A stretch of DNA of 64,000 bases. Source: Phormidium tenue FACHB-1050. Lineage in GTDB: Bacteria > Cyanobacteriota > Cyanobacteriia > Pseudanabaenales > Pseudanabaenaceae. The position numbers were made by a program, and so were the translations under genes. A model generated the notes under the pieces. The model saw only the letters and a program-made list of their open reading frames with translations, searched no databases and was not told the DNA's origin. The stretch lies in NCBI RefSeq assembly GCF_014696925.1, contig NZ_JACJQY010000002.1, forward strand, positions 186,001-250,000, in the 5' to 3' direction. Positions 1-64,000 of the stretch are shown one piece after another (positions within the stretch are counted from its first letter, which is position 1; each line of letters starts with the position of its first letter).

Positions 1-492
1 TGGGGCTGGTTACAAATTACCACGAATGGATTAATGATTTTAGGAAGTGTAAGTATCAAAGCTTTTCTATCTTTACTTCTCTTAAATATTCTTACCCTCA
101 GTACTTCCGTTCCCTTATTACTACAAGCTCTAGTTACTCTCAAAATGCCTCCTTTGCTAATTAGCATTCTTGCTTCCATGTATCGCTATATTAATGTGCT
201 AATTAATGAGTTTAATGCCATGCGTCGTGCAGCTACTGCTCGGAACTTTGACCCGCGCAATCTCTACAACTATCAACGAGGCGATCGCGCATGGCAACGA
301 CAGGTATTAGGTAATATGCTCGGAGTCCTGTTTATTCGTACCTACGATCGCGGCGATCGCATTTATCAGGCGATGCTAGCACGCGGCTATCAAGGCACAC
401 CGATGATCATGGAATCAGCTACAGGCAATTGGCGCGATCGGCTAGCGATTGCTTGCGTTCTGGTCGTAATTCTATGTGGGACGCTAATTTAA
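1..492 (+). CDS. Energy-coupling factor (CbiQ/EcfT-type) transporter membrane subunit, 3' part
   Basis: The frame is open from base 1, so the gene begins upstream and only about 163 C-terminal residues are visible; the first ATG at 34 is probably internal. The visible part starts with hydrophobic helices, then carries two short basic segments, ATARNF and MLARGYQG. These match the two Ala-Arg-Gly coupling motifs by which EcfT/CbiQ proteins contact their ATPases, followed by a last membrane helix. The family forms the scaffold of importers for cobalt, nickel or vitamins in the inner membrane; the substrate cannot be told here. The first motif reads ARN rather than ARG. The stop codon lies in the arm of a bidirectional terminator shared with the next gene. 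Confidence 0.8.
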   Translation, partial: WGWLQITTNGLMILGSVSIKAFLSLLLLNILTLSTSVPLLLQALVTLKMPPLLISILASMYRYINVLINEFNAMRRAATARNFDPRNLYNYQRGDRAWQRQVLGNMLGVLFIRTYDRGDRIYQAMLARGYQGTPMIMESATGNWRDRLAIACVLVVILCGTLI

Positions 493-515
493 AAATGTGG
501 CTTCGCCACATTTTT
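491..515. terminator. Bidirectional hairpin terminator
   Basis: Perfect inverted repeat with arms AAAAATGTGGC and GCCACATTTTT and a TTC loop. It has T runs on both strands and overlaps the stop codons of the convergent genes on each side. Confidence 0.8.
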
Positions 516-1140
516 AAAAAGTTTCTATGGCAGCTTGGAATATATCATCAGTCATCAAATTTAGTTCGGGCAAAATATCAGATTCAATCCTTTTACCCGC
601 AGTAAATAGAAATAGCTGATATTCCCCTTCGATCAATTTGCAAACTGTTACCGTGGGCTGCTTTGGCTTACCAATATGTCGTACTGCTCCTAGAGCTAAA
701 TAGTCTACAATCCAATATTCAGCAATTCCCATAGCTTCATATTCTGCCAATTTCACCGCATAATCATTGCGCCAATTGGTACTTACCACCTCAATTACTA
801 AAGGCACAGTCTTGCCATTTTGAATTACCGAAGACTTTTGCCAGAGAGGCTCATTGCCTAATTCTCGCCGATCTATAACCACTACATCAGGAGTAAAACC
901 TGTCTCCACCATTTCTGGCTTTAATAGACACATTCTACTAACCCGATAGTTAGAATGATTACTACGAACCTCTAAAGTTAGCTCCTCAGACAAAAAGCTA
1001 CTAGCTAATTCATGATCACCTATAGGCATCATTTCTCTAACCACTCCTCTATATAGCTCATAGCGCCTACCATCTTCGGGATACCAATCGATAAACTCTT
1101 CAAAAGTCATGCGATCGCAGTCAACTAGTGCTTGTACCAT
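514..1140 (-). CDS. Uma2-family (DUF820) PD-(D/E)xK nuclease-like protein
   Basis: Protein of about 208 residues. I chose the ATG at 1140 because AGAGG lies 7 bases upstream; the frame is open to 1203 with weaker starts. The DUF820/Uma2 fold is seen in the order YELYRGVV, FTPDVVVID, PLVIEVVST and KLAEYEAMGIAEYWIVD. The Asp of PDVVV, Glu of IEVVS and the following Lys fit the restriction-endonuclease-like catalytic set. These proteins are highly multiplied in cyanobacterial genomes and their biological role is not established. It is a stand-alone gene, convergent with the transporter subunit and divergent from the glycosyltransferase. Confidence 0.85.
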   Translation of the reverse strand: MVQALVDCDRMTFEEFIDWYPEDGRRYELYRGVVREMMPIGDHELASSFLSEELTLEVRSNHSNYRVSRMCLLKPEMVETGFTPDVVVIDRRELGNEPLWQKSSVIQNGKTVPLVIEVVSTNWRNDYAVKLAEYEAMGIAEYWIVDYLALGAVRHIGKPKQPTVTVCKLIEGEYQLFLFTAGKRIESDILPELNLMTDDIFQAAIETF

Positions 1141-1243
1141 CCCCATACCTCTAACTTTTGGGTTTTGACTTGCCTCGATTATAACTGGTATAACTAAGTT
1201 CAATTTGCTGAAACGCTAGCAAACTATGTAATCAAGACATACA

Positions 1244-2344
1244 GTGAAAAAACACATTCTCTTCATTTTGCCTTACCTTAATCAAGGTGGTACAGAAAAA
1301 CAAGCTCTTAGTCTGATCAAAGGACTTGGCGATCGCTACAAAATATCGCTATTAGCCCCAGATGGTAAAGGCGCACCCCAATTTCGAGCTTTACCAATCT
1401 TGCAGCGTGAATATACCAAGTGGGAGATCAATTTTTTTAAAGGTTTTCCCGAACTGATCTCAGCAATTAAGGAAATCCAAAAAGAACAAGCGATCGATCT
1501 TGTGCATATTCATGGTGCTCATGAATTAATGTTAGCTGTACATTTAGCATTAAGCAAAGTTCCAATTCTCTTTACGGTGCATGGCTATCATGGAGCAGGA
1601 GCAAAATTTAGTTATCAAATGTCCTGCTGGTTTAGTAATTGGTTAGCCGATCGCGTAATTTGTGTTTGTGAAGCTGAATATAATCTTTTACGCGAATTAG
1701 GACTAAATAAAAAGAAGCTCCATTTAATTTATAACGGAGTCCAAGAGCCGATTCTCGATTTGGACAAGTCATTGGAACTGGCTCAGAAGTTTCAGCTAGA
1801 CCCTGCTAATCAAATCATTCTAGGATCAGCCGCGCGACTAGATGAGGCAAAGGGTTTAACCTATTTACTTCAGGCTTTTGCTAAATTGCAAGGAGATAAC
1901 CTGCGCCTAGTCATCGCTGGGAATGGTGAGTTAGAAGCTTCTCTTAAACAAGAAGCTCAGGATTTAGGGATCGGCGATCGCGTGATTTTTACAGGCTATC
2001 TCGAAGACTTGCCTAACTTGATGAAACTGTTTGATATTTTTGTACTGCCGTCGCTGCAAGAGGCTTGTAGTCTTGCCTGTGCAGAAGCGATGTCTCAAGG
2101 CAAGCCCGTCGTTGGTACTTGTGTAGGAGGCATTGCTGAGCAGGTCAGCGATCACCAAACAGGTTTTATCGTCATGCCCCGCGATCCTGATAGTTTGGCA
2201 GCTAAGCTTGCGGAACTGATTGCTGATCGAGATTTACGCGATCGCTTTGCGAAGAATGGGTACAGTCGCTATCGACAGCTTTTTTCCAATGAAATCATGC
2301 TCGAAAAGACTGCCCAACTATACGATCAGATGATCGAGAAATAA
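1244..2344 (+). CDS. Family 4 (GT-B) glycosyltransferase
   Basis: 366 residues from a GTG start. The N-terminal acceptor domain opens with ILPYLNQGGTEKQ, the usual glycine-rich entry of GT4 enzymes. The C-terminal donor domain (about 185-355) contains GSAARLDEAKGL, the SLQEACSLACAEAM segment with the EX7E motif that binds the nucleotide sugar, and QGKPVVGT. It probably transfers a sugar from an activated donor to a lipid or polysaccharide acceptor at the cytoplasmic face of the membrane. No other cell-surface genes adjoin it, so acceptor and pathway are unknown. A hairpin terminator follows directly after the stop. Confidence 0.88.
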   Translation: MKKHILFILPYLNQGGTEKQALSLIKGLGDRYKISLLAPDGKGAPQFRALPILQREYTKWEINFFKGFPELISAIKEIQKEQAIDLVHIHGAHELMLAVHLALSKVPILFTVHGYHGAGAKFSYQMSCWFSNWLADRVICVCEAEYNLLRELGLNKKKLHLIYNGVQEPILDLDKSLELAQKFQLDPANQIILGSAARLDEAKGLTYLLQAFAKLQGDNLRLVIAGNGELEASLKQEAQDLGIGDRVIFTGYLEDLPNLMKLFDIFVLPSLQEACSLACAEAMSQGKPVVGTCVGGIAEQVSDHQTGFIVMPRDPDSLAAKLAELIADRDLRDRFAKNGYSRYRQLFSNEIMLEKTAQLYDQMIEK

Positions 2345-2345
2345 A

Positions 2346-2384
2346 AAAGAGGAGAGATAATGCTTCGCATTATTTCTCCTCTTT
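2346..2384. terminator. Bidirectional hairpin terminator
   Basis: Inverted repeat with arms AAAGAGGAGAGATAATGC and GCATTATTTCTCCTCTTT around TTC, one G-T pair. It lies between the convergent glycosyltransferase and the NapH-like fusion gene. Confidence 0.8.
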
Positions 2385-4569
2385 AAGTAGGGATAACAAT
2401 AATTAGCCACAAGGCGATCGCTAAAACTAGGGTACTCAAATGTTGAGGAAGTAGCGATCGCCAAGTTTGTCGCGCAATCTTTTGGGTCAAAGCCCATGTT
2501 AAAAGTACGGAAAAAATTAACGTTGTTCCTTGCAGAAACTCAATCACCGCAGGATGAGCGATGAAAATTGGTAGATTCGAGCCATCTAGCCCAAAAGTTG
2601 CCCAACTAACTGGCAATATTCGCCCCGCTTCTTGAAGAAATAAGCGTAGATAATGCGCCAGATTTGCTCCCAATACTAAGGGCAAATATCCATAGGCGAG
2701 CTGAATAAATGGTCTAGGCTTACAGGTAGTAATACCATAGGGAAGCTGATAATCTTCGCAATTCTTTTTCCAGATGATCGTAAGCCAATAGAGCGATCGC
2801 ATAATTCCATGAGCAACTAAGGGAATTAGCGCCGCAACAATTAAAATGAGTAGCGATACGGCTAAATGGGGCAAGAGAAATTCGTTACTAGTCGGCAAAC
2901 TTAACGCTGTTTCGATTTCTGGCAATCGATGCAAAAATGCGCCACCAAGCAATAACAATAGCAAGGCAACTTCATAGTTACGTGGAACATGGGTTGTCCA
3001 TAATTCGATCGCAGGAGGTCGGAGATTGAACTCCACTGATCGGTGGGGACAAGCTTTAAGGCAGGTCATGCATAACACACAGTCTCGATTATCTTGCAGT
3101 TGAGCAGGATGGGAATACAGTGGACATCCATTGGTTTCTAAGCCTTCGCCTTTTTGAACGCCGCCTTTATAGCATTGATAGGTTGTACATTCGGCTGAAC
3201 AGGTTCCCTGCTGAGCGCGTAATTCTGTCATGGAGAGTTTGGCAAATAATCCATTCATGCCACCAATCGGACAAAGATAGCGACACCAATACCGACGCTC
3301 AAAAATCAGGGAACAGATCATTGCGCCAGCCGTAATCAATAGTAATAAATATGCCGAGAGATAAGCCGTATTTTGTAAGTCCCAAAGTTCTTCCCAAAGA
3401 TAAATCAATACGAATAGACCGAATAAGAACCATCCACCCCAACGTTCAGCCCAATCACGATTCCAAGATTTAAGTTGGCGTGGAAACAGCCACAAAGAGA
3501 GCTTCTGCACAACTTCACCGTAAATCATAAATGGGCAGATGGAACACCATAGTCGTCCCACAAAAGGAAAGCTAATTAAGATTAATGGCCACCACCATGC
3601 CCAAAAAAAGTTAAGCGCAATATTGCGATCGCGGGTTTGAGGTGCTAAAAATAGCGTTGCGACAACAATTGCAAAAAAGGTGAAGGTAAATCCATAGTTA
3701 ATGCGATCAGGAAACCAGTCACTGCGTAAAAATCGACGTAGATCAGGAAAGGCATTGAGCAGATTAAACCGAAACTTTTTGCCCTTGGGTTGAGTTGACC
3801 AAAATACTGATTCATCTAGCGATCTCGCACCCTGTGACTGCAATATCGCCCGTTCCACCAATAATTGCAGTTCTTTGAGATTGCCAGTGAAGTCATAGCT
3901 TTGGAGACTGCGTAGAGCTTCAGCAGTGATCGTGGGCTTGGGAATCCCGCGATCGCGACAAAATAGACTGATGTAATATTCCACATGGGGTTTAATATCG
4001 ACTTTTCGCACTCTCAAGGATGGAACCTTAATCGAATGTTTAATATGGGATGCACAAGCTGATTGACGTTTCTCGGAAACCATGATGATCCTTGCTTCGC
4101 AGATTAGAGGTGGATCAGTTTCATCACTGCCGACTTGCCTAAAGATTCCCTTTTCTAGAAGTTGGACGATTTTAGGAATTAGTTCTTTCGGTAACTCTTG
4201 AATATTATTTAAGACGAGAGTTCCCTTTCCCAAATACGTTAATAAGCCGTGATTTCCACCTGCACGCCCAAATAAATCTGCGCCACTGGTTTGGACAACA
4301 CTACAATTCACTTTTGCGATCGCTTCTCGTCGTTGTGCCGAATTAAAATGAATCAGAGCCGCAATATTGTCTTTGTCTAGTCCTGGTTCGCCCAGAATCA
4401 ATACTGATTGTCGATCTTCACTCGCTTTTTTAATCTCTTGCCGTAATCTGGTGGCATAGCGACTCTTGCCGATAATTCCCCGTTCAGCCTTAGTAATCAG
4501 ATAGGGTTGCAAAACCTGCGATCGCTCTTGCATCCACTCTAAAGAAGTCTCAGAATAATTGGAAGACAT
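2383..4569 (-). CDS. Degenerate sigma-54-activator-like AAA+ domain fused to a NapH/NosR-type 4Fe-4S membrane protein
   Basis: The frame is open to a TTG at 4707. I prefer the ATG at 4569 (about 728 residues) because the region before it includes a TATACT box at 4603-4608 and lacks a ribosome site; the start is uncertain. Residues about 30-250 align with NtrC-type ATPase domains (LFGRAGGNHGLL, LILNNIQELP-like TLVLNNIQELP). However, Walker A reads GEPGLDKD, the GAFTGA loop is missing and Walker B has NN instead of DE, so ATP hydrolysis and sigma-54 contact look lost. The rest has several membrane helices, CSICPF and CRYLCPIGG motifs, a cysteine group CSAECTTYQC and a ferredoxin motif CVLCMTCLKACP, as in NapH/CcoG electron-transfer proteins. 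The role is probably redox-linked at the membrane; partners are unknown. Confidence 0.7.
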   Translation of the reverse strand: MSSNYSETSLEWMQERSQVLQPYLITKAERGIIGKSRYATRLRQEIKKASEDRQSVLILGEPGLDKDNIAALIHFNSAQRREAIAKVNCSVVQTSGADLFGRAGGNHGLLTYLGKGTLVLNNIQELPKELIPKIVQLLEKGIFRQVGSDETDPPLICEARIIMVSEKRQSACASHIKHSIKVPSLRVRKVDIKPHVEYYISLFCRDRGIPKPTITAEALRSLQSYDFTGNLKELQLLVERAILQSQGARSLDESVFWSTQPKGKKFRFNLLNAFPDLRRFLRSDWFPDRINYGFTFTFFAIVVATLFLAPQTRDRNIALNFFWAWWWPLILISFPFVGRLWCSICPFMIYGEVVQKLSLWLFPRQLKSWNRDWAERWGGWFLFGLFVLIYLWEELWDLQNTAYLSAYLLLLITAGAMICSLIFERRYWCRYLCPIGGMNGLFAKLSMTELRAQQGTCSAECTTYQCYKGGVQKGEGLETNGCPLYSHPAQLQDNRDCVLCMTCLKACPHRSVEFNLRPPAIELWTTHVPRNYEVALLLLLLGGAFLHRLPEIETALSLPTSNEFLLPHLAVSLLILIVAALIPLVAHGIMRSLYWLTIIWKKNCEDYQLPYGITTCKPRPFIQLAYGYLPLVLGANLAHYLRLFLQEAGRILPVSWATFGLDGSNLPIFIAHPAVIEFLQGTTLIFSVLLTWALTQKIARQTWRSLLPQHLSTLVLAIALWLIIVIPT

Positions 4570-4828
4570 AATTCTTAATAGGCTCATGCTATTGCCAATT
4601 AGAGTATACTCTCTCGGCTGAAACATAAAACTGTAGGCAAAGTTGGCGCAAAACACCACCAAAGACAAACCCAGCAAGCACCAAAGTGGCGGCGCTTGCT
4701 GAACCAAATCATATCTTCATTATTTCCTCATTTTCTTTGTTGATAATGTTGAGACAGCCAATAGATAAACTTAGGAGCGAAGGATTGGGTGATCTCTAAT
4801 ACGTTTAGCATTTTGATAGGAGAGAACT

Positions 4829-6697
4829 TTGAAGATTTTACTGGTTGAAGATGATTTGCACTCAGCGGCAATACTCTTGCAACTACTGGCAGAATCTCAT
4901 TACACCATTGATGCAGTAGCCGATGCAAAAACGGCTTGGCAATATGTGGAAACCTACGACTATGACTTGATCATTCTCGATGTGCCTGATAGTAATGGGC
5001 TGGGGCTATGTGCCAAGCTTCGCAATGAGGGCTATACCACTCCTGTGTTGTTACTGACGGCTAAGGATAGTACTAGCGATCGCGTGATGGGGTTAGAAGC
5101 AGGAGCCGATGACTATGTGGTGAAGCCCTATCACTTTCAGGAATTGGTGGCCAGAATTCGGGCGCTATTACGTCGCTACCATGAAGGCGATACACTCATT
5201 CAGGAATTCGGGTGGGAGGGCTTGCGGCTGGATCTCAAGACGAATACTGTTACTTATAAGCAACAACCTTTACGGTTAACTCAAAAGGAATATGGATTAT
5301 TAGAAATATTTCTTAGACATCCACAACAGATATTTAGCCGTAGTGCTTTGATTGATCAGGTATGGTCGGCGGGAGAGTTTCCCAGTGAGGAAGCCGTAAC
5401 TACGCATATTAAGGGATTACGCCAGAAGTTGAAGGCGGCGGGATTGCAGACAGATCCCATAGAGACTTTATATGGATTGGGTTATCGGCTCAAATCGGCT
5501 CCTGTACAAGCAAACGCTGAGCCTGTGGTGATCAGTCCTCTAGCTGACAAACCTGTAATTAACAAAGACATTTCGCCACTCGATAAGGCGCGAATACAGG
5601 AAGTGATTGCGGTTATGGCTCAGAAATTAATCGCGAGTTTGCCAGAAACGATCGCTATGTTCCGACAGGTAGCGATCGCTTTAGCGCAGGACGAGTTGGG
5701 TTCGGATCTGCGTTATGAAGGATATATGCAAGCACATCGACTGATTGGCTCTTTGGGTTCATTAGGATTTCCTGAAGGATCAGCGATCGCCCGTCAGCTT
5801 GAAGTGATGCTACATCGAGATTTTTCTTTGTCTATCTTTGATGCGGAGTTGCTACAGCAATTGGTTACCAAGCTCGAAGAGGTTACCCTAAATCCTTCAC
5901 CACCAATCGCTGCGGAGCCAACCATACTCCTATCCAATTATTCACCATTACCTCTATTATTAATCGTTGATGATGATGTTCGATTTATACAGGAGATTCA
6001 ACTAGAGGCGGGAACTTGGGGAATGCGGGTACAAGCAGCGGTTGATCTGAAAACTGCTAGAGAGAAAATTGCGAAGGAAGTACCTGATGTAATTCTGTTA
6101 GATATTATGTTTCCTGATTCTAGTGAGAACGGGCTGAGTTTTTTAGATGAACTGGCTCAGAGAGAGACGCAAATTCCGACGGTGATGATGACTGCTGCGA
6201 GTGGATTGAGCGATCGCGTGATGGCAGCACGTAAGGGCAGTTGCTCATTTATTGAGAAACCTGCTTCTACAGAAAAAATCCTGAGTACGGTGTCGCAGGT
6301 CTTATCTCAACGGCATATGGGTCGCCCCAAGGTGATGATTGTTGATGACGACCCAAATTCGCTCAAAGTCTTGCGACAACTACTAAAACGTTATGATGTT
6401 AAGGTGACGACTTTGCAGGATTCTAAGCAGTTTTGGCAAGTTTTAGAGTCAACTTGTCCTGATCTGTTAATTTTAGATTTTCTCATGCCTTACTATAGTG
6501 GGCTTGATTTGTGCCAAGCAGTGCGAACGTCTTCTCGCTGGCATGATTTACCAATCGTTTTTTTATCGGCTCAGAGCGATCGCGAAACAATTCGGCAATT
6601 ATTTATCGCGGGTGCTGATGATTATCTGAATAAGCCAATTGCTGAGAGTGATGTATATACACGCATTCTCAGTCGTTTAGCTCGGAGTCGCCTGTAG
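4829..6697 (+). CDS. Multi-domain response regulator REC-wHTH-HPt-REC-REC
   Basis: 622 residues from TTG, supported by AGGAGAG 4 bases upstream. Residues 1-115 form an OmpR/PhoB-type receiver (acceptor D51, K99). About 125-222 form a winged-helix DNA-binding domain ending in LYGLGYRL. About 255-350 look like a histidine phosphotransfer domain, with H303 in AHRLIGSLG. Two more receivers follow, with acceptors D425 (LLDIMFPDS) and D550 (LILDFLMP). All three receivers keep the acidic pair, acceptor and lysine, so all may be phosphorylated. It could integrate several kinases and act on DNA itself. It heads a + strand signalling cluster and is divergent from the iron-sulfur fusion gene. Confidence 0.88.
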   Translation: MKILLVEDDLHSAAILLQLLAESHYTIDAVADAKTAWQYVETYDYDLIILDVPDSNGLGLCAKLRNEGYTTPVLLLTAKDSTSDRVMGLEAGADDYVVKPYHFQELVARIRALLRRYHEGDTLIQEFGWEGLRLDLKTNTVTYKQQPLRLTQKEYGLLEIFLRHPQQIFSRSALIDQVWSAGEFPSEEAVTTHIKGLRQKLKAAGLQTDPIETLYGLGYRLKSAPVQANAEPVVISPLADKPVINKDISPLDKARIQEVIAVMAQKLIASLPETIAMFRQVAIALAQDELGSDLRYEGYMQAHRLIGSLGSLGFPEGSAIARQLEVMLHRDFSLSIFDAELLQQLVTKLEEVTLNPSPPIAAEPTILLSNYSPLPLLLIVDDDVRFIQEIQLEAGTWGMRVQAAVDLKTAREKIAKEVPDVILLDIMFPDSSENGLSFLDELAQRETQIPTVMMTAASGLSDRVMAARKGSCSFIEKPASTEKILSTVSQVLSQRHMGRPKVMIVDDDPNSLKVLRQLLKRYDVKVTTLQDSKQFWQVLESTCPDLLILDFLMPYYSGLDLCQAVRTSSRWHDLPIVFLSAQSDRETIRQLFIAGADDYLNKPIAESDVYTRILSRLARSRL

Positions 6698-6775
6698 GTA
6701 AAGATCAGATTGCGACATCAGATTGTCCTCATTTTTATATTTTATGATCAACGAATTATAGTCAGAGGTAGCTTT

Positions 6776-7177
6776 ATGGCTCAACCTATAGAGACAGTTA
6801 CTAATACCAAAACCATCCTGTTAATTGATGATGATGAGATGAGTCGCTGGTTGGTGCAGTTATGTTTAGAAAATTTTGTTAATTGGCAAATAAAAGTTGC
6901 GATCTCAGGTAAAGCAGGGATATCGGCGATCGCTAAGGCGAAACCCGATGCGATTTTATTAGATATTATGATGCGAGATATGGATGGGTTTACTTTTATG
7001 GAAAAATTAAGAGCTGATAGACTAATCCCATATATCCCTATAGTTGCGCTGACATCCTGTACTAACAGGTTTAACTATCAGACATTTATCGATTTTGGAT
7101 GCCAAGGTGTAATTAGTAAACCCTTCAATCCACTCACCCTTGGTTCAAAAATTTCTCAGATATTAGGTTGGTCATGA
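6776..7177 (+). CDS. Single-domain response regulator (CheY-like)
   Basis: 133 residues from ATG 6776, with AGAGGTAG upstream; an earlier in-frame start at 6710 lacks a ribosome site. The receiver shows TILLIDDDEMSR, acceptor aspartate in AILLDIMMRDMDG, conserved Thr/Ser in VALTSC and the lysine in ISKPFNPL. There is no output domain, so it probably passes phosphate or controls a partner by binding. Its stop codon overlaps the phytochrome start by 4 bases (ATGA), which suggests translational coupling with the kinase. Close relatives lie downstream at 12443 and 12966. Confidence 0.88.
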   Translation: MAQPIETVTNTKTILLIDDDEMSRWLVQLCLENFVNWQIKVAISGKAGISAIAKAKPDAILLDIMMRDMDGFTFMEKLRADRLIPYIPIVALTSCTNRFNYQTFIDFGCQGVISKPFNPLTLGSKISQILGWS

Positions 7178-9480
7178 ATACATTTTTACAGCAGCTCGCT
7201 CATAATTTCGATGAATCTGAAGCGGTTAATCTGACTAACTGCGATCGCGAGCCGATTCATATTCCTAGCTTGATTCAGCCCCACGGACTATTGATGATAC
7301 TTACCGAGCCAGATTTGCGGATCGCTCAGGTGAGCGCCAATGCCCTTGAGGTTTTAGGAATAGCGACCGATGATTTACTCGATCGCCCCTTAGCAGAATT
7401 TGCAGGCGACGAACTGATTAAATCAATTCAAGCTTGTCTCGAACACAATTTTGAATATCCCAATCCTCTACGAGTTGAGTTTGACGATTTGGGCGATCGC
7501 TTACCTCTGGTTTTTAATGGCATTGTGCATCGCGCCCCCACAAATGAAATTGTCTTAGAATTAGAACCTTGCGAACCATCGGCGGGAAGTGATTTTTTTC
7601 AGTTCTATCACCAAATCAAACATAATCTTGCCAAAATCCAGACTGCAAAAGACTTAAGCGCATTATGCGATCTAGTAGTACAGGAAGTACAAGCCATAAC
7701 AGGATTTGATCGCGTGATGATCTACCGCTTTAGTGAGCAGGGGGATGGAACTGTGATTGCTGAAGTTAAACAGCCTGATCTAGAGGCTTTTCTAGGACTA
7801 CGATATCCTGACACAGACATTCCGAAACAGGCGAAACATCTCTACACCCTCAACTGGTTGCGCTTAATTCCAGATGTAAATTATCAACCCATAGGTTTAG
7901 TTAGTCATGAAACGGAATCACCCATTCAAAAAGCTCCCCTTGACATGAGTTACTGTGCCTTGCGATCGGTTTCACCAATCCATCTTGAATATCTGCAAAA
8001 TATGGGGGTGACAGCTTCAATGTCTATTTCTCTAATTCAAAACAAAAAATTGTGGGGATTGATCGCCTGTCACCATTACACGCCTAAATTTATTCCCTAT
8101 GGGACTCGGACTATCTGTGAATTTTTGGGACAGTTGATGTCAACGGAGTTAGCCAATAAAGAAGCTAACGAAAATCTGGATTACAAACTCCAACTCAAAA
8201 CAATTCAAGGTCAGTTTGTAGAACGTTTGACCAAAGCCACGGGATTTGTGGATGAACTCGACCATGATCACGAAGCGTTATTGAGTCTTACGGCTGCTCA
8301 AGGTGCGGCTATTTGCGATGGCGATCGCCTGATTTTGATTGGTGAAACTCCTGATGAGCTAGCCGTGAAATCTTTGCTAACTTGGCTAGAGGCTCACTTA
8401 GAGCAGGATCTTTTTGTTACCGATGCTTTGCCCAGTATCTATGCTGAGGCGTTGGAATATCAAACGATCGCTAGTGGCTTAATGGCGATCGCCATTTCCA
8501 AAATCCAGCACCGCTATGTTCTTTGGTTCCGTCCTGAGCAATTGCAAACTGTGACTTGGGCAGGCGATCGCGATAAACCGACCCAAATAGCTGAGGATGG
8601 TAGTATTCGTCTCCTTCCGCGTCAATCTTTTGCAGCTTGGAAAGAAATCGTAAGCGGCAAGTCTAACCCTTGGTTGTCCTGTGAAGTAGACAGCGCGATC
8701 GAACTACGACAGGCGATCGTTGATATTGTCTTGCGACAAGCCAATGAACTCGCCAAGATCAACGCAGATTTGGCGCGTAGTAACAGCGAACTTGATGCTT
8801 TTGCCTACATCGCTTCCCATGATTTAAAGGAACCTTTGCGCGGAATTCATAACTATGCCACTTTTTTGTTAGAAGACTATGGCGAAATTCTTCAGAGTGA
8901 TGGAGCCGACAAGCTGCATACATTGGTAAAACTGACTACACGGATGGAAGCATTGATTGAATCTTTGCTGAAATTCTCACGGTTAAGCCGTCAGGATTTA
9001 CAAATGGAACCCCTTGATCTCAATCTCTTATTGCAAAATGTGAGAGAACTATTTGCGATGAATCCACAATGGCAAAACTGCAAGATTCAAATCCCGCGAT
9101 CGCTACCGATGGTAATGGGCGATCGCCTTTTAATCGAAGAGATTTTTATTAATTTAATTACCAATGCCTTTAAATACAATGAAAATCCTGAAAAATTGGT
9201 AGAAATTGACTGGCTTACGGAGCAGCCGAAATCGCCTTTCGTAACGATCTACGTGCGTGATAATGGCATTGGCATTCGCGAGAAGCATTTGGAATCAATC
9301 TTTCAAATCTTCAAACGGTTGAATTCACCTAACAAATATGGCGGTGGTACGGGCGCGGGGCTAACCATTGTCCGAAAGATTGTGGAAAGGCACAAAGGTA
9401 ATATTCAAGTACAATCTAACTACGGACAAGGAACCACCGTTTCTTTTACGCTACCTGCAAGTGATTCAAGTTTTCAATGA
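7174..9480 (+). CDS. Bacteriophytochrome histidine kinase (PAS-GAF-PHY-HisKA-HATPase)
   Basis: 768 residues from ATG 7174; a TTG six bases earlier is less likely. The N-terminal PAS (about 20-120) carries TNCDREPIHIPSLIQPHG with Cys23, the biliverdin-attachment position of BphP-type phytochromes. The GAF (about 150-315) has YPDTDIPKQA, and where Cph1-type phytochromes carry Cys-His it reads SVSPIHLEYL, so that cysteine is absent. The PHY domain has the tongue motif LLPRQSF. HisKA has the H-box IASHDLKEPLRG, and the ATPase has N and G boxes. It is likely a red/far-red light sensor that autophosphorylates and signals to the overlapping downstream receiver. No heme oxygenase gene is visible in the window. 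Confidence 0.92.
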   Translation: MNTFLQQLAHNFDESEAVNLTNCDREPIHIPSLIQPHGLLMILTEPDLRIAQVSANALEVLGIATDDLLDRPLAEFAGDELIKSIQACLEHNFEYPNPLRVEFDDLGDRLPLVFNGIVHRAPTNEIVLELEPCEPSAGSDFFQFYHQIKHNLAKIQTAKDLSALCDLVVQEVQAITGFDRVMIYRFSEQGDGTVIAEVKQPDLEAFLGLRYPDTDIPKQAKHLYTLNWLRLIPDVNYQPIGLVSHETESPIQKAPLDMSYCALRSVSPIHLEYLQNMGVTASMSISLIQNKKLWGLIACHHYTPKFIPYGTRTICEFLGQLMSTELANKEANENLDYKLQLKTIQGQFVERLTKATGFVDELDHDHEALLSLTAAQGAAICDGDRLILIGETPDELAVKSLLTWLEAHLEQDLFVTDALPSIYAEALEYQTIASGLMAIAISKIQHRYVLWFRPEQLQTVTWAGDRDKPTQIAEDGSIRLLPRQSFAAWKEIVSGKSNPWLSCEVDSAIELRQAIVDIVLRQANELAKINADLARSNSELDAFAYIASHDLKEPLRGIHNYATFLLEDYGEILQSDGADKLHTLVKLTTRMEALIESLLKFSRLSRQDLQMEPLDLNLLLQNVRELFAMNPQWQNCKIQIPRSLPMVMGDRLLIEEIFINLITNAFKYNENPEKLVEIDWLTEQPKSPFVTIYVRDNGIGIREKHLESIFQIFKRLNSPNKYGGGTGAGLTIVRKIVERHKGNIQVQSNYGQGTTVSFTLPASDSSFQ

Positions 9481-9971
9481 ATAATCTCTTAACCTCTCCT
9501 TGGGATGACCTCACCCATCCCATCATTCTCATCGTTGAAGATAGCGATGAAGACTTCTATATGTTTATGAGAGCTACCCAAAATCTCGATGCATTAGAGC
9601 GATCGCTTTATCGGTTTTTACGATTTGACAATGGTGATGAGGTTCTTGACTATCTATTTCGACGAGGTGAATATCAAAACCTCAAGGCTCCTTTACCCGT
9701 TGCTATGCTGCTCGATCTCAACTTACCAGGAACCGATGGTCGAGACATTATTCAGCAAGTAAAGCAAACTACCCATTTACAAACTCTGCCAATTATCGTT
9801 TTGACCACATCCAGCAGTCAACGCGATATTCAAACCTGTTACGAGAACGGAACCAACAGCTATACACTCAAACCGATGGGCGTTACCGCTATGCAACAAA
9901 CTATTCAGATCCTGTTTCAGCATTGGTTTCAAGTTGCGGTGCTACCTAGCTACGGACAGTTCCCCACCTGA
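9477..9971 (+). CDS. Rcp1-like response regulator, partner of the phytochrome
   Basis: 164 residues; its ATG overlaps the phytochrome stop (ATGA), so the two are translationally coupled. The receiver has IILIVEDSDEDFYMF, acceptor aspartate in AMLLDLNLPGTDG, LTTSSSQRDI and the lysine in YTLKPMG. This is the long-loop type typical of Rcp1 proteins encoded next to cyanobacterial phytochromes. It lacks a DNA-binding domain. It probably receives phosphate from the upstream kinase; the next step, perhaps through the adjacent hybrid kinases, is inference. Confidence 0.9.
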   Translation: MNNLLTSPWDDLTHPIILIVEDSDEDFYMFMRATQNLDALERSLYRFLRFDNGDEVLDYLFRRGEYQNLKAPLPVAMLLDLNLPGTDGRDIIQQVKQTTHLQTLPIIVLTTSSSQRDIQTCYENGTNSYTLKPMGVTAMQQTIQILFQHWFQVAVLPSYGQFPT

Positions 9972-9989
9972 AATCCCGCGTGAAATCTT

Positions 9990-12437
9990 ATGATCTCGAC
10001 ATCATCTCCCTTAGACTCCGCCATTAGCATTTTGATTGTCGATGATTCGGCAGAAGATCGCGCTACTTACATTCGCTATCTGCGATCGGATACTCGCCAC
10101 TATACTTTTTTGGAAGCTGAAACCCTAGAGGAAGGTATAGATTTATGGCGATCGCAACATCCCGATATTGTCCTCATTGATTATTTTCTGCCCGATGGTG
10201 AGGGTTGGGAGTTGTTAGCTGCAATGGGCGAAGGTGAGCTTATACCAAAGCTAGCGGCGATCGTCTTAACTGGGAATAATGGCGATGAACAGAAGATCCT
10301 CCAAACAATGCGGTTGGGAGCTGCCGACTATCTGGTTAAGGGAGAAGTTACTGCCATATCCCTATGTACCCGTGTTGGGCAGGTGGGCGATCACATCATG
10401 CTTACCCGTCAACTCAAGCGATCGCAAAATCAGGAACTTTTAGTTGCCAAAATATCGCTACATATTCGGCAATATCTTGGTTTGGAAGAAATTCTCTATG
10501 AGATTGTGCAGGAAGTCCGCAATTTTTTCAAGGCCGATCGCACCGTTGTTTATCAGTTCAATCCTGATTTCAGTGGCTTGGTGGTAGCTGAGTCGGTCTT
10601 TCCACCTTGGGAAACCTGTTTGCATCGACAACTCAGTGATGAATATTTTCCTGAAAATGTAGGAGGAGAATATCGTCAAGGAAGAGTCTTTGTGGCTCCT
10701 GATGTATATCAGGCAAATCTTAGTGAATGTCATTTGCAAATGCTAGCTAGCTTTCCCACAAGGGCAAGCCTAATCGTACCGATCCTTCGCCCCAATGACA
10801 AAGGTAATCCGCTGTGGGGTTTGCTCTGTACCTATCAATGTTTTGAGCCTCGTGTTTGGCAAGAGTCAGATATTCGCTTACTTCAGCAATTATCCGTACA
10901 GTTAGCGATCGCCATCCAACAAGCAGAACTCTATCGCGATGTCCAAACCAGCAATACCGAATTAGAAAATCGGGTTACAGAGCGCACTGCCGAACTTTTT
11001 AAACGTCAACAGGAATTTGTTGCCCTTGTTGAAAATTCTCCTAACGTGATCTTGCGCCTCGATCGCCAAATGCGTCACCTCTATATCAATCCAGTTGCTG
11101 AAGCGAGATCGGGCGTTCCTGTGTCTGCCTTTTTAGGTAAAACATTCCGTGAATTGGGATTGCCCAAAAAAAATGTGGATATGGCGGAAGCTGTTTTCAA
11201 AGAGTTATTGGCAACAGGTCAAAATCAACGGTATGAAATTGAATTTCCATCACCCACAGGATTTGCCTATTACCAAGTAGAAAACATTCCTGAATATGAT
11301 CTTGATGGTGAAATTGCCACCGTACTGATGGTATATACCGACATTACCGCCAATAAAATTAATGAAATTGCACTCACCGAAGCAAACCGCCGTTGGCAAT
11401 CCCTATTAGATAATGTGCGCCTCATTGTGGTGGGACTAAACTCTGAGGGCATCGTGGAATATGTGAATCCATTTTTTCTAGATTCCGCAGGTTATCAGTT
11501 AGAAGAAGTCATCGGCAAAAATTGGTTTTCTTACTTTTTACCCCACACTGAACAAGAGGCAGTAGAATCGGCTTTTTTCGGCTCACCCATCAGTTCCGAT
11601 AACTTCTATAAATATTATCAAAACTCCATTGTCACCAAAACAGGTGAAGAAAGAATAATCGCTTGGAACAATACGCTCCTTCACAATCAAAATGAGGAAA
11701 TTATTGGCTCAATGAGCATTGGTGAAGATATTACCGAAAAGTTAAAGGTTGAGCGCATCAAAGATGAATTTATTTCCATTGTTAGCCATGAACTACGTAC
11801 ACCCTTAACATCAATTCGGGGCGCATTAGGACTGCTTGCCTCAGGTGTATTAGCCAACAAACCCGAAGTTGCTAAGAATATGATCGATATTGCGGCGAAC
11901 GACATTGAGAGGTTAGTCCGTCTGGTCAATGATATTTTGGACTTAGAGCGCTTAGAATCCAATAGAGTAAACCTTGATCGCCAATGGCACGATACGGCAG
12001 ATCTATGTCGCCAAGCCGTTGAAACCATGAAAGAGATCGCCACCGCAAGCCAAATCCAAATCTTAGCTGAGTGTAAATCCTTTCAAATTTTTGCTGATAG
12101 CGATCGCCTTGTTCAGACCCTAGTTAATTTACTAAGTAATGCGATTAAGTTCTCACCACCACAAAGCCAAGTTGAAATCCAAATAGAATCTCTTGCGGAG
12201 GAAATTATGTTTCATATCAGCGATCGAGGTCGGGGCATACCCGAAAAGTATATAGAAAGCATTTTTGGGCGTTTTAACCAAGTCGATGCTTCTGATTCTC
12301 GACAGATGGGAGGCACAGGTTTAGGTTTAGCCATCTGTCAAAGTATTGTGCAGCAACATGGAGGCAAAATATGGGTTAAAAGTAAATTGTCAGAAGGAAG
12401 TACGTTCTCATTCACAATTCCCCACCAAAGAAAATAA
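9990..12437 (+). CDS. Hybrid histidine kinase REC-GAF-PAS-PAS-HisKA-HATPase, cyanobacteriochrome-like GAF
   Basis: 815 residues, soluble. An N-terminal receiver (acceptor D64 in VLIDYFLPDG) is followed by a GAF (about 165-310), two PAS domains (about 345-450 and 465-585), HisKA with SIVSHELRTPLTS and a complete HATPase (NLLSNAIKFS, GGTGLGLAIC). The GAF resembles bilin-binding cyanobacteriochrome domains: RTVVYQFNPDFSG, then Cys247-His248 in NLSECHLQML at the usual chromophore cysteine, and LWGLLCTYQC. The second-cysteine motif DXCF is DEYF here, so any bilin would be held by one cysteine. It lies 18 bases after the Rcp1-like gene and 5 bases before another receiver, so probably one operon. 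Confidence 0.85.
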   Translation: MISTSSPLDSAISILIVDDSAEDRATYIRYLRSDTRHYTFLEAETLEEGIDLWRSQHPDIVLIDYFLPDGEGWELLAAMGEGELIPKLAAIVLTGNNGDEQKILQTMRLGAADYLVKGEVTAISLCTRVGQVGDHIMLTRQLKRSQNQELLVAKISLHIRQYLGLEEILYEIVQEVRNFFKADRTVVYQFNPDFSGLVVAESVFPPWETCLHRQLSDEYFPENVGGEYRQGRVFVAPDVYQANLSECHLQMLASFPTRASLIVPILRPNDKGNPLWGLLCTYQCFEPRVWQESDIRLLQQLSVQLAIAIQQAELYRDVQTSNTELENRVTERTAELFKRQQEFVALVENSPNVILRLDRQMRHLYINPVAEARSGVPVSAFLGKTFRELGLPKKNVDMAEAVFKELLATGQNQRYEIEFPSPTGFAYYQVENIPEYDLDGEIATVLMVYTDITANKINEIALTEANRRWQSLLDNVRLIVVGLNSEGIVEYVNPFFLDSAGYQLEEVIGKNWFSYFLPHTEQEAVESAFFGSPISSDNFYKYYQNSIVTKTGEERIIAWNNTLLHNQNEEIIGSMSIGEDITEKLKVERIKDEFISIVSHELRTPLTSIRGALGLLASGVLANKPEVAKNMIDIAANDIERLVRLVNDILDLERLESNRVNLDRQWHDTADLCRQAVETMKEIATASQIQILAECKSFQIFADSDRLVQTLVNLLSNAIKFSPPQSQVEIQIESLAEEIMFHISDRGRGIPEKYIESIFGRFNQVDASDSRQMGGTGLGLAICQSIVQQHGGKIWVKSKLSEGSTFSFTIPHQRK

Positions 12438-12442
12438 TAAAT

Positions 12443-12814
12443 ATGAGCAAATCGATTTTATTGATTGATGACGAACCAAATCTGGCTCAAGTCATAGCGG
12501 TTTGTTTAGAAAGCTTTAAAGGATGGAAAGTCCAAATCGCAAACTCTGGCAAAGCAGGGCTTAGCATTGTCGAATCCCTCAAGCCCGACGCAATTCTCCT
12601 TGATGTGATGATGCCTGAAATGGATGGCATTACTGTCTTTCAGCATCTCCAACAAAATCTCATTACACAAAATATTCCTGTAATTCTTTTGACAGCCAAA
12701 GTCCAAGCAAGCGATCGCGCCAGATTTGCTCAACTAGATATCGCAGGTACGATCTCCAAACCCTTTGAGCCACTCCAAATTGCCGATCAAATTGCCCAGC
12801 TTTTAAAGTGGTAA
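12443..12814 (+). CDS. Single-domain response regulator (CheY-like)
   Basis: 123 residues starting 5 bases after the hybrid kinase. The receiver has SILLIDDEPNLAQV, acceptor aspartate in AILLDVMMPEMDG, LLTAKVQ and the lysine in TISKPFEPL. There is no output domain. Its position indicates that it is the phosphate acceptor or relay partner of the kinase immediately upstream. It is closely similar in sequence to the receivers at 6776 and 12966, suggesting local duplication. Confidence 0.88.
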   Translation: MSKSILLIDDEPNLAQVIAVCLESFKGWKVQIANSGKAGLSIVESLKPDAILLDVMMPEMDGITVFQHLQQNLITQNIPVILLTAKVQASDRARFAQLDIAGTISKPFEPLQIADQIAQLLKW

Positions 12815-12832
12815 TTGCTGAAATAAAGAGCC

Positions 12833-12873
12833 AGATTTTCTGTGGCGCGGCTACGCCGCGCCACAGAAAATCT
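12833..12873. terminator. Palindromic hairpin after response regulator
   Basis: Inverted repeat beginning AGATTTTCTGTGGCGCGG with a complementary right arm and CTA loop. It sits in the 150-base gap between two receiver genes and could end or attenuate the operon. Confidence 0.6.
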
Positions 12874-12965
12874 TAAATCTCATCTCCCTCAGATTATCCT
12901 CACTTTTATTCCCTACAATCAATTTAACTTGTACATTAGAAGCCAAATTGTGCTTCAAAGCCCCA

Positions 12966-13349
12966 ATGGAAAATATATCTAGAAAAACAGTTTTATTAAT
13001 AGATGATGAGGAATATATTTGCGAAATCGTCGGGCTATGTCTAGAAATGTTCGGTGACTGGCAACCAGTAGCCGTCCCTTGCTGCGAAGAAGGTTTAGCC
13101 GCCGTTGAAAACATCAGACCTGATGCAATTTTGCTAGATATGATCATGCCAAACATGGATGGATTTGCTTTTCTTAAAACTTTGCAAGCTAATCCTGAAT
13201 TTGCCGATATTCCCGTTGTCTTGCTAACTAGTCGCGTTGACCTCACCGAATCTCAAAAAATTGCTCAGTTAGGAGTCAAAGGCGCGATCGCTAAACCCTT
13301 CAATCCTGTTCAAATTGTTCCTCAAATTAAACGTATTTTGGATTGGTAA
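12966..13349 (+). CDS. Single-domain response regulator (CheY-like)
   Basis: 127 residues; ATG 12966 is preferred over the in-frame start at 12948 because it aligns with the starts of the two related receivers. Motifs are TVLLIDDEEYIC, acceptor aspartate in AILLDMIMPNMDG, LLTSRVD and the lysine in AIAKPFNPV. It is the last gene of the + strand signalling cluster, separated from the previous receiver by a hairpin. No output domain; partner unknown. Confidence 0.87.
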   Translation: MENISRKTVLLIDDEEYICEIVGLCLEMFGDWQPVAVPCCEEGLAAVENIRPDAILLDMIMPNMDGFAFLKTLQANPEFADIPVVLLTSRVDLTESQKIAQLGVKGAIAKPFNPVQIVPQIKRILDW

Positions 13350-13395
13350 TCATAATGAGAGATGACGCTCTGCGCCACCTCTCATTATGATTACC
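13345..13395. terminator. Hairpin terminator of the signalling cluster
   Basis: 17-bp perfect arms, GGTAATCATAATGAGAG and its complement, enclosing 17 bases. The left arm contains the stop codon of the last response regulator. Confidence 0.7.
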
Positions 13396-13494
13396 AGACT
13401 GACGATAGTTACACTTTAATTACTGATTTTTTCTTGTTTCGCCAAGTACTGATTAATGGGAGCATAACCCTCTAGATAACCGCTACATCCTTTA

Positions 13495-13598
13495 ATACCA
13501 AAACACAAAAAGGCTACGCCATTTTGTGTTTTTAAAACCCTTACTGGATTTGGTTTTCAATTCACAAAAGTGTGGCAACACTTTCGTGAATTGGTATA
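13495..13598 (-). repeat. Family A three-hairpin repeat, copy 1
   Basis: About 104 bp with ends TACCAAAACAC and GTGAATTGGTA. It is built of three consecutive small hairpins: the CACAAAA...TTTTGTG stem, the AAACCC/GGGTTT-type stem and the AATTCACAAAAGTG stem. It is in reverse orientation relative to copies at 26276, 32251, 34028 and 54917 and lies just upstream of the pentapeptide-repeat gene. Non-coding and without a transposase. Confidence 0.8.
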
Positions 13599-13626
13599 AA
13601 GAGAACTGGCGTACAAGGGAGGAATT

Positions 13627-14631
13627 ATGGGAAACTCAGAACATCTTGCAATACTCAAACAAGGAGTAGCCAGTTGGAATAGATGGCGATTAGAAAATTC
13701 TGAGATTATTCCTAATCTGAGTGGTACTAACTTGAGACGAGCCAATCTCCGCGAAGCAAATTTGAGTGGAGTAAATTTGCGTTGGGCAAATCTAAGTAAC
13801 GCTAACTTATTAGGTGCAAATCTGAGTGGATCTGATCTAGTAAAAGCAAATTTGCGAGAAGCTGATTTGTATAAGGCAAATCTCAAAGATGCAGAGGTAA
13901 ATGGAGCCTATTTGAGTAAGGCTCATCTACGAGAAGCCTCTTTGCAAAGATGTGACCTAAGTCTGGCAAATCTTCAAGGAGCCGATTTGACTAGAGCCTA
14001 TTTTAATGGCGCAAACTTGAGTGGTGCAGACTTAGATGAAAGTGACTTGAGTAACGCTAGTTTAAGTGAGACAAACTTAAGTAATGCAATTTTAAGTAAT
14101 GTCAATCTGACCAATGCCGATCTTCGTCGTAGTGATTTGACCAATGCAAATCTAGAATTTGCCGATCTCAGTAATACCAACCTATCAGACTCAAAACTAT
14201 GTGCTGCAAATTTAAGTAATGCTAATTTGCAAGAATGCGACTTGAGTAATGCTGCTATTAATCAAGCTAATTTAAGTTATGCCAATTTATGTGATGCAAT
14301 TATCAGCAATGCCAATCTAAGTAACACGAATTTAAGTCACACTAATCTCAAAAATGCGATTTTGAGTAATGCGATTTTAAGTAATGCTGACTTGAGTGAT
14401 AGTAACTTAGAAGATGCAATTTTAAGTGATGCAATTTTAAGTAATGCTAATTTGAATGGAGCAATTCTCACAGGAGCGCAACTCATTTCAGCGAAATTAG
14501 ATGCTGCTTTTTTGATTGGCACTAATTTAGTCAAAGCAAATTTGAGACTGGCTAATCTTAATGGAGTGAGTTTGTCTGAAGCAAATCTATTCGGAACAAT
14601 TATGCCCGATGGTTCTGTACATAATCATTAA
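13627..14631 (+). CDS. Pentapeptide-repeat protein
   Basis: 334 residues with a good ribosome site (GGAGGAATT). From about residue 30 to the end it is almost entirely A(D/N)LXX pentapeptides (for example ANLSG, ADLTR, SNANL), predicting a long right-handed quadrilateral beta-helix. There is no membrane segment or signal peptide and no catalytic domain. The N-terminal 28 residues (LAILKQGVASWNRWR) match the short lead found in many cyanobacterial members. The function is unknown; these helices usually act in binding or scaffolding. The codon repetition leaves long open frames on the opposite strand that are not genes. Confidence 0.9.
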   Translation: MGNSEHLAILKQGVASWNRWRLENSEIIPNLSGTNLRRANLREANLSGVNLRWANLSNANLLGANLSGSDLVKANLREADLYKANLKDAEVNGAYLSKAHLREASLQRCDLSLANLQGADLTRAYFNGANLSGADLDESDLSNASLSETNLSNAILSNVNLTNADLRRSDLTNANLEFADLSNTNLSDSKLCAANLSNANLQECDLSNAAINQANLSYANLCDAIISNANLSNTNLSHTNLKNAILSNAILSNADLSDSNLEDAILSDAILSNANLNGAILTGAQLISAKLDAAFLIGTNLVKANLRLANLNGVSLSEANLFGTIMPDGSVHNH

Positions 14632-14666
14632 TAAAGGCGATGGTGCTTCGCACCATCGCCTTTATT
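14630..14666. terminator. Bidirectional hairpin terminator
   Basis: Arms AATAAAGGCGATGGTGC and GCACCATCGCCTTTATT around TTC, between the convergent pentapeptide-repeat gene and the small acidic protein gene. Confidence 0.8.
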
Positions 14667-14671
14667 AGTGA

Positions 14672-14932
14672 TTAATCCTTTGGTTTGCCAGCAACATCGC
14701 CATCGCCGTCAATGTCACGCCCAGTCAAACTTTCTAGAGCATCAACTGCCTTACCAGCAGAATCTTTAGCCATTGCACCGACATCTGTATTCAGCACATC
14801 GGAAACCTTTTTGGCATTTTCTTCACCAATAGCGCCTTCAACCTTGTCCTTGAGGCCTTCAGCTACTTCCCCAGCCTTTTGCTGTAAGCCACTTACAAAT
14901 CCACCAATTCCAGATTTTTGTTCTTCGCTCAT
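14672..14932 (-). CDS. Small acidic protein of unknown function
   Basis: 86 residues from the second possible start (MSEEQKSG). It has no signal peptide or membrane helix. The middle is alternating Lys/Glu and Ala, predicted amphipathic helix (LQQKAGEVAEGLKDKVEGA), and the C-terminus ends in an Asp-rich loop, GRDIDGDGDVAGKP, that resembles a calcium-binding dockerin/EF loop. I do not recognise the family with certainty. It is a single gene with its own terminator; the calcium idea is inference from the loop only. Confidence 0.7.
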   Translation of the reverse strand: MSEEQKSGIGGFVSGLQQKAGEVAEGLKDKVEGAIGEENAKKVSDVLNTDVGAMAKDSAGKAVDALESLTGRDIDGDGDVAGKPKD

Positions 14933-15032
14933 TTTCACTAACTCTGTAAAGAGTTTAAGTTGATTTACCCTAGCATTATAGTCATGTAAGTCTAAAAATT
15001 TATGTTTTTTGCAACACTATGTAAAAATGTAT

Positions 15033-15067
15033 GGCGTGAAAAGTTTACAGAGCGAACTTTTCACGCC
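15033..15067. terminator. Hairpin terminator of sugar transferase gene
   Basis: Arms GGCGTGAAAAGTT and AACTTTTCACGCC enclose 9 bases, placed 10 bases beyond the sugar transferase stop on the minus strand. Confidence 0.7.
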
Positions 15068-15076
15068 CCTTGGGGT

Positions 15077-16540
15077 TTAATATGCACCCTTGCCAAATAA
15101 AATTAAACGTAGAGTTTCAATCAATATTTCTAAATCGAAGTTTAATGACCAGCGATCTATATAAAAAAGATCTAACTTTGCCACATCATCAATAGTGTCT
15201 AAATCCGATCGCCCCGAAATTTGCCACAACCCCGTAATCCCTGGCATAACTAGATGGCGCGTATGATGCCAATTGGTAAATCTCGCCACATCGCGCACGG
15301 GCAAAGGTCTAGGACCAACAAGACTCATTTGTCCAAGTAAAACATTAAATAGTTGTGGAAGCTCATCAAGACTAGTACAACGCAAAAAATGACCAATTGG
15401 AATAATGCGTGGATCGCGTTCGATTTTGAACATGACACCATCGGAACTTTTATTGAGATGCTCTAATTCAGTTTGTCGGCGATCAGCATCCATAAACATG
15501 CTGCGAAATTTCCACATACGGAATGATTGTCCATGCAGTCCCACTCGATCTTGAGTATAAAATACACTCCCTTTGGAACTAGTTTTAATGGCGATCGCTA
15601 TCCCCATAAATACAGGCGATAGGACAATCAAACCGATAAAAGCAGACACCATATCCAAGCAGCGCTTAAAGATATATTCCCAATTTGCCAGCAGTGACGA
15701 CTCAATCCGAATCATCGGCATTGATGCAAAAATCTCTGGAGTACCACGCCGATGGAGCAGCATTAAGCTGGATGGAATTAACCTTAGCCCTATTCCTGCG
15801 TTGCGAAGTTGCCAATACAATTGAGAAGCTAGTTGAGTTTCGGGCAATCCTTCTGCAATTACTTCTTTTGCTCCAGAATTAATAATGCATTGCATGGAGT
15901 GTGAGGTATTAGCGAGGGAAGATGTAAGCACCCCAACCACTTTGTAGCCTGTTCTTTTTTCGATAATGTTGGCTAGGTAAGATAGGCGATCGCTTGGAGC
16001 AATGATAAATACAGGCGTGTGAATTCTGGCGATCGGAAACTGATCAAAAATCAAAGTCAAGAGCAATCGTAATCCGATAATCATGATCACACTACCAATC
16101 CAAGCTGGGAAAAACAGCGATCGCGGGGCATCCACTGTAGGGTCGTGAAAATAACTGATCACCAAGGAAGCCATGTAAACGCCGCTAATAACTTGCGCTT
16201 GTTTTACATAGTTACGCCATTGGGACTCACCCCGATAGAAGTTGTGATAAGCAAATCCCGTGACGATCGCCGCCGCAAAAGCCCAAAATAATCCTGTTAA
16301 TCCTGCAAATTCTCCCCAATTAAGTTCTGGCGGCAAAGGTGAAAAGCCTTGATTAAGGTTCCAAGATACTCTCCAAGCTATACCTAAACCTAAGATATCG
16401 CTAGCAATTAGTAATAGCGATCGAAACCAATTGAACTCGACCATAGACCATTTGATCTGATTGCCAGCCCGAATGTCATGTTTTTTGACATGCTTATCGG
16501 GTTGCTTCTTAGTTGGTTGGCGATCGCTACTCACTCTCAT
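15077..16540 (-). CDS. Polyprenyl-phosphate sugar-1-phosphate transferase (exopolysaccharide initiation)
   Basis: 487 residues. The N-terminal half has four to five membrane helices (about 35-165) and a cytoplasmic CoA-binding-like region. The C-terminal 200 residues are the bacterial sugar transferase domain: a fifth helix ([19 protein letters not shown]), then [34 protein letters not shown] and SLVGPRPLP. Such WcaJ/RfbP-type enzymes move sugar-1-phosphate from UDP-sugar to undecaprenyl phosphate as the first step of exopolysaccharide or O-unit synthesis. The WecB-type gene upstream on the same strand supports a cell-surface polysaccharide role. The sugar is not determined. Confidence 0.92.
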
Positions 16541-16650
16541 ATCCCTCTTCTGTTCTTAACCTGATTGTGCATCACAAATTTTTCTTATTAAGTCTCAGTT
16601 AATTTATCTTGCCCAAACTCGGAATTAGTTAAGACATCTACAGAAATTAC

Positions 16651-16704
16651 GCAAGGGGTGAGAGTAGGGGCAATTCATGAATTGCCCCTACTCTCACCCC
16701 TTGC
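16651..16704. repeat. Perfect 54-bp palindrome
   Basis: A perfect inverted repeat with 27-bp arms starting GCAAGGGGTGAGAGTAGG and no spacer. It lies between the sugar transferase and WecB-type genes and belongs to no family seen elsewhere in the window. Confidence 0.85.
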
Positions 16705-16727
16705 ATATTAAGACAAAATCCAAGAAC

Positions 16728-16772
16728 CCAAAAGATGAATGGCGGCGCTTCGCGCCGCCATTCATCTTTTGG
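16728..16772. terminator. Hairpin overlapping the end of the WecB-type gene
   Basis: Arms CCAAAAGATGAATGGCGG...CCATTCATCTTTTGG around TTC. The right arm encodes the last residues and the TGA of the minus-strand glycosyltransferase gene. Its core resembles the stem of family B repeats. Confidence 0.75.
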
Positions 16773-17538
16773 AGGCTTGAAAAATTCGGCGTAAGTGTTG
16801 GAGGCAAAACAAAATTACAAAACAGGGATTATTGATCAAATAACGCTGCCATAAACGCATCGGCTCTTGGCTAAAGCGATACAACCACTCCAAGCCGATC
16901 GCCATCATCCAACGTGGAGATTGTGAAACCTTGCCACTATGAAAATCAAAGGCTGCACCAACCCCAATCATCACAGCTGACAATCGATTTTGGGCTTGGC
17001 TCATCCAAAGTTCCTGTTTAGGGCAACCAAGCGCAATGAATACAACTTTTGCCCCCGATTTTGCAATAAGTTGCATATCTTCATCTAATTGTGATTCAAA
17101 ATCAGAAGCATTAATCTCAAAATATGGTGGCGCGTGTTTACCTGCGATCGCCAAATCTGGAAAGCGTGATTTTAAGTTCTGCTCTAATTTGTTAAGTGTT
17201 TCAACCGTTGCGCCAAATAAATAAATAGGAATATTTTCCTGTGCTGCGCGATCGCACATCGCCAGCATCAGATCTGGCCCATAAACTCGCTGTTGATCTT
17301 TAGCACCTAGCGATCGCAAACCCCATACAAGGGGCATTCCGTCAGGAGTGACGATTTCCGCATTAGCCAATACTTGGCGATAGGACTGGTTCCAGTAAGC
17401 TGTCATTACCACATGGACGTTAGCCGCCACGATATAACCAGATTTATTTTGCTGAGCAAGAAGTGCAATGCGATCGCAAGTATCGGCATAACTGGTCGTG
17501 TCAATTCCCACATCAATAATCGATATACGCTGGCTCAT
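16762..17538 (-). CDS. WecB/TagA/CpsF family glycosyltransferase
   Basis: 258 residues, full family length. Diagnostic motifs in order are NVHVVMTA, TPDGMPLVWG, RVYGPDLM, FIALGCPKQELWM and IGVGAAFDFHSGKV-SQSPRWM. Members transfer N-acetylmannosamine(uronic acid) or related sugars to a lipid-linked acceptor during teichoic acid, enterobacterial common antigen or exopolysaccharide synthesis at the membrane. Here it precedes the sugar-1-phosphate transferase on the same strand, so the two may supply successive sugars of one polymer. The C-terminal codons lie in a palindrome arm. Confidence 0.92.
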   Translation of the reverse strand: MSQRISIIDVGIDTTSYADTCDRIALLAQQNKSGYIVAANVHVVMTAYWNQSYRQVLANAEIVTPDGMPLVWGLRSLGAKDQQRVYGPDLMLAMCDRAAQENIPIYLFGATVETLNKLEQNLKSRFPDLAIAGKHAPPYFEINASDFESQLDEDMQLIAKSGAKVVFIALGCPKQELWMSQAQNRLSAVMIGVGAAFDFHSGKVSQSPRWMMAIGLEWLYRFSQEPMRLWQRYLINNPCFVILFCLQHLRRIFQASKR

Positions 17539-17600
17539 AGGTGAATGAATGTAATTGGTTGCAAGCCTAAATTTGTAACGTGTAGCAAAATAAGTTTTGT

Positions 17601-17672
17601 TTAGGACATAAAACCCAAGGAGCGAGTGGCGGCACTTCTTGCCGCCACTCGCTCCTTGGGTTTTAGCTGTAG
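17601..17672. repeat. Family B palindromic repeat, partial copy
   Basis: TTAGGACATAAAACCCAAGG leads into a long stem (AGCGAGTGGCGGC with complementary arm) and ends TTGGGTTTTAGCTGT. The outer left terminus is missing compared with the full copy at 49768-49882. Confidence 0.7.
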
Positions 17673-17694
17673 TTTTTTAATTATGCCCCGATAC

Positions 17695-18468
17695 TTATAA
17701 CAAAAATAGAAACCCCACAACAACTAACAAGCTAAAAATAATTTGATTAAACATTGGCTGTGGAATCCATCGATTTACTTTGCCACCAATGTAAACTCCT
17801 AAAAAAATACTTGGTAAAGACCATAAAAATAAATTCCAAACTGTGGGAGTCCATAGCCCGACGATACCATGCCCTGCAATTGTGGCAACCCCTGAAAATA
17901 GAAAATAGCATTGCATCGTTGCTCGAAAATAGTCAGGTCGCCAACGGCGCAAAGTTCCATAAATGGCTATTGGGGGACCATTAGTGTTGTATGCACCTCC
18001 GAGAATACCTGCGATAAATCCAAAGATAAACGCATATTTTTCATTCTGGAGGCGAGGCATTCTTGGCGTAACAAGGTTACCCATCCCATAAAGGATTAGC
18101 AGCAACCCAAGAATTACTTTAACTAATCGTTCAGGAGCATAATTGAGAAGTAATAGTCCAAAGGGAACGCCGATAATCGTCGCAATAATCAACCTCCAAG
18201 CTGATTTAAAGTCAACGGATTTAGGATCACTGATCAGGATCGTGAGACTAATCATGAATCCCATAAAAGCAACGACTGGAGAAGCAGTCTGGAGGCTCAT
18301 AATTAGTCCCAGCAATGGCATAGCAAGTAAAGCATCGCCAAACCCCACAGCAGAACGGACAAATGTACAAGCAAAAAGAATAAAAGCTGTCAAAACTGTC
18401 AGGGTTGGTGATGTCATGAATTCACTATTCTGCAATAGGTAAGAATAAGCATCGCTCATTCTTATCAT
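17695..18468 (-). CDS. TauE/SafE family anion exporter (sulfite/organosulfonate type)
   Basis: 257 residues with about eight hydrophobic helices. Its first ATG directly follows the stop of the YeiH gene; a later ATG (MTSPTLTV) is a possible alternative start. Family motifs are SAVGFGDALLAMPLLGL near the N-terminus and GFIAGILGGAYNTNGPPIAIY in the second half. TauE/SafE proteins export sulfite, sulfoacetate or other small anions across the cytoplasmic membrane. Adjacency to YeiH and the APS-reductase-like genes suggests disposal of sulfite or a related product; the substrate is inference. Confidence 0.85.
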   Translation of the reverse strand: MIRMSDAYSYLLQNSEFMTSPTLTVLTAFILFACTFVRSAVGFGDALLAMPLLGLIMSLQTASPVVAFMGFMISLTILISDPKSVDFKSAWRLIIATIIGVPFGLLLLNYAPERLVKVILGLLLILYGMGNLVTPRMPRLQNEKYAFIFGFIAGILGGAYNTNGPPIAIYGTLRRWRPDYFRATMQCYFLFSGVATIAGHGIVGLWTPTVWNLFLWSLPSIFLGVYIGGKVNRWIPQPMFNQIIFSLLVVVGFLFLL

Positions 18469-19491
18469 TTAATAAAATATCTTGACTAATCCATAGCTAA
18501 ATATAGAGATAAACAACCAAGAACCTGCACCTAAATATAAAGGTTTAAGTCCAGTTTCACGAAGCTGTTGTAACTTTGTTTCTAAACCCATTGCTGCCAT
18601 TGAGATTGTCAATAAGAACTTATTGATTTGCTCGATCGCATTTTTAAGCTCAGCTGGGAAAATATTTAGGCTATTGAGGATAATCAATAGAATGAAATAA
18701 AAAATAAACCAAGGAATTGCGATCGCAGTTGGTGATAGATGATTATAGTTTTGCTTACTCTGGGAATATAGATAACTAATGCCAAGAATGACAGGTGCTA
18801 ACCACAATACTCGTGATAATTTAGTAATACTCGCTAGTTCACCACTAATTGGACTGACTTGGTAACCTGCCGCCAAGACCTGCGCCACCTCATGTATTGA
18901 AGCTCCACACCAAATACCAAAGGTTTCAGGGGTCAGACTGAGCAAAGTTGGTAATAATGGATAGAGGAACATTGACAGAGTTCCAAATATGGTGACGATT
19001 GCTACGGCATAGGTGGTATCGCGATCGGAACTATGAGTAGCGCTACTAGTGGCAACCACGGCAGAAGCTCCACAAATGGAAGTCCCTGATGCGATCAAAT
19101 AGGTTAAGTTCTTGCTAACTCCTAATTGTTTTCCTAGCCAGTAGGTAAAGCCAAAGGTGCTAAATAATGTAAATATAATCAATCCAATTCCTTTGACTCC
19201 GATTGCCAAGACCTGCACAAAGCTGAGTTGCATTCCTAAGAGAATAATTGCAAATCGCAAAATCCGCTTCATGGAGAAGGTTACGCCCACTTGGCAATAA
19301 GCTGGCATTCCGATGATGTTGCGGAATAGAATGCCAAGCATAATCGCGATAATCAATGGACTAAACAGAGCAAATATTGGTAGATTTCGCAATAAATAGG
19401 CTATTCCCGCTAAAGCGATTGTTAGGTAAAGTCCATAGATATGTTGAGATAACCATTTCCAAACTTGAGAAGGTGAAGATGTATTCATCAT
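18469..19491 (-). CDS. YeiH family (UPF0324) putative sulfate exporter
   Basis: 340 residues with about ten membrane helices. Typical family segments are IIAIMLGILFRNIIG, ILLGMQLSF, the glycine-rich ASGTSICGASAVVA, the GIWCGASIHEVAQVLAAG block and AMGLETKL near the end. YeiH proteins are annotated as sulfate exporters, but experimental support is limited. It is directly coupled to the TauE/SafE gene (stop and start touch). A 15-bp inverted repeat lies just upstream of its ribosome site. It may be cotranscribed with, or separate from, the Mrp-HEAT-ferredoxin genes about 300 bases upstream. Confidence 0.87.
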   Translation of the reverse strand: MMNTSSPSQVWKWLSQHIYGLYLTIALAGIAYLLRNLPIFALFSPLIIAIMLGILFRNIIGMPAYCQVGVTFSMKRILRFAIILLGMQLSFVQVLAIGVKGIGLIIFTLFSTFGFTYWLGKQLGVSKNLTYLIASGTSICGASAVVATSSATHSSDRDTTYAVAIVTIFGTLSMFLYPLLPTLLSLTPETFGIWCGASIHEVAQVLAAGYQVSPISGELASITKLSRVLWLAPVILGISYLYSQSKQNYNHLSPTAIAIPWFIFYFILLIILNSLNIFPAELKNAIEQINKFLLTISMAAMGLETKLQQLRETGLKPLYLGAGSWLFISIFSYGLVKIFY

Positions 19492-19513
19492 TTTTCTCTA
19501 AAATATTGATGCT

Positions 19514-19551
19514 ATTGCTGGAATGGAATATGTCAGTTCCATTCCAGCAAT
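19514..19551. promoter_or_regulatory. Inverted repeat in the YeiH leader
   Basis: Perfect 15-bp arms, ATTGCTGGAATGGAA and TTCCATTCCAGCAAT, with 8 bases between, 22 bases upstream of the YeiH start on the minus strand. It has no T run on the coding strand after the stem, so an operator or leader stem is as likely as a terminator. Confidence 0.5.
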
Positions 19552-19583
19552 CAAAAAATCTTAAATATTTCAATTAGATCAAT

Positions 19584-19619
19584 CAATTTAAGAGCAATTT
19601 ATGAATTGCTCTTAAATTG
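19584..19619. repeat. 16-bp-arm palindrome
   Basis: Arms CAATTTAAGAGCAATT and complement with a TATG loop, in the 300-base gap between YeiH and Mrp genes. It may end Mrp transcription, but no strong T run is seen. Confidence 0.5.
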
Positions 19620-19791
19620 CCATAAGGTTGTTAAGATGATTTTGCGTAATTCCTAATTCAGTTATAAAAGCCTTCACTCCTAGTCCGTCTCCAACAGGAT
19701 CGGAAAAATTTGCATATTTTAAGGTGTTGATTTGGCTTGACTTTTTTCTATGGACAAAATGAAAGAAGCTAGAGGTAATGACAAATATAAC

Positions 19792-20901
19792 TTAGGAAAA
19801 CTGAACAATTTCAAGAAGGTGTTCGATGGGCTTACTTTCTGCAAAACTATTGTCAAGTGCGATCGCAATTTTGGTAAACACCTCTGCAACTGCCGAATGA
19901 GGATCGCTAAGAGTAAGCGGAGTGCCGATATCGCCACCTGTGCAGATTTTTGCATCAATGGGAACCTGTCCTAATAAGGGTGCTTGTAGTTCATCAGCAA
20001 GTTGTTGACCACCACCACTGCCAAAAATTGGATTTGGTGTTCCACAATGTCCACAGAGTAGGTAACTCATATTCTCGATAATACCGAGAACGGGAATGCC
20101 CACCCGACGGAACATGTGAATGCTGCGACGGACATCAGCAACAGCGACTTGCTGCGGAGTCGTGACCAAAATCACGCCACAGATCGGACTCTCTTGCACA
20201 ATCGTAATTTGAGCATCACCCGTGCCAGGGGGCAAATCAATCAAGAGATAGTCCAAGTCTCCCCATTCCACTTCTTGAATGAATTGGGTGATGATCTTAT
20301 GGAGTACTGGTCCCCGCCATGCAAGGGGATGATCGGGCGCGGCAAGTAACCCTACTGACATTACCTTAATCCCATGCGCTTCAAGAGGGATAAAGCGTTG
20401 ACCTGTAGGTGTGTCCATCACCTTTACATCCTCTTGAGCTAGTCCTAGCATCTGCGGCACATTGGGTCCATAGACATCAGCATCTAGTAAACCCACCTTG
20501 TTACCTTGCGATCGCAAAGCGGCGGCTAAATTTACGGCTGTTGTCGATTTGCCTACGCCACCCTTACCACTGGACACGGCGATCGTGGTACGAACTCCTG
20601 CGATCGTGCAAACCTCCACATAGGACTTTTTGCACCAATCTAGAGAGGATGACAAAAGCTCCATGATTTGAGCTTTGAGAGCAAATTGATGTTTACCCAC
20701 ATAGAGGCGCAGGTACACATAGTCATCAACAATTCGCAGATTTCGCACCATGCCCAAACTGACAATATCCATGTTCAGAATTGGCTCGATTACCGTTTTG
20801 AGCAGAGATTTTACCGCTAGCTCCTTGACCTCAACTTGAGGATCGGTCGGTGTTGGTACAGGGTGTTCTGCTCTTTGGAAGGGGGAAGCATGGTTAGGCA
20901 T
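19792..20901 (-). CDS. Mrp/NBP35 (ApbC)-family iron-sulfur carrier ATPase
   Basis: 369 residues from the ATG at 20901, which overlaps the HEAT gene stop by 8 bases. An N-terminal MIP18/DUF59-like region (about 25-110, VEPILNMDIVSLGMV) is followed by the deviant Walker A SSGKGGVGKSTT, GLLDADVYGPNVPQML, LLIDLPPGTGDAQ and the cluster-binding CxxC in LLCGHCG. Mrp proteins bind and pass 4Fe-4S clusters in the cytoplasm. Cotranscription with the ferredoxin and flavoprotein genes suggests that it matures their iron-sulfur cluster. A general housekeeping Mrp cannot be excluded. Confidence 0.93.
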   Translation of the reverse strand: MPNHASPFQRAEHPVPTPTDPQVEVKELAVKSLLKTVIEPILNMDIVSLGMVRNLRIVDDYVYLRLYVGKHQFALKAQIMELLSSSLDWCKKSYVEVCTIAGVRTTIAVSSGKGGVGKSTTAVNLAAALRSQGNKVGLLDADVYGPNVPQMLGLAQEDVKVMDTPTGQRFIPLEAHGIKVMSVGLLAAPDHPLAWRGPVLHKIITQFIQEVEWGDLDYLLIDLPPGTGDAQITIVQESPICGVILVTTPQQVAVADVRRSIHMFRRVGIPVLGIIENMSYLLCGHCGTPNPIFGSGGGQQLADELQAPLLGQVPIDAKICTGGDIGTPLTLSDPHSAVAEVFTKIAIALDNSFAESKPIEHLLEIVQFS

Positions 20902-21856
20902 TGGAAGTCTCTTGAATGCTATCTTGGATGCTTTGAATGGCGCGTTGGGCAAAGATACACACATCGCGATCAGGGTCATCAAGGGCTTGCTGTAAAGGTG
21001 TAAGCGCCACAGGATTATTTAAAATCCGCAACGCAATTACACCTTCACGGCGCACATCTGAATATTCATCGGTTAGAGCTTTGATAAATAGAGGCAAGGT
21101 GCGCTCGGCGGCGATTTTTTGTAAAGCTTGGAGGCTAAACTTGCGGACTTGCCAATGCTGATCTTCGGCGGACTTTTCCAAAGCGGCGATCGCATCGGGA
21201 TGAGCATGGGTAGTTAGAGACTTTGCCACATTGCGGCGTACTTCCCAATCTGGATCATCGGTAACAGCTTTGCAGAGAATGGGTACAACTTCGGCATCCG
21301 CTAAATGCCCAAGGGTTAGAGCCGCCGCCCGACGGACTGTTGCTTCAGGATCGGACATCAACGCGAGGGCAGGCTCACAGCGCTCCACCTGATTTAAGTA
21401 TCTGAGGGTGGTGATGGCTGCTTCCCGTAATTCTGGCAAGGTTGAGTCAAAGAATGGCATCACATAGGGTAAGCACTGAGCATCATGAATCTTCCGCAAT
21501 AGAAACAGAATATTCAGTTGAAGATTGATGTCATCGCGCAATAGTGCATCTAGCAATAGCAACAGATGATCGGGCGCAACCAATTCTCCTAAAGCAGATC
21601 TTGCTTCTTCGCGAATATCTTCTACTGGTGAGGCAAGACATTCGACTAGTGCTGGTACTGCCGCAGGGTTAGCGAGTTCCCATAAGGTGGTAACTGCCAA
21701 CTTTTGGACGAGGGGGCTTTCATCCTTGACGGCTTCAAGTAACGGCGCGAAGATTTCTTCATCACCGATATGTTGTAAGCTTTTAACTGCTACGAGGCGA
21801 TCATCCACATTCGGCGATCGCAACATTTCTAACCATTGATCCATTTCACTATCCAT
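20894..21856 (-). CDS. HEAT-repeat (PBS-lyase type) protein
   Basis: 320 residues from the ATG at 21856, preceded by GGGAGG. The whole protein is made of about nine helical HEAT/PBS-lyase repeats of roughly 31 residues (for example DDRLVAVKSLQHIGDEEIFA, SPVEDIREEARSALGELV, DPEATVRRAAALTLGHLA). No catalytic residues are evident and there is no cofactor motif. It lies 14 bases after the ferredoxin gene and overlaps Mrp, so it is part of the same transcript. It may hold the flavoprotein-ferredoxin complex together or help cluster delivery; related repeats in cyanobacteria also act on phycobilin attachment, but no phycobiliprotein lies here. Confidence 0.85.
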   Translation of the reverse strand: MDSEMDQWLEMLRSPNVDDRLVAVKSLQHIGDEEIFAPLLEAVKDESPLVQKLAVTTLWELANPAAVPALVECLASPVEDIREEARSALGELVAPDHLLLLLDALLRDDINLQLNILFLLRKIHDAQCLPYVMPFFDSTLPELREAAITTLRYLNQVERCEPALALMSDPEATVRRAAALTLGHLADAEVVPILCKAVTDDPDWEVRRNVAKSLTTHAHPDAIAALEKSAEDQHWQVRKFSLQALQKIAAERTLPLFIKALTDEYSDVRREGVIALRILNNPVALTPLQQALDDPDRDVCIFAQRAIQSIQDSIQETSNA

Positions 21857-21870
21857 GATGCGTGCCTCCC

Positions 21871-22098
21871 TTAGCGTAATAAGAATGGAATTTGGACGGT
21901 GATCGCATTGGTTGGACATTCCTTTTCGCAAGGAAGACAAAACCAACACTCATCGTATTTCATATAGGCTTTACCCGTTTCAGGGTTTTTCGCCAATACA
22001 TCAAGGGGGCAAACTTCAATACAAGCCACACACTTTTCCAAGCATTTAGACTCATCGACGATTACAGGTACGTCAACTCGTTGAGTGGTTAAAGCCAT
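21871..22098 (-). CDS. AprB-like 2x[4Fe-4S] ferredoxin
   Basis: 75 residues. Two cluster motifs are visible: CLEKCVACIEVCP (C-x3-C-x2-C-x3-CP, one residue longer than usual at the first spacing) and CWFCLPCEKECP. The pair CxxxC...CWFC followed by CPTNAI resembles the electron-transfer core of the beta subunit of APS reductase without its C-terminal tail. It lies 85 bases after the flavoprotein gene and 14 before the HEAT gene. It probably carries electrons to or from the flavin of the neighbouring AprA-like subunit; the direction is unknown. Confidence 0.88.
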   Translation of the reverse strand: MALTTQRVDVPVIVDESKCLEKCVACIEVCPLDVLAKNPETGKAYMKYDECWFCLPCEKECPTNAITVQIPFLLR

Positions 22099-22183
22099 AA
22101 TGATTTCTGATACTCCAAACTTTGCATATTGTGAACAAACCTTTGTGGATAAGGCTGAGATGTAATTTTAATTATGATTTTAA

Positions 22184-23887
22184 TTAACGCACAGCCACAT
22201 CATAAACTTCTGTTTCAACATTCACATCTACAATGTAAGGCTCAATCGGACGCTTGAATAGCACCATCTGATCAGATTCATCCTTTTTGAGATGCACATG
22301 GCAGAACCATTCTTCATTATTCTTTTCAGGATAATCGACGCGATAGTGATACAGACCCCAGCGGCTTTCTTTGCGAAAGAGTGACGCTCTCGCAGCCATT
22401 TCTGCACAATCGCGAATGAAGTGAACCTCCATGCAACGCATCAGTTCGTGGGGATCTTGTGCGCCCATTTGATCGAGGCTAGAGTGGTAATTCACGAAGT
22501 TGCTCAAGCCAATTTCCATGCGGTTAGCCGACTTGGGGGGCTGGAGATAGTCATTGACCAAGCGGCGCAACTTGTACTCAACTTGAGTATGGGGAATACC
22601 ATTAGGGCGATCGAGTGGCGCATAGATGCGGGCTTTCTCATTTGCTACAAATTCAGGATCGGGATCGAGATGTTCTAAACCTTGGACATATTCCACGGCG
22701 TTCTCACCAGCGATGCGCCCAAAGACAAAGGCTCCAATCATGTAGTTATGGGGAACACTTGCCATGTCACCAGCAGCATACAGCCCTTTAATGGAGGTTT
22801 CAGCTTTCTCATTGACCCATACGCCCGATGCGCTGTGACCACTACAGAGACCAATTTCGGAAATGTTCATTTCCACGCCCTTGGTGCGATAGTTCTCGCC
22901 GCGCCCTTGGTGGAATCTACCACGGCTAGGACGTTCATTTGCCCAGAGAATTGATTCGATTTCCGCGATCGTATTCTCGTCCAAGTGCGTCATTTTAAGC
23001 TGAATTGGACCTTTGCCAGAGTTCAATTCTTTCCAAACCTCTAGCATCATTTGTCCACTCCAATAGTCACAGCTAATGAAGCGGTTGCCTTCTGCGTTGG
23101 CAGTGTAACCACCAAAGGGACTAGCAACATAGGCACAGGCGGGTCCATTGTAATCCTTCATTAAAGGATTGATTTGAAAGCACTCAATGTTACTCAGTTC
23201 TGCACCTGCATGGTATGCCATCGAGTAGCCATCACCTGCATTGGTTGGGTTTTCGTAGGTTCCATAGAGATAACCAGAGGCAGGTAGACCCAATCTGCCA
23301 CAGGCTCCTGTGCAGAGAATCACAGCTTTAGCTTGGATGACTACAAAATCACCATTGCGAACATCAAAACCAATTGCCCCGATCGCTCGACCATCTTTAA
23401 CCAATACACGGGTTGCCATGACCCGATTGGTCACTCTTGCCTTATGGCGTTTGACCTGACGCGCCAAAATCGTTTTGAGATCCTTACCCTCTGGCATTGG
23501 CAATACATATTTACCAACTCGGTGTACCTGTTTGAGGTCGTAATCTCCCTGCGTATCCTTTTGAAACTTTACGCCCCATTGCTCAAGTTCTTGAATCACC
23601 GAAAAGCCGAGTTTACCAGTCTGATAGACAGCATTTTGGTTGAGAATGCCATCATTGGCGATCGTGATTTCACGGACGTATTGCTCTGGAGTGGAATTTC
23701 CGGGGATAACTGCCGTATTAACACCATCCATACCCATGGCGATCGCGCCGCTACGACGAATATTGGCTTTCTCTAGCACCAGAACATCGCCATCTGGATT
23801 GGCTTGTTTGGCTTTGATGGCTGCCATCGTTCCTGCTGTACCACCACCAATCACCAAAACATCTGTCTTGAGCCATTGAGTATTCAA
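22184..23887 (-). CDS. AprA-like FAD-dependent oxidoreductase (fumarate reductase/APS reductase superfamily)
   Basis: 567 residues. I chose the TTG at 23887 because GAGGAGG stands 8 bases upstream; the ATG at 23959 has no ribosome site. The FAD fold is VLVIGGGTAGTMAAI with RSGAIAMGMDGVNTA, and GLYAAGDMASVPHN closes the flavin domain. The C-terminal block LFRKESRWGLYHYRVDYPEK is strongly like APS reductase alpha. As I recall the archaeal enzyme, its substrate segment EHRFIPFRF is ECFQINPLM here, losing both arginines, while the Asn of VNT and His of GHSASG remain. It probably acts with the adjacent ferredoxin on an oxidised sulfur or related compound; the substrate is unknown and is unlikely to be APS. 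Confidence 0.85.
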   Translation of the reverse strand: MNTQWLKTDVLVIGGGTAGTMAAIKAKQANPDGDVLVLEKANIRRSGAIAMGMDGVNTAVIPGNSTPEQYVREITIANDGILNQNAVYQTGKLGFSVIQELEQWGVKFQKDTQGDYDLKQVHRVGKYVLPMPEGKDLKTILARQVKRHKARVTNRVMATRVLVKDGRAIGAIGFDVRNGDFVVIQAKAVILCTGACGRLGLPASGYLYGTYENPTNAGDGYSMAYHAGAELSNIECFQINPLMKDYNGPACAYVASPFGGYTANAEGNRFISCDYWSGQMMLEVWKELNSGKGPIQLKMTHLDENTIAEIESILWANERPSRGRFHQGRGENYRTKGVEMNISEIGLCSGHSASGVWVNEKAETSIKGLYAAGDMASVPHNYMIGAFVFGRIAGENAVEYVQGLEHLDPDPEFVANEKARIYAPLDRPNGIPHTQVEYKLRRLVNDYLQPPKSANRMEIGLSNFVNYHSSLDQMGAQDPHELMRCMEVHFIRDCAEMAARASLFRKESRWGLYHYRVDYPEKNNEEWFCHVHLKKDESDQMVLFKRPIEPYIVDVNVETEVYDVAVR

Positions 23888-24042
23888 TTTGAAATCCTCC
23901 TCGTTTCTAAAGAAAGTCGAACCTGAATCATGGGAAAAATCACTTGAATATTTGTTCATAAAATGTTGCTAACAATACAGACAAAATGACTGCAAGCGAA
24001 TTTTAGAGAACTATGTTCATTGAGATCTATTTAATCCCTTTC

Positions 24043-24076
24043 AGAAATGCAACAATACAGTTTGTGTTGCATTTCT
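24043..24076. promoter_or_regulatory. Inverted repeat between the AprA-like and LysR genes (candidate operator)
   Basis: Perfect 12-bp arms AGAAATGCAACA and TGTTGCATTTCT with 10 bases between, in the 320-base divergent gap. The segment AACAATACAG at its left arm is repeated at 23968-23977. The position fits binding by the divergently encoded LysR protein, but there is no direct proof. Confidence 0.55.
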
Positions 24077-24211
24077 TGACTTCATTATGCAATGGATTTC
24101 AGGGTTAGTTTATCGAGGTATTTTATAGACTGATAAATTCATTGAATCAATAGAATGTACCATTAGGTAAAATCATTACAGATAGATCATCCTACTTTTG
24201 TTGTAACTACC

Positions 24212-26218
24212 ATGGAAGTTTATCAAATCCGTGTATTTCTTGAAGTGGCTCGGCATTTAAGTTTTACGGAGGCATCTGATGTTTTAAACCTTACGCAACC
24301 AGCAGTTAGCGCTAAAATCAAATCTCTAGAAATGGAGTTGGGTACTCCATTATTTCATCGACTGGGGCGCAAAATCCAGCTTACAGATGTGGGAGAATTC
24401 CTTCTTGAAAATGGTCCTAAACTAATCGATCTAGAAAACGATTTATTGCAGGAAATTGAGCATATAAAAAAGGGTAAATCTGGAATAATTAAAATTGGTT
24501 GTACTTCAGAAATAGGTAATGGATGGCTGCCAACAAAACTATTTGCGTACCGACAAAAGTATCCAAATTTACAAATTCAATGTAATATTTTTGATTCTGT
24601 CGAGTTGTTATATCGGAGCATCATTAATAATGAGATTGATATTGGCTTCTCCGATATTAATTTTGCCGATGTTGCCGAAATTTCTTCGATCTCAATTGCA
24701 TCGATCCGCTACTCGCTGTTTGTGTCTGCTCATCACCCCCTCGCCCACAAAAAGTGGCTTAGCCTTAGCGATTTAAAGCATCATCCTTGGGTGTTAATGA
24801 ATTCTGAAGCCCCTAGCCGTAAGGTTTTGGAATCACGCTTGACAGAAATTGGGCTATCTCTTAGCGATTTTTCTAATGTGGAAACCGTAGACACATCAAG
24901 CCTCATGCGAACCTATATGACTCAAGGAGCATATTTGGGCTTTGCTTCTAATTTGGAATTTCAGTTGGAATGTCAAGCGGGAAATTTGGTCGCGATTTCT
25001 TTGCAAGAATTTGCTTTGTCAGGCAGTATCTTTTTGCTAACTCCTAAGGGAATTAACGAGATTAATGACTTAAATGATCATAAATTACCTAAATTGTCAC
25101 GGGGGACTGTAGATCTCACACCTACACAAAAATTAGTAAAATTACTTCAAGAACATCAACATCAACAAGTAGATGTCAATACTAATGTTAATAATGCGAT
25201 GCAAATGCGATCACCTAGTTTTGCACTACGTACCGCTAATAGCAATCGACCTGAAACGCTCACCCTCTCGATTGGTATTCAAAATGGCACAATTCCCTCG
25301 GTGACGGCAGGATTAATTATTCAGCGTTTGCAGTTGCTGTCTCATTTTTTACCCAAAGATGGTCGCTACAGTGGCATCCAGTTTCAGATTGAATGGCAAA
25401 ATTTTGCGACGGGTTCACCAATTGTGACGGGGCTAGATTCTGGAACATTGAATATTGGCATTTTGGGGGACTATCCATTACTACTGAGTGCTTTGCCAAA
25501 TCCTGAGACAGCGCAGTACAACACTCGTTTAGTCAGCTTTGTGTCTAGTAATCCCGATGGTTCTGGCAATGCCTTCATCGTGCCACATCAATCAAAAGTA
25601 GAAACAATCGCCGATTTGCGGGGGCAAAATATTGCTGTGCCATTACGGTCTTCGGCACATGGCATGGTGATGAGATCGCTCCAAGCGGCAAACCTACTGG
25701 ATCAGGTGGAACTCATCTCCCTTGAGCATATCCAAGCGATTCGGGGCTTTAACTTTCCCCTGCATTTAGCCGATAGCTATGCTCATTTCGCACCTTTCCA
25801 TGATGTCGCTTGCCGTTGTGGAAAATTTCGCTATCTCGCTGATGGCAATCTCGATATTCTGCCATCCTTTTATGGTGTTGTTGTTAATCATGACCTTGCC
25901 GATCGCTATCCTGAAGTGGTGATTGCCTATTTACAATCCCTTAAGGCTGCCCAATATTGGTATGACAATACGCCTTCGGCTCCTGCTCAGGTTGCCCAAT
26001 GGACTCGTTTAGACCTAGATTTAGTAACCGAGATCCTCAATGGTTCTTACCAGCCCGAACAAACGGCTCGTTTCTTTTCGGAAACTGTAATTCGTCCCGA
26101 CTGGCTGAAACTACACATTGACCACTTGAGCAAGATTCCTAATAACGAAAACCTCACCAAAATTAATCTTGATCGCTGGATTCAGCCAGAATTTCTTAAG
26201 CAAACCTACCACTCTTGA
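24212..26218 (+). CDS. LysR regulator fused to a sulfonate-type substrate-binding domain
   Basis: 668 residues, about twice the usual LysR length. Residues 1-60 are the LysR winged helix (FLEVARHLSFTEASDVLNL-TQPAVS). About 90-300 form the normal LysR effector domain (GIIKIGCTSEIG onwards). Residues about 350-640 form a second periplasmic-binding-type domain (LDSGTLNIGILGDYPLL, IADLRGQNIAVPLRSSAHGM, PSFYGVVVN, EVVIAYLQSLKAAQ) with clear similarity to the binding protein at 29143-30612 (IADLRGKQVSVPFGSAAHGM, TFHGVVV, ELVVAYLKALLEA). It has no signal peptide, so the extra domain is cytoplasmic. It likely controls the divergent AprA-like operon and perhaps the importer, sensing the imported ligand. 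Confidence 0.88.
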   Translation: MEVYQIRVFLEVARHLSFTEASDVLNLTQPAVSAKIKSLEMELGTPLFHRLGRKIQLTDVGEFLLENGPKLIDLENDLLQEIEHIKKGKSGIIKIGCTSEIGNGWLPTKLFAYRQKYPNLQIQCNIFDSVELLYRSIINNEIDIGFSDINFADVAEISSISIASIRYSLFVSAHHPLAHKKWLSLSDLKHHPWVLMNSEAPSRKVLESRLTEIGLSLSDFSNVETVDTSSLMRTYMTQGAYLGFASNLEFQLECQAGNLVAISLQEFALSGSIFLLTPKGINEINDLNDHKLPKLSRGTVDLTPTQKLVKLLQEHQHQQVDVNTNVNNAMQMRSPSFALRTANSNRPETLTLSIGIQNGTIPSVTAGLIIQRLQLLSHFLPKDGRYSGIQFQIEWQNFATGSPIVTGLDSGTLNIGILGDYPLLLSALPNPETAQYNTRLVSFVSSNPDGSGNAFIVPHQSKVETIADLRGQNIAVPLRSSAHGMVMRSLQAANLLDQVELISLEHIQAIRGFNFPLHLADSYAHFAPFHDVACRCGKFRYLADGNLDILPSFYGVVVNHDLADRYPEVVIAYLQSLKAAQYWYDNTPSAPAQVAQWTRLDLDLVTEILNGSYQPEQTARFFSETVIRPDWLKLHIDHLSKIPNNENLTKINLDRWIQPEFLKQTYHS

Positions 26219-26262
26219 TAGTAAGGAAATGACAGAGCTTCGCGCTATCATTTCCTTACTAT
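26218..26262 (+). terminator. Hairpin terminator of the LysR fusion gene
   Basis: Arms ATAGTAAGGAAATGA and TCATTTCCTTACTAT, followed by ATTTTAAG. The arm begins at the last base of the stop codon. Confidence 0.75.
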
Positions 26263-26273
26263 TTTAAGTCTGT

Positions 26274-26378
26274 AATACCAATTCTCGAAACTGTTGTCAC
26301 ACTTTTGTGAATTAAAAGCCAAACCCAGTAAGGGTTTTAAAAACATAAAATGGTATAGCCATTTTGTGTTTTGGTATA
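26274..26378 (+). repeat. Family A three-hairpin repeat, copy 2
   Basis: Begins TACCAATTCTCGAAA, contains AAACCCAGTAAGGGTTT and ends with a CATAAAATGGTATAGCCATT stem and TTTTGGTAT. The outer stem is partly decayed compared with copy 3. Confidence 0.8.
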
Positions 26379-26440
26379 ATTGAATATACTGCTCTTGTTG
26401 TTATCAAGAAATGAAAAACAGACACTTTGCTCCCCTGTTT

Positions 26441-27070
26441 TTATGTAAGAACGATATAGCGATCGCGATCGACTTTTAACCATCCTTCATCTTGTAATAA
26501 CTTCATGGCTCTAGTGACTGTGACACGGGTGCTGCTAATGGCACTAGCAAGGTGCTGGTGCGTAAAACGTACAGTCAGGCGAGTTCCACCATCAACAGGA
26601 ATGCCAACTTCCTGCTTGAGCAGAAGTAGGATTTGGCGGAGACGCTCTTCTACCCGTTTGTTACTAACTAGCGCTAGCATAGCTTCCGTTTGCTGAAGAC
26701 GACGATTGAGATGTTGCAAAATGCCATGATAAAGTTGCGGCGATTGTTCTAGCTCAATCAAGGTAAACTGTATCAAATCAACATCTGATAATGAAATCGC
26801 TTGATAAGGTTCTAGATTAGTTAATGGTAAGCCAAAGGGCATAGCTTGCATTGCTAAGCCAACCAAAACTTCATCACCTGATGGATGCAAGGTATTTAGT
26901 TGCACAACACCACGACAAACCACCCAAACTTCATGAGGATACATGGGAATAATTTGTCCCCTCTTGTAAGTGTGCATGGTGTGACCACGATAAATTTCTT
27001 CGAGCGATCGCCGCCAATCGGTTATAGAATTTGTGTAATTAAGATCAAAGCTTGAAAACGTATATGCCAT
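26441..27070 (-). CDS. Crp/Fnr family transcription regulator
   Basis: 209 residues. A beta-roll domain (about 35-115, GQIIPMYPHEVWVVCRGVVQL) is followed by a long dimer helix and a C-terminal winged helix, FTHQHLASAISSTRVTVTRAMKLL. The usual cAMP-contacting arginine-serine pocket of Crp is not evident, so the effector is unclear. It lies 171 bases downstream of the ABC ATPase gene on the same strand, at the edge of the sulfur-related region; whether it controls that region is inference. It resembles NtcA-like cyanobacterial regulators in the helix-turn-helix, but its overall sequence is different. Confidence 0.88.
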   Translation of the reverse strand: MAYTFSSFDLNYTNSITDWRRSLEEIYRGHTMHTYKRGQIIPMYPHEVWVVCRGVVQLNTLHPSGDEVLVGLAMQAMPFGLPLTNLEPYQAISLSDVDLIQFTLIELEQSPQLYHGILQHLNRRLQQTEAMLALVSNKRVEERLRQILLLLKQEVGIPVDGGTRLTVRFTHQHLASAISSTRVTVTRAMKLLQDEGWLKVDRDRYIVLT

Positions 27071-27240
27071 AAAATCGTAAGGTACAAATAGACCTGTGGG
27101 GGTATAAGCTCAAGAAGTCTTTTAGTCCAATCTAGGACTATCAACTATTTTAGATTGGAAGCCTTAAAGGTTACTCTGAGTATAGATTTTAGTAATTCTA
27201 TCCATTGTTTCCCAACAGAGTTAATATTCAAATTAGCCAA

Positions 27241-28062
27241 TTAATCTTCAAATGCCATACTTTTTAAAGTCTCCTCACGAATCAGGTCGAATACATGACG
27301 ATTGAGTTGCATAAATTCGGGAGTGAGCATTAAATCGACATGGCGGGGACGTTCTAGATCAATATTAACCATCGTTTTAATATGTCCAGGATTAACCCCC
27401 ATCACAAAAATGCGATCGCTTAAAAATACAGCTTCCTCAATATCATGGGTCACAAACACCACCGTAGATTTTAAATCTTGCCAAATATCTAGCAATAGCT
27501 CCTGCATCATGTGACGGGTTTGGGCATCTAGGGCGGCAAAAGGCTCATCCATCAGCAATACCGAAGGCGAATTGACCAAGGCACGAATGATACTCGCTCT
27601 TTGTTGCATCCCCCCCGACATCTGATAGGGAAAGGCATGGCGATATTTGGACAAGCCCACTCGATTTAAATAGTAATCAACAAGTTCTTTGCGTTCATCT
27701 TTAGGTACACCCCGCACCTTCAGCCCAAATTCCACATTTTGGAAGGTTGTTTTCCAAGGTAAGAGCGAATATTGCTGAAATACAAAACCGCGATCAGCTC
27801 CTGGTTTAGTAATCCTTTGGTAATCAACTAACACATTACCCACAGAAGGTTTTATAAATCCTGCGATCGTATTCAAGATCGTTGATTTACCACAGCCAGA
27901 AGGACCTAGCAGACAAATAAATTCCCCAGGTTGAATCGTAAAGTTGACATTATCTAAAACCGAAGTAAATACTCCCTTGCGGCGAAAACCTACCGATAGA
28001 TTCTCAACCTCTACTAATCCTTTAACCTGCGATCGCAGATTATTTTCGAGCAACTTTGCCAT
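27241..28062 (-). CDS. NitT/TauT-family ABC transporter ATP-binding protein
   Basis: 273 residues from ATG 28062 (a TTG lies one codon before). Walker A is GPSGCGKSTI, the Q-loop lies in GFVFQQYSLLPW, the signature is QMSGGMQQRASI and Walker B plus D-loop is VLLMDEPFAALD, with the switch histidine in FVTHDIEEA. This is the SsuB/TauB/NrtD type that powers uptake of sulfonates, taurine or nitrate. It is last in the transcription order binding protein, permease, ATPase. The company of AprA-like, TauE/SafE and YeiH genes favours a sulfur substrate over nitrate. Confidence 0.93.
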   Translation of the reverse strand: MAKLLENNLRSQVKGLVEVENLSVGFRRKGVFTSVLDNVNFTIQPGEFICLLGPSGCGKSTILNTIAGFIKPSVGNVLVDYQRITKPGADRGFVFQQYSLLPWKTTFQNVEFGLKVRGVPKDERKELVDYYLNRVGLSKYRHAFPYQMSGGMQQRASIIRALVNSPSVLLMDEPFAALDAQTRHMMQELLLDIWQDLKSTVVFVTHDIEEAVFLSDRIFVMGVNPGHIKTMVNIDLERPRHVDLMLTPEFMQLNRHVFDLIREETLKSMAFED

Positions 28063-28124
28063 CAACGTAAATCCTTACTATATATCAGTTACAAAAAACT
28101 TGAAACAAAATTAAATCCTTAATA

Positions 28125-29015
28125 CTAAGCAGTTTTCTTTTTGGTAACGCGCCAAGGCATCAGCAAATGAATTAAACGCTCAACTAAACAAGAACTAAGA
28201 GAACCCATCAAACCAATCATCAACATACCCATCACAATTGGTGGATAGTTGGAGGTAACGTAGGATTCCCAAGTAATATAACCAATGCCATAACGACCTG
28301 CCAAAATCTCCGCCGTTACCAAGCAAAACCAGCAGTTCCCCATGCCGATGACTAAACCACTGGCAATACTAGGCATCGCCCCTGGCACAACAATATCTTT
28401 AAACACATACCATTGTCCTGCCCCTAAACATTGACCAACCCGTAATAGCAGCATATCCACTCCTTCTACTCCCTTGATCGTACTAATCAAAATCGGGAAA
28501 AATGCACCGATAAAAGTAATGTAAATCATGCCCGACTCAGCGTCAGGAAACATGAGAATTGCTAAGGGAATCCAAGCTACCGCAGGAATCGGACGTAGTA
28601 ATTCTAATGGCAGAAATACGAGATCCTCCAATTTCTGAAACCAACCAATCAAAATTCCTAAACCCACTCCTAAAATAGTGGCAAAGAAATAACCAGCCAA
28701 GACCCTAATCACACTGGACTGGATATGAATCATGGCATTGGTCGAGAAAAACTTGACTGTTGCTTCTGATACTTCTATCGGTGATGGTAGGAAGGAAAAG
28801 TTAATCCAGAAATTAAACTTCACCATACAGAGGATTTGCCAAATGCCAAAAAATAGAATAATTGATAGGATTCTTCTGAACAGTTGATTACGTTTGCGTG
28901 CTGAAAATGGCTCTTTTGAAACATCCGATGAGCGCCCGAACAAACTTTTGATGGACATGCTAAAACTGTTCCAAAATTCCATAGATAGCGATTGCTCAGA
29001 AGGTATGTTAGACAT
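28125..29015 (-). CDS. NitT/TauT-family ABC transporter permease
   Basis: 296 residues with an unusually long cytoplasmic N-terminus of about 50 residues, then six membrane helices. The coupling EAA loop is visible as LLRVGQCLGAGQWYVFKDIVVPGAMPSIASGL (positions about 195-226), and the second half includes ILAGRYGIGYITWE, typical of SsuC/TauC. It works with the adjacent ATPase and binding protein in the cytoplasmic membrane. A 14-bp-arm hairpin separates it from the binding-protein gene and could limit readthrough so that the binding protein is made in excess. Confidence 0.92.
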   Translation of the reverse strand: MSNIPSEQSLSMEFWNSFSMSIKSLFGRSSDVSKEPFSARKRNQLFRRILSIILFFGIWQILCMVKFNFWINFSFLPSPIEVSEATVKFFSTNAMIHIQSSVIRVLAGYFFATILGVGLGILIGWFQKLEDLVFLPLELLRPIPAVAWIPLAILMFPDAESGMIYITFIGAFFPILISTIKGVEGVDMLLLRVGQCLGAGQWYVFKDIVVPGAMPSIASGLVIGMGNCWFCLVTAEILAGRYGIGYITWESYVTSNYPPIVMGMLMIGLMGSLSSCLVERLIHLLMPWRVTKKKTA

Positions 29016-29045
29016 CGATCATCTCCACAAAATAGGTTAATTGAG

Positions 29046-29082
29046 ATGAGTATGTAACGAACCTTGTACGTTACATACTCAT
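29046..29082 (-). terminator. Intercistronic hairpin between binding protein and permease
   Basis: Arms ATGAGTATGTAACG and CGTTACATACTCAT enclose 9 bases. It is placed where many importer operons use a stem to raise the level of the first gene. Confidence 0.6.
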
Positions 29083-29142
29083 AAATTTAGAAGCAAGCCT
29101 AATATAAACATCACCAAGTTTCTGTTCCGCTGTAGCAGATTA

Positions 29143-30612
29143 TTAGAGCGCGTTAAAGGTGAGAACTTGAGCGCCCCCTTGACTTGCTGCATAGGCTTGA
29201 GCATCCTTTTCGGTCAGGAATGCAGCGATATCATCACCTTTACGCACAAAGAAGGAATTTGCAGCTAGTAATTTCCAGCCTTTGTTGAAATCATGCACAA
29301 ACACAGTGCTTTTGGTTTGTTTGCCTTCAGCCTTCAGTTTTGACACCGCCGTTACCATATTTTTGATAGAAGCGAAGTTTCTAATCTTCTCTTCACCATC
29401 AACCCAAACCTGTGCCGCCAGCTTCGGCTCAGTAATTGCTTGCTTGGTTTCTGCATCTTCACCAGAAATTGGGAACTTTTCTGCCTTGGCAATCATTTCG
29501 TCATAGTTCAGCCCCATCTCTTTGGCAGCAAGTTTTAAGTAGCTGTCATCGGCGAGTTTTGTGATTTCCGCAGCATCAACTTTGGCATCTAATCTGCCTA
29601 ATTGCTTGAGGGTATTGACGCTGTTAGTTAAAGCTTCTAAATGGATAGGAAGAATTGCAGGACTGACTTGCTGTAAGCCGTTGGGGCCAAGGAACATATA
29701 GACGGCTTCTTTCTCCACACTCGTCCACTTTTCCATTTTTGCCGCGATCGCTTCAGGCTGTTCACGCACCATTTGATTAGCTTCCAAGAGAGCCTTTAGA
29801 TAGGCAACAACTAGTTCAGGATGCTCTTTAGCAAAGTCGGAACGTACTACGACACCGTGAAATGTGGGTACTCCCAACTCAGCACCATCAAAGATCTTAC
29901 GGGCAAAACCGCGTAGAGGAAATAGCTCGCCAAAGGGAACAAAGTTGGCATGGGCATCAATCTGATTTGTCTTCAAGCTTGTGCCACCAACTTCAGGCGC
30001 TTGACTGATTAGTTTTACTTCAGTCTCAGGATTAATGCCTTCCTTCTTTAAAGCCCTCAACAACATACCATGCGCTGCCGAGCCAAAAGGAACAGAGACT
30101 TGCTTTCCTCTTAAATCCGCAATGCTCTTGATCGGACTATCTTTGGGAACCATGACCGCATTACCCGCTCCAGTTGCACCATAGGATAGGGTAGCAATAT
30201 AAATACTATTAACTCCAGCACCTTTGTCTCTGAATGTATTCATATTGATGGTTAAGGGAAAGTCCCCCATCATGCCAATGTCAACTTGATTAGCTAACAT
30301 CTTGTTATTGATTGGTGGTCCAGATGTATGACTTGACCATTCAATTTTATATTCGACATTCTGATATTTACCTGTCTTTGGTAAATGTTTCTCCAGAAGC
30401 TTTTCTTCGCGAATAATTGGACCGCCTGTTGCCGTATTAATCGTTTGATCTTGAGTCGCAATGGCAATCCGAATTACTTTCTTATCACCTGAAGGACTAG
30501 ATGGACTAGAAGGATTACCAACAACAGTACTGCTACAAGCAGTTATCAAACTCAAAGAAAATAATGAGATAGAAAATAAAAATCTTCTACGAGAGGGTAG
30601 CTTTACATTCAT
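29143..30612 (-). CDS. Twin-arginine lipoprotein substrate-binding protein of the ABC importer
   Basis: 489 residues from ATG 30612 (a GTG lies three codons earlier). The N-terminus has SRRRFLFS, a twin-arginine export motif, then a hydrophobic stretch and lipobox LITAC. The mature part has the NMT1/SsuA-like fold: VDIGMMGDFPLTIN, IADLRGKQVSVPFGSAAHG, TFHGVVVRSDFA. About 100 extra C-terminal residues follow (FVHDFNKGWKLLAANSFFVR), more than SsuA proteins have. It is first in the importer transcript. It is homologous to the C-terminal half of the LysR fusion at 24212. The substrate is probably an organosulfur anion, by context only. Confidence 0.88.
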   Translation of the reverse strand: MNVKLPSRRRFLFSISLFSLSLITACSSTVVGNPSSPSSPSGDKKVIRIAIATQDQTINTATGGPIIREEKLLEKHLPKTGKYQNVEYKIEWSSHTSGPPINNKMLANQVDIGMMGDFPLTINMNTFRDKGAGVNSIYIATLSYGATGAGNAVMVPKDSPIKSIADLRGKQVSVPFGSAAHGMLLRALKKEGINPETEVKLISQAPEVGGTSLKTNQIDAHANFVPFGELFPLRGFARKIFDGAELGVPTFHGVVVRSDFAKEHPELVVAYLKALLEANQMVREQPEAIAAKMEKWTSVEKEAVYMFLGPNGLQQVSPAILPIHLEALTNSVNTLKQLGRLDAKVDAAEITKLADDSYLKLAAKEMGLNYDEMIAKAEKFPISGEDAETKQAITEPKLAAQVWVDGEEKIRNFASIKNMVTAVSKLKAEGKQTKSTVFVHDFNKGWKLLAANSFFVRKGDDIAAFLTEKDAQAYAASQGGAQVLTFNAL

Positions 30613-31096
30613 AACAAACACTCTTGTATTTCTTTCTTCTCTATTAATTCAGTATGACCATGCCCTATCTGTAAATGTAGATACAAATCCTATTCTACAA
30701 GGGTTTTGACGTATAAGAGAATTCATTTGACTCATAAAATAAATTTGTGAGTCGCTCAAACTGTTATCCTAATTACTAAATTTAGATACTATTGTCTATT
30801 GATTTTAATAGTCAAAACTCTAGAGGGGATTTGTAAATTATTGTTTACCAAGCTAATCAAAAGTAAGTTCACTATTCTAGTGATGTCAATGATGAGTTAC
30901 TAGATTACAACTCTGTTCTTTTTTCTTTTTCTCAAATAGTGTGAAGAGATTGTTTGAGAAGTTAAGCGAGTCCTGTCAAAAGAATCTGAATCTTGCTGAC
31001 ACAGAAAGCTGAAGTTTTTAGTTGATGAGTTTTGCGCCCACTTTATGCTAGTATCACTAAGGCAAAAAATACGGCTTTGGAGTTTTGATTCGCTCA
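30613..31096. other. AT-rich divergent intergenic region
   Basis: No gene is supported here. It must hold the promoters of the importer operon and of the TPR gene. An imperfect palindrome GACTCA...TGAGTC at 30729-30753 is the only symmetric element noticed. An open frame at 30900-31097 on the minus strand has no ribosome site or domain. Confidence 0.5.
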
Positions 31097-31519
31097 ATGA
31101 ATACAGAAATTGCAGAAGATTTATTCACTCAAGGTTTAGAACGCTACAAACAAGGTGAATCTGCGGCGACCTTAATTCCTGTGTTTGAAAAAGTATGCGA
31201 TCGTCAGCCCAAAGTTGCTAGCGGCTGGATTTGTCTATCTTGGTTATATTTGCTAGACAACAACGCCAAACTTGCAGTCAAAGCAGCCCAGAAAGCCGTC
31301 AAAATTGCCCCAGAAGATCCTCAAGGACATATTAATCTGGCGATCGCAATGTTAGAGCTATCCCAGAAGGGTGTGCGTGAGCAAGTTGAAGCTGCTCAAA
31401 ACTGGTTAATGATTTTGAAAGATATTAAGCCAGAAATTGTTGAGAATTTTGAAGAAGGTTTGCGCCGCCGTCCAGACTGGAAAGCTCTTGAAAAGGTTAG
31501 AGATTGGGTACTGAGTTAA
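31097..31519 (+). CDS. Small TPR-repeat protein
   Basis: 140 residues from ATG 31097. About three tetratricopeptide-type helix pairs are visible: EDLFTQGLERYKQGESAAT, SGWICLSWLYLLDNNAKLAV with AVKIAPEDPQGHINLAIAML, and a final EEGLRRRPDWKALEKV. Residue spacing (34) and the A/G at helix crossings fit TPR. There is no signal peptide or membrane helix, so it is probably a cytoplasmic adaptor. The neighbours give no hint of partners. Similar short TPR proteins are common in cyanobacteria and mostly uncharacterised. Confidence 0.85.
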   Translation: MNTEIAEDLFTQGLERYKQGESAATLIPVFEKVCDRQPKVASGWICLSWLYLLDNNAKLAVKAAQKAVKIAPEDPQGHINLAIAMLELSQKGVREQVEAAQNWLMILKDIKPEIVENFEEGLRRRPDWKALEKVRDWVLS

Positions 31520-31765
31520 TCGACAACTAGTGTTTTCTTGTTAATTTCTGTTTATTGTCAATATTTGTGAATGGCGATTTAGGGGATTTAATAGATAACT
31601 TTATCTAACATTACAGAACTTCATAACTACTGCTTTTATGTCAGAAAAACTTAACAAAGGATTTTTGTCAAGAGTGTTAGGCTACCTAAATATAAATAAC
31701 TAAAGTTGCTAATTTTTTAATTACAGCTAAAGTGTCAATTTTTTATTTAAAAGGAAGTTAATAAA

Positions 31766-31978
31766 ATGATCTTAGAAAACGTTAGAGTAAAGCCCGATAC
31801 CCGCAACCACAAAGGCTTCTTTGTTCTAGAGGCTTCCTACAAACTGGTTAATATTGACGGGAATGGCTGGGCTTTGATTTGTTTGGATGACTATGCTTGT
31901 CATTACGTCGATCCTGATGATCTGAAGTTGCCTAGAGGCTGGAAAAAAACAACTAGTAATGAAGTTGTGAACTCTTAG
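31766..31978 (+). CDS. Small conserved-looking protein of unknown function
   Basis: 70 residues after a good ribosome site (AAAAGGAAG). It is rich in aromatic and acidic residues (GFFVLEASYKLVNIDGNGWA, DDYACHYVDPDDLKLPRGW) and predicted mostly beta. It has no signal peptide, membrane helix or cysteine pair. I do not recognise the family. The strong ribosome site, the coding-like composition and the perfect 52-bp terminator palindrome about 70 bases downstream support a real gene. It appears monocistronic. Confidence 0.7.
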   Translation: MILENVRVKPDTRNHKGFFVLEASYKLVNIDGNGWALICLDDYACHYVDPDDLKLPRGWKKTTSNEVVNS

Positions 31979-32048
31979 CGATCGCCTTCTTGAGTTTTCC
32001 TCTATGCTTGACTGTGAAGATCGATCAACTAATGATTTAAATAAACCA

Positions 32049-32100
32049 AATTTTAAATAAAAAAGAGCAAACCTAGGTTTGCTCTTTTTTATTTAAAATT
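32049..32100 (+). terminator. Perfect 52-bp palindromic terminator
   Basis: Symmetric about CCTAGG with inner stem AAAAAAGAGCAAACC and its complement. The T run on the + strand fits Rho-independent termination of the gene ending at 31978. Confidence 0.85.
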
Positions 32101-32155
32101 TAGAACAAATCCAAACCTAAAATCAAGAAGCGGTGCAAAGCGCTGCTTCTTTTAG

Positions 32156-32231
32156 CTGTCGCCATTCTTGAACCCAAAAGATGAGTGGCAACGCGAAGCG
32201 CCGCCACTCATCTTTTGGGTTTTATGTCCTA
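32156..32231. repeat. Family B palindromic repeat, diverged copy
   Basis: Starts CTGTCGCCATTCTTG and contains CCCAAAAGATGAGTGGC with a complementary right arm; the inner loop is altered (AACGCGAAGCGCC). It ends near TTATGTCCTAGG. Confidence 0.7.
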
Positions 32232-32250
32232 GGCAAAACTTACATTACTA

Positions 32251-32352
32251 TACCAATTCACGAAAATGTAGCAACACTTTTGTGAATTGAAAACCAAACC
32301 CAGTAAGGGTTTTCAAAACACAAAATGGCTACGCCATTTTGTGTTTTGGTAT
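32251..32352 (+). repeat. Family A three-hairpin repeat, copy 3 (near-consensus)
   Basis: TACCAATTCACGAAAATG start, middle AAACCCAGTAAGGGTTT and final CACAAAATGGCTACGCC stem ending TTTTGGTAT. This copy has all three stems in good order. Confidence 0.85.
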
Positions 32353-32370
32353 TAATTTACTAAGTCAAAC

Positions 32371-32407
32371 AAAAAGCAGATGAATGCTTGACGCTCATCT
32401 GCTTTTT
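32371..32407. terminator. Hairpin with T run
   Basis: Arms AAAAAGCAGATGA and TCATCTGCTTTTT around 11 bases. The rest of the gap to 32763 is AT-rich and I see no gene in it. Confidence 0.5.
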
Positions 32408-32762
32408 TGTCGAAATATTAAAAATCCAAAAGTAGAATGAAATGCCACTTCTGGAAGATGTAATAAAAGAATTCAACAGTTAATATCTATATCAACAAAG
32501 AAAATCCCCATTTTTCAGTTACCTAAGTAACTATAAAAACCTTAAGTATATTTAATAAGACAACTAATCAAATATACTTACATGCATATTTACTCATACA
32601 TAATTACCTTTTACAGCAATTTACAGATAAACCCTAAACTCTTCTAACTTTTTTACGATGAAAATCGTCTCTAGAAGATACAAGCGTTCATAAACATAAA
32701 ATGCTGCAAAAGTGATACCAAAGAAATGAGATTTTTTGTTGCTCAGCAAGACTGATAAAAAC

Positions 32763-33071
32763 TTATCTACATCCAGCGAGTGCAACTTCTCTCTCTTCGG
32801 GTGGCTTTAGGCTAGGGAACAAGAAGTGATTTTCTTCAACATACTGTGCTCCGAATAGTCCTTTTTCTGCCCAGAAGTATCGATCTGTTGTATGTTCGTT
32901 ACGTCTTACAAGCAACAGTGCTGGAGGAAGAATGCCATGAGTATGGATGTACTTACGTGCAGCCGTCACAGGCTTATCCTCACCGCTATCGATACTAAAT
33001 TGAGGAATATGTTCTAGGATTTTGCGCCCTTCTTGGCGACGTCTACTCTTCCGCTTACGTCTCCTTGCCAA
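32763..33071 (-). CDS. DUF3155 family protein
   Basis: 102 residues. The start MARRRKRKSRRRQEGRKIL is highly basic, followed by IPQFSIDSGEDKPVTAARK, PPALLLVRRNEHTTDRYFW and GLFGAQYVEENHFLFPS, which I recognise as the cyanobacteria-specific DUF3155 family. The function is unknown. The basic head suggests nucleic acid or ribosome binding, but this is inference. No membrane segment. It lies about 180 bases downstream of nrdR on the same strand. Confidence 0.85.
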   Translation of the reverse strand: MARRRKRKSRRRQEGRKILEHIPQFSIDSGEDKPVTAARKYIHTHGILPPALLLVRRNEHTTDRYFWAEKGLFGAQYVEENHFLFPSLKPPEEREVALAGCR

Positions 33072-33251
33072 ATCAATACCTCCTAATTTAGACCCTGAAA
33101 TGCGATCGGGATTACAAAAACATTGTTATTATAGCTAGGGTAAATAAGAAATTTCAACTTTTCTTTACAAATTTTTGTCAGTATCGTTTTTGTGTACCAC
33201 AGCTTGATACAGTATTTGACCAATTTCCCGTAAGTAAATCTAAAAATATTG

Positions 33252-33704
33252 TTAATTTGCGGCAAAATGATTTAAAGCTTCAGCAAAATCTCGTACCCCC
33301 TTAAACTGTCGATACACTGAAGCAAATCTCACATAGGCAACTTCGCTAACATCTTGTAAATATTGCAACACCATTTCTCCAATTTCTACGCTTGATACTT
33401 GATGGCGATCGCGTACTTGTAGTTGCGCTTCGATTTCGTCAATGATTGATTCTAGTGCAGTTTGTGATACCCCTGTTTTCTCACATGCTCGAATCATGCC
33501 GCGCAAAAGCTTGGAGCGATCAAAGGATTCACTGGCTCCATCTCTTTTCAGCACTGTAATTGGTACAAACTCAATGCGTTCGTAGGTGGTAAACCGACGC
33601 TGACAATTAAGACATTCGCGCCTGCGTCGAATACTACAGCCTGCCTCTGCCGAACGAGATTCTAAAACGCGGCTATCGGTATGCTGACAAAACGGGCAGA
33701 GCAT
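33252..33704 (-). CDS. nrdR: Transcriptional repressor NrdR
   Basis: 150 residues from the ATG at 33704 (MLCPFCQ), the normal family start; the frame runs further upstream without support. The zinc ribbon has [15 protein letters not shown] and [19 protein letters not shown], and the following ATP-cone contains [19 protein letters not shown]. NrdR represses ribonucleotide reductase genes in response to nucleotide state. No ribonucleotide reductase gene lies in the window. It is a single gene, divergent from a large palindrome and then lipA. Confidence 0.95.
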
Positions 33705-33807
33705 GACATATCTCAAAATGTAGTGTGTAACTATAGAGCGGTAGCAAAGCTTCACCCTATCTATATAACTGTAAATTATAGTGGGCAGCAATTACCTATA
33801 AAAAGCA

Positions 33808-33858
33808 CAAGAGATTTTTTGAAAGCGTTGCAAAGTAACGCTTTCAAAAAATCTCTTG
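33808..33858. repeat. 22-bp-arm palindrome upstream of nrdR
   Basis: Arms CAAGAGATTTTTTGAAAGCG TT and complement around GCAAAGT. It resembles the stem of the 131-bp family C element (TTTTTTGAAAGC) but lacks its ends. Confidence 0.7.
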
Positions 33859-33896
33859 TTACAGGTTTGAGTAATACTGTCTTGCCAACCTCAAAG

Positions 33897-34016
33897 TATA
33901 GCTGTCGCCATTCTTGTTAGGACATAAAACCCAAATAGTGTGAGGCGGCGCTTCGCGCCGCCTCACACTATTTGGGTTTTGATTTGTCCTGATACAGATA
34001 GCTATAGATAGTAAAG
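33897..34016. repeat. Family B palindromic repeat, full copy
   Basis: TATAGCTGTCGCCATTCTTG start, GGACATAAAACCC, then a perfect stem CAAATAGTGTGAGGCGGC around CTTCG, then GGGTTTTGATTTGTCC and GATAGCTATA-like end. It lacks any coding sequence. Confidence 0.85.
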
Positions 34017-34027
34017 CCCAAAGATTT

Positions 34028-34129
34028 TACCAATTCAAGAAAGTGTTGTCACACTTTCTTGAATTAAAAACTAGACCCAGTAAGGGTTTCCAAAACACAA
34101 AATAGCTACGCCATTTTGTGTTTTGGAAT
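34028..34129 (+). repeat. Family A three-hairpin repeat, copy 4
   Basis: Starts TACCAATTCAAGAAAGTG with a matching right arm CACTTTCTTGAATT: both arms carry the same A/T change relative to copy 3. It ends with a CACAAAATAGCTACGCC stem. Confidence 0.82.
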
Positions 34130-34158
34130 TAGTGGTGCGGCGCAAAGCGCCGCACCAC

Positions 34159-34289
34159 CAGCAATTCTCATTATAAAAATCGGTTTTTTGAAAGCCCGCC
34201 GACGGCGGGCTTTCAAAAAACCGATTTAGTTGTTTCCAGCGCCTTCGACGCTGGAAACAACTAAATCGGTTTCATAATGAGAATTGCTG
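34159..34289. mobile_element. Family C miniature element (131 bp) with 9-bp target duplication, copy 1
   Basis: Terminal inverted repeats AGCAATTCTCATTATAAAA and TTTCATAATGAGAATTGCT. Between them are two long stems (TTTTTTGAAAGCCCGCCG and GTTTCCAGCG with complements). CCGCACCAC occurs directly on both sides (34150-34158 and 34290-34298). It has inserted into an older palindrome whose arms GAATTAGTGGTGCGGC and GCCGCACCACTAATTC now flank it. It has no coding capacity. Confidence 0.88.
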
Positions 34290-34394
34290 CCGCACCACTA
34301 ATTCTTGGATGGGAAAGGAGTAATTGCGTTAGAATACAAAACGTTACAAAAATTGCATGATCTGCATAGGCTAAGTTTTTAGGTAATTATAAAT

Positions 34395-35267
34395 ATGGCG
34401 GTCAAACCAGATTGGTTGCGAGTAAAAGCCCCACAGTGGGAGCGCGTTGGCAATGTTAAAGAAGTCTTGCGCGACTTGGGGCTAAATACTGTTTGCGAGG
34501 AAGCATCTTGTCCAAACATCGGCGAATGCTTCAACCAAGGTACTGCCACATTTTTGATCATGGGGCCAGCATGTACTCGCGCTTGTCCTTATTGTGATAT
34601 TGACTTTGAGAAAAAGCCTCAAGCTCTCGATCCGATGGAGCCAATTAATTTGGGTGAAGCAGTGCGACGGATGCAGCTTAAGCATGTCGTCGTTACTTCT
34701 GTTAACCGTGATGATCTGCCTGATGGTGGTGCTTACCAGTTTGTGCGATGCATTGAAGAAATCCGTAAGTTAATGCCACAAACTACTATAGAACTTCTCA
34801 TTCCCGATCTTTGTGCTAATTGGGAAGCTTTAGAAACAATTTTGGCAGCACATCCCCATGTGCTTAATCACAATACAGAAACTGTACCAAGACTATATCG
34901 GAAAGTCCGCCCACAGGGAGAATATCAGCGTAGTTTGGAACTATTACGTCGCGCCCGTGAAATCGCACCTTGGGTCTATACTAAGTCAGGAATCATGGTA
35001 GGTATGAGTGAAACCCATGAAGAGGTTTTGGAAGTGATGCGTGATCTGAGAGCAGTAGATTGCGATATTATTACCATCGGTCAATATCTTCAACCTTCAG
35101 CGAAGCATTTAACTTTGCATGAATTCGTTACACCTGAGCAGTTTGAATCATGGAGAACTGCTGGGGAAGAGATGGGATTTTTACAAGTAGTATCTTCGCC
35201 GCTTACCCGTAGTTCGTATCATGCAGAACAAGTACAAGCATTAATGAAGTCGCATCCTAAAACCTAA
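34395..35267 (+). CDS. lipA: Lipoyl synthase
   Basis: 290 residues. The auxiliary cluster motif is [12 protein letters not shown] (C-x4-C-x5-C), the radical-SAM motif is [10 protein letters not shown] (CxxxCxxC), and RSSYHAE near the C-terminus supplies the serine ligand of the auxiliary cluster. It inserts two sulfur atoms into octanoyl groups on lipoyl domains of pyruvate dehydrogenase and glycine cleavage H protein. The start ATG has no strong ribosome site but gives the normal length. It is monocistronic between repeat blocks. It is not obviously linked to the sulfur island. Confidence 0.96.
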
Positions 35268-35288
35268 GTAGTTAAGCATAAGTAAACT

Positions 35289-35404
35289 TATAGCTGTCGC
35301 CATTCTTGTTAGGACATAAAACCCAAATAGTGTGAGGCGGCGCTTCGTGCCGCCTCACACTATTTGGGTTTTGATTTATCCTGATACAGGTGGCTATAGC
35401 TATA
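35289..35404. repeat. Family B palindromic repeat, full copy
   Basis: Nearly identical to the copy at 33897 (stem CAAATAGTGTGAGGCGGC) with one loop change, CTTCGTGC. It ends GGTGGCTATAGCTATA. Confidence 0.85.
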
Positions 35405-35457
35405 AAACCAAGATTGCTGTGCCGCCCGCGTAGCGGGCGGCACAGCAATCTTGGTTT
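35405..35457. terminator. 25-bp-arm hairpin downstream of lipA
   Basis: Arms AAACCAAGATTGCTGTGCCG... and complement around GTA. It is placed between the convergent lipA and hybrid kinase genes. Confidence 0.65.
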
Positions 35458-35484
35458 GGTTTACAACTATGCTTAACTACTTAG

Positions 35485-38400
35485 TTAATGGAGAATAACT
35501 AAGTCTTGGGGTTTAGGAGGCTGTGCTAAAAGCAGGCGAATTTTATCAGCCAGTTGCTTTAACTTAACAGGCTTGGTTAGATATTCATTAGCCCCTGCTT
35601 TTAGACATCTTTCGCGATCGCCTTCCATCGCTAGCGCAGTCAGGGCAATTATGGGAATCGTCGCAGTTTGAGCATCAACACGAATCAGACTAATCGCCTC
35701 TAGTCCATCCATCTTCGGCATTTGAATATCCATGACGATAATATCGGGGCTTTGATCTTTTGCCCTAGCAACTGCTTCTTCGCCATTTCTGGCGATCGCT
35801 ATACGGTAATTGATTGCAGTCAGATAGGACTTGAATGTTTGGATATTTGCTTCGTTGTCTTCCGCAAGCAAAATAAGTGGCGCGACTTCATTATCAACAT
35901 TTACCTTGATGGGCGATGAACTGCTTGCCACTAGCTCAGGGATGATCGCAGTACTAGACAACTCCATTTCATAGGGCAGAGCTACAGTGAAGCGACTACA
36001 TTCTCCAACTACGCTCTCAGCGATTACCTGACCACCATGAAGTTCAACAATTTGCTTGACTAGAGCAAGTCCTAAACCAGTGCCTTCGTACTGACGGTTG
36101 AGACTGCTACTAACCTGTATAAAGGGCTGGAAGAGACGTTGCAAGTCTTCAGCGGCAATACCAATGCCAGTATCTAATACTTGAAATATGATCAGCGGCA
36201 CATTCATTGTCCTGATCCGTTGCGGAATCACAGCTTCTCCTTGCCATGTATCACCTTGACCGAAGGCGACTAGAAGACTTATATGTCCTTCGCTAGGAGT
36301 AAATTTGACAGCATTGGTGAGCAGATTAATCAACACCTGTCTGATCCGACGCTCTTCGACCATGATATTGTTTACATTCTGGGGAATGCTACAGCCAATT
36401 TGTATTCTCTTTTGAAATGCTAGCTGTTTGACAAATACCAAACTGGAATTACAGAGATTTTGGACTGATACTAATTCAACATTGAGTTCCATCATTCCTG
36501 ATGAGATTTTTGATAGATCGAGAATATCGTTAATCAGGGAGAGGAGATGCGTACCACTTGATTCCACTGTGCCGATCGCACTTAATTGCTTTTCGTTTAG
36601 TGTCCCCAGAAGTTGTTCTTTCAAAACCTCTGATAGTCCTAATATAGAGTTGAGAGGCGTGCGGAGTTCGTGGCTCATGTTGGCAAGAAACTCGTCCTTG
36701 AGCTTAGTAGCTTTAAGGAGTTCATCATTGACTCTGAGTAGTTCTGCTTCAGTTTGTTTGCGGATCAATAAATCAGCTTGAGTCTGCTGATAAAGATCCG
36801 CTTGTTGAACAGCGATCGCTAGTTGAATGGCTATTTGTTTTACGAAATCAATTTCCAGATCTTCCCATGTGCGAGGACTGTCACATTGATGAATGCATAG
36901 CAATCCCCATAATTTATCAGCCTTCAGCAAAGGAACGACTAGGTTAGCCCTTACTTGAAATTGTGACAAGACCTGAATATGGCAATCGCTTAGCCCTGCA
37001 TTGTGAATATCACCAACAGCCTGTATTTTTCCTTGCTCATAGAATTTGGCATATTGCTCTCCAAAACAATGATCGTGGATTTTGACTGTCATCGCCGATA
37101 TAAATTTAGGCAAGACAGATTCGGCTACGAATTCTCCATCATTAAATTTATTGTCAGGATAGAACTCGAAAATACCAACGCGATCCGCCTTCAGAAAGTT
37201 TCTAATTTCCTCCACAGCAGTCTGAAAAATAGTTTGGAGATCAAGAGTCCTCCTTATATTTTGGGTGATTTCTCGGATCACAACTTCTCTTTTTGCTTGC
37301 TTACGAATTAATCTTTCCGCTTGTTTAATTTCCTCAATATCAGTAATTGTGCCGATCGCTCCGATTACTTTGTTTTGATCATCTAGAACTCTCTCCCCGC
37401 GTGATAAAAACCAATGGGGCTTACCATCAGCATTCAGAAGACGATGTTCACAAGAGAACTCCGAAGTCTCTCCTTCTAAATGTATCTGAAATGTATTTCT
37501 AAAAAGTTCGCGATCGTCAGTATGAATATTCGTTAGCCAATCATCAAAAAGAATTGGGTTTTGGCAACTCTCATAGCCAAGCCATTCTCTAACCCCTCGC
37601 TCTAAAACAAATATACCTGTTTGGGTATCCCAATCCCATATCCATACTTTAGCCGCATTAGTGGCTAATTCATAGTGTTGAGCAATCTCTGCATATTTTC
37701 TCTCAGCAATATCCAACTCCAATTGTTTGTAATCTTTTACTTCCGCCAAGACTGAATCTAACGTCGATCCTAAAAAACCAATTTCGTTGTTAGGTAAAAC
37801 TGGCAAAACAAATTTTTCCTGCTTTTCACTATCCGCGATCGCCAACTGAATCTTTGATAAAGGGCTAAGTACTAACTGGCGAATTAACCAACCCATAAAT
37901 AGCAAAATTACTACGCCACTAAATGACATCGCTAAGATCGCCCATAAAGCATTTTTCAACGCTTCATTTTCCAATGCTTGGAGATCCATCGCTACGATCA
38001 CCACGCCACGATATTTATTTGATTGTGATGGCTTTTGGGAAGGATTTTCCCTTAACTTATTAAATACAGTGCTACTAAAAGGCAAAAATTGAACTATGAC
38101 TGGTTTGCCTTCTAAAACAGTATGCATATTTACTGCTATGCCATTACGAGATGCTTGCAGCAAAGAAGGAACAAACGTAGGGTGAATATCTGCATAGTCT
38201 ATATTTGCCAATGTCAGATCTAGCCTACGACTGTGAGCAAGTAAATTACCCTGAGGATCAACTATTGATATCTCTACTACTGCTGGCAGAGTGGCATAGT
38301 TCTGGATAAGCCTTTCTAAGAGAAAGGTTTCATCGTCTTCAATCAACCCTTCACTAGCAAATTCAATCCCCTGAGTAATCGTTCTGGCGCGTTGATGTAT

Positions 38401-38538
38401 TTGCGTATCTAAATTAAATCTGAGAGACGCATAAATAATAGATAAAGCAGTAACTCCTATCACCGCTAGGGATAGACCAAACCCAAGCAGTAGTTGCTTA
38501 GAGATTCTTTGCTTAGGGGATTGAATGAGTTTTTTCAT
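35485..38538 (-). CDS. Membrane hybrid histidine kinase with DXCF-type cyanobacteriochrome GAF and receiver
   Basis: 1017 residues from ATG 38538 (a TTG 24 bases earlier is possible). It has a membrane helix (about 15-37), a periplasmic sensor of about 160 residues, a second helix (about 197-219), HAMP, PAS (about 282-405) and GAF (about 425-575). HisKA follows (FLANMSHELRTPLNS), then HATPase and a C-terminal receiver (IIVMDIQMPKMDG). The GAF has DHCF (cysteine about 491) and SDCHIQVL (cysteine about 519), the two-cysteine signature of DXCF cyanobacteriochromes, which often sense blue/green or teal light. It probably joins a periplasmic input and a light input. The upstream binding-protein gene, 148 bases away on the same strand, may feed the periplasmic domain. 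Confidence 0.87.
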   Translation of the reverse strand: MKKLIQSPKQRISKQLLLGFGLSLAVIGVTALSIIYASLRFNLDTQIHQRARTITQGIEFASEGLIEDDETFLLERLIQNYATLPAVVEISIVDPQGNLLAHSRRLDLTLANIDYADIHPTFVPSLLQASRNGIAVNMHTVLEGKPVIVQFLPFSSTVFNKLRENPSQKPSQSNKYRGVVIVAMDLQALENEALKNALWAILAMSFSGVVILLFMGWLIRQLVLSPLSKIQLAIADSEKQEKFVLPVLPNNEIGFLGSTLDSVLAEVKDYKQLELDIAERKYAEIAQHYELATNAAKVWIWDWDTQTGIFVLERGVREWLGYESCQNPILFDDWLTNIHTDDRELFRNTFQIHLEGETSEFSCEHRLLNADGKPHWFLSRGERVLDDQNKVIGAIGTITDIEEIKQAERLIRKQAKREVVIREITQNIRRTLDLQTIFQTAVEEIRNFLKADRVGIFEFYPDNKFNDGEFVAESVLPKFISAMTVKIHDHCFGEQYAKFYEQGKIQAVGDIHNAGLSDCHIQVLSQFQVRANLVVPLLKADKLWGLLCIHQCDSPRTWEDLEIDFVKQIAIQLAIAVQQADLYQQTQADLLIRKQTEAELLRVNDELLKATKLKDEFLANMSHELRTPLNSILGLSEVLKEQLLGTLNEKQLSAIGTVESSGTHLLSLINDILDLSKISSGMMELNVELVSVQNLCNSSLVFVKQLAFQKRIQIGCSIPQNVNNIMVEERRIRQVLINLLTNAVKFTPSEGHISLLVAFGQGDTWQGEAVIPQRIRTMNVPLIIFQVLDTGIGIAAEDLQRLFQPFIQVSSSLNRQYEGTGLGLALVKQIVELHGGQVIAESVVGECSRFTVALPYEMELSSTAIIPELVASSSSPIKVNVDNEVAPLILLAEDNEANIQTFKSYLTAINYRIAIARNGEEAVARAKDQSPDIIVMDIQMPKMDGLEAISLIRVDAQTATIPIIALTALAMEGDRERCLKAGANEYLTKPVKLKQLADKIRLLLAQPPKPQDLVILH

Positions 38539-38617
38539 GATTATACAAAGCAGATATCTCAAAGATAGACAGAGAATTCGTGCACTTTATGGCAGCTTTC
38601 ATGCCAATGATTTACAG

Positions 38618-38639
38618 GCAAGGGGCTTAAGCCCCTTGC
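38618..38639. repeat. 22-bp perfect palindrome
   Basis: GCAAGGGGCTTAAGCCCC plus TTGC, in the 148-base gap between the binding protein and kinase genes. It may attenuate transcription between them. Confidence 0.5.
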
Positions 38640-38686
38640 TTAGTCAAATTTGGTGAAGCCATCTGTACATCACTTGACCAAAATCG

Positions 38687-39700
38687 TTATGTTTTACGAC
38701 CCTGCCAATTAATACTAGCTTTTTTGACTGGCTCACCATTAATCTCTATATCGTTGCGAATATCTCGACCATGTCGAGGATCTGACAACAATAATTCACG
38801 GGTCTTTTGATAAGCATCTCGTAAGCGACCTCCTTCAAACATGCGCTGATTCATCTCTAGGTCACCTTTTTTCAGCCCTTTGTAGTCTTCAGCAAATGCT
38901 TCGGTTGTCATACCCAGTTGTTTGGCAACTGAGGCAAAGACTTCCTGTGGTTTAGTCTCCACCGCCGCGATCGCATCAAACCAAGTCTCAATAAAACGCA
39001 CTAGCTCATCCTGTTTAGTGGTGATGAGACTAGCTCGGGTTGCTAAACCGTCTATCACCAGACTATCTACATCGGCTGTAGTGTAAATGACCTTACCTCC
39101 CACAGCTTTAGCAGTGCTTTGCATTAAAGGTTCCCATAGGGTAGCTGCACTGATCTCCCCTTTTTTAAGCATGTTTGCCGCACGTTCATTGATCACATCT
39201 AGAACTTCTACTTCTTCTGGTTTTATTTGATTTGCTTGAAGGGCTTCGAGTAAAACCAAATGCGAAACAGTACTGAATTTGGCACTAACTTTTTTGCCTT
39301 TTAAATCTTTTACGGACTTAATGTCGGGACTTGCCGCGATTCCATCGGAGCCAGCAGAAATATCAACAACCATCACAACGACAGGCTTTTCTTCAGAAGA
39401 ATCAACCTGCATTACTTCTGGCAAAGGCACAAAGCTCACATCTTGACTACCACGCATCGTGGCGCGGATGTTATCTTGCTGATTGAGAAATTTAACAAAC
39501 TCTACATCCAAACCATGCTTGCGAAACAGTCCTGCTTCTTTGGCATACAGAGCAATTTGATAACCAGCCCAACTATTTAGCCCTACCTTGAATGGTTTTA
39601 ATGCTCCTGCTTGATTCAAACTACAGCCTTTGATGGCGATCGCTGTTAAGGAAGCTATCAGAATGATGACTACCACTCTAAAAAAATTATTTATTCTCAC
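38687..39700 (-). CDS. Orphan NitT/TauT-type substrate-binding protein
   Basis: 337 residues. It has an N-terminal hydrophobic export segment with a weak lipobox (IKGC), then the NMT1/SsuA-like fold: FKVGLNSWAGYQIALYAKEAG, VSFVPLPEVM, VKDLKGKKVSAKFSTVSHL, AATLWEPLM. No permease or ATPase gene adjoins it; the next gene downstream on the same strand is a membrane hybrid kinase. This arrangement suggests a ligand-binding partner for the kinase's periplasmic domain. It could also serve an importer encoded elsewhere. The ligand is unknown; the WAGY motif is frequent in nitrate, sulfonate and riboflavin-precursor binders. Confidence 0.85.
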   Translation of the reverse strand: MRINNFFRVVVIILIASLTAIAIKGCSLNQAGALKPFKVGLNSWAGYQIALYAKEAGLFRKHGLDVEFVKFLNQQDNIRATMRGSQDVSFVPLPEVMQVDSSEEKPVVVMVVDISAGSDGIAASPDIKSVKDLKGKKVSAKFSTVSHLVLLEALQANQIKPEEVEVLDVINERAANMLKKGEISAATLWEPLMQSTAKAVGGKVIYTTADVDSLVIDGLATRASLITTKQDELVRFIETWFDAIAAVETKPQEVFASVAKQLGMTTEAFAEDYKGLKKGDLEMNQRMFEGGRLRDAYQKTRELLLSDPRHGRDIRNDIEINGEPVKKASINWQGRKT

Positions 39701-40490
39701 GATTTTTTGTTCCTAGCTAAATTTAATAATTTACAAATCTTCTTCTCCCATGGAAACTACGGCTGTGTAATTGTCCAGATCCCTGCCCCCCTCATACTAA
39801 TTAATGATAACAAGGGATGGTTTTTAAAACCTGTTTGAGAAGTATCTTAATCTCGTATATTTTTTTGTTTTTACCCCTCCCTCAAGCCCCCTTGCAAAAG
39901 GAAAAGAATTTTTAGAACAATGAGGAATTTTACTGCTGTAGTTCATTCAATCAGATTCAGCGCTAAGGGCTGAGTTAAGACCCAGTCGCCCTGAGAAATT
40001 GTTGAAAGTGAGGTGACCCACCGCTTTCAAAAGTTTCTCTGTAATACTTAAAGTTTCTACAGCCTGTCATGCAAATTGCCTAAACAAAAAAATGAATGAT
40101 TATTTCTTTTGCAAGTTAATCATTCATTATAAGTTTTATATAGGAATGCATAACCGCGTTTAGGAATTAGCGTCTCCTAAACTATACAAAAGCGCCTAAT
40201 TGAATACGACATATCTACAGAAATTCAACCCCACACTTAACCCGATTTAGTACATAAAATGTAGGTATAAATAAGAAAAGTTATGAAATGGCACTGGTCA
40301 GCTAATCGCAATAGGTACTAAAGTTCCTATTGCACAACAACTAAAAAGACGCAAATACGTCGATCACGCTTAACTTTCCAATGCCAATAGGATCTCTTCT
40401 ATTATAATCATTCAATGTATCCTATTCCCTATCATTACAATAACATAGATAATCACAAAAGATCTACACAATATAGCAATCCTCAATAGT
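39701..40490. other. Long intergenic region with two adjacent stem-loops
   Basis: No open frame with coding features was found. Notable parts are an AGGGC...GCCCT stem at about 39965-39992, a strong stem-loop at 39993-40039 (GAGAAA...TTGAAAG...GGTG-acc-CACC...CTTTCAA...TTTCTC) and an ATGAATGATT/AATCATTCAT inverted repeat at about 40091-40130. The two adjacent stems could be an untranslated RNA or a leader. The remainder is featureless. Confidence 0.5.
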
Positions 40491-40569
40491 TTGAGAGAGT
40501 GCGCCCCGCAGGGGCGCACTCTCTCAAATGCAAATAAAGACAAATGGAGGCGCAAAGCGCCTCCATTTG
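40491..40569. terminator. Tandem hairpin terminators
   Basis: Two stems: TTGAGAGAGTGCGCCCC with complement around GCA (40491-40527), and CAAATGGAGGCGC with complement around AAA (40541-40569). The second touches the stop of the VIT/VWA gene. Confidence 0.7.
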
Positions 40570-40570
40570 C

Positions 40571-43090
40571 CTATAATTTTACGCTTAATGTCAAACGAAT
40601 AGAACCTTTGGCTGTCGATGGCAAAACAACATTTTGTAGCGATCGCTTAATGATCTCCACAAGATTTTTATCTGTCACTGTCGAAGCAACATCATCTAGG
40701 ACAAACCTTGTCAATCGACCATTTTGGACGGGAATCTCTAAAACTACAGTACCTCTGACACCAGCAGGAACATTAATTGACTGCAATTGTTGAGCGATCG
40801 CTTGCTGAGCAGCAACAACATCCATACCTGCAAGCCCCGTAATGCTCACCACTTGAATTTGGGAGACAGGAGCTTGTTTGCTTACCTTCGATGCTTCGCT
40901 AGGACTGTTTACACTATCAACTTCAGTTCTGAGTCTAGTATTAAGCTGATCCATGCCAGTAATAACTGTTCCTTGCATTTTTCCAGAAGTGCTAAAAGAT
41001 TGTCGTGGTAAAGCTGAAGGACTTGGAGCCGCAGGCTTGAGATTTTGATTGTCTGCCATCTCTCCTGAAGTCATGCCAAAATCGACACCTTGAGGCATCT
41101 CTACGGGAACTTGGACTGTCATCTTGCTGCCATCAGGATTGACGCGCACTTCATCACTTACGGCAACAAAGGCTGTGTATTGCGATAGCAAGCGATAGTT
41201 GAGTGCCGTTTGAGTGACTGCATCCACTAGAGATTTGACTTCACCACCAAACATTTGATTCATCAAATCTTTAATGCGAGCGCGTCCCCATAGTTGGGCA
41301 ATACCCAGATTACCGCCGCGATTACTATTGACACCATCAAAGTTTACATCAAGGGTTTGTTCATAACGTTCGCCACCTGCGGCAATACCTGTGATTTTGA
41401 GCTTGCCATTAGCGCGATCGCCCTTTTTGCCAAATAGAACAAGTGGCTGCTCTGCAAATAGATCAGGAGCATTGCTAGGATAGATTTCGGGAGCCGCTCC
41501 ATCGCCTTCCCATTTCACTTGGATATTTGTGAGAACAGGATTATTGATCTGACGGAAGAATTTTTCGGCAACTTCTTGAGTTGGCTCATCTTGACGCACT
41601 ACTCGCGTTGTACCTCGCCCCATTTCCGCAACGCGCTCTAGCAAGTAACGATTGACAGAGCTACCAACACCAAAACTATAAAGACGGTTACCTGGTTTGA
41701 GATTTTTCTGCACTGCCGCGATCACTTCATTATCGTTGCCAATGTATCCATCCGTAATCAAGACCACGCTGCGAATCCGTCCATCTGATGCAGTGGGAAA
41801 TTTCGTCACCGCATTGATGCCATTCATGAGTTCAGTCCCACCGTTCGCATCGACTTGATCGATATAGTTCATCGCTTTCTGGCGATTAGTGGCGTTGTTT
41901 TGTAAGGGATAGCTAGAAAGCTGGCGGGTGGTGTTCGAGAAATCGATAATTGTAAATGTGTCGTTAGGATTCAATCCATTGATAAAGCGACGCATCAGTT
42001 CCCGTGATTTGACAATCGGATCACCTGATTGAGAACCCGATGTGTCCATCAAGAAGACAACATCCTTCGGCACGATTTGGTCAACGCGATAGGCGATCGC
42101 TGGAATCAAATAGGTAGCAAAATGTGAGCCTTGATCGGTATTGGTAGTCAAAATCGTGGGTTCGGTGCGATCACCACTGACTTTGTAGCGCACAATCAAG
42201 TCTTTGTTGGGAATGTTATCGCCAGTCGCTAGTTTAAGCTGGACTGTTTCACTATTATTCTGAACATCAATGCGATGGGAAGTAGAATAAAGATTGCGAA
42301 TGGGAACACCTGCATCAATTTGCAGACTGACAGTAATATCATTACCCGATCGCGTTTCAGGACGCAGGACAGGCGGATTAATCCGTGAGGCATCAGGAAC
42401 TTGGATTGTATTTCCCTTAGCATCGATCGCTTGTCCTGGAATATAGCGAGGGCCTACCACCATCGGAAATACAAATTCATAATCACCCTCCTCAAATTTC
42501 AAGCTTTCGGTATAGCGAATCGTCACCTTGATTTGTTCCCCAGGTTTAATATTCGCCAAAGATTGAGTGAAGATATTATCACGTTCTTGTTCTAGTAGAC
42601 CTGCGGTGCGTCCTTCTTTTCTAGCCCGATCATAGATTTCTTTGGCTTCTTCTCGTTTTTTGATTTCGCCTTTAATCACGCGATCGCCGATCTTAATTTC
42701 CATATCATCCACAGCCGCTTGATCGGGTAATGGAAATACATAGATTGCTTCTAGTGGTTTGTCATAGGGATTCTGAAAAGTTTGGGTGACTTCCACTCGC
42801 GAAATATTGCCTGATATTTGCCCTTTGACATCGGTGTTGGTCAGGGTAAAAGCTTGTTGTTGGCGATCAGGTGTTTGCACATACAGCCCACCGACGGGAC
42901 GATCTTTGGTTGATTCATTGCTAGAACTGCGATCGCTGACTGGTTCTATAACTCCTGATTTAATCATGGAGCTAGGAGTTGACAAAGGTTGATTCATCGG
43001 GTTGGACTGAGCCAATGTGCGGTGGGCAATGACACCTGCAAGGGCGATCGCCAAAGGGACGGCAATGTAGATGGGCTTGATTGATTTCAT
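40571..43090 (-). CDS. VIT and von Willebrand A domain protein with TonB-C-like tail
   Basis: 839 residues. An N-terminal signal anchor (about 7-27) is followed by a VIT domain (about 55-190, VTQTFQNPYDKPLEAIYVFPLP) and a VWA domain (about 345-520). The VWA metal site is FLMDTSGSQSG (DxSxS), with further residues in GGTELMNG and LITDGYIGN. The last 80 residues (VVLEIPVQNGRLTRFVLDD, SLQNVVLPSTAKGSIRL) resemble the TonB C-terminal domain. It is an exported or membrane-anchored protein, probably for adhesion or envelope interaction. No partner gene is adjacent. The C-terminal domain is inferred by pattern only. Confidence 0.86.
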   Translation of the reverse strand: MKSIKPIYIAVPLAIALAGVIAHRTLAQSNPMNQPLSTPSSMIKSGVIEPVSDRSSSNESTKDRPVGGLYVQTPDRQQQAFTLTNTDVKGQISGNISRVEVTQTFQNPYDKPLEAIYVFPLPDQAAVDDMEIKIGDRVIKGEIKKREEAKEIYDRARKEGRTAGLLEQERDNIFTQSLANIKPGEQIKVTIRYTESLKFEEGDYEFVFPMVVGPRYIPGQAIDAKGNTIQVPDASRINPPVLRPETRSGNDITVSLQIDAGVPIRNLYSTSHRIDVQNNSETVQLKLATGDNIPNKDLIVRYKVSGDRTEPTILTTNTDQGSHFATYLIPAIAYRVDQIVPKDVVFLMDTSGSQSGDPIVKSRELMRRFINGLNPNDTFTIIDFSNTTRQLSSYPLQNNATNRQKAMNYIDQVDANGGTELMNGINAVTKFPTASDGRIRSVVLITDGYIGNDNEVIAAVQKNLKPGNRLYSFGVGSSVNRYLLERVAEMGRGTTRVVRQDEPTQEVAEKFFRQINNPVLTNIQVKWEGDGAAPEIYPSNAPDLFAEQPLVLFGKKGDRANGKLKITGIAAGGERYEQTLDVNFDGVNSNRGGNLGIAQLWGRARIKDLMNQMFGGEVKSLVDAVTQTALNYRLLSQYTAFVAVSDEVRVNPDGSKMTVQVPVEMPQGVDFGMTSGEMADNQNLKPAAPSPSALPRQSFSTSGKMQGTVITGMDQLNTRLRTEVDSVNSPSEASKVSKQAPVSQIQVVSITGLAGMDVVAAQQAIAQQLQSINVPAGVRGTVVLEIPVQNGRLTRFVLDDVASTVTDKNLVEIIKRSLQNVVLPSTAKGSIRLTLSVKL

Positions 43091-43260
43091 GGTGATTCGC
43101 TCCTCATTGCCTAATGCATTCTTAAACTCAGCAGTTCGGCAACCTGTTAATGTTTCCTGAGATTGAGTCTCTCATCATTACCAATGGTTAGTTGCTCAGT
43201 TGCAATTTTGGTAACGACAAAAGTCAAAACGGCGACAACAAACTTTTGTTACTCTTTTCC

Positions 43261-43313
43261 AAACCAAGAAATAGCTGTGCGCGGCGAAGTCGCGCACAGC
43301 TATTTCTTGGTTT
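43261..43313. repeat. 23-bp-arm palindrome
   Basis: Arms AAACCAAGAAATAGCTGTGC... and complement around GCGAAGT. It resembles family B stems but is without family B ends. It lies between the VIT/VWA promoter region and the tRNA terminator. Confidence 0.6.
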
Positions 43314-43321
43314 TATATACC

Positions 43322-43356
43322 AAAAAGCGCTTGATTCTAGGCATCAAGCGCTTTTT
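43322..43356 (-). terminator. Terminator of tRNA-Ser
   Basis: Arms AAAAAGCGCTTGAT and ATCAAGCGCTTTTT around 7 bases, starting 10 bases beyond the tRNA 3' end on the minus strand. Confidence 0.8.
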
Positions 43357-43365
43357 AGCTTTTAC

Positions 43366-43451
43366 GGAGAGGGGGAGATTCGAACTCCCGTTAGGTGTGA
43401 CCCTAAATCTGATTTCGAGTCAGACGCATTCAACCACTCTGCCACCTCTCC
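43366..43451 (-). tRNA. trnS-CGA: tRNA-Ser (anticodon CGA)
   Basis: 86-nt class II tRNA. On the minus strand the acceptor stem is GGAGAGG with CCTCTCC, the D-arm is GCAGAGTGGTTGAATGC, the anticodon loop is CTCGAAA (anticodon CGA, reads UCG), a long variable arm is present, and the T-arm has GGAGTTCGAATCTCC. The CCA end is not encoded. Confidence 0.95.
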
Positions 43452-43527
43452 AAATATGTCTTGTAGGTTCTTAGGCTAAGCAAAGCAATTGTTATGATAT
43501 CACGGTATGTGTGCTTTAAAACCAAGA

Positions 43528-43562
43528 AAGTAAAAGGCATCACTTCGTGATGCCTTTTACTT
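43528..43562. terminator. Hairpin terminator of the WD40 gene
   Basis: Arms AAGTAAAAGGCATCAC and GTGATGCCTTTTACTT around TTC; the right arm reaches the stop codon of the minus-strand gene. Confidence 0.75.
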
Positions 43563-44658
43563 ATCGAAACCCTCTGCCCTGTGAAGATTCAGTCCAGAGC
43601 ATTATCTCTCCATCAGCATTAGCGGCGGCTAACTTTTTGCCTAATGGTTGCCATTGCAAAGCCGTAATCTCACCCATTGGCGTTTCTAAAGCCTGTACCC
43701 AATCCTTCGCATCTTTCCAAATTGCAATCCTGCCATTCTCATCGGCAGAAACCAGAATTTCTGATTTAGGCTTGAAAGCAACAAAACCCACAGTGCTGTT
43801 GTGCCCTTTAATCACTTCACCTTCCCAACCCACATTCAGGTCAGCATGTTTTTCCCACACAACTACATCCGAACCGCTAGAGGAAGACAATAGCGGCGAA
43901 GTTTTGCTCGCAGACCAATCAAAGGAGCGAATCTTTCCAGGGAAGCCCTGCATCCGCCAAGGTGAAGCGTCAAAGTCAGAACCTAGCCATTGCATCACCA
44001 CCACCAAATTGTCTAGAGTACTTGCCACCAGATATTCTCCTGCGCGATCCCAAACTAGTTTGGCGGTCGCAGTTGGCATTTCAAATAGAATTGGATCTTC
44101 ATACCAATCTTTTGCTGACCAGACTTTAATTCCACCATCACCACCGACCGTAAGAAACTCGCCACTTGGATGCCATGCGATCGCCAAAACCGTTGACTGC
44201 TCAAAATGCAAAGTCGTGACAATATCCAGAGTCTCCGCGCTCCAAATCTGCACATATTTGCCGAAGCTAAAGGCAAATTCGGGACGAGTGGGATGCCAGA
44301 CGAGATACTCGATCCATGTTTTGCCAAGATCGAGGGTTGCGGCGATCGCAGGTTGCTCTCCATCTAACTTCCATACGCGCACCTTCCCATCCTGTCCCCC
44401 CGATGCTAGCCATTGCCCATCCGCCGAGAATCCCAGACAATCTACCGAAATTTCTGTTGGTGCTTGTAATTCAATCAGTTTTTGCTGGAGATTGTTACCC
44501 GCCTTTGCTTCATCAAATAGAGCTAGCTCTCCTGCGGCGGTAGCGGCGGCGAGATATTTACTATTGGGTGACCATGCGATCGCGGTGATATATTCACTGA
44601 GAGTAATTTGCGATTGGGGTTTGGGGTTAAGGATTAGAGTAGTCTTCGGCTTGGGCAT
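43561..44658 (-). CDS. WD40-repeat protein
   Basis: 365 residues with about seven WD40 blades and nothing else. Examples are ITAIAWSPNSKYLAAATAAG, CLGFSADGQWLASGGQDGKV-RVW, VLAIAWHPSGEFLTVGGDGG-IKVW and VGFVAFKPKSEILVSADENG-RIAIW. It should form a seven-bladed beta-propeller used as a protein-binding platform in the cytoplasm; no catalytic domain or signal peptide is seen. The opposite strand is open over nearly the same length, but this is a shadow of its codon use. Partners are unknown. Confidence 0.9.
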   Translation of the reverse strand: MPKPKTTLILNPKPQSQITLSEYITAIAWSPNSKYLAAATAAGELALFDEAKAGNNLQQKLIELQAPTEISVDCLGFSADGQWLASGGQDGKVRVWKLDGEQPAIAATLDLGKTWIEYLVWHPTRPEFAFSFGKYVQIWSAETLDIVTTLHFEQSTVLAIAWHPSGEFLTVGGDGGIKVWSAKDWYEDPILFEMPTATAKLVWDRAGEYLVASTLDNLVVVMQWLGSDFDASPWRMQGFPGKIRSFDWSASKTSPLLSSSSGSDVVVWEKHADLNVGWEGEVIKGHNSTVGFVAFKPKSEILVSADENGRIAIWKDAKDWVQALETPMGEITALQWQPLGKKLAAANADGEIMLWTESSQGRGFR

Positions 44659-44773
44659 AGTGATTGTTTTTTGTCTGCATATGGATTTTAGCCTAGTGCA
44701 AAGCGCTACCTATCTCCGCGTGTTAGCATAATTTTATGGGTGTTTTCGTTCCTGCTAACCCAGCACCGCTTTA

Positions 44774-44874
44774 TACCAAAATATAAAACGGCGTAGCCGT
44801 TTTATATTTCTAAAACCCTTATTGGGTTTGATTTTTAATCCACAAAAGTGTCGTCACACTTTTGTGGATTGGTA
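44774..44874 (-). repeat. Family A three-hairpin repeat, copy 5 with compensated stem
   Basis: The terminal stem is ATAAAACGGCGTAGCCGTTTTAT instead of ACAAAATGGCTACGCC-type, with changes on both arms that keep pairing. The outer stem is CCACAAAAGTG with its complement. It lies just upstream of glyA. Confidence 0.82.
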
Positions 44875-44922
44875 AATTTAGATCAAATTAATTTCAGACA
44901 ATCAGCACAGAAGCTTAGCAAA

Positions 44923-46221
44923 ATGACCAACTTGTTTCCCATCCTCGCCGCATCCGATCCCCTTGTCGCAGGCTTTATCGGCAAAGAAATCGAAAGACAG
45001 CGCAATAATATCGAACTCATTGCCAGCGAAAATTTTACATCCCTTGCGGTTATGGCAGCGCAGGGATCAGTATTGACCAACAAATATGCTGAAGGACTGC
45101 CTAACAAGCGCTATTACGGTGGTTGTGAATTTGTAGACGAGATCGAATCGATCGCCATTGAGCGCATCAAAGAATTGTTCGGCGCAGCCCATGCCAATGT
45201 CCAACCCCACTCTGGCGCACAGGCAAACTTTGCAGTTTTTCTAACCCTCCTCAAACCAGGAGATACCTTCTTGGGTATGGACTTGTCCCATGGCGGACAC
45301 TTGACCCACGGCTCCCCTGTGAACGTATCAGGTATGTGGTTTAACAAAGTCCATTACGGCTTAAATAAGGAAACTGAGCAGTTAGATTTTGATTTAATTC
45401 GTGATCTTGCTTTGCAACATAAGCCCAAATTAATTATTTGCGGTTACTCGGCATATCCAAGGATTATTGATTTTGTTAAATTTAGAGCGATCGCTGATGA
45501 AGTGGGCGCATACTTGATGGCAGATATCGCGCACATTGCGGGATTAGTTGCCTCTGGACATCATCCTAACCCCATCCCCTACTGTGATGTCGTCACCACC
45601 ACTACTCACAAAACTCTACGTGGCCCTCGCGGTGGTTTGATCATGACTCGTGATGCTGCCCTCGGCAAGAAATTTGATAAATCAGTTTTTCCAGGTTCTC
45701 AAGGTGGCCCCCTCGAACATGTGATCGCCGCTAAAGCTGTTGCCTTTGGTGAAGCATTGCGTCCTGAGTTCAAAACCTATTGCGGACAAGTAATTGCCAA
45801 TTCTCAAGCCCTTGCTGCTCAATTGCAAGAACGTGGTTTGAAGTTAGTTTCTAATGGTACTGACAACCATTTGTTGCTGGTCGATTTACGCTCTATCGGT
45901 ATGACTGGCAAGGTTGCTGACCTATTAGTAAGTGGTATCAATATCACTGCCAACAAAAATACAGTTCCATTCGATCCTGAATCTCCATTTGTGACCAGTG
46001 GTTTACGTCTGGGTTCTCCTGCGATGACTTCTCGCGGATTGAAGGAAGTTGACTTCCGCGAAATCGCCAACATTATCGCCGATCGCCTACTAAGCCCAGA
46101 TAGTGATGCTGTCCAAGCTGATTGTATTGCTAGAGTTCAAGCTCTATGCGATCGCTTCCCTCTATATCCTGAACTTGAGTATCCGACAATTAGCTCTAAA
46201 GAACCTGCGCTAGCAGTCTAG
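44923..46221 (+). CDS. glyA: Serine hydroxymethyltransferase
   Basis: 432 residues from ATG 44923 ([11 protein letters not shown]), the normal start; the frame extends upstream through a repeat. Motifs are [38 protein letters not shown] and [16 protein letters not shown], with the PLP lysine in THKTLRG. It interconverts serine and glycine with tetrahydrofolate, the main one-carbon source and part of photorespiratory metabolism. It is a single gene. Half of a family A repeat directly follows the stop codon and may serve as terminator. Confidence 0.97.
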
Positions 46222-46260
46222 TACCAAAACACAAAATGGCTACGCCATTTTGTGTTTTTT
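46222..46260 (+). repeat. Family A half-copy (terminal stem only)
   Basis: TACCAAAACACAAAATGG-CTACGCC with complement, placed 1 base after the glyA stop and ending in a T run, so it may act as a terminator. Confidence 0.7.
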
Positions 46261-46410
46261 AAACCAAGAAGGGGTCGCTTAGCGACCCTTTCTCTTTAAA
46301 GTTACATAGGTTCGGCAAAGCTTCCAAGCGCACTTCCAATGGTTGAGAGCGAAAAAATGCACCTCGCAAAGCTTTGCTTCCTCTGAGATAGTTCTGGACT
46401 AATTGTGAAT

Positions 46411-46461
46411 GGTAAAACCTAAGATAGGCAGTGAATAGCACTGCCTATCTTAGGTTTTACC
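46411..46461. terminator. 23-bp-arm hairpin encoding a protein C-terminus
   Basis: Arms GGTAAAACCTAAGATAGG... and complement around AATAG. The right arm encodes the last residues (GKT) and stop of the minus-strand secreted protein gene. Confidence 0.75.
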
Positions 46462-46761
46462 ATTTCGGCAAGATTGAAAAATATTGATTACTTCTTGAGG
46501 TACTTGCTTTGTTTCTCTGGCGGCTGTATCAATTTTGAGGAATTCTGCAAAGGTATATTGCGATCGCAGTTTGTCTAAACTACAAGTACAGAACTCTTTA
46601 CTATTCGTAAATCCACAACCTTTCATAAAAGTTTTGCTCACCTCTTGGGGATATTCATACTTCTCTTGGTTGACGGGTGGACTCTCCTCAGCCCATGCAA
46701 TCGAGATGCTGCTACTAGCTAGGACAATGGTACTGAGAGACAACAGGAGATGATGACGCAT
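46450..46761 (-). CDS. Small exported cysteine-containing protein
   Basis: 103 residues. The signal peptide MRHHLLLSLSTIVLASSSIS ends near AWA-EE. The mature 80 residues have four cysteines in the pattern GCGFTNSKEFCTCSL ... SCRNG, likely two disulfides, and a helix (YTFAEFLKIDTAARE). I recall similar short periplasmic proteins in cyanobacteria and proteobacteria without known function. It is a single gene, and its final codons lie in the arm of a hairpin terminator. The segment 46259-46410 downstream holds another hairpin (GGGTCGCTTAGCGACCC) and no convincing gene. Confidence 0.8.
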   Translation of the reverse strand: MRHHLLLSLSTIVLASSSISIAWAEESPPVNQEKYEYPQEVSKTFMKGCGFTNSKEFCTCSLDKLRSQYTFAEFLKIDTAARETKQVPQEVINIFQSCRNGKT

Positions 46762-46817
46762 ATTTACTTAGATGGTAATTTTGCTTACACGCTAGAACTT
46801 TGATTCTATTTTGATTT

Positions 46818-46935
46818 TATAGCTGTCGCTAAGTGTATAAGGACATAAAATCCAAGAAGAGAATGGCGGCGCTTCGCGCCGCCATTCTCTTCTTGGATTT
46901 TGATTTTGTACTAACACTATCGACGGTAGCTACAT
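46818..46935. repeat. Family B palindromic repeat, diverged full copy
   Basis: Starts TATAGCTGTCGCTAAG and GGACATAAAATCC, with central stem AAGAAGAGAATGGCGGC and complement around TTCG. The ends are poorly matched (GACGGTAGCTACATAA). Confidence 0.75.
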
Positions 46936-46954
46936 AATAAGCGCTTCGCCGTAG

Positions 46955-47017
46955 AATAAGGAACACGATTTTTGATGGTGCGGCTTCGCCACGCCATCAA
47001 AAATCGTGTTCCTTATT
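46955..47017. repeat. 29-bp-arm palindrome
   Basis: Arms AATAAGGAACACGATTTTTG... and complement around CTTC with one mismatch. It lies in the gap before the kinase gene; the remaining 170 bases to 47192 hold only the presumed promoter. Confidence 0.6.
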
Positions 47018-47191
47018 AAATTATCAAACCCTAAGCGCTACCTAAAACTCACAAATTATTAATGACACTTTGCACTAATTCTAAATTTTATAGGGTGAAG
47101 ATGACCATATTTCTATCATCAGGATGACTGCATTGATTGCGGTTTCGTGACAACATCTATTATGGATACTCTGTTTTGCCTGAGCGTTTGA

Positions 47192-48274
47192 ATGAAATCT
47201 CCTGACCGTTTACTAATTGTTGATGATGTGCCAGACAACCTATTTCTTGTTCGCACAATTCTCGAAGATGAGGGATACGAGATCATCACATCATCAAATG
47301 GTCATGACGCTTTGAAGATTATTGAGTCAGAGCCACCAGACTTGGTTTTGCTGGATGTAATGATGCCCCTGATGGATGGCTATGAGGTTACACGCCGTAT
47401 CAGAGCCATGAAGGATCTGCCCTTTATTCCGATTTTGCTAATTACCGCTTACGATCGCGCTAATGCGGTCAAAGGCTTAGATCTCGGTGCAGATGAATTT
47501 ATTCGTAAACCTATTGAGGCTGATGAACTGTTGGCAAGGGTGCGATCGCTGTTACGTTTAAAACATAGTATTGCGGAGCGCGATCGCATTGATCGCCAGA
47601 GACAGGATTTTGTATCACGCCTAACCCATGATCTAAGAACACCCCTAGTGGCGGCGGATCGGATGTTGGGACTGCTGCAAGATGGGGTATTGGGAGAGAT
47701 ATCGCCAGAAATTCGTGAAGCATTAACCATCATGGGGCGCAGCAATCATAATTTGCTGGAGATGGTCAATAAGCTTTTAGATGTCTACCGTTATGAATCG
47801 GGTAGTAAGACAATTAATTTGCAACCGTTAGACTTGAAAGAATTGCTTAATCAAGTGGTGCAAGAACTGAAGCCGATCGCTATTTCTAAAAATTTAGAAC
47901 TTACGGCTGATCTTGATGATATTGCCACGGTTAAAGGCGATCGTCTAGAACTACTGCGCGTATTTAATAATTTGATTGGTAATGCCCTTAAATTTACCGA
48001 ATCTGGTAGCGTCCATGTTAGCTTAAAATTAGAGGAATCCGAGGCGATTATTGCGATCGCAGATACGGGTGCAGGGATTTCATCAGATGAGCAACCATTT
48101 TTGTTCCAAAGGTTCCGCCAAGGCAACCATCAAAAACAAGGTAGTGGCTTAGGTTTATATCTATCGCACTATATTATCAATGCCCATAATGGCAAAATCT
48201 TAGTCAAATCTCCTAACCTAGACTCTCAACAAGGTTCCACATTCTTTGTGCATTTGCCAACCATTACGTCATGA
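47192..48274 (+). CDS. Hybrid protein: N-terminal receiver with histidine kinase
   Basis: 360 residues. The receiver (about 5-120) has LLIVDDVPDNLF, acceptor aspartate in LVLLDVMMPLMDG and IRKPIEADE. A short coiled linker leads to HisKA (RQDFVSRLTHDLRTPLVAA, His in THDLR) and a HATPase with VFNNLIGNALKFT and GSGLGLYLSHYI. There is no membrane or sensory domain, so its input is phosphorylation of its own receiver or a partner protein. The stop overlaps the next start by 4 bases (ATGA), which suggests that the following unknown protein works with it. Confidence 0.9.
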   Translation: MKSPDRLLIVDDVPDNLFLVRTILEDEGYEIITSSNGHDALKIIESEPPDLVLLDVMMPLMDGYEVTRRIRAMKDLPFIPILLITAYDRANAVKGLDLGADEFIRKPIEADELLARVRSLLRLKHSIAERDRIDRQRQDFVSRLTHDLRTPLVAADRMLGLLQDGVLGEISPEIREALTIMGRSNHNLLEMVNKLLDVYRYESGSKTINLQPLDLKELLNQVVQELKPIAISKNLELTADLDDIATVKGDRLELLRVFNNLIGNALKFTESGSVHVSLKLEESEAIIAIADTGAGISSDEQPFLFQRFRQGNHQKQGSGLGLYLSHYIINAHNGKILVKSPNLDSQQGSTFFVHLPTITS

Positions 48275-48837
48275 GCACCCTTCAACTTCATTATGATACG
48301 CTCCTCAGTCATTGCAGTAACCCACTCGAAGCGATCGCCCTCTTACGTGAATATCGTCCTTATTTTGAGCTAATTCCTAGCTTGCGCCGTCCCAGCGATA
48401 GCTTAATTTCCATTCCATTCCCCGTCGTCCAGCTTACTAGCCCCAACTTGACGCAAAGTCATGTACAGCTAGAATGCGATCTTGCTTTGATCATGTGTGA
48501 TCCTGACTGGAAAGTTAAAACTGGTCAAGAAATATTTGTATTTATCCATCGTCCTAATGAAGACTACTCAGCTCTATTAAAACGTTGGCGACAAGTGGAA
48601 GTAGCACTTGGTGAAGAATATTACTGGTTATTACCTTGGAAGCATCGTAGTATTATTAGCGATCGCGGTGAATATCATTATCCTCTCTTTGTCACGCTTG
48701 ACTATTCACCAGCCCGCATTGCTAAAGGTTTAGCAGGTGCATCACTACCTCACGTTAAAGCCTTGACTCCAGAGATTGATCCTCCGCCTGATATTGAAGA
48801 AAATCAACAAGATCAAATTTACGATTCAACTAGCTAG
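48271..48837 (+). CDS. Protein of unknown function coupled to the kinase
   Basis: 188 residues, translationally coupled to the kinase gene (ATGA overlap). No signal peptide, membrane helix or known motif was recognised. Features include IPFPVVQLTSPNLTQ, a tryptophan/aromatic-rich stretch YYWLLPWKHRSII, and an acidic proline-rich tail (EIDPPPDIEENQQD). The composition is that of a soluble globular protein of about 165 residues with a flexible tail. The coupling implies a shared pathway with the kinase, as ligand sensor or inhibitor; this is inference only. Confidence 0.78.
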   Translation: MSTLQLHYDTLLSHCSNPLEAIALLREYRPYFELIPSLRRPSDSLISIPFPVVQLTSPNLTQSHVQLECDLALIMCDPDWKVKTGQEIFVFIHRPNEDYSALLKRWRQVEVALGEEYYWLLPWKHRSIISDRGEYHYPLFVTLDYSPARIAKGLAGASLPHVKALTPEIDPPPDIEENQQDQIYDSTS

Positions 48838-48853
48838 AAAATGCGGCTTACCT

Positions 48854-48984
48854 CAGCAATTCTCATTATAAAAATTGGTTTTTTGAAAGCCCGCCGTTGG
48901 CGGGCTTTCAAAAAACCAATTTTGGGATTTCCAGCGCCTTAGGCGCTGGAAATCCCAAAATTGGTTTCATAATGAGAATTGCTA
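48854..48984. mobile_element. Family C miniature element (131 bp) with 9-bp target duplication, copy 2
   Basis: Same ends (AGCAATTCTCATTATAAAA / TTTCATAATGAGAATTGCT) and same length as the copy at 34159. The second stem reads TTTGGGATTTCCAGCGCC instead of TTAGTTGTTTCCAGCGCC, with matching changes in its other arm. GGCTTACCT is duplicated at 48845-48853 and 48985-48993. Confidence 0.9.
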
Positions 48985-49077
48985 GGCTTACCTTGTGTTG
49001 TGGTATCCAAAGGGCTGTAGGATGTTAGTACAGACAGGACTACGTACCTTCTGTAGTAGTTTTACTAGAGCAAATCA

Positions 49078-49731
49078 ATGGCTTCCCAACTGCGTGTATA
49101 TGTTCCTCCCCATCCCATTATTCGGCATTGGCTCACGATCGCACGGGAGAAACATACTCCAGTTCCCCTATTTCGGACAGCGATGATTGAGATGGGTAAA
49201 TGGCTAACCTATGAGGCAGTCCGTGAATTTTTACCTGTACAAGAAGTAAATGTAGAAACCCCCTTAGCAACTGCATCAGGACAGTTGATCGATGGTTCCA
49301 TTCCTTTAGCGATTGTGCCAATTTTACGAGCAGGGTTATCCATGCTCGAAGGTTGCCAAAACCTATTGCCCACCGCAAATATCTATCATCTTGGTTTAGT
49401 GCGGAATGAAGAAACCCTTGAGGCTAGTTGTTATCTCAATCGTTTGCCAGAGAGATTTGAACCACAGACCCGTATTCTCATCGTCGAGCCGATGATGGCT
49501 ACAGGTGGCTCGATTATTACTACCCTGAAAATGTTAACAGAGAGAGGAGCTGATGCTTCCTTTATTCGGATTATTAATGCTCTCTGCGCTCCTCCAGCTT
49601 TGCAACTGATCAATCAACAATTTCCTGACGTACAAATTTATTCAGGTTGTATTGATGAAGTTGTGAATGAGAAGGGATGGATTGTTCCTGGATTAGGAGA
49701 TGCTGGCGATCGCTCCTTTGGAACCGAGTAA
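49078..49731 (+). CDS. upp: Uracil phosphoribosyltransferase
   Basis: 217 residues, normal length. Motifs are LAIVPILRAGLSML, the PRPP-binding loop LIVEPMMATGGSI and the uracil-binding end YSGCIDEVVNEKGWIVPGLG-DAGDR. It makes UMP from uracil and PRPP in pyrimidine salvage. The PRPP loop has E-P where most enzymes have D-P, a conservative change. It stands alone between a family C element and a family B repeat. Confidence 0.95.
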   Translation: MASQLRVYVPPHPIIRHWLTIAREKHTPVPLFRTAMIEMGKWLTYEAVREFLPVQEVNVETPLATASGQLIDGSIPLAIVPILRAGLSMLEGCQNLLPTANIYHLGLVRNEETLEASCYLNRLPERFEPQTRILIVEPMMATGGSIITTLKMLTERGADASFIRIINALCAPPALQLINQQFPDVQIYSGCIDEVVNEKGWIVPGLGDAGDRSFGTE

Positions 49732-49737
49732 TAACAA

Positions 49738-49770
49738 TTCATAAAATGGCTACGCCATTTTGTGTTTTAT
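49738..49770 (+). repeat. Family A half-copy (terminal stem only)
   Basis: ATAAAATGGCTACGCCATTT followed by TGTGTTTTAT, just after upp and abutting a family B element. Confidence 0.65.
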
Positions 49771-49882
49771 AGCTGTCGCCATTTGTTTTAGTACAAATCA
49801 AAACCCAAGAAGTGAGTGGCGGCGCTTCGCGCCGCCACTCACTTCTTGGGTTTGTATCCTAACAAGACTGGCGACAGCTATA
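49768..49882. mobile_element. Family B miniature element with perfect 14-bp terminal inverted repeats
   Basis: Ends TATAGCTGTCGCCA and TGGCGACAGCTATA match exactly. The interior holds AAAACCCAAGAAGTGAGTGG with complementary arm around CTTCG. This is the best preserved copy and defines the element boundaries. A TA duplication is possible but cannot be separated from the TATA ends. Confidence 0.85.
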
Positions 49883-49886
49883 AAAA

Positions 49887-49917
49887 CTAAAAGACCTCGC
49901 ATAGCGAGGTCTTTTAG
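49887..49917 (-). terminator. Terminator of the thioredoxin-reductase-like gene
   Basis: Arms CTAAAAGACCTCGC and GCGAGGTCTTTTAG around ATA, directly after the stop. Confidence 0.8.
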
Positions 49918-50922
49918 TTAAACTGAAACTGAAACTTTGATATTCTCTTCCCATTTACGTGGTGAACTAGCTCGACGAATATTTCTCCAGATTTGGGTTG
50001 CAGCTAAAGTTCCATCAGCAACTGCGATCGATACCTGATTCAACCCCTTCTTTAAATCACCTAGGGCAAAAATGCGATCGTGGCTAGTCTTACACATATC
50101 ATTAGTGACCAGATTCTGACCATCCCATTCCAAACCTTCGATACCCTTGAGGTAGTGATTAAAGTAGGTCGAACCCATACCAACTAAACCAGTAGTCGCT
50201 TCTACAATTGTGCCATCGGTTAGTTCCACGCCACTCAGTTTGTGATTTTCTCCGTGAAATTTAGCGATCGGAGCTTCATACAATGGATAGCCATGCTCGG
50301 CTAACTTCTGTTTGGTCTTGTCGCTCACTTCACATAAGCCATGAGTCAAAACAGAAATATAAGGAGTAAACCAGTTCAATACAAAGGCAGCACCAATTTG
50401 CCCTTCTGTATTTGCAATCAGAACCGCTTTTTGATCCCACATATCATAGCCATCACAAATCATACAGACATGTAGTGTATAGCCTGCATAATCATAGACA
50501 TTCTGCATGTCTTCCAATTGAGGCAAATTGTCTATGATTCCCGAAGCGGCAATCACATACTTACTGCGAAATATAGGATAAATACTATTAGTCTTACCGA
50601 CTTTTACTTTCACCGCAAAAGTTTCGCCTTCGTCGGTTACTTCTTCTACATAGCCACGTAAATGATCGGCTCCCCAGTCTAAGGATGTTTTCGTTCCATG
50701 ATTTAAAATATCTCGACCTGGGGTGTGTGGGTCAAGTCCGACATAGTTACGCAAGTCTTGCATCCATAGCGATCGCCCTTTACCTTTTTCGATAACTAGG
50801 CACTTGAGTCCATAGCGAGCTAAATAAATCGCCGCTGACAGTCCACCCATACCGCCGCCCACAACGATCGCATCATAGAGCGTATCAAGGCGCTCATTTA
50901 GATTTTTGCTAGAAAGTTTCAT
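49918..50922 (-). CDS. Thioredoxin-reductase-like flavoprotein without a clear NADPH motif (DTR/DDOR-like)
   Basis: 334 residues from ATG 50922 (a GTG lies two codons before). The FAD site is DAIVVGGGMGGLSAA, the redox CxxC is HVCMICDGYD and the second FAD motif is DRIFALGDLKKG. In the middle domain, where NADPH-dependent enzymes carry GxGxxA, it reads VLIANTEGQIGAAF, so NADPH binding looks lost. Cyanobacteria have such enzymes (DTR and DDOR types) that may use ferredoxin or another flavin instead. The peroxiredoxin gene just upstream on the same strand suggests a role in reducing it or a related thiol partner. A 16-bp double palindrome lies between them. Confidence 0.8.
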   Translation of the reverse strand: MKLSSKNLNERLDTLYDAIVVGGGMGGLSAAIYLARYGLKCLVIEKGKGRSLWMQDLRNYVGLDPHTPGRDILNHGTKTSLDWGADHLRGYVEEVTDEGETFAVKVKVGKTNSIYPIFRSKYVIAASGIIDNLPQLEDMQNVYDYAGYTLHVCMICDGYDMWDQKAVLIANTEGQIGAAFVLNWFTPYISVLTHGLCEVSDKTKQKLAEHGYPLYEAPIAKFHGENHKLSGVELTDGTIVEATTGLVGMGSTYFNHYLKGIEGLEWDGQNLVTNDMCKTSHDRIFALGDLKKGLNQVSIAVADGTLAATQIWRNIRRASSPRKWEENIKVSVSV

Positions 50923-50947
50923 AGCCACCCCATTAGGTTAAGTACGC

Positions 50948-50987
50948 AAGAATAGCTATTCTCGCATCATTGAGAATAGCTATTCTT
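50948..50987. repeat. Double palindrome between peroxiredoxin and flavoprotein genes
   Basis: Arms AAGAATAGCTATTCTC and GAGAATAGCTATTCTT around 8 bases; each arm also contains GAATAGCTATTC. It may be an mRNA stem or terminator. Confidence 0.65.
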
Positions 50988-50992
50988 AAAAA

Positions 50993-51565
50993 TTAGCCAA
51001 CAAATGCTAAACGTGGTGCAGATACACCTGTAGACTCAGCACCTTTGAGGTAAGCCAACATAGTGTCAGCATCAGAAACTTCAAAAGGATCGGTAGGACA
51101 GTTATCAGAGAAACCAGGTTCTACAAAGATTTTTTCGATCTTGCTATCATTAACCAACATCGAATAGCGCCAAGAGCGAAGTCCAAAGCCAATATTAGAC
51201 TTGTCAACTAGCATTCCCATCTTGCGAGTAAATTCGCCAGCACCATCGGGCAACAAGAATACATTCTTAGCACCGATTTCTTTGCCCCATTTGAACATAA
51301 CGAAAGCATCGTTAACAGATACACAGATAACTGCATCAACACCTAATCCCTTGAACTCTTCGTAAAGTTCTTCATAACGAGGCAAGTGATTAGATGAACA
51401 GGTAGGAGTGAATGCACCAGGTAGGGAGAAAACTACAACTTTCTTACCAGCAAATAGATCTTGAGTAGTTTTGTCTTCCCAACGATAAGGGTTAGGTCCT
51501 TCTACGGACTCATCGCGTACACGAGTTTTAAAAACAACGTTTGGTACGGTTTCGATAGCTGCCAT
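50993..51565 (-). CDS. Type II (Prx5-like) peroxiredoxin
   Basis: 190 residues. The peroxidatic motif is [20 protein letters not shown] and the conserved arginine is in [11 protein letters not shown]. The C-terminus has [18 protein letters not shown], giving a possible second cysteine. The fold reduces hydrogen peroxide and alkyl peroxides using a thiol donor; cyanobacterial relatives of this length often rely on glutathione or glutaredoxin. It is divergent from a Fur/PerR-family gene across a palindrome and precedes a reductase-like flavoprotein gene, so it is very likely peroxide-induced. Confidence 0.93.
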
Positions 51566-51601
51566 ATTTTTCTCTGGATTTGATACTTATCTGAACAAAT
51601 C

Positions 51602-51616
51602 TAAGAATAATTCTTA
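51602..51616. promoter_or_regulatory. 15-bp palindrome, candidate PerR/Fur box
   Basis: TAAGAATAATTCTTA is a perfect 7-1-7 inverted repeat, the size and AT-richness of PerR/Fur operators. It lies 37 bases upstream of the peroxiredoxin start and within the divergent region shared with the Fur-family gene. Confidence 0.65.
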
Positions 51617-51834
51617 TTTACAAATTAGTCAATAGCCATAACTACTTAATACTTATAAAAAGTTTAATAAATTTGTAGTTCTTAGATAGAAATGATATAG
51701 TGACAATCCAAGTAATTAAGCAGACTCGTTGCTTAAAGAAATTTTTAAAAGCCGATCTCCAAATTTTCAAAGCTGCAAATCAAGCCCATAAGGACTTGAT
51801 CAGAAAATTCGGAGAGAATCAGGAGGAAGTTTAT

Positions 51835-52254
51835 ATGCAGAAACAAGCGGATCGGGTTGTCCAAATCTTAAAATCTAAAGGGTTGCGGGTTACGCCCCAG
51901 CGTTTTGCTGTTTATGCAAACTTACTCGATCGCCAAGATCATCCAACCGCAGAGCAAATTTTGAGTGATCTCAATCAAAATGCACCTACTTCTTCTCAAG
52001 CAACAGTTTATCTTTCGCTTCAGACCTTACGTGATGCGGGATTGGTGCGTGAGGTATTACTAGAGCAGGGGGTTTGTCGTTATGATGCCAATGTGGAGCC
52101 TCATCACCACTTTCGTTGTAGCTGTTGTGGTGAAATCGAGGACATTGCTTGGAATGCCTTTGAAGGATTAGGTTTTAAGCAAATCCGCACAGGGTTAAAA
52201 GTCAATAGCTATGAAGTCACTGTCAGTGGTGTTTGCGATCGCTGCCAAAGCTAA
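51835..52254 (+). CDS. Fur-family regulator, PerR-like
   Basis: 139 residues from ATG 51835, chosen because AGGAGG stands 8 bases upstream; the frame is open from 51700. The winged helix has LRVTPQRFAVYANLL and SSQATVYLSLQTLRDAGL. The metal sites include PHHHFRCSCCGEIED and GVCDRC, two CxxC pairs for structural zinc. Fur-family proteins repress with bound metal. Divergence from a peroxiredoxin argues for the peroxide-sensing PerR type rather than iron-sensing Fur. It likely also controls itself through the 15-bp palindrome. Confidence 0.88.
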   Translation: MQKQADRVVQILKSKGLRVTPQRFAVYANLLDRQDHPTAEQILSDLNQNAPTSSQATVYLSLQTLRDAGLVREVLLEQGVCRYDANVEPHHHFRCSCCGEIEDIAWNAFEGLGFKQIRTGLKVNSYEVTVSGVCDRCQS

Positions 52255-52290
52255 AAAAAAGGATTGAGGAGTTACCCTCAATCCTTTTTT
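52255..52290. terminator. Bidirectional hairpin terminator
   Basis: Arms AAAAAAGGATTGAGG and CCTCAATCCTTTTTT around about 6 bases, between convergent PerR-like and DUF948-like genes. Confidence 0.82.
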
Positions 52291-52828
52291 AATCTTCTTC
52301 TGGTGTCAAATCTCCCATAAAACCCTCAGATCGCATTTCATCAGGCGTAACTAGCCTTTCCTGGTTAGGTAGGTCATCTTCACTTTCATCTAACTCTCCA
52401 GACGGTAAATTACCAGAGCGTAAATTTTCTTGATACAAATCTGAAGGCGATCGCTTATTGCGTCGGGGACGACCAAGGGATTTCAAGCCAGCTTTAAAGC
52501 CAGCAAATGCACTTTTGGTAGCGATGGTCGCATTAGAAGCACCTTGACGTACTCCTTTAATTCCATCATTTACTTGCTTAACCGCCTCACCAGCATTTTT
52601 TGCTCCTTGGTTGAGTTCATCACTTAGCTCACTTAACTCCAGACCAGTCATACGGATGGCTTCGAGTGTTGCAGGCAACTCCCGCGTCAAAGTGTCAGCC
52701 AACCGAATAATGCTATTGGCGGCTTTTGCTAACTCCTGAAAAGTAGGTATTGCCGTAAGCAACAGAATCGTCAGGCAAACGACCACCAATAAAAATGACA
52801 AACCTAGCAGAAAGATCGCTTCTGACAT
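52289..52828 (-). CDS. DUF948-like membrane-anchored coiled protein
   Basis: 179 residues. An N-terminal membrane helix (AIFLLGLSFLLVVVCLTILL) is followed by a long helical region (TFQELAKAANSIIRLADTLT, ELSDELNQGAKNAGEAVK) typical of DUF948, then a basic segment GRPRRNKRSP and an acidic tail. The function is unknown; the family includes proteins with stress-related annotation. It is the last of three adjacent minus-strand genes that all look like membrane-anchored helical proteins (with YtxH), probably one transcript. Confidence 0.8.
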   Translation of the reverse strand: MSEAIFLLGLSFLLVVVCLTILLLTAIPTFQELAKAANSIIRLADTLTRELPATLEAIRMTGLELSELSDELNQGAKNAGEAVKQVNDGIKGVRQGASNATIATKSAFAGFKAGLKSLGRPRRNKRSPSDLYQENLRSGNLPSGELDESEDDLPNQERLVTPDEMRSEGFMGDLTPEED

Positions 52829-52872
52829 AATTTCCTATATGTACTTACTCTTTCAAAGACTTTTTTAGAGAC

Positions 52873-53235
52873 TTATTCTTCATCGACAATAGAGCTTTCA
52901 TCTTCAATGAGTGAATTACCTGCTGAAGAACCACCCATTGTGAGTGATAATTCCTCTTGGAGCTTACGACTAGCCTCTTGTCCTGTAGCGATCGCCTCCT
53001 GTAAGCGGACTAGTGCTTCATCAATAGTACGTTGCGCTTGCTCAGTAAAGCGATCAGCTTGATACTGTACATTAGAACCTAATTCTTCGGCTAGTTGGGG
53101 TAGATCTTGAGCCGATCGCTTCAAAACTTGACGAGTTTCTTTGCCAGATCGTGGCGCGAACAGAATACCTACTGCTGCACCGATCGCCGTACCTACCATT
53201 AATCCACCGAAAAACTTACCTGCGCCGTTTGACAT
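52873..53235 (-). CDS. YtxH-domain protein
   Basis: 120 residues. The glycine-rich membrane segment GGLMVGTAIGAAVGILFAPR and GKETRQVLKRS define the YtxH domain, followed by a helical tail with regularly spaced Ala/Glu and an acidic end (IEDESSIVDEE). YtxH proteins are small membrane-anchored proteins connected with general stress; the mechanism is unknown. The start overlaps the upstream gene by 20 bases, so the two are coupled. Confidence 0.85.
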   Translation of the reverse strand: MSNGAGKFFGGLMVGTAIGAAVGILFAPRSGKETRQVLKRSAQDLPQLAEELGSNVQYQADRFTEQAQRTIDEALVRLQEAIATGQEASRKLQEELSLTMGGSSAGNSLIEDESSIVDEE

Positions 53236-53635
53236 TATGCTTGCTCCCTGACGACTTGCTGCCTGACGACTTTTTATTTGAATTGGCGGTTGGTTTATTT
53301 AGAGTGTTTGACACACCTTTCGATGCGCTTTTCCGCGACTGTTGCCAGCGACTCCCTAAAAAGGATACACCACGTACAAGTACAGACAGCAATTTACGAA
53401 TTTTCTCTAATTGGCTTTGCAATATTTGATATTGCCTTCGTGCTGAACCCACACCGCCACGAGTAACTTCAATACCAGGGGTAGATCCCTGTAAGCCATT
53501 TTCACAAGCTTCTGTCCATCCATCTACGGTTTTTACTGTTGCTTCGAGCGCATTGCGAAGTAGCCAGACTTGCCATGAAGCCCACAGCAGCCCTGCACTA
53601 AGTATTAACTGTATGGCGATCGCGATCCAAATCAT
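53216..53635 (-). CDS. Membrane-anchored basic protein of unknown function
   Basis: 139 residues. One N-terminal helix (WIAIAIQLILSAGLLWASWQ) is followed by a helical region (QYQILQSQLEKIRKLLSVL) and a lysine/serine-rich tail (NKKSSGSKSSGSKHNVKRRR). It overlaps the YtxH gene and precedes it. I recognise it only as the kind of protein found next to YtxH/DUF948 genes in cyanobacteria. It may interact with them at the membrane. Confidence 0.78.
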   Translation of the reverse strand: MIWIAIAIQLILSAGLLWASWQVWLLRNALEATVKTVDGWTEACENGLQGSTPGIEVTRGGVGSARRQYQILQSQLEKIRKLLSVLVRGVSFLGSRWQQSRKSASKGVSNTLNKPTANSNKKSSGSKSSGSKHNVKRRR

Positions 53636-53781
53636 TGTTTTTTAGTAAGGAATCATAGAATTTTTAAGATTTGTAATGTCGAGAGAAAAGTAACACATGC
53701 TCCATTTTTCTCAAGTTCACACTTAAACATTGATAAAAGTTTTCACCGTTATGACAATCCTAATTCATTCCTGATCTTAAA

Positions 53782-53881
53782 TATAGCTGTAGTCATTTGC
53801 ATTAGGACAAGCCAAAACCCAAGAAGCGAGTGGTGGCGGGAAGCACTGCCACTCGCTTCTTGGGTTTTATAGCTGTCGCCA
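53782..53881. repeat. Family B repeat, tandem left copy
   Basis: TATAGCTGTAGTCATTTGC start with stem AGAAGCGAGTGGTGGCGG and an altered loop (GAAGCACTG). Its right end merges with the next copy, which begins at 53868. Confidence 0.75.
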
Positions 53882-53979
53882 TTCTTGTTAGGACATAAAC
53901 CCCAAATAGTGTGAGGCGGCGCTTCGCGCCGCCACTCACTTCTTGGGTTTTGATTTATCCTGATACAGGTGGCTATAGC
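53868..53979. repeat. Family B repeat, chimeric copy
   Basis: The left arm is of the CAAATAGTGTGAGGCGGC type (as at 33897), while the right arm is GCCGCCACTCACTTCTTGGG (as at 49768). The outer stem therefore cannot pair. The gap to the next gene at 54134 holds only AT-rich sequence. Confidence 0.82.
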
Positions 53980-54133
53980 TATTGGTATTAATGGCAAATT
54001 AATGACAAAAAATTTATGCAAAAAACATCGTGACAGAATATGTCAGCAAAAGTCATGAATCCAAAAAAGGAACTCAAAATTTATTAAACTCGTCTCACAA
54101 TATATAAATAAGTTATATTGGCAATTGATTGAG

Positions 54134-54853
54134 ATGCACACAACAAAGTTGTCTAATAGTTCAGTGACACTTCTACACCCACACCCCTACCTGATCGTTC
54201 ATGCAGATGAGGGGCAGCAAATGATTCCGCTTATAAACGCAGATTTCTGGACAATTGGCAGGGGTTACGACAACTCAATTGTACTTACAGATAAATGGGT
54301 TTCACGCTACCACGCCACATTGCAAATCGTGGGAGCGTCAAAAAATGATGGCTTTGAATCCTCTATGAAAGGAGAGTCCAAGACTCGTAATACTAACAAC
54401 GAGTCTGGTAGCTTCTACCTAGTAGATTTTGGCAGCCGTAATGGTTCCTTCATGCGTGGACAAAGGATCACCTTTCCCATTTTGTTAAAAAGTGGCGATC
54501 GCATGACCATCGGCAAAACAGATATAGATTTCTTCTCGCCTCACAAACGCGAACCCCATCGCCCTACTACTGAGCATATGCGCCTATTTCAGCAGCCTAC
54601 GGCTCCTGTTTCTCGCACTACGCTCACCCCTTCCGAAGAGCGAGTTTTTTGGCAAGTTGTCCAAGGCTTTACCAATAAAGAAATCGGCAAACGCCTACAA
54701 ATCAGTCCAAGGACTGTGCAGACTCACCTCAGCAGCATTATGACTAAGCTGAATCTGGAAAACCGTTCACAGATTGTGCGCTACGCCTTTGAGCAAAGTT
54801 ATCGTCCTAGTGGTGGTGATAGTACTGACAACACCGATGGCAGCAGCAATTAA
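54134..54853 (+). CDS. FHA domain protein with LuxR-type DNA-binding domain
   Basis: 239 residues from ATG 54134. The FHA domain (about 20-140) shows FWTIGRGYDNSIVL, SRYHATL and FGSRNGSFMRG, the phosphothreonine-binding residues, with a Ser/Asn-rich insertion (about 75-95). After a linker, the LuxR/GerE helix-turn-helix (about 165-220) reads LTPSEERVFWQVVQGFTNKE and ISPRTVQTHLSSIM. It should bind DNA depending on contact with a threonine-phosphorylated protein, linking Ser/Thr kinase signals to transcription. No kinase gene is adjacent. Confidence 0.9.
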   Translation: MHTTKLSNSSVTLLHPHPYLIVHADEGQQMIPLINADFWTIGRGYDNSIVLTDKWVSRYHATLQIVGASKNDGFESSMKGESKTRNTNNESGSFYLVDFGSRNGSFMRGQRITFPILLKSGDRMTIGKTDIDFFSPHKREPHRPTTEHMRLFQQPTAPVSRTTLTPSEERVFWQVVQGFTNKEIGKRLQISPRTVQTHLSSIMTKLNLENRSQIVRYAFEQSYRPSGGDSTDNTDGSSN

Positions 54854-54868
54854 ACCTGAGACAAAACT

Positions 54869-54903
54869 GAGAAAAAGGCAATGTGAAACATTGCCTTTTT
54901 CTC
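54869..54903 (+). terminator. Hairpin terminator of the FHA-LuxR gene
   Basis: Arms GAGAAAAAGGCAATGT and ACATTGCCTTTTTCTC around GAA. Confidence 0.8.
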
Positions 54904-54916
54904 AAAATAAGCCTTA

Positions 54917-55042
54917 TACCAATTCACAAAAGTGTAATCACACTATAATCACACTTTTATGAATTACCCATCAATCTGAATCGCGGTTTTAAAAACAAAA
55001 AATGGTTGCGCCGTTTTATGTTGCCGTTTTATGTTTTGGCAT
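54917..55042 (+). repeat. Family A three-hairpin repeat, copy 6 (expanded)
   Basis: Starts TACCAATTCACAAAAGTG. The first stem is lengthened by a repeated ATCACACT unit, and the last stem has a duplicated GCCGTTTTATGTT. These small internal duplications make it about 25 bp longer than other copies. Confidence 0.75.
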
Positions 55043-55137
55043 TAAATATTAAGAAAGCCCTTTCAGGTTACTTTCTTAAGCTTTTTTTGTGACTAAAATA
55101 TATACATCAGCGTTATTTTATCCAAACCCATTAAAAC

Positions 55138-55263
55138 ATGCTCGATCTCAAAGTAATTCTGCCGATCTTGACCATCTTGTTTACAGTTAGTTGTTTGTTC
55201 TTCGGAACTCGTAATGGCTTTTACGACACCGATAAATATCATGGCAATGGCTCGGCTCATTAA
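55138..55263 (+). CDS. 41-residue single-helix membrane protein
   Basis: ATG 55138 to TAA 55263. The sequence MLDLKVILPILTILFTVSCL continues with FFGTRNGFYDTDKYHGNGSA and H. It has one membrane helix near the N-terminus and a conserved-looking polar tail with tyrosines. A strong hairpin terminator starts at the stop codon. I do not recognise a photosystem subunit name for it, though size and form fit the small thylakoid proteins. The coding shape, terminator and independence from repeats support a real gene. Confidence 0.7.
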   Translation: MLDLKVILPILTILFTVSCLFFGTRNGFYDTDKYHGNGSAH

Positions 55264-55298
55264 AAAATAAGGTGGCGCATCGCGCCGCCTTATTTTTT
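55262..55298 (+). terminator. Terminator of the small membrane protein gene
   Basis: Arms AAAAAATAAGGTGGCGC and GCGCCGCCTTATTTTTT around ATC. Confidence 0.82.
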
Positions 55299-55319
55299 GT
55301 TTGTGTATAAAAATATGCG

Positions 55320-55545
55320 GTCAATATGTTAGGCTAGACTGTCTAAAAGCTAACACCTTCAGAAAATGTGGCGATCGCCATACAATGTACTCAGAGACTA
55401 CTGAGAAACGGAAACCGCCTAGGCAGTCGGGCTGTCTAAAAACTAAGTATTCATAAGTATTTAATTTTTTAGATAAGTGGCGAAATTCCAGCAATGGAAA
55501 CAACTAGGAATGCCCAATCGTGAGGTTGGGAAGCTCGCACGGTAA
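55320..55545 (+). ncRNA. Candidate structured RNA upstream of rpsO
   Basis: About 225 bases without an open frame but with a series of short stems. These are GTTAG...TAGAC-T-GTCTA...CTAAC (55328-55354), TGGCGATCGCCA (55369-55380), CTCAG-agacta-CTGAG, CGG-AAA-CCG, TTCCA-gcaa-TGGAA and CCCAA...TTGGG. CTGTCTAAAA(G/A)CTAA occurs twice. Length and layout recall the omega RNA (HEARO) of IscB elements or another mobile-element RNA, but no nuclease gene is present. It could also be an rpsO leader. Strand is inferred from the rpsO direction. Confidence 0.35.
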
Positions 55546-55622
55546 AGCCTAAATTCAACAATTTGGCATTTAGTGTCGGGTTTATGTCACGTACACCTCA
55601 AAACACGTTTAAAGTTTTTATC

Positions 55623-55892
55623 ATGGCACTTTTGCAAGAACGCAAACTAGAAATCTTCTCCGAATATCAAAAGCACCCTACAGACACTGGCTCCTCAGAT
55701 GTTCAAGTTGCATTGTTAACCGAGCGTGTCACCCAGTTGACCACCCATCTCAAGCTACATCCTAAAGATTTCTCATCTCGCCGTAGTTTGCTCAAGATCA
55801 TTGGTCAACGTAAGCGCTTACTCGCCTATGTTCGTAGTCAAGATCGCGCTCATTACAAACAGCTAATCCAAAGTCTAGGTGTAAGAGGCTAG
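55623..55892 (+). CDS. rpsO: 30S ribosomal protein S15
   Basis: 89 residues from ATG 55623 (MALLQERKLEIF), the normal length; an in-frame extension upstream is not supported. Motifs are TGSSDVQVALLTERVTQLT, LKLHPKDFSSRRSLLKIIGQ and KRLLAYVRSQD. S15 binds 16S rRNA at the three-way junction and nucleates the small-subunit platform; in many bacteria it represses its own mRNA through a leader structure. The PAM68 gene follows 78 bases later. Confidence 0.96.
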   Translation: MALLQERKLEIFSEYQKHPTDTGSSDVQVALLTERVTQLTTHLKLHPKDFSSRRSLLKIIGQRKRLLAYVRSQDRAHYKQLIQSLGVRG

Positions 55893-55970
55893 ACTGTAAA
55901 GAAAGTCTAGGAGCAACTTGCTTCGCACTATCAAAAAGTGAAAAGAAGAAGCTAGAGTTAAGGAGCAACA

Positions 55971-56453
55971 GTGAGTAAACCGACCACAGAACGTATTCCT
56001 TTTGAGCCAAATAATCGCAATAAGAAAGTAAAAGAGGCTAAGAAGCCTCAACCTACTCCTCCTGTAGTTGCGAAAAAAACTAGTGTCACACCCTCATCAA
56101 ATGTCAAACGTGGTAATTCTCTAGGCATACCTGATGAGGTTAATCGTCGCATAATTCGACGCGCTGCTCTGTTCTGTGGTATTCCCACAGGCTTGGGGCT
56201 AACAACGTTTATTGTTAGTTACTTTCTTGTGAGCAGACACATAGTGGATTTACCAACTTCAGCAGTTGTTTTACTCAGTATGTTGTTTCTAGGAATTGGA
56301 GTTGTGGGACTCAGCTACGGAGCTATCTCTGCGTCTTGGGATGAAGGACGGGTTGGTAGCTGGTGGGGCAGCGAAGAATTCAAGAAAAATTTTGGCTACT
56401 TATCTGAAGCTTGGAAAGCTCAGAAACAAATAGTTAAAGCTAATAAAAAATAA
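55971..56453 (+). CDS. PAM68-like photosystem II assembly protein (DUF3464)
   Basis: 160 residues from GTG, with AAGGAG 8 bases upstream. A basic proline-rich N-terminus (about 1-50) is followed by RIIRRAALFCGIPTGLGLTT, two membrane helices and the conserved SYGAISASWDEGRVGSWWG block, which identifies the PAM68 family. In plants and cyanobacteria PAM68 aids early photosystem II assembly in thylakoid membranes. It follows rpsO, as in several cyanobacteria as I recall. A terminator with 19-bp arms follows and is shared with the V4R gene. Confidence 0.9.
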   Translation: MSKPTTERIPFEPNNRNKKVKEAKKPQPTPPVVAKKTSVTPSSNVKRGNSLGIPDEVNRRIIRRAALFCGIPTGLGLTTFIVSYFLVSRHIVDLPTSAVVLLSMLFLGIGVVGLSYGAISASWDEGRVGSWWGSEEFKKNFGYLSEAWKAQKQIVKANKK

Positions 56454-56461
56454 AACAAAAT

Positions 56462-56502
56462 AAATAAAAAATAGACTCGCTGTGCGAGTCTATTTTTTAT
56501 TT
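56462..56502. terminator. Bidirectional hairpin terminator
   Basis: Arms AAATAAAAAATAGACTCGC and complement around TGT, covering the stop of the minus-strand V4R gene. Confidence 0.82.
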
Positions 56503-57153
56503 AAGTACTCGCTGCAAAATAGTCTCGTGGGTTAAACCCTCGGCAAGAAATGATTCAACAATTTGGAGTCTTTCGGGTAAGCCAATGATATAGGTGTTGC
56601 CAGTAGCACCTAACGACTCGCAGGTTGTTTGGACTGCCAATAATTCACGACCTGTTAAGCGTGTGAAGAATGAAGTGAGAATCCCCGCCTCTAAATAGCC
56701 TGTCGGTAATGTGTTGCCAGTGATAGGTCTCACATATGGAGAGTTGTAGGTTTTAATTAGAATAAAACCTTGGGCTTGATATTGAGGGTCGAATTCAAAT
56801 TTGCCCCAGCCATGGGTTTGCCAACATTCCTTTAAACTTTGAATGAAGGTAATCATATCCATTTCGGCAAGTGACTGTGAATAATATTCTTCAAGCGACT
56901 CGGTAAAGCGGGTATAGAAGTTTTTCCCCCACCACTTACCACAATTAAACAGAACTAATCTTGATGCTTGACCAGTTTCTTTGGCTAGCCCTGCATAAAG
57001 TGACGAGATTAATGTTTCTGGAACTGCGATTAAGCGATCGCCACGTCGATTTTCTAGCAGCCCAATTTCTAGATCCCCTTTGACGTAGGAGTTATAGTCA
57101 AAAAAGTTAGATGGGATGCGATTTTCCTTGATGAGATCGGCGACAGAAATCAT
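56497..57153 (-). CDS. V4R-domain protein (first of two)
   Basis: 218 residues. The C-terminal V4R (4-vinyl reductase-like) domain includes GYLEAGILTSFFTRLTGREL and the cysteine/glycine region VQTTCESLGATGNTYIIG. The N-terminal part is helical (ETLISSLYAGLAKETGQASR). The pair of V4R proteins with a phycobilisome-like protein and a ferredoxin matches my memory of the Synechocystis slr0144-slr0152 photosystem II assembly operon. V4R domains bind small hydrophobic or tetrapyrrole-like ligands. It is last in a minus-strand gene series, 12 bases after the preceding gene. Confidence 0.82.
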   Translation of the reverse strand: MISVADLIKENRIPSNFFDYNSYVKGDLEIGLLENRRGDRLIAVPETLISSLYAGLAKETGQASRLVLFNCGKWWGKNFYTRFTESLEEYYSQSLAEMDMITFIQSLKECWQTHGWGKFEFDPQYQAQGFILIKTYNSPYVRPITGNTLPTGYLEAGILTSFFTRLTGRELLAVQTTCESLGATGNTYIIGLPERLQIVESFLAEGLTHETILQRVLK

Positions 57154-57165
57154 AGTGGTTTGTCT

Positions 57166-57627
57166 CTAGTAGATGAGTGTAACTTGTGCAGCAGTAATCA
57201 AAGGCTGGATCAGAGCAAGTTGCGGAGGGCTAAACTGTTGGCGCAATCCTTGGTTTAGTAATTTGTAGAGAGTTTCATTGAGGCGGCGCATATCACGCAT
57301 AGACATGATCCCTTCCAACCAATTAAGCAATCTTTGCTTTAAAAAATTTTCATCATTGAGTAGCATCGCCATTGAGCTGTAGCGCAACACGAGGATTAAA
57401 TTTTTAATCCCAGTTTCCAAATCTGCATCAGTTACATTTGGTAACTCGGCAGGGACTTGGTCAGCGACAGCTTGCAAAAGGTCAATTTCACGATCGCGAA
57501 TTAGTTTATACAGCTTTAGGCGCTCAGGCAATGAACTAATGTAACTTTCCATTAGTCCTAGCTCATCGGTCGCAAGATAGCGATCTTGGGCTTGGTTAAT
57601 TAGTTCTTGAATCTTCGGCATCATCAT
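57166..57627 (-). CDS. Phycobilisome/globin-fold small protein in the assembly cluster
   Basis: 153 residues; the start may be any of three tandem ATGs. The sequence resembles phycobiliprotein alpha/beta folds: AQDRYLATDELGLMESYISS at the N-terminus, LKLYKLIRDREIDLLQAVAD, and LRYSSMAMLLNDENFL where true phycobiliproteins have the DxxxYLRxxxY bilin region. The chromophore cysteine is missing, so it probably does not bind bilin there. It lies between the small unknown protein gene and the V4R gene. A scaffold or chaperone role in photosystem assembly is inferred from context. Confidence 0.75.
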   Translation of the reverse strand: MMMPKIQELINQAQDRYLATDELGLMESYISSLPERLKLYKLIRDREIDLLQAVADQVPAELPNVTDADLETGIKNLILVLRYSSMAMLLNDENFLKQRLLNWLEGIMSMRDMRRLNETLYKLLNQGLRQQFSPPQLALIQPLITAAQVTLIY

Positions 57628-57642
57628 AGTTCTTATATCGCT

Positions 57643-57921
57643 TTAGAAGAATTTAGAAATATCATCAAGAAAGTCTTCAAGGGTTTCATTACTTTCATCA
57701 ATAGGGGGACTAATAGGCTTAACTTCCACTGATGTAGAAGCAATCTCAGGAATCCCTGTCCAAGAAATCGCCCGAAAATACTCTCTAACGGACATTAAAA
57801 AGCTTAGCGCTGGAGCGCTTTTACCGTTATTGCTGGATACAGGGGCGATCGCTCGATTGTCCCAATTTACACTTTGCCAAAAACTGCGTAATGGCTGTAA
57901 CTGCCAATCTGAGCTACTCAT
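57643..57921 (-). CDS. Small protein of the assembly cluster, unknown function
   Basis: 92 residues, start overlapping the V4R stop by 4 bases (ATGA). Two similar short motifs, LRSFWQSVNWDN and VREYFRAISWTG, suggest a doubled element. The C-terminus is acidic (ESNETLEDFLDDISKFF). No membrane helix. The translational coupling with the V4R protein supports a joint complex. I do not know a characterised relative. Confidence 0.75.
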   Translation of the reverse strand: MSSSDWQLQPLRSFWQSVNWDNRAIAPVSSNNGKSAPALSFLMSVREYFRAISWTGIPEIASTSVEVKPISPPIDESNETLEDFLDDISKFF

Positions 57922-58598
57922 TTCAGGAACTCTCCATTTCGCAAACGTCCTTCGATGTCACGAGTTGTCGCCCCTTCATTCAGCCAGAAAGAAGCTGCAT
58001 CAATGCGATTTTTGCCGCCGAGCAGGAATTTACAGTAGTTTTCACCCATCGAATAGCATTGAATCTCAATACATTCCAGCTCTTTATTAACTAGGTGCGT
58101 AAAGAATCCTGAGAATAACCCTGCATACAAGTGACAAACAGGTTTGCCAACATCACCAAGGCTACGAGCCACAGCCGAGTCAAACACACTAATGAACATA
58201 AAGCCTTGTTTGCGATCGCTCATATCTACCTGCCAGCGACCCCATCCCTGTGATGTAAAGGGCCACCACCAAGTTTCTAGCAAGAAAGGCAAATTAGTTT
58301 GACGAATACTCCGACCAAAATCACGTTCAAACCATTTTGTAAAAAACAATGCATCTTGCAACCCCCATTCGCAACCAATCGAATACATGACAGCAGCCGA
58401 AGCTTCTCCCACTTCATCTTCCAATCCTTCCTGTAGCCCAATGATAAAGTCTTCACTGGTAAGTATATTTCTTGACCCATTCCAGTCTTCGATGATTCCT
58501 TTCTCAAGATCAGGTTGAAAAAAATCTTGCAGACTATAGTGATTATTTTTTCTTTTCGCTCTGGTTGCGCTATTTGGACGATCTACAGCAACAGTCAT
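57918..58598 (-). CDS. V4R-domain protein (second of two)
   Basis: 226 residues. The V4R domain (about 150-215) includes CHLYAGLFSGFFTHLVNKEL, ECIEIQCYSMGENYCKFLLG (cysteines as in ligand-binding V4R members) and RIDAASFWLNEG. The N-terminal part is aromatic-rich (WWWPFTSQGWGRWQVDMSD). It shares its overall plan with the V4R protein at 56497, so the two are ancient duplicates. It is coupled to the downstream small gene. The role is likely photosystem II assembly, by analogy with the Synechocystis cluster. Confidence 0.82.
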   Translation of the reverse strand: MTVAVDRPNSATRAKRKNNHYSLQDFFQPDLEKGIIEDWNGSRNILTSEDFIIGLQEGLEDEVGEASAAVMYSIGCEWGLQDALFFTKWFERDFGRSIRQTNLPFLLETWWWPFTSQGWGRWQVDMSDRKQGFMFISVFDSAVARSLGDVGKPVCHLYAGLFSGFFTHLVNKELECIEIQCYSMGENYCKFLLGGKNRIDAASFWLNEGATTRDIEGRLRNGEFLK

Positions 58599-58737
58599 AA
58601 GTAAATACTCCTATCCAAAAAATTATTGAATTCAAAGCTAGTCTTGAGAATACGTACCTGATAATCAACAGATTCAAAAAATAGCTTTCGGCTTTAATCC
58701 AGCTATTGAATCTAGTAATCTAAGATTCTCTAATTTT

Positions 58738-59232
58738 CTACTCAAAGACATCGGCTCTTTTTGTATTTGCCAATTGTTCACCAACACTGAAATTGGTATT
58801 TTCTAGTTGACGAACAACCGATCTTGTAATTAGTTGTCCAACTTCGACTAATGTCTGACCAGTAATCGGGCTAAGAAGCGCTTTTTCACATCGTCGCCCA
58901 ATTAAAGCTTCGATATCTTGGATAGATTGAACATACATACCTACAGGCAGCTCGACTACAACACCTTCGCCCATAACTTTGGCTTGACAAGCAAGTCTAG
59001 AGTTGGGTTTGCAAGTGGTAATAACCTCTAAGGTGCGCTGCTCTCGTTTACCCATAGGGCTAAGCGAAGACATGCCATCTTGGATGTAAACATGGCAGGT
59101 CGCACACATGCCACGACCACCACATTCTTTTAAAATACTTAGCTCGTCTCCCATTAAGCCAGACAGTAATGCACCATTCGTTGCAATATCTGCTACTTGG
59201 GCAATAGGCTCAATCCTTACACGCTTAGCCAT
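58738..59232 (-). CDS. 2Fe-2S ferredoxin with C-terminal extension
   Basis: 164 residues. The 2Fe-2S domain (about 1-100) has CGGRGMCATCHVYI and a fourth cysteine in SRLACQAKV. The spacing C-x5-C-x2-C is of the adrenodoxin/ISC type rather than plant type. An extra 65 residues (IQDIEALIGRRCEKALLSPI onwards) follow, including one more cysteine. It leads the V4R group, 139 bases upstream, and corresponds in position to the ferredoxin of the Synechocystis photosystem II assembly operon. It is cytoplasmic; the electron partner is unknown. Confidence 0.87.
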   Translation of the reverse strand: MAKRVRIEPIAQVADIATNGALLSGLMGDELSILKECGGRGMCATCHVYIQDGMSSLSPMGKREQRTLEVITTCKPNSRLACQAKVMGEGVVVELPVGMYVQSIQDIEALIGRRCEKALLSPITGQTLVEVGQLITRSVVRQLENTNFSVGEQLANTKRADVFE

Positions 59233-59371
59233 TATTAGCTTGCCTCTACAATTGTTCCCCTTAATATTAAAGATCAGTTTAGCTCATTTAAGGTGTATGC
59301 ATAGAGTAGTTCCCGCCAAATTGCCTACTTTAGTGAGAAGCAAAGCTTCCCATTAGGGTAAGTAATTTATA

Positions 59372-59406
59372 TTTTTGATAGCGCGGCGAAGCCACGCTAT
59401 CAAAAA
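59372..59406. repeat. Hairpin upstream of the ferredoxin gene
   Basis: TTTTTGATAGCGCGGC-gaa-GCCACGCTATCAAAAA with one mismatch. It may terminate the roadblock-like gene region, together with the following family B copy. Confidence 0.55.
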
Positions 59407-59416
59407 TCTGTTTTTT

Positions 59417-59534
59417 ATTCACAGCTGTCGCTATTCTTGTTAGGACATAAAACCCAAATAGTGTGAGGCGGCGCTTCGCGCCGCCTCACACTATTTGGGT
59501 TTAGATTTTTCCTGATACAGATGGCGATCGCTAT
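59417..59534. repeat. Family B palindromic repeat, full copy
   Basis: CAGCTGTCGCTATTCTTG start, perfect stem CAAATAGTGTGAGGCGGC around CTTCG, and end CCTGATACAGATGGCGAT. Confidence 0.82.
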
Positions 59535-59546
59535 ACAGCAAAATCC

Positions 59547-60662
59547 CTAGGGTAAGATTTGTCTCTCGCGATCGCTCAGACAGTCTTGTTCTAGCATTTG
59601 ATCGAAATTACGAATTACTTGTTTGCAACGCTTTATATACGCAGATACCCATGCTTGAATTTGTTGAATTTGCTCTGGGGTACAGGCGATCGCTACTTGT
59701 TTTGGATAGGATATTTGCCCACTGCGATCAACTTCAAATTCGGCTAACCAAGATGAAGCAGGGCGACTAGATTTCCAATAATTTGTAACTACGACTTTAC
59801 CTAAATATTGGGTTGTAAAGTGACTTAGCTTATTTAAAGCAGATAAAAGTTCATCTAACTTATACTCTTGCGGGTCAGTTTTCGCTGATACTGGCTTAGT
59901 AGGACTATCAGTAACTTTTGTTGGGTTATTGTTAGCTACTTCCCTATTCGTAGGTGTGGAGATAGAAGATGTAGCAGCAGATGCAGGAGGTGTTTGAGAC
60001 TTATTTGTATTTGATTGAGTCCGTACTGCATTGCTTGCAGTTGAGCTAGCTCTTAAATTGATATTGCTTGCAGTCGTACTTGCTTTTGTACTAGAAATAG
60101 CATTTGGTGGTTTGTCAGCTTGATTTCTGGAGTTGGCTGAGCTAGGGGATGTCGTAGATGCAATTTCCTCTGAATTAGGATGGGCAACAGGATTACTAGA
60201 GCTCTGTTTTGTGGTTGACTTTTGCCCAGTCGCATGAGTAGTTGCATTAGGTCCACTGGCTTTCCAATCTGAGCTAGGTAAAGAATGCTGAGTCACCGAA
60301 CCTAATAAGAGCTTAAAGTGTGCGACTGTGTTGTATGTATCTGTTTCAATCAAATATTTGATTTTGGTAATACTGTGCCTATAGTCAGCCAATTTGAGGT
60401 CGCTATCGGTAAGTACCAGTAGTACTAGCCCATGCGTTAACTTGTAGATAAAAACAACATGACCAGCAAAGTGAAACTCAAAGGATTCAAATCCCTCTGG
60501 TACATTCTCAACAACTTGCAGTACTCCTTGACCTAAGGCTTGCTTTGTCCGATCTAATACGGCATCCAATCCGAAAAAATAAGGACGCATACGGCGGTTT
60601 GTGAGGGCAACCCCCACAATACCTACTGAATGCAAAAAATCTTGAATAACCTCCCGACTCAT
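59547..60662 (-). CDS. Roadblock-like N-terminal domain protein with long low-complexity linker
   Basis: 371 residues. About 1-125 ([40 protein letters not shown]) looks like a roadblock/LC7-type alpha-beta fold. About 130-275 is a Ser/Thr/Asn/Ala-rich unstructured linker. About 280-365 is a conserved C-terminal domain ([37 protein letters not shown]). Such proteins in cyanobacteria lack a defined role. It is divergent from rbcR with only 19 bases between the starts, so the two promoters overlap. Confidence 0.75.
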
Positions 60663-60681
60663 CTTTTCTCACGCTGCTTCT

Positions 60682-61608
60682 ATGATCGACATACCGTTCA
60701 CCCTAGACCAATTACGCATTCTCAAGGCGATCGCTGCTGAGGGTAGCTTCAAACGCGCCGCCGATAGTCTTTATGTGTCCCAACCCGCCGTTAGTTTGCA
60801 AGTCCAGCACCTAGAGCGACAGCTAGATGTGCCATTGTTTGATCGCGGAGGCAGAAGAGCACAGTTGACAGAGGCAGGGCAGTTATTACTTTCCTATGGC
60901 GATCGCATTTTAAGCCTTTGCCAAGAAACTTGTCGCGCCATTGATGATTTACAAAATTTAAATGGTGGGACTCTAATTATAGGTGCTAGTCAAACTACTG
61001 GAACTTACCTAATGCCACAGATGATCGGCTTATTTCGCAAGAAATATCCAGAAGTCTCGGTTCAACTCCATGTCCATTCTACAAGGCGAACGGCTTGGAG
61101 TGTTGCCAATGGACAAGTGGATTTGGCGATTATTGGCGGTGAAATTCCAGCGGATTTACTAGACTCTTTAGAGATTACACCTTATGCCGAAGATGAACTA
61201 GCGCTAATTCTACCAACTTCTCATCCTCTAGCTCAGGTAGGTTCATTGCCGATTGAAGAGTTGTATAAGTTGCAATTTATTACCCTTGATTCACAATCAA
61301 CTATTCGTAAAGCAATTGATCGGGTGCTGTTAGATAGTGGGGTTGATCCACGACAGTTGACGATCGCGATGGAGCTAAATTCGATTGAGGCGATAAAAAA
61401 TGCAGTACAGGCAGGTTTAGGAGCCGCATTTTTGTCGGTAACAGCGATCGAAAAGGAGCTGCAAATGGGAGCCTTACAGCAGGTACGGATTGATGGGGTG
61501 GTCATCAAGCGGATGTTGTTACAAATTCGTAATCCTAATCGTTATCGCTCTAAGGCAACAGAGGCTTTTTGTAATGAGGTATTACCATTTTTTCGAGATA
61601 AACCTTAA
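60682..61608 (+). CDS. rbcR: LysR-type regulator RbcR
   Basis: 308 residues. The start [20 protein letters not shown] and [20 protein letters not shown] are nearly invariant in RbcR (chloroplast Ycf30), followed by the effector domain ([40 protein letters not shown]). RbcR activates RuBisCO genes and is essential in several cyanobacteria. No rbc genes lie in the window. The tight divergent arrangement with the roadblock-like gene suggests that it may control that gene or itself. Confidence 0.93.
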
Positions 61609-61760
61609 CAAAAGAGGGCCCTTAGCACCATCTTTTGATTGAAAGCGATCGCGTTACAATAGTAGCCCGCATATATTCCAAGAAGCGAATCGCTATGCTT
61701 CGCGGAATAATCAGCTTTTTGAAATATGCACTTTTTACTTCTTACTTTCTAACTGTCACC

Positions 61761-62810
61761 ATGAGCTACTTCCGCCCCGCTATTGACGCAATGACTGGCT
61801 ATGTTCCTGGGGAACAACCTAAGTCGGGTCTCAAAGTTATTAAACTCAATACTAACGAGAATCCCTATCCTCCATCGCCTAATGCGATCGCGGCTTTGCA
61901 AAATATTGATGGTGATTCTTTGCGGCGCTATCCTGACCCTTTTGCCCATGAGTTTTGTCAGGCGGTAAGTGATGCTCTGGGTGTGCCTAAGGATTGGGTA
62001 ATCGTGGGCAATGGCAGTGATGATGTTTTAAATATTTTGATCAGAGCTTGTGCGGAAAGTGGCGATCGCAAAGTAGTTTACCCAATGCCTACCTATGTGC
62101 TTTATCGCACTCTCGCAGCAATGCAACCATCAGAGACGGTAGAAATCCCCTATGGTGAAAATTTTCAGTTGCCCATTGATGAACTTGTTGCCGCCAATGG
62201 TGCTGTAACTTTTATTGCTTCACCCAATAGTCCTTCAGGACATATCGTACCGCTTGATGATTTACGTCAATTGGCAAAAAGAGTTTCAGGGATTGTGGCG
62301 ATCGATGAGGCATATGCCGATTTTGCAGAATACTCGGCTTTGCCCTTGGTACAGGAATTTGACAATGTGATTGTGTTACGCACTTTATCCAAAGGTTATT
62401 CTCTCGCAGGCTTGCGCTTGGGTTTTGGTATCGCTAATCCCAAGCTTTTGTCGGGGCTATTTAAGGTTAAGGATAGCTATAACATTGATGCAGTGGCGAT
62501 CGCTGTGGGTACGGCGGCGATGCGCGATCAAGAATATAAAACAGCAAATGCTGAAAAAGTCAAAATATCACGGACTAAACTTACTTTAGCTCTCAAAAAC
62601 CTTGACTATACAGTGCTAGAGTCACACGGTAATTTTGTACTTGCAACTACCCCAAAGGGTAATGCTGAAGAGATTTATTTAAAGCTCAAAGAATCTGGCA
62701 TTTTAGTCCGCTATTTTAATCAAGCAGGGCTAGCTGATAAGCTACGAATTACTGTTGGTACAGATGAACAAAATCAAGCTCTAATTGATCAATTGACGTT
62801 AATTGGTTAA
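61761..62810 (+). CDS. hisC: Histidinol-phosphate aminotransferase
   Basis: 349 residues from ATG 61761 (MSYFRPAIDAMTGYVPGEQ), the normal start; the frame runs to 61635 without support. Motifs are NTNENPYPPSP, GNGSDDVLNILIRA, SPNSPSGHIV, AIDEAYADFAEYS and TLSKGYSLAGLRLGFGI, with the PLP lysine in SKGYSLAG. It converts imidazole acetol-phosphate to histidinol-phosphate in histidine synthesis. It is not in an operon with other his genes, as is usual in cyanobacteria. Confidence 0.94.
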   Translation: MSYFRPAIDAMTGYVPGEQPKSGLKVIKLNTNENPYPPSPNAIAALQNIDGDSLRRYPDPFAHEFCQAVSDALGVPKDWVIVGNGSDDVLNILIRACAESGDRKVVYPMPTYVLYRTLAAMQPSETVEIPYGENFQLPIDELVAANGAVTFIASPNSPSGHIVPLDDLRQLAKRVSGIVAIDEAYADFAEYSALPLVQEFDNVIVLRTLSKGYSLAGLRLGFGIANPKLLSGLFKVKDSYNIDAVAIAVGTAAMRDQEYKTANAEKVKISRTKLTLALKNLDYTVLESHGNFVLATTPKGNAEEIYLKLKESGILVRYFNQAGLADKLRITVGTDEQNQALIDQLTLIG

Positions 62811-62846
62811 GTGATAGTAAGCACAATTAGCTGTCATCTATAAAAA

Positions 62847-62919
62847 TGGAGAATAGGAGGCTCGAACCCCTGACCTCTGCGGTGCGATCGCAGCACTCTA
62901 CCAACTGAGCTAATTCCCC
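62847..62919 (-). tRNA. trnA-CGC: tRNA-Ala (anticodon CGC)
   Basis: 73 nt on the minus strand. The acceptor GGGGAAT pairs with ATTCTCC and gives the G3-U70 alanine identity pair. The D-arm is AGCTCAGTTGGTAGAGT, the anticodon stem CTGCG/CGCAG with loop ATCGCAC (anticodon CGC), and the T-arm AGGGGTTCGAGCCTCC. The anticodon arm contains the HIP1 octamer GCGATCGC. CCA is not encoded beyond the discriminator A. Confidence 0.95.
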
Positions 62920-62948
62920 AACAGGCTATATATACTAGCATATTTGAT

Positions 62949-62979
62949 AAAAAAGGCGGCGCGTTGCGCCGCCTTTTTT
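62949..62979. terminator. Hairpin terminator
   Basis: AAAAAAGGCGGCGC-gtt-GCGCCGCCTTTTTT, at the stop of the minus-strand secreted protein gene, just upstream of tRNA-Ala. Confidence 0.8.
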
Positions 62980-63466
62980 ATTTGTTAGATATTGGCGATC
63001 GCACTTCACCGTTCATTAAAAAGCGAGTAATCTTCTGCTCATATCCTGAACCATCGGGAAACTCAACCATTAGTACAGGATTTTTAATATTTTCAGATGG
63101 GATCTGGATCATATACACATAATCACCATTATGAAATTCAAAATAATTTCCTTGGTTCGGATTGTAAGTTTTTGCAGTAACTCTTACCCCATTAGTACCA
63201 TTTTTATTGACACTGCGATAATACCGAGGTTGAGAAATATCTCGAATATCCGCACAAACATATAGCCCAAAGTCTTTAGTTTCTGCATAGGCAAGAATTC
63301 CCCCAGTACCTTCACAGGTTTTGTCATTAATTAGCTCATCGGTTAAGCCAGTAGTTAAATTCTCGGCGATCGCCTTGTTCCCATTACTCTCAGCATATAT
63401 AGCCAGAGACAAGCTCAGCAGAAGAAGCGTAAAGGATTTTTGGAAAATAGATTTAATTAAACGCAT
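62978..63466 (-). CDS. Exported protein of unknown function
   Basis: 162 residues. The signal peptide (SFTLLLLSLSLAIYAES, with an A-x-A-like end at AIA) is followed by about 130 residues, mostly beta-strand (YAETKDFGLYVCADIRD, NYFEFHNGDYVYMIQIP). Two cysteines (KTCEGTG and YVCADI) may form a disulfide. No known domain. It is a single gene with its own terminator. Secreted or periplasmic by the signal; the role is unknown. Confidence 0.78.
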   Translation of the reverse strand: MRLIKSIFQKSFTLLLLSLSLAIYAESNGNKAIAENLTTGLTDELINDKTCEGTGGILAYAETKDFGLYVCADIRDISQPRYYRSVNKNGTNGVRVTAKTYNPNQGNYFEFHNGDYVYMIQIPSENIKNPVLMVEFPDGSGYEQKITRFLMNGEVRSPISNK

Positions 63467-63571
63467 CTCAAAACCTCATACTTTTGCAATTTGCAAGTGC
63501 AGAGATGCTCGTAGCCCAGATATTACTGTAACGATACTGAAAACCTTTGTAATCAGCTACTTTGCCTAATC

Positions 63572-63608
63572 CCAAAACACAAAATGGCATAGCCATTTTG
63601 TGTTTTAT
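63572..63608 (+). repeat. Family A half-copy (terminal stem only)
   Basis: CCAAAACACAAAATGGCATA-GCC with complementary TTTTGTGTTTT. The CATAGCC loop replaces the usual CTACGCC. Confidence 0.65.
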
Positions 63609-63633
63609 AACTTTAGTCAGTCAAGTCAAGCCC

Positions 63634-63697
63634 TAAAAACCAAGAGAGGATTGCGGCGCTTTGCGCCGCAATCCTCTCTTGGTGGCTATAGCTATTA
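63634..63697. repeat. Family B-like repeat, partial copy
   Basis: AACCAAGAGAGGATTGCGGC stem with complement around GCTTTGC, ending GGTGGCTATAGCTATT, the family B right end. Confidence 0.65.
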
Positions 63698-63711
63698 GGC
63701 TTACTTCTCAA

Positions 63712-63758
63712 CTCTCGATCAGGATGAAGGCGCATTGCGCCTTCATCCTGATCGAGAG
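63712..63758. repeat. 23-bp-arm palindrome before ubiA
   Basis: Arms CTCTCGATCAGGATGAAGG... and complement around CATT. It abuts the family B-like copy and leaves about 40 bases before the ubiA start. Confidence 0.6.
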
Positions 63759-63800
63759 AAATTGCTATAGTTAATCCCAAAGACTTGACATGCATTCACT

Positions 63801-64000
63801 ATGACCACGAGCCTCACTAACAACGAATCAACATTTCAAAAGATCGTGCGTCTTTTGCGTTGGCACAAACCCGCAGGAAGATTAATTTTGATGTTGCCTG
63901 CACTGTGGGCAACAGTAGCAGCAGCCAAAACCCAACACCAATTACCACCCCTTGATTTATTGGGTGTAGTGATTCTTGGCAGTTTAGCAACCAGTGCCGC
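63801..64000 (+). CDS. ubiA: 4-hydroxybenzoate polyprenyltransferase, 5' part
   Basis: ATG 63801; the window ends after about 66 codons. The visible N-terminus includes LRWHKPAGRLILMLPALWA and DLLGVVILGSLATSA, with membrane helices typical of UbiA-type prenyltransferases before the first Asp-rich motif. In cyanobacteria this enzyme attaches a solanesyl chain to 4-hydroxybenzoate in the plastoquinone pathway. The aspartate motifs lie beyond the window, so this is a call from the N-terminus alone. Confidence 0.85.
   Translation, partial: MTTSLTNNESTFQKIVRLLRWHKPAGRLILMLPALWATVAAAKTQHQLPPLDLLGVVILGSLATSA

Follow-up and report, generated by a model that had tools for sequence, protein, structure and literature searches.

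What might a sigma-54 activator domain be doing on a membrane protein, in a cyanobacterium in which we find no sigma-54? The question is raised by one gene on the reverse strand of a 64,000-nucleotide stretch of Phormidium tenue FACHB-1050, the whole of which we call the window. The gene (positions 2383 to 4569) encodes a 728-aa protein in which a disarmed bEBP-type AAA+ domain precedes a NapH-type Fe-S membrane module. The host genome (5.6 Mb) is 99.98% complete. All features described below lie on the reverse strand.

One protein with two parts

The reading frame starts with an ATG at 4569, stops at 2383 and has zero internal stops over its 728 aa. It can be extended in frame to a TTG at 4707, giving a frame length that is not common to close relatives. 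This extension (4570 to 4707) probably lies outside the translated protein, because nine near relatives have stop-to-stop frames of just 725 to 760 aa. Pfam assigns residues 32-167 to Sigma54_activat (PF00158; 61.3 bits, cut-off 20.2), residues 186-247 to AAA_lid_14 (PF25601; 40.7 bits, cut-off 27) and two further stretches to Fer4_5 (PF12801; 37.8 bits, cut-off 22). Since the scores exceed the cut-offs, the domain calls go beyond chance. NCBIfam agrees in outline, matching sigma-54 activators at about residues 26-256 and NapH/MauN at residues 336-515. The intact frame and the Pfam scores bear out the reading in an earlier note on this DNA, which saw an NtrC-type AAA+ domain joined to an Fe-S membrane protein in one polypeptide.

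The closest named relative is found in Pseudanabaena sp. SR411 (97%), and eight Pseudanabaena-type loci (L037 to L044) hold relatives with 79-97% identity. Besides the main group to which the window gene belongs, there is a paralogous group with 40-46% identity to the window protein; together with locus L126, it forms a supported clade in a FastTree tree. Our alignment comprises 93 members (the window protein and 92 others), 76 from the main group and 17 from the paralogous group. The earlier note did not have the CNBD-type domain that most relatives carry, the paralogues linked to cysteine synthase (cysK) or a stand-alone membrane module in Deinococcus, all of which are described below.

The AAA+ domain is disarmed throughout the family

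The AAA+ core has the Sigma54_activat fold (residues 32-168; 4066 to 4476) and carries an altered P-loop. As the earlier note had stated, this Walker A motif reads GEPGLDKD (residues 60-67; 4369 to 4392), and all 93 aligned members retain its lysine, Lys66. The canonical reading in bEBPs is GKE, and the NifA P-loop in our alignment is GESGTGKE. Set against GKE, the KD of the window protein is a conservative change, and the main alteration is at the preceding Gly. In the main group, 48 members have E immediately before the lysine, 13 have D, 13 have G and 2 have N, and D follows the lysine in 76/76. The paralogous group, whose Walker A is intact, has GKT instead (16/17; GKI in the other).

Walker B is equally as first described, LVLNNI (residues 118-123; 4201 to 4218), in which both the sequence and the alignment show Asp-Glu changed to Asn-Asn. 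When homologues are consulted, the two asparagines prove to be conserved, as does the missing loop that the earlier note had reported. The Asp position is N in 74/76 main-group members, and the Glu position is N in 73/76 and K in 3/76. Of the 17 paralogues, 10 retain the Asp and all have N in place of the Glu, so that the catalytic Glu is retained in 0/93 members. At the site of the GAFTGA (L1) loop (residues 97-111; 4237 to 4281), the window protein has a gap relative to NifA and NtrC1. GAFTGA or a looser variant was sought in all members of both groups and found in 0/93, and the distance from the LFG stretch to Walker B is 13-15 residues in every one of them. Thus, none of the 93 aligned members combines an intact Walker B with GAFTGA, one of the two findings that the earlier note had named as refuting its reading. 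The family as a whole has lost both the catalytic Glu and the sigma-contact loop, and Asn in place of Asp is typical of the main group.

The AAA+ lid (residues 186-247; 3829 to 4014; PF25601, as above) opens with an arginine-finger-like LRVRK; R186 is present in 76/76 and R188 in 72/76 main-group members. The modelled core and lid (residues 27-258) superimpose on FleQ and NtrC1 with a Z of about 25 and an rmsd of 2.1 over 226 residues. The likeness to bEBPs such as NtrC, NifA and FleQ therefore extends over the core and lid, the P-loop Lys and LRVRK. Unlike them, the window protein lacks GAFTGA and the Walker B Asp-Glu and is fused to a membrane Fe-S module. It also differs in having no detected DNA-binding domain, a C-terminal domain that is absent from some true bEBPs as well. 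Searching Pfam for DNA-binding families with E values up to 1 gave no helix-turn-helix match in the window protein, and the chain passes from the lid straight to the membrane module.

A defective GAFTGA is shared with VpsR and with the disarmed EBPs TyrR, DhaR and HupR. VpsR, whose Walker B is LLLND, is the second-best PDB sequence match to the window protein. These four are DNA-binding regulators (in part, PMC3162934), whereas the window protein belongs to the membrane and showed no DNA-binding domain in our searches.

The AAA part is far less conserved than the Fe-S part. On average, the window protein is 60% identical to main-group members in the AAA core and 80% identical in the membrane/Fe-S part; for the paralogous group the figures are 26% and 59%, respectively. 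We estimated dN/dS from seven Pseudanabaena-type sequences (21 pairs), where dS is near saturation and the ratios are rough. Mean values are 0.08 for the AAA core (10/21 pairs usable), 0.09 for the lid (18/21), 0.04 for the membrane/Fe-S part (21/21), 0.14 for the C-terminal helices (19/21) and 0.50 for the 25-residue N-terminal linker (21/21). Such values point to purifying selection on the AAA part. Eight picocyanobacterial rows, one of which (L104) is also counted among the 93, keep the Walker B Asp in 6/8 and the Glu in 0/8, and the LFG stretch is gone in 2/8. At locus L121 of genome G398 the AAA domain occurs twice in tandem, and Walker B of the first copy reads LVLDH.

A conserved Fe-S module remotely related to NapH

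The membrane Fe-S module takes up the remainder of the protein (residues 265-728; 2383 to 3777) and is delineated by the two PF12801 stretches, a remote TIGR02163 match and a model with long helices. Within it we find a CX2CP motif (residues 342-346; 3532 to 3546) and a CX3CP motif (residues 429-434; 3268 to 3285), with both cysteines of each present in 93/93 members. These are followed by a ferredoxin-like segment with 8 Cys (residues 457-508; 3046 to 3201), which would have space for two predicted 4Fe-4S clusters. Its cysteines are Cys in 91-93 of the 93 rows, the remainder being gaps, so all 12 cysteines of the module are Cys in every covered row. Pfam adds weak ferredoxin-type family matches near residue 500.

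The module shares with the NapH/MauN type (TIGR02163) a pair of CXnCP motifs set between membrane helices, along with a 4Fe-4S ferredoxin motif; CcoG and NosR are also grouped with this type as ferredoxin membrane proteins. The NapH-like character claimed in the earlier note is thus real, though distant: TIGR02163 matches with an E of 1.9e-12. At 47.2 bits against a curated cut-off of 213.05, the second part counts as a distant relative of NapH rather than as a certified TIGR02163 member. Other differences from NapH/MauN are the extra C-terminal helices, the AAA/CNBD cap and the gene neighbours.

AlphaFold models the whole protein with a mean pLDDT of 84.5 and a pTM of 0.66; pLDDT falls below 50 at residues 455-479 and in parts of 489-498. 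The membrane module alone gives 83.3 and 0.85. Compared with PDB folds, the module model has zero matches at an E of 0.001 or better. In the VIA rows its best Z is 7.7 (rmsd 6.5 over 119 residues), mostly in the C-terminal helices, and sequence profiles of the module retrieve, as solved relatives, just ferredoxin-like scraps (E 0.06 and 0.09). Judging by the helix order in the model, the CXnCP motifs and the ferredoxin segment would face the side of the membrane on which the AAA part lies, predicted to be the cytoplasmic one.

A homologue of the module occurs by itself in Deinococcus ficus. WP_027463891 (452 residues) aligns with the module over nearly its full length (414 columns, 30% identity) and has no AAA or CNBD. 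The gene upstream, which overlaps that of WP_027463891, encodes a His-rich protein with no Pfam match. The module is at least a separable unit, and since it stands alone in this species, it can work without a cap. This single case suggests that the CNBD-AAA part may have been added onto an existing membrane module.

A widespread cyanobacterial family, usually with a second cap domain

How widespread is this architecture? A search with a 40-row alignment, at a threshold of E 1e-60 or better and with main and paralogous groups pooled, matched 261/388 genomes of the class in a sample that favours the genus and family of the window. This includes 225/334 good-quality genomes and 125/160 genera, and at least 10 genomes of the window's own genus have no match. 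With the window protein alone as query, 125/386 phylum genomes matched at E 1e-10. The 21 of these that lie outside the class are other proteins, because they match one part only, at 25-34% identity. In a scan of named genomes, with patterns derived from the query, 74/74 loci were cyanobacterial by title.

Most relatives carry a CNBD-type domain (PF00027) ahead of the AAA domain. It scored above the cut-off in 6/7 relatives scanned, the exception being the Cyanobium member (L104), and Pfam finds none in the window protein itself. On a FastTree tree of 109 rows, midpoint-rooted and with a program warning of long branches, the domain is present in 85 rows and missing from 24, which requires eight changes at the fewest; four of the 24 (L076, L079, L083 and L085) are truncated or frameshifted. 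Apparent losses fall in a Pseudanabaena clade (10 rows), a picocyanobacterial clade (8 rows) and genomes G014 and G087. The domain resembles CRP/FNR-type CNBDs. It differs from PDB kinase CNBDs at their FGE motif, where the one paralogue aligned has FGY, with Y in place of the Glu, and on account of this replacement classic cyclic-nucleotide binding seems doubtful. PMC3516471 labels Synechocystis slr0593 a cAMP binding membrane protein, and slr0593 may be an orthologue.

Sigma-54 in the host and the phylum

The earlier note held that cyanobacteria lack sigma-54, and our search of the host genome for rpoN with PF04552 and PF04963 gave no match to either family, so the second of the refuting findings named in that note did not turn up either. 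Both searches were each positive in 4/14 control genomes, including Escherichia coli and Bacillus subtilis. Across the phylum, PF04552 matched 11/386 genomes at an E of 0.001 or better, two of them above the cut-off. One lies in the class, in genome G125, where a 207-residue open frame matches the DNA-binding domain over positions 33-159; the other comes from outside the class and scores 23.1 bits. PMC3162934 reports sigma-54 and its activators missing from 29 cyanobacteria and many false activator calls in UniProt, including in species without sigma-54, and PMC12316311 names two exceptional cyanobacteria with rpoN. The host genome has five other PF00158 matches (E 8e-7 to 1.7e-4). Such weak matches carry little information, because the same search was positive in all 14 control genomes.

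Paralogues are linked to cysteine synthase

The gene neighbourhood, suggested in the earlier note as a place to look, yields a clue for the paralogues and none for the main group. Among the 18 paralogue loci with enough flank, 15 have cysK directly downstream on the same strand, with spacings from an overlap up to about 300 bases between stop-to-stop frames. The usable loci without a downstream cysK are L095, L103 and L126. Outside this count are L087, L089, L097 and L109, where the flank is too short; L105 enters the count even though its gene is split over three frames, identity served to place both L105 and L109, and the neighbour gene at L101 is cut by the contig end. All three of the neighbours tested exceed the curated cysK cut-off. 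In 68 other loci, some with partial flanks, a cysteine synthase neighbour was found once (L128, opposite strand) and never on the same strand.

The pair is intact in plasmid copies from Pseudanabaena galeata and Aulosira laxa. The P. galeata plasmid also carries DsrE, rhodanese and ArsR-type genes and an FAD oxidoreductase with a remote likeness to sulfide:quinone reductase (SQR; 98 bits, cut-off 525). The A. laxa plasmid instead has an ArsP-type permease and a MerR-type regulator nearby. Going by this gene order, the paralogue is tied to sulfur handling, and the same tie would hold for the main group only by extension.

For the main group, the 74 loci compared revealed no widely conserved neighbour family. 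Neighbours of the window gene include genes for a glycosyltransferase and a response regulator. We considered a glycosyltransferase cluster as a clue and set it aside: it occurs in 9 loci in differing arrangements, probably because the family is a common one. Two further neighbour clusters, in 10 and 9 loci, vary in strand and distance. Upstream of the genes, NtcA-type sites showed no clear enrichment with a strict pattern (6/57 loci; 6.05 in shuffles) or a relaxed one (44/57; 39.7 in shuffles).

A membrane redox protein with a regulatory cap?

Sequence comparison shows the domain make-up, the lost Walker B carboxylates and GAFTGA loop, the invariant P-loop Lys and Fe-S cysteines, purifying selection on the AAA part and the lack of an rpoN match in the host. 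The disarming and the fusion described in the earlier note are supported; the regulatory or nucleotide-sensing role that it suggested is a prediction. The interpretation we favour, at about even confidence, is that of a redox protein in the membrane, capped by an AAA part that does not hydrolyse ATP and that, alone or together with a CNBD, has a regulatory or oligomerising function. The NapH-type module, with its two CXnCP motifs and 8-Cys ferredoxin-like segment, would be the conserved working part, moving electrons at the cytoplasmic face. The cap ahead of it would consist of CNBD-type and bEBP-type AAA+ domains in most relatives and of AAA+ only in Pseudanabaena. It would have lost contact with sigma-54 and, almost certainly, ATP hydrolysis. 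Nucleotide binding by the AAA part is plausible, because the P-loop Lys is kept in every member, and most likely the cap binds a nucleotide or related ligand through this residue; the replacement of the preceding Gly in 63/76 main-group members may make binding weaker. It most likely also serves as an oligomerising or gating switch over electron flow. The membrane side, the direction of electron flow and the regulation of one part by the other are likewise predictions. In the paralogous group, the operon-like pairing with cysteine synthase points to a sulfur species as the putative reduced product. The more specific view, of a class of membrane electron-transfer proteins whose gate is a non-hydrolysing AAA+ nucleotide switch of sigma-54 activator origin, with the GKT paralogue coupling it to cysteine synthase, is one we advance tentatively, as somewhat less probable than the general one.

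The main rival to a regulatory cap is a vestigial, ligand-free scaffold that merely positions or assembles the membrane module. The lower conservation of the AAA part relative to the Fe-S part and its erosion in picocyanobacteria, which have lost the LFG stretch in 2/8 rows, fit a mere scaffold equally well, as do the missing Walker B carboxylates, the changed P-loop Gly and the absence of the CNBD from several separate branches. However, the P-loop Lys in 93/93 members, Arg186 in 76/76 of the main group and a dN/dS of about 0.08 speak against a domain without a ligand, and we regard the scaffold as rather unlikely. Less probable again is a reactive-sulfur reductase, which would reduce persulfide, thiosulfate or a similar compound and pass sulfide to cysteine synthase, the main group doing likewise with an unlinked enzyme. 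The 15 cysK pairs among 18 usable loci, the 3/3 neighbours above the cysK cut-off and the plasmid copy amid DsrE, rhodanese and ArsR genes and a remote SQR-type oxidoreductase would all suit such an enzyme. Against it stand the three usable paralogue loci without cysK and the main group, window gene included, which has no same-strand neighbour and a single nearby one in 68 loci, on the opposite strand.

Another reading makes the protein a membrane-tethered regulator of sigma-70-type transcription like TyrR, DhaR and HupR, with redox input of the kind that NosR has a role in. The AAA part does resemble VpsR in sequence and fold, and disarmed sigma-70-dependent EBPs are documented in PMC3162934. 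However, neither a helix-turn-helix nor any other DNA-binding family was matched in Pfam, and the lid leads directly into the membrane module; because no DNA-binding domain was found, we think this improbable, a little more so than the sulfur reductase. One paralogue plasmid record is annotated as a nitrogen assimilation regulatory protein, as would befit an ordinary sigma-54 activator. This explanation, like that of a chimeric or frameshifted artefact, we reject as next to inconceivable: the same fusion recurs with an open frame in many genomes, rpoN gave no match in the host, and the homologue set, with GAFTGA in 0/93, contradicts it.

Significance

The titles and opening lines of abstracts that we searched contain no published description of such an AAA-membrane fusion; their coverage mostly omits subscription journals and bioRxiv, so one may exist in print. 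As it stands, a domain derived from sigma-54 activators is found within a membrane redox protein in 261/388 genomes of the class, in a lineage generally devoid of sigma-54, and an old transcription part has seemingly been redeployed for the regulation of membrane chemistry. The paralogue offers a direct handle on this protein family through cysteine synthase and sulfur metabolism. If the cap does gate electron flow, membrane redox chemistry would here employ an AAA+ fold as its nucleotide switch, and the family would make a test case for how a signalling ATPase may be repurposed after the loss of its partner.

Neighborhood and upstream region of the family gene

The family gene in the window (2383-4569, minus strand) adjoins a signaling cluster on the plus strand (4829-12437), which comprises a response regulator combining three receivers with a winged helix, a histidine kinase of the phytochrome type (PAS_2-GAF-PHY), and a hybrid kinase with GAF and PAS domains. 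A gene for a Uma2-type putative endonuclease lies at 514-1203 on the minus strand.

Across the main group, a conserved GATAAT-N4/5-TTATA element was found upstream of the gene in 16 of 57 loci (e.g., L017, L020, and L031), positioned 40 to 47 bases before the inferred start, or 34 bases in locus L011. Shuffled controls gave a mean of 0.07 and a maximum of 2, though the loci carrying the element are a related set and this control ignores kinship. Two possible identities for the element are a core promoter and a site resembling an iron box.

Variant architectures

In genome G398, one member of 1134 residues (L121:1604-5005) carries a tandem pair of AAA domains, in which GEAGVGKV and LVLDH belong to the first and GEPGLGKD and LLLNN to the second; genomes G404 and G412 have frames of similar length. 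Elsewhere, the family gene is divided into two overlapping frames, in G342 (L134:3641-5736), where the split falls between the AAA and membrane parts, and in G257 (L127:3877-5857). These could be either natural splits or sequencing errors. The membrane module also occurs alone, on plasmid pDFI1 of Deinococcus ficus (L116:7042-9323), where it overlaps a gene encoding a His-rich protein and has DUF305 and DUF3105 genes nearby.

One genome of the class, G125, whose lineage generally has no rpoN, has an orphan match to the sigma-54 DNA-binding domain (62.1 bits) in a small open frame (L117:1459-2067).

Paralogue and sulfur-related genes

At L105:3621-6447 a copy of the paralogue is disrupted, falling into three frames, with cysteine synthase still downstream; this may reflect either a pseudogene or a sequencing error. 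At another locus, a metallo-beta-lactamase/rhodanese fusion (L109:2164-3816) is encoded ∼3 kb upstream of the paralogue; its likeness to a sulfur transferase/dioxygenase is remote (94.6 bits, where the cut-off is 625). Its proximity to the paralogue is one more hint of a role in sulfur handling.
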